In this document: piece after piece, positions 1 to 7,229 of the stretch
Position numbering within the stretch: the stretch's first letter is position 1
Layout: the number at the start of each line of letters is the position of its first letter
Source: Candidatus Omnitrophota bacterium
GTDB taxonomy: Bacteria > NPL-UPA2 > BS750m-G34
DNA length: 7,229 bases
NCBI GenBank assembly: GCA_030640045.1
Contig: DAOWKF010000080.1
Coordinates: 1-7,229 of the forward strand
Direction: 5' to 3'
Position numbers and translations under genes: made by a program
Notes under the pieces: model-generated
Database searches by the model: none
The model's input: the letters and a program-made list of their open reading frames with translations, nothing else
Told to the model about the DNA's origin: nothing

Positions 1-749
1 GCAGGCTTAATCATAACAATATCGGCTCCCTCCTCAATATCTGACCTGACTTCTCTTATAGCCTCTTCTGCATTAGCAGAGTCCATCTGATAACTTTTAC
101 GATCGCCAAATTGGGGACTTGAATTAGCCGCTTCTCTAAAAGGCCCATAAAACGAAGATGCATATTTAGCTGAATAAGACATAATGGCAATGTCAGTAAA
201 ATTATTTTTATCTAAAATATCCCTTATTACCTTTACCTGTCCGTCCATCATTGCTGAAGGAGCAACAATATCAGCTCCTGCCTCTGCATGCGAGAGAGCA
301 GTTTTTCCTAATAATTCCAGGGTCATATCATTATGCACCTTCCCATCTTTAACAACTCCACAATGTCCGTGGGAAGTATAACCGCATAGACACACATCTG
401 TTATGATCACTATATCAGGAATCTCTTTTTTTATACTCTGTATGGCCTGTTGGACAATACCATTTTTATTATAAGCTTCGCTTGCTCTCTCATCTTTTTT
501 TTGCGAAATTCCAAAAAGTAAAATTGCCGGAATACCAAGGGAATTAACTACCTTTACTTCCTTAATTAGATTATCAATGGAGAACCGTTCAACCCCCGGC
601 ATAGATTTAACAGATCTTTTAATTTTTTTACCCGGCATTACAAAAAAGGGCATAATTAAATCGCCGACGGAAAGACAAGTTTCTCTTAACATCTTCCGCA
701 ATCCATTGCTCTTACGCAATCTTCTCAATCTATGTAACGGATAGCTCAT
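1..749 (-). CDS. hemB: Porphobilinogen synthase (delta-aminolevulinic acid dehydratase), 3' end cut by window edge
   Basis: Condenses two 5-aminolevulinate molecules to porphobilinogen in the cytoplasm. I translated the minus strand from ATG 747-749; it stays open for 249 codons to the left edge (the family is about 325 residues). The zinc-type motif [14 protein letters not shown] is present, with metal-ligand cysteines at residues 120, 122 and 130. The first Schiff-base lysine is K195 in [15 protein letters not shown], and the second is K248 in MIKP at the very edge of the window. The N-terminal MPFFVMPG and MPGVERFS segments are also typical. The start overlaps the 3' end of the cobA-hemD frame by 20 nt and has a near-perfect Shine-Dalgarno. 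The gene is intact as far as it can be seen. The three cysteines predict a zinc enzyme rather than a magnesium-only form. Confidence 0.97.
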
Positions 750-2115
750 TATTCATCACCTCCCCATAAAACCCGTAACTTTTAAGCTTGGCGCAGGTTA
801 CCTCTCCGATGCACTTCATTATTATTCCCTCAGGTATTTTTTTATATACAGCCATAAAATTTTGGACGGTAGATGGACTGGTAAAAATTATCTCATCGAT
901 TTTATTAAAATCTATTTTTTTAACTTTCGACGGCCTTACATTTTTATAAACCGTAAGCGCTTTAACATTTGCGCCTGTTTTTCGTAAGGCCCGGGGGAGA
1001 TAATTGCTTGATAAATTAGACCGCGGGATTAAAATGTTTTTGCTTTTTAAATTAAATCTCCTGAGGGCCTTCACTATTCCCTGCGATGATTCTTTTCTGG
1101 GGACACAATCGACTCTAATCCCGTATTCCTTTAATTTATTGGCAGTAGCCCTGCCAATGGCACAGATTCTAACCCCTCCCCTGCCTCCCATGCAGTAATG
1201 TTTCCGTAGACACGCAGGGGCGGGGTCAAAAAAATATTTAACAGCATATCTGCTGGTAAATATTATCCAATGGTATTTACTAATTTCTTTAACCTCTTTT
1301 TTAACCTTAGTATAATCATTTAACGCCGCAATCTTTATCAAAGGCGCATGCAATATTTCCCCCAGATGCCTGAACCTTTCAGGATTTGTACCCGTGAATA
1401 AGATTCTCTTTTTGGTTTTATTTAAAATCCCTCTCAGGTCCACAACCTTTCCTACTACAAATACTGCCGGCGGACTAATTTTCTTTTTCTGCGCTCTCCC
1501 TGCAATATTCTCTAAATTTCCCTGGACAATCTTTTGGTTTTTGAAGGTCCCTCTTTCAATCAATATACACGGTGTGCCAGGAGACTTTCCTTTTTTAATA
1601 AGATTTTTTACTATCCTTTCTAAATTAGTAACAGCCATCAAAAATACCAGAGTAGCTGCAGAAATGGTGTTATCTTTTCTATGGCCGGTAATTATTGCAA
1701 CTGAAGAGGCATAATCCCGATGTGTTAAAGGTACCCCGCAAGAAGCAGGAATAGCTATGGCTGAACTTACTCCCGGAACGACCTCGCAGGGAATATTCCT
1801 TTTTGAAAGATAAACTGCTTCTTCCCCGCCCCTGCCAAAGACGAATGGGTCACCATTTTTTAAACGCACTACTACCTTACTTTTTTTAGCCTTCTCTTCC
1901 AGCAATTTGTTTATCTCATCCTGCTCCATTGAATGATGTTTATAAGATTTCCCGGCATAGATAAGTTTTGCGCCTTTTCCGGCAAAATTAAGCAATTTTT
2001 TATTTATAAGAAAATCATAAATAATTACATCTGCTTTTTTAATAAGACCCAGGCCCTTAACAGTAATTAACCCGGGATCTCCCGGCCCTGCACCGACTAA
2101 ATAAACTTTTCCCAT
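730..2115 (-). CDS. cobA-hemD: Fused uroporphyrinogen-III C-methyltransferase / uroporphyrinogen-III synthase (CobA-HemD)
   Basis: A 461-residue bifunctional protein. Residues 1 to about 235 are a SAM uroporphyrinogen-III methyltransferase (C2 and C7, giving precorrin-2): [10 protein letters not shown] at 7-16, [16 protein letters not shown] at 84-99, [12 protein letters not shown] at 113-124, [11 protein letters not shown] at 155-165. Residues about 236-461 are HemD, which cyclises hydroxymethylbilane with D-ring inversion: IIFTS at 284-288, ICAIGRATA at 317-325, ILIPRSNL at 361-368, [12 protein letters not shown] at 409-420, KCIGEVT at 434-440. CobA-HemD fusions are known in anaerobic bacteria. 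Oddities: N87 where the family usually has glycine (RLKGGDPF), A161 where LMG is usual, and residues 297-315 encoded by an inverted repeat. The start overlaps hemC by 19 nt with no clear Shine-Dalgarno, so translation is probably coupled to hemC. The 3' end overlaps hemB by 20 nt. Confidence 0.95.
755..763 (-). promoter_or_regulatory. Strong Shine-Dalgarno for hemB
   Basis: On the minus strand GGAGGTGAT ends 5 nt before the hemB ATG at 749, an almost full match to the 16S rRNA anti-SD. It lies inside the last codons of the cobA-hemD frame (encoding G-E-V-M). It fixes the hemB start and is the best ribosome binding site in the window, so hemB is probably translated independently of the upstream gene rather than only by coupling. 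Confidence 0.85.
1172..1226. repeat. GC-rich imperfect inverted repeat inside the hemD coding region
   Basis: The left arm ACCCCTCCCCTGC (1172-1184) and right arm GCAGGGGCGGGGT (1214-1226) pair over 13 bases with one mismatch and a 29-base loop. The patch is much richer in G and C than the flanking coding DNA. In the hemD frame it encodes residues 297-315, a stretch containing [13 protein letters not shown] that does not look like the usual linker between the FTS...KYFF and ICAIG motifs of HemD. The reading frame is preserved. It could be a small palindromic element inserted or substituted in frame, or chance; only other copies in the genome would show a mobile repeat. Confidence 0.6.
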
Positions 2116-2786
2116 TTTGTAACAAAATTTTTTATTTCTATATCCCCTTTTCTTATTTCAATAGCTAAAGAACCTTGCAAAGGATGAGGTTTTAAAATAT
2201 CGAAAGGCAATCTCTCGGTTATCCTGTCCTTTAACCCCAGACGAATAAGCCCGGCGGCAGCTATAATAATAGCATCAAGGTCCCCCTGCTCTAATTTTCT
2301 TAATCTCTCCACTATGTTCCCGCGGATGTCAAAAATTTCAAAATCATTACGAAAAGATTTCAACTGACTTTTCCTGCGCAGACTGCTTGTCCCGACTTTA
2401 GCTCCGGAAGGAAGCTCTCTTAACTTAAGATTATTCTTTGAAACAAGTACATCATATGGGTCTATGGACTTTAATATTGCTGCGATTTCTAACCCCTCGG
2501 GCAATACATCCGGCAGATCCTTTGCACTGTGCACGGCTAAATCAATTTCTCCGTTTAGCAGGGCATTTTCAATTTCTCCGGTAAAAAAATCCGTTCCCTC
2601 CAGTTTTTCAAGAGGGCTTGTCTTATCTCTATCTCCGAGTGTCTCTACCTTAATGATATCAAAACCAAGCTCCGGATGAACCCCGTTCGAAATTTCGCCC
2701 TCTTTAAATAGCGCTATTACCTCATCTACCTGCTTCAGGGCTAAAGGACTGCCTCTGGTACCGATTCTAATGATTTTTTTTGCCAT
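2097..2786 (-). CDS. hemC: Porphobilinogen deaminase (hydroxymethylbilane synthase) lacking domain 3
   Basis: Homologue of the enzyme that polymerises four porphobilinogens into hydroxymethylbilane. Substrate- and cofactor-binding motifs of domains 1 and 2 are kept: IGTRGSPLALKQ at 8-19 (R11, S13), VHSAKDLP at 85-92 (K89, catalytic-type D90), GTSSLRR at 132-138, IRGNIVERL at 154-162 (R155, R161), AAAGLIRLG at 176-184, and LQGSLAIE at 203-210. At 229 residues it stops just after domain 1 resumes; typical proteins are about 310. The whole of domain 3 is missing, including the cysteine (C242 in E. coli, LEGGC) that carries the dipyrromethane cofactor. The protein contains no cysteine anywhere. 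cobA begins at once in another frame, so no remnant of domain 3 can follow. The start overlaps hemA by 46 nt; the Shine-Dalgarno is weak (AAAGAG, distant). Family identity is certain; activity as a standard deaminase is open. Confidence 0.93.
   Translation of the reverse strand: MAKKIIRIGTRGSPLALKQVDEVIALFKEGEISNGVHPELGFDIIKVETLGDRDKTSPLEKLEGTDFFTGEIENALLNGEIDLAVHSAKDLPDVLPEGLEIAAILKSIDPYDVLVSKNNLKLRELPSGAKVGTSSLRRKSQLKSFRNDFEIFDIRGNIVERLRKLEQGDLDAIIIAAAGLIRLGLKDRITERLPFDILKPHPLQGSLAIEIRKGDIEIKNFVTKWEKFI
2741..2786 (-). other. 46-nt dual-coding overlap of hemA and hemC with an A8 slippery run
   Basis: The same DNA encodes the HemA tail WQKKSLESVPEAVL in one frame and the HemC start MAKKIIRIGTRGSPLAL in the other. 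Both peptides match conserved family motifs (the VP motif after the HemA helix, and the HemC GTRGSPLAL substrate loop), so neither frame looks like a random extension. At 2774-2781 the coding strand has eight A. In the HemA frame it reads CAA AAA AAA, giving an in-phase A-AAA-AAA heptamer at 2780-2774. A -1 slip there would join HemA directly to HemC residue I5. Confidence 0.8.
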
Positions 2787-3763
2787 TTATTTAATTCTCT
2801 TTGAATTATCGCTTCAGCAAGCCGCGCTTCTTGTTTCCTTCTTGCGAAATTCTCTTCAACCGTGGATTTCAAACCATCCAGGTCATACAAAATTATATCA
2901 GAAATATCTTTTGCTCCGGGATCAACATCCCTGGGTAAAGCAATGTCCATTATCACCAGCGGCTTTTTTCGTAACTGCATAACTTCCATTAAAATTTCTT
3001 TTCTCAAAATCAAATGAGGGCTTGTTGTAGAACTTATAACAATATCCACTGTTTTCAATTTTTCTTTTAGATGGGTAAAATTTATAGCCTCACCTCCGCA
3101 GTTTGAAGCAAGTTCTAATGCCCTTTCATAAGTCCTGTTAGAGACAAAAATTCCCTTGATCCCTTTTTCTTGAAGATACTTACTTATTAAAGTGCCTATC
3201 TTACCTGCGCCAATAATCAATACAGACCTATCCTGCAGCTCTCCCAACTGTTCTTCACACATTTTTATAGCTACGCTTCCTATGGATATATTTCCCTGTG
3301 ATATTTTGGTTTCCTGCCGCACAATCCTTCCTGTTTCAACTGCCTTTTCAAATAATTCATTAAGCAAATTGCCAATTACTCCCGCATCTTTAGCTACAGT
3401 CCAGGCATCTCTTATCTGGCCCAGAATTTGGGTCTCTCCTAAAACCTGTGAATCCAATCCGGAAGAAACCCTGAAGATATGGCGGCAGACATCTATATCT
3501 TCCAAGACGTAAAAATAACGTCTTATATCATTCTCACAAATCTCATAATGGGCATATAAAAACTCTTTTATCTTTTGCATGCCGGAATTAACATCGGCAA
3601 AATGCGTATAGATTTCCATCCTGTTACAGGTAGAAAGTATAACTGCGCTAAATTCTTTGAGTTCAAAGAGGGCCTCTTTAAGCTGCCTTTTGGTCAAAAA
3701 AAATTTTTCGCGTATTTCTAAGGGGGCTGTTTTGTGATTTATCCCGATTAATAATAAGTCCAT
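2741..3763 (-). CDS. hemA: Glutamyl-tRNA reductase lacking the C-terminal dimerisation domain
   Basis: NADPH-dependent reduction of glutamyl-tRNA(Glu) to glutamate-1-semialdehyde, first step of the C5 pathway. Numbering is from ATG 3763 (340 residues). The catalytic domain has LLIGINHKTAP near the start and the thioester cysteine C46 in STCNRMEIY; SQVLGETQILGQI lies at about 105-117. The NADPH-binding GAGKIG at 185-190 is followed by SNRT and DIVISSTTSPH. The helix ENFARRKQEARLAEAI (304-319) follows, then the protein ends at SLESVPEAVL. Family members run about 400-430 residues, continuing past this VP motif into a helical dimerisation domain that is absent here. A TTG at 3766 extends the frame by one codon; ATG 3763 is preferred because AAGGAG lies 8 nt upstream and it shares TGATG with the sirC stop. 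The last 46 nt also encode the HemC N-terminus. Confidence 0.94.
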   Translation of the reverse strand: MDLLLIGINHKTAPLEIREKFFLTKRQLKEALFELKEFSAVILSTCNRMEIYTHFADVNSGMQKIKEFLYAHYEICENDIRRYFYVLEDIDVCRHIFRVSSGLDSQVLGETQILGQIRDAWTVAKDAGVIGNLLNELFEKAVETGRIVRQETKISQGNISIGSVAIKMCEEQLGELQDRSVLIIGAGKIGTLISKYLQEKGIKGIFVSNRTYERALELASNCGGEAINFTHLKEKLKTVDIVISSTTSPHLILRKEILMEVMQLRKKPLVIMDIALPRDVDPGAKDISDIILYDLDGLKSTVEENFARRKQEARLAEAIIQRELNKWQKKSLESVPEAVL

Positions 3764-4206
3764 CAAATCAACTCCTTTAATTTATCTCTTATCCTTACTG
3801 CCTTTCGCGGGGATAGACCATCGGTAGAAACGGCAATGGTTACGCCCTTTTGCCTTAATACTGCTGGAAGAACAAAAGTTGATTTTTTTGCCGAGTCACA
3901 GACATTCACCATGATATCCGATTTTACAGCATCTCCGGCTATTTTGGAATTTATTTTTCGGCCGGACGTAGCTACAAATACAAGATAGGCTCCTTTTAAC
4001 AGCCTGGATTGGTATTTACATTTAATATAATTTATTTTTTTCTGCCCGGACATTTCAGCAAGCATGGGTGTTAATTCAGGACTTATTACTTTCACCTTTC
4101 CTCCATAAAAAAGGATATTTTTCACTTTTCTCTCGGCAACCTTTCCTCCGCCGATAACAATACAAAGTTTGCCTTTTATATTCAAATTAACAGGATAAAA
4201 TCTCAT
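3763..4206 (-). CDS. sirC: Precorrin-2 dehydrogenase (SirC / CysG N-terminal type), short form
   Basis: NAD-dependent oxidation of precorrin-2 to sirohydrochlorin, linking CobA to the corrin enzymes. The 147 residues start with YPVNLNIKGK, followed by the Rossmann loop IGGGKVAERKV at 18-28, then ISPEL at 41-45. The catalytic aspartate is probably D104 in NVCDSAKKSTFVLPA, equivalent to D104 of Salmonella CysG. ISTGGKSP-like AVSTDGLSP lies at 125-133. It ends soon after the first dimerisation helix; the further helical part found in CysG, Met8p and roughly 200-residue SirC proteins is missing. This makes a ferrochelatase or cobaltochelatase activity unlikely and leaves cobalt insertion to another protein. 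It starts with ATGA overlapping the cbiH stop, with AAAGGA (4215-4220) 8 nt upstream. Its product could also feed sirohaem. Confidence 0.9.
   Translation of the reverse strand: MRFYPVNLNIKGKLCIVIGGGKVAERKVKNILFYGGKVKVISPELTPMLAEMSGQKKINYIKCKYQSRLLKGAYLVFVATSGRKINSKIAGDAVKSDIMVNVCDSAKKSTFVLPAVLRQKGVTIAVSTDGLSPRKAVRIRDKLKELI
3772..3777 (-). promoter_or_regulatory. Shine-Dalgarno for hemA
   Basis: AAGGAG on the minus strand lies 8 nt before ATG 3763 and 5 nt before the in-frame TTG 3766. It sits inside the sirC coding end. Together with the TGATG stop/start arrangement it favours ATG 3763 as the hemA start. Confidence 0.7.
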
Positions 4207-5036
4207 CGGTCATTTCCTTTAATAATATTATAGCCTCGAGGGGTTATCATATATCCCCCTTTTACATAAGTCTCGGAATTACCCACGATTATAGTTGTGC
4301 GCATATCGATCATTCTCAAACAAAGCATATTTTTAAGTTCGGTTATCTCTATACTCTCATTCTCTCTATATGCATTCCTCACTATCCCTACAGGGGTTTG
4401 AGGTGATTTATATTTCATTAGTATCTGCCAGGCAGCCTTAAGCGGTGTTACTCTGCTTTTACTCCGGGGATTATAAAATACAATTACAAAATCTCCCTGG
4501 CAAACTTTTTTCACTCTTTCTTCAATTAATCTCTTCTCTGTCAGACAGTCACTTAAAGAAATTACCGCGAAATCGTGTACCAACGGCGCGCCCAGGAGGC
4601 TTGCGCAGGCAGAAGCGGCTGAAATCCCGGGGATAACCTCTATTTTAATTTTCTCTCTCTCATCATTACTTAAAAGCTCTAAAACTATCCCTGCCATGCC
4701 ATATATCCCGGGATCTCCGCCTGAAACAAGACAAACCCTATTTCCCTCCAGCGCCTTTTTTATAGCAAATTTTGCCCGCTTCACTTCCCCGGTCATGCCG
4801 GAAGAAATAATCTCCTTCTTATGCACCAAATTGCCGAGTAGTTTTATATAGGTTTTATAACCGATAACCACATGGGTTTTATTTAAGGCATTCCTGGCTC
4901 CAGGGCTTAAAAGGCTTGTATCTCCCGGTCCAATCCCTACTATGCTTAACTTTCCTTTGCCACGGCGACTGTTACACCGTCTATTATCTGTTTTGGCGAT
5001 ATTAATTTTGTCCTCCTTCCGGCCAGTAATGCGCAT
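4203..5036 (-). CDS. cbiH: Cobalt-factor III / precorrin-3B C17-methyltransferase (CbiH/CobJ family)
   Basis: SAM-dependent methylation at C17 with ring contraction in the corrin pathway. Motifs, numbered from ATG 5036: GKLSIVGIGPGD at 28-39, VVIGYKTYI at 56-64, SSGMTGEV at 78-85, LVSGGDPGIYGMAG at 103-116, PGISAASACASLLGAPLVHDFAVISLSD at 136-163, VIVFYNPRSKSR at 184-195, TPVGIVRNA at 214-222, TTIIVGNSET at 247-256 and TPRGY at 265-269. These distinguish CbiH from the other methylases. Homologues normally begin one to three residues before the GKL motif, yet the only conventional in-frame start is ATG 5036, giving about 27 extra residues and a 91-nt overlap with cbiG. No ATG, GTG or TTG lies in frame between that ATG and the motif. 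An ATT at 5004-5006 preceded by AAGGAGG is an unusual alternative. The 3' end overlaps sirC by 4 nt. Confidence 0.93.
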   Translation of the reverse strand: MRITGRKEDKINIAKTDNRRCNSRRGKGKLSIVGIGPGDTSLLSPGARNALNKTHVVIGYKTYIKLLGNLVHKKEIISSGMTGEVKRAKFAIKKALEGNRVCLVSGGDPGIYGMAGIVLELLSNDEREKIKIEVIPGISAASACASLLGAPLVHDFAVISLSDCLTEKRLIEERVKKVCQGDFVIVFYNPRSKSRVTPLKAAWQILMKYKSPQTPVGIVRNAYRENESIEITELKNMLCLRMIDMRTTIIVGNSETYVKGGYMITPRGYNIIKGNDR

Positions 5037-5698
5037 GGTTCACACACTCCATAAACTCCTATATTTCGCTTTACTATTTCTGAACCACGGCCATCAGTCC
5101 TGAACCTGGTAATTTGCTCCCGGCTAAAGAACACCAAAGGCAATCCCAATATCTCACATGCACTAATCAATCCTTTCTCATCTTTTTTTAAATCGACAGT
5201 AGCTGCCAAACGTACCTGCCGTAAAGTAAGATTATTACTTCGCAAAACAGCCTTTATAGCCTTTTTCACCCTATAAGTCTCAATACCTCTTCTACACCCT
5301 ACTCCTACAATAAATTTTCTATGCACCTCCGAGCCGGTAGTAATAACCGGATGTGCGCCAAGGGAAGCTGCTACTTTGTAAGCCAGGCTGTTAGCGCCTC
5401 CTTCATGACCGGAAAGTACGCTAATAGCGTATCTTCCGGCAGTATCCACACAAACAACCGCGGGATCGCTATGCTTATTCTTTATAAAAGGACTGATAAC
5501 GCGGACCACTATGCCCACGGCCGCACAAAAGACTACTCCCCCATAATCAGAAAAAATCTTTTCCGTAATATCGGTCAGAGACTTTTTCCTGTAAAGGGGT
5601 GTTTTAATATTTATAACTTTAGCTCCTTTTATAGTTTTTTTAAGCCTTTCTGCCAGGGCTTCGCCGTTTTTATTAATTACAACAACCGCTGTCCTCAT
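4946..5698 (-). CDS. cbiG: Cobalt-precorrin-5A hydrolase CbiG lacking the central domain
   Basis: Opens the C20 delta-lactone of cobalt-precorrin-5A and releases acetaldehyde; it marks the anaerobic, cobalt-early route. The N-terminal domain shows AAVGIVVRVISPFI at 59-72, DPAVVCVD at 78-85, and SGHEGGANSLA at 96-106. The C-terminal domain shows VGVGCRRGI at 131-139, AATVDLKKDE at 165-174, and ends with PKQIIDGVTVAVA, as usual. The protein is 250 residues; family members are about 320-350 with a central domain (CbiG_mid) between these halves. Here ITTGSEVHR at 119-127 runs straight into FIVGVGCRRG, so roughly 90 residues are absent. There is no frameshift: the frame is continuous across the junction. 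The start ATG overlaps the cbiF stop (ATGA), with AGGAAGG (5703-5709) 4 nt upstream. Confidence 0.92.
   Translation of the reverse strand: MRTAVVVINKNGEALAERLKKTIKGAKVINIKTPLYRKKSLTDITEKIFSDYGGVVFCAAVGIVVRVISPFIKNKHSDPAVVCVDTAGRYAISVLSGHEGGANSLAYKVAASLGAHPVITTGSEVHRKFIVGVGCRRGIETYRVKKAIKAVLRSNNLTLRQVRLAATVDLKKDEKGLISACEILGLPLVFFSREQITRFRTDGRGSEIVKRNIGVYGVCEPCALLAGRRTKLISPKQIIDGVTVAVAKES
5012..5018 (-). promoter_or_regulatory. AAGGAGG inside the cbiG end, possible cbiH ribosome binding site
   Basis: This full Shine-Dalgarno core lies within the cbiG/cbiH overlap, downstream of the cbiH ATG 5036 and 5 nt before an in-frame ATT (5004-5006). It also encodes the RR of the CbiG C-terminus, so it may be coincidental. 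It matters because it would place translation initiation nearer to the conserved cbiH start than the ATG does. ATT starts are rare (E. coli infC is the known example). Confidence 0.35.
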
Positions 5699-6447
5699 TT
5701 AGCCTTCCTGTACATATGAGAAAAAAATTTATCGTATAGTTTACTCCTGCGGAAATTTTTCTTCGCCAAAACATCACCTACAAATATCAAGGCCTGTCTG
5801 GATATCCCGGAATCTTTAAGTTTTTCAATAATATTGCAAAGCATTCCGGTTATTATCTTCTCCTCGGGCCACGAGGCCCTGTAAACCACAGCAACCGGGG
5901 TATTTTTATTATAGCCGGCAAGAAGTTTCTTAACAACCTCTTCTATCCTTGCTATGCTCAGAAAAATAACCAGTACCGCCCTTATCCTTGCCAAATTTTT
6001 CAAATCTTCCCTCAAAGGCACTTTTGTCCTGCCGGAAACCCTGGTGATAATAACTGTCTGGCTTATGCCTGAAAGGGTAAGTTCCTGTTTCAATGCTGCA
6101 GAGGCAGCGCAAAAAGAGCTCACTCCCGGAACAACTTTATATTCTACATTGTTATCTTCGCACCAGACAATCTGTTCCTGAATAGCGCCGTATAAAGAAG
6201 GATCACCGCTGTGAATCCTCGCTATTATACCCGGCTTTTCAGCAAATCTCTCATATACGTCAATCACTTCATCAAGGGTCATGCCGGCTGAATCATAAAT
6301 TTTTGCTTTTTTCCTGGCATATTTTAAAATCTTTTTATTTACCAGGGAACCTGCGTAAATAATAACATCTGCTTTCTTAATAATCTTTTGCGCCTTTATA
6401 GTGAGCAATTCCGGGTCACCGGGCCCGGCGCCTATAAAGTATATCAC
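5695..6447 (-). CDS. cbiF: Cobalt-precorrin-4 / precorrin-4 C11-methyltransferase
   Basis: SAM-dependent methylation of the corrin intermediate at C11. The 250 residues match the CbiF/CobM family throughout: YFIGAGPGDPELLTIK at 3-18, ADVIIYAGSLV at 26-36, DSAGMTLDE at 52-60, RIHSGDPSLYGAIQEQ at 77-92, VPGVSSFCAASAAL at 106-119, ELTLSGISQTVIITRVSGRTKVP at 122-144 (conserved QT, TR and GRT positions), FLS at 162-164, TPVAVVYRASWPEE at 183-196, and ALIFVGDVL at 219-227. It starts with GTG at 6447, supported by GGAGGAG 6 nt upstream; the GTGA overlaps the cbiL stop. The basic tail after residue 228 is unremarkable. The first 50 residues resemble the CobA half of the cobA-hemD product, as expected for paralogous methylases. 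Confidence 0.95.
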   Translation of the reverse strand: MIYFIGAGPGDPELLTIKAQKIIKKADVIIYAGSLVNKKILKYARKKAKIYDSAGMTLDEVIDVYERFAEKPGIIARIHSGDPSLYGAIQEQIVWCEDNNVEYKVVPGVSSFCAASAALKQELTLSGISQTVIITRVSGRTKVPLREDLKNLARIRAVLVIFLSIARIEEVVKKLLAGYNKNTPVAVVYRASWPEEKIITGMLCNIIEKLKDSGISRQALIFVGDVLAKKNFRRSKLYDKFFSHMYRKAK

Positions 6448-7187
6448 CTCTTTCTCCTCCGCAATAAAATAGTAGACATATAACCCAGGGCCTTTTTGCT
6501 ATTATTCAATTTGGAAATATCATCAACGATATATTGCTTTTGGCGTCCAAGCCATTTAGCAAAATAAAAAGAGCCTTTGAATTTCTCTTTCTTTAAAAAT
6601 CTCACCAGACGGTTTAAATCCTTGCCTATTTTAAGTAAGACCACTGTATCGAACTGTTTCAAAAATTTTTTTAAATCTGTAAGCTTTCCCGGCAAAGGAA
6701 TAACCGCAAGCCTCTCATTGGCTTCTGCCAATGGGACAGAAAAGGCAGAGGCAACAGCGTTAACAACGCTTATCCCTGGTATAGTGCGTATATCTATATT
6801 CTTATCAACCTTATAGAGATAGCGTAATAAATACATATAAGTACTGTAAATCAACGGATCACCGATGGTTATAAATACTATTGTCTTCCCCGGGCAAAGC
6901 TCTCTATGAACTTTTAAAGCTGCCCTGCGCCAGAAAGTTTCTAATGTCTTTTTGTCTTTACTCATAGGGAAAACAATGGTTTTTATTTTGTCCCGGGGAA
7001 TGTATTTTTTTATTATTTCAGCAGCTAAAGATGCGGATTTAATACCTGCTTTGGGAGCAAAGACCACATCTGCTTTTTTCAAAATATTACGGCCTTTAAT
7101 TGTCAGGAGTTCAGGATCTCCCGGGCCTATCCCTACACCGTAGAGGATACCACGGGATTTCATGCCTTTTTTAAAAACAGAAGCCAT
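6444..7187 (-). CDS. cbiL: Cobalt-factor II / precorrin-2 C20-methyltransferase
   Basis: Methylates C20 of cobalt-sirohydrochlorin, the first corrin-specific methylation. Motifs, numbered from ATG 7187: ILYGVGIGPGDPELLTIKG at 14-32, ADVVFAPK at 39-46, ITIGDPLIYSTYMYLLRYL at 106-124 (the GDPLxYSTY pattern is typical of CbiL/CobI), IPGISVVNAVASAFSVPLAE at 136-155, LAVIPLPG at 160-167, and VLLKIGKDL at 183-191. Length, 247 residues, is normal or slightly long. Two starts are possible. ATG 7187 has a purine-rich GGAAAGG upstream. ATG 7163 (residue 9, MKSRGILYGVG) fits the family's usual start better and would give an ATGA overlap with a possible upstream frame, as at other junctions here, but it lacks a well-spaced Shine-Dalgarno. 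The tail is strongly basic (LLRRRKR). Confidence 0.93.
   Translation of the reverse strand: MASVFKKGMKSRGILYGVGIGPGDPELLTIKGRNILKKADVVFAPKAGIKSASLAAEIIKKYIPRDKIKTIVFPMSKDKKTLETFWRRAALKVHRELCPGKTIVFITIGDPLIYSTYMYLLRYLYKVDKNIDIRTIPGISVVNAVASAFSVPLAEANERLAVIPLPGKLTDLKKFLKQFDTVVLLKIGKDLNRLVRFLKKEKFKGSFYFAKWLGRQKQYIVDDISKLNNSKKALGYMSTILLRRRKR
6454..6460 (-). promoter_or_regulatory. Shine-Dalgarno for the GTG start of cbiF
   Basis: GGAGGAG on the minus strand ends 6 nt before the GTG at 6447. It lies in the codons for the arginine-rich CbiL tail. It supports the GTG start, since no ATG is found near the YFIGAGPGDP motif. Confidence 0.75.
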
Positions 7188-7229
7188 AATCCTTTCCAGT
7201 CTTTATTGGTTGATGAAAGTGCCGGTAAA
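7160..7229 (-). other. Probable 3' end of an unidentified upstream gene
   Basis: The cluster clearly continues to the right, but only about 40-70 nt are visible. One minus-strand frame is open from the edge for 22 residues, ending ...SSTNKDWKGLWLLFLKKA with a TGA at 7160-7162 that would overlap the alternative cbiL ATG 7163. Another frame ends ...TFINQ with a TAA at 7203-7205, 15 nt before ATG 7187. I recognise neither peptide. A further cbi gene would be expected from context. Confidence 0.3.

Follow-up and report, generated by a model that had tools for sequence, protein, structure and literature searches.

A two-domain hydroxymethylbilane synthase homologue without domain 3 or anchor cysteine, and the class of short HemC proteins to which it belongs

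How might a hydroxymethylbilane synthase (porphobilinogen deaminase; HemC or HMBS) work without the residue that holds its primer? The dipyrromethane primer of this enzyme is described as being bound to an invariant cysteine (PMC3949521), and the cysteine-linked primer features in the standard account of the way in which the synthesis of heme, siroheme, and vitamin B12 begins (PMC7242693). In the human enzyme, the growing chain is bound at Cys261 only (PMC10577081, PMC7907807), this residue is intolerant of change (PMC10577081), and truncation of domain 3 leaves a protein that is unstable and nearly inactive (PMC10773753). The question is raised by the hemC gene of the 7,229-nucleotide stretch of DNA analyzed here (the window), whose product has neither domain 3 nor any cysteine. 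No account of a natural HemC without domain 3 was found in the literature searched, with subscription journals lying mostly outside the reach of the search.

A short hemC in a corrin operon

The hemC gene occupies exactly positions 2097 to 2786 of the minus strand, from its ATG start to its TAG stop, and encodes a hydroxymethylbilane synthase homologue of 229 residues. The only Pfam domain found at E ≤ 1 was PF01379 (residues 6 to 219, profile positions 1 to 206 of 207, 245.8 bits), with no match to the domain 3 family PF03900, and the hemC equivalog model TIGR00212 scored 254.8 bits (cutoff, 164) over positions 1 to 213 of 293 only. Compared with the three-domain enzymes of E. coli, B. megaterium, and humans, the protein shares domains 1 and 2 with the fold of the solved enzymes, the catalytic aspartate (Asp90), and the arginine cluster (Arg11, Arg137, Arg138, Arg155, Arg161, and Arg182), whereas domain 3 and the invariant anchor cysteine are both missing. 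It is a shortened, two-domain relative of hydroxymethylbilane synthase without domain 3, and the first-pass annotation of this locus, which had reported these losses together with the retention of the arginine and aspartate motifs of domains 1 and 2, was accurate in both respects. A hydroxymethylbilane synthase model of 241 positions, NF002202/PRK01066, which we take to be the chlamydial HemC model, is likewise short; the window protein matches positions 18 to 227 but scores 199.4 bits, below the cutoff of 251, and is therefore not called by it.

The neighboring genes lie on the same strand. Upstream of hemC is hemA (positions 2741 to 3766), encoding a glutamyl-tRNA reductase without its dimerization domain, and next in the operon after hemC is a cobA-hemD fusion (positions 730 to 2115; uroporphyrinogen-III methyltransferase plus synthase), with hemB (positions 3 to 749), cut by the window edge, beyond it. 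The remaining genes encode a precorrin-2 dehydrogenase of the CysG N-terminal type (positions 3763 to 4206) and corrin enzymes (positions 4203 to 7187), namely, three TP_methylases (positions 4203 to 5036, 5695 to 6447, and 6444 to 7187) and CbiG (positions 4946 to 5698). The run contains most of a corrin route, for which hydroxymethylbilane is required; the window has no hemL. The window HemA (341 residues) gave no match to GlutR_dimer (PF00745) at E ≤ 1, and this domain is present in only 21 of 189 Omnitrophota genomes. A link between the losses of domain 3 and of the HemA dimerization domain was considered and not built on, as PF00745 occurs in 16 of the 52 Omnitrophota genomes with domain 3 and in 5 of the 46 without it (Fisher p 0.025), a weak trend among related genomes in which the domain is scarce on both sides.

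An assembly gap or frameshift between hemC and cobA-hemD was rejected because the 19-base overlap between the end of hemC and the start of cobA-hemD (positions 2097 to 2115) is intact, a second copy on another contig ends in the same way, and 113 of the 120 relatives listed (the best 120 of 7,998 protein matches scored, 7,967 of them at E ≤ 1e-20) are 199 to 250 residues long. The CobA start is intact at this junction, no scar was seen, and the start of hemC overlaps the end of hemA by 46 bases (positions 2741 to 2786). The second copy lies on contig C9 of the same bin (834,704 bases, 138 contigs, 71% complete); it encodes 232 residues, is 76% identical to the window HemC, and stops at the same point, between hemA and cobA-hemD. 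The bin thus carries two divergent hemA-hemC-cobA/hemD runs (the second at L001, G000:C9:13977-14630), through either duplication or the binning together of two species. The search for a second, full-length hemC that the first-pass annotation had called for therefore returned another short one. PF03900 had no match in the bin at E ≤ 10, and in control genomes the same search gave matches in 11 of 14, the same 11 that matched PF01379. With the bin being 71% complete, the failure to find a full-length hemC in it counts for little, and the case rests on relatives. Decay or an assembly gap is an unlikely origin of the short HemC, and the earlier argument that conserved motifs and an operon setting speak against simple decay has been borne out by the short second copy and by the relatives that keep the short form.

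Distribution and phylogeny of the short form

Among the best 120 matches, most of the named proteins of 199 to 250 residues are from Candidatus Omnitrophica. A scan of named genomes retained 80 of 564 relatives as loci, and a domain 3 profile, built from 47 domain 3 segments and applied to 260 HemC proteins, separated 104 with domain 3 (D3 bearing) from 156 without it (D3-less), with no weak match among the negatives listed. Of the 80 named loci, 35 are D3-less, and their labels comprise Omnitrophota, Bacteroidota groups, Babeliaceae, Chlamydiae, WOR-1, WS1, and Termititenax (the genome of L101 is labeled Verrucomicrobiota and was grouped with the Chlamydiae phylum in the phylum search). When the genomes of 34 of these loci were searched (L079, cut by a contig end, was left out), all 34 had PF01379 (in two copies in two genomes) and none had PF03900. 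The first-pass annotation had proposed looking in relatives for the same short HemC and for a separate domain 3 protein; the short form proved to be the only kind of HemC in these 34 genomes, and PF03900 revealed no separate domain 3 protein in any of them.

The balance between the two forms differs from group to group. In Omnitrophota (189 genomes; the phylum of G063, the genome of locus L038), 98 genomes have PF01379, 52 have PF03900, and 46 have PF01379 alone; two genomes (G156 and G166) hold both a D3-bearing and a D3-less HemC and are perhaps mixed bins. In the order of G087, inferred from a Prevotella record to be Bacteroidales, the corresponding counts among 198 genomes are 38, 34, and 4, so the short form is rare there. 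In the Chlamydiae phylum (that of G089), 80 of 92 genomes match TIGR00212, and 79 of these matches do not extend past position 237 of 293 and stop short of domain 3, with one reaching position 273; this count rests on match ends, and 8 of the 80 matches hold one or two stop codons. In the window genome's own phylum, which is small, two of nine genomes gave a HemC match, the window's own and G004, whose HemC is full length (318 residues, with domain 3). PF01379 was found in 30 of 51 genomes from other phyla, and the loci fetched from that set (L003 to L031, less those of G000 and G004) are all D3 bearing according to the profile; the known form is thus the one that most bacteria have. A separately encoded domain 3 was sought with PF03900, a search that would miss a replacement domain of another fold, in the window's own genome, the 34 genomes with short HemC, the 189 Omnitrophota genomes, and the 198 genomes of the G087 order, and this candidate was rejected; two domain 3 matches lay on a contig different from that of PF01379 (G236 and G424), and because the PF01379 matches there are partial (positions 1 to 101 and 2 to 102 of 207), each looks like one hemC gene broken between contigs.

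In a FastTree tree of 257 proteins (the partial sequences L079, L016, and P0110 having been dropped), the 154 D3-less proteins split off exactly, with a support of 0.997. After the addition of 120 protein matches, the split between 270 D3-less and 102 D3-bearing proteins was again exact (support, 0.992; eight rows were left out, comprising the partial sequences L079, L016, P0110, L087, L096, P0157, and P0167 and P0121, a duplicate of L042), in a sample that is not random, the D3-less rows having been found by likeness to D3-less queries. Removal of 25 signature columns misplaced a single protein (L051) and lowered the support to 0.358, so the separation depends in good part on them. Two Chlamydiae loci, L105 and L107, group with the D3-less proteins in the trees. 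The window HemC is one member of a widespread class with its own signature residues, a point beyond the reach of the first-pass annotation, as was the second short copy in the bin.

Gene neighborhoods, sole-HemC status, and fusions led us to take this class as active and to infer that it is a working two-domain synthase. In Prevotella sp. DNF00663, a D3-less HemC of 219 residues is encoded amid hemN, PPOX, hemE, hemA, a HemD-like protein (scoring below its cutoff), hemB, and hemL and is the only HemC found in the genome. D3-less HemC is fused to HemD in Omnitrophota (L042), to CobA-HemD in Babeliaceae (L057) and Prevotellaceae (L073), to a TP_methylase domain (L089), and to HemA (L075), and more fusions to HemD or CobA-HemD occur among the 120 added protein matches. 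A HemC-HemD fusion of Leptospira interrogans has been reported to have both activities (PMC8698207, citing Guegan 2003), and the HemC-HemD linkage is the point in which it resembles the Omnitrophota fusions; Leptospira was absent from the 60 of 84 plasmid records listed and from the names of the added protein matches listed. Precomputed Pfam assignments also show HemC fused to a low-molecular-weight phosphatase domain (PF01451) in P0013, P0042, P0055, P0088, P0103, and P0221 and to an HD domain (PF01966) in P0114.

Signature residues at the putative primer site

Residue positions in the D3-less class rest on alignment; for E. coli, equivalents were read from an alignment with 1ypn (the K59Q mutant) that puts Thr65 at Lys59 and Asp66 at Gly60, and putative human equivalents were counted from the conserved anchors Phe77, Asp99, Arg149, Arg167, Arg173, Arg195, and Gln217. 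Codon positions refer to the minus strand. Lys89, Asp90, Arg138, Arg155, Arg161, and Arg182 are present in all 270 D3-less proteins, with Asp90 (positions 2517 to 2519) being the catalytic aspartate, human Asp99. Arg11 (positions 2754 to 2756), at the human Arg26 position, is invariant in the 56 sequences of alignment A1 and present in 264 of the 270, the other six being gaps.

Other positions separate the two forms. Asp66 (positions 2589 to 2591; human Ser75 by count) is found in 259 of 270 D3-less and none of 102 D3-bearing proteins. Position 93, an aspartate in the window protein (positions 2508 to 2510; human Thr102 by count), is acidic in 170 of the D3-less and none of the D3-bearing proteins and is nonacidic in the remaining 100, with tyrosine in 53. 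Ser107 (positions 2466 to 2468) stands where the human enzyme has the arginine partner of domain 3 (Arg116 by count), a residue kept in 100 of 102 D3-bearing but only 4 of 270 D3-less proteins. Glu160 (positions 2307 to 2309) is present in 247 D3-less proteins, whereas threonine stands there in 100 D3-bearing ones, and His201 (positions 2184 to 2186), a signature in most of the sample, occurs in 234 versus none and is absent from the three Chlamydiae-type loci tabulated. To these may be added Glu22 (265 of 270 versus 6 of 102) and Leu203 (247 of 270, with glycine or alanine in 94 of the 102 D3-bearing proteins). The window HemC has no domain 3, has Asp66, Glu22, and Glu160, and has no arginine at position 107, as does the class, which was defined on a sample including the window HemC itself. 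Arg137, at the position of human Arg149, is kept in only 181 of the 270, so the primer site is not uniform across the class. The proteins of L057, L061, L073, L080, L089, and L097 (Babeliaceae, Bacteroidota, and Termititenax) have lost Arg137, all have Cys178, and perhaps use a different primer site.

Structures of the human ES2 intermediate (wild type and R173W) give these positions a possible meaning. There, the displaced cofactor rings make contact with the protein, C1 with Pro101, Thr102, and the Val215 main chain and C2 with Lys74, Ser75, Phe77, Lys98, Asp99, and Ser262, although not all of these contacts are present in both structures (PMC7907807); Arg149 is described as binding ring S1 at the C1 site. 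By alignment or count, the Lys74, Ser75, and Thr102 positions and the neighbors of Val215 are changed in the D3-less class, which points to the sites of the tethered primer rings as the places where the class-specific changes fall, and acidic residues at positions 66 and 93 would be ill suited to the carboxylates of such rings. In the human enzyme, the partner of Arg116 is Glu250 of domain 3 (PMC10577081), and R116W retains 0.5% activity (PMC3738108); in the D3-less class, this arginine was lost together with domain 3, as would be expected of an old, integrated loss. Since the human enzyme depends so heavily on Cys261 and domain 3, the D3-less class would need a compensation, itself as yet putative.

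No column of the 270-protein alignment holds a conserved cysteine. The commonest cysteine column, 178, is occupied in 137 of 270 D3-less and 5 of 102 D3-bearing proteins, 37 of the 270 have no cysteine in the two domains, and 22 of 154, including the window HemC, have none in the whole open reading frame. The total lack of cysteine stressed in the first-pass annotation is therefore real but less special than stated, and the lack of any class-conserved cysteine is the stronger feature. The class as a whole cannot share a single thioether anchor, and an alternative class-wide cysteine anchor was ruled out on these counts, with Cys178 remaining available to part of the class.

Holding, supplying, or dispensing with the primer

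On balance, we lean toward the reading that the two-domain, cysteine-free HemC builds its linear tetrapyrrole on a first pyrrole that would be held by contacts in the cleft, with no bond to cysteine, and the primer may possibly be porphobilinogen itself. In this scheme, which is drawn from sequence comparison, Asp90 and Arg11 would deaminate porphobilinogen as in the known enzyme, while the arginine cluster, Asp66, Asp93, and His201 would grip the primer at the site that the displaced rings C1 and C2, tethered to cysteine, occupy in human ES2. Release would require no cutting from a tethered dipyrromethane; the aminomethyl end of ring A could be deaminated and hydrated, chemistry that the cleft would already perform, and the resulting hydroxymethylbilane could be handed to HemD, which is encoded by a gene that overlaps hemC or is joined to it in a fusion. 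A bolder form of this reading is doubtful but merits consideration: a primer-free synthase would join exactly four porphobilinogens without dipyrromethane, the first held by side chains and its aminomethyl end by the class-specific acidic residues, and would free the bilane by deaminating ring A.

It is unlikely that the anchor has simply moved, leaving the primer covalently attached to His201 (N linked) or, in part of the class, to Cys178. His201 is class specific and adjoins the position of human Val215, the residue that contacts displaced ring C1 through its main chain, and Cys178 is far commoner in the D3-less than in the D3-bearing proteins; however, the window HemC has no cysteine, neither residue is found throughout the class (of 43 representatives at 60% identity, 23 carry His201 and 19 carry Cys178), the Chlamydiae-type proteins of L101, L105, and L107 have threonine or alanine at 201 and alanine at 178, and the spacing of Cys178 would place it near the growing rather than the anchored end. 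We regard as quite unlikely a partner (HemD, CobA-HemD, or another protein) that docks in the place of domain 3 and supplies an anchor or a domain. The overlap of hemC with cobA-hemD in the window and the HemC-HemD (L042) and HemC-CobA-HemD (L073 and L057) fusions would suit such a partner, but free-standing short HemC forms are common and none of the 34 short-HemC genomes matches PF03900. HemD as the stand-in was tried and rejected: in an AF2 model of the HemC-HemD fusion, the domains were confident (mean pLDDT, 90.5), but the pTM of 0.52 and the low-confidence linker mean that no fixed docking arrangement is predicted.

That porphobilinogen is turned into some product other than hydroxymethylbilane seems improbable. 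The loss of domain 3 and the class-specific acidic residues at cleft positions could be read in this way, but the neighboring genes run on to HemD, HemE, and corrin or heme genes, and no D3-bearing HemC was found in the 34 short-HemC genomes searched. Hardly any weight falls on the short gene being a decayed or inactive copy backed by a full-length HemC encoded elsewhere; the full-length gene could lie in the missing part of a 71% complete bin, and G156 and G166 among the 189 Omnitrophota genomes do hold both forms, but the second HemC of the bin is also short, the catalytic residues are invariant, and all 34 genomes searched have no HemC other than the short kind. Of the options offered by the first-pass annotation, the inactive copy has thus become unlikely, whereas the sequence does not choose between a noncovalently bound primer and another anchor or partner.

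The many genomes whose sole HemC belongs to this widespread class, without the domain or the cysteine, must have some other way of holding the primer, of supplying it, or of doing without it. If the primer-free reading were true, the core of the enzyme would be a two-domain polymerase, with the textbook cofactor and its cysteine as an optional extra that about half of the hemC-bearing Omnitrophota, nearly all hemC-bearing Chlamydiae, and parts of other phyla do without. The D3-less HemC opens two testable questions, namely, what purpose the tether serves and what fixes the chain at four rings, and, at 206 to 230 residues, the enzyme would offer an unusually small core for their study.
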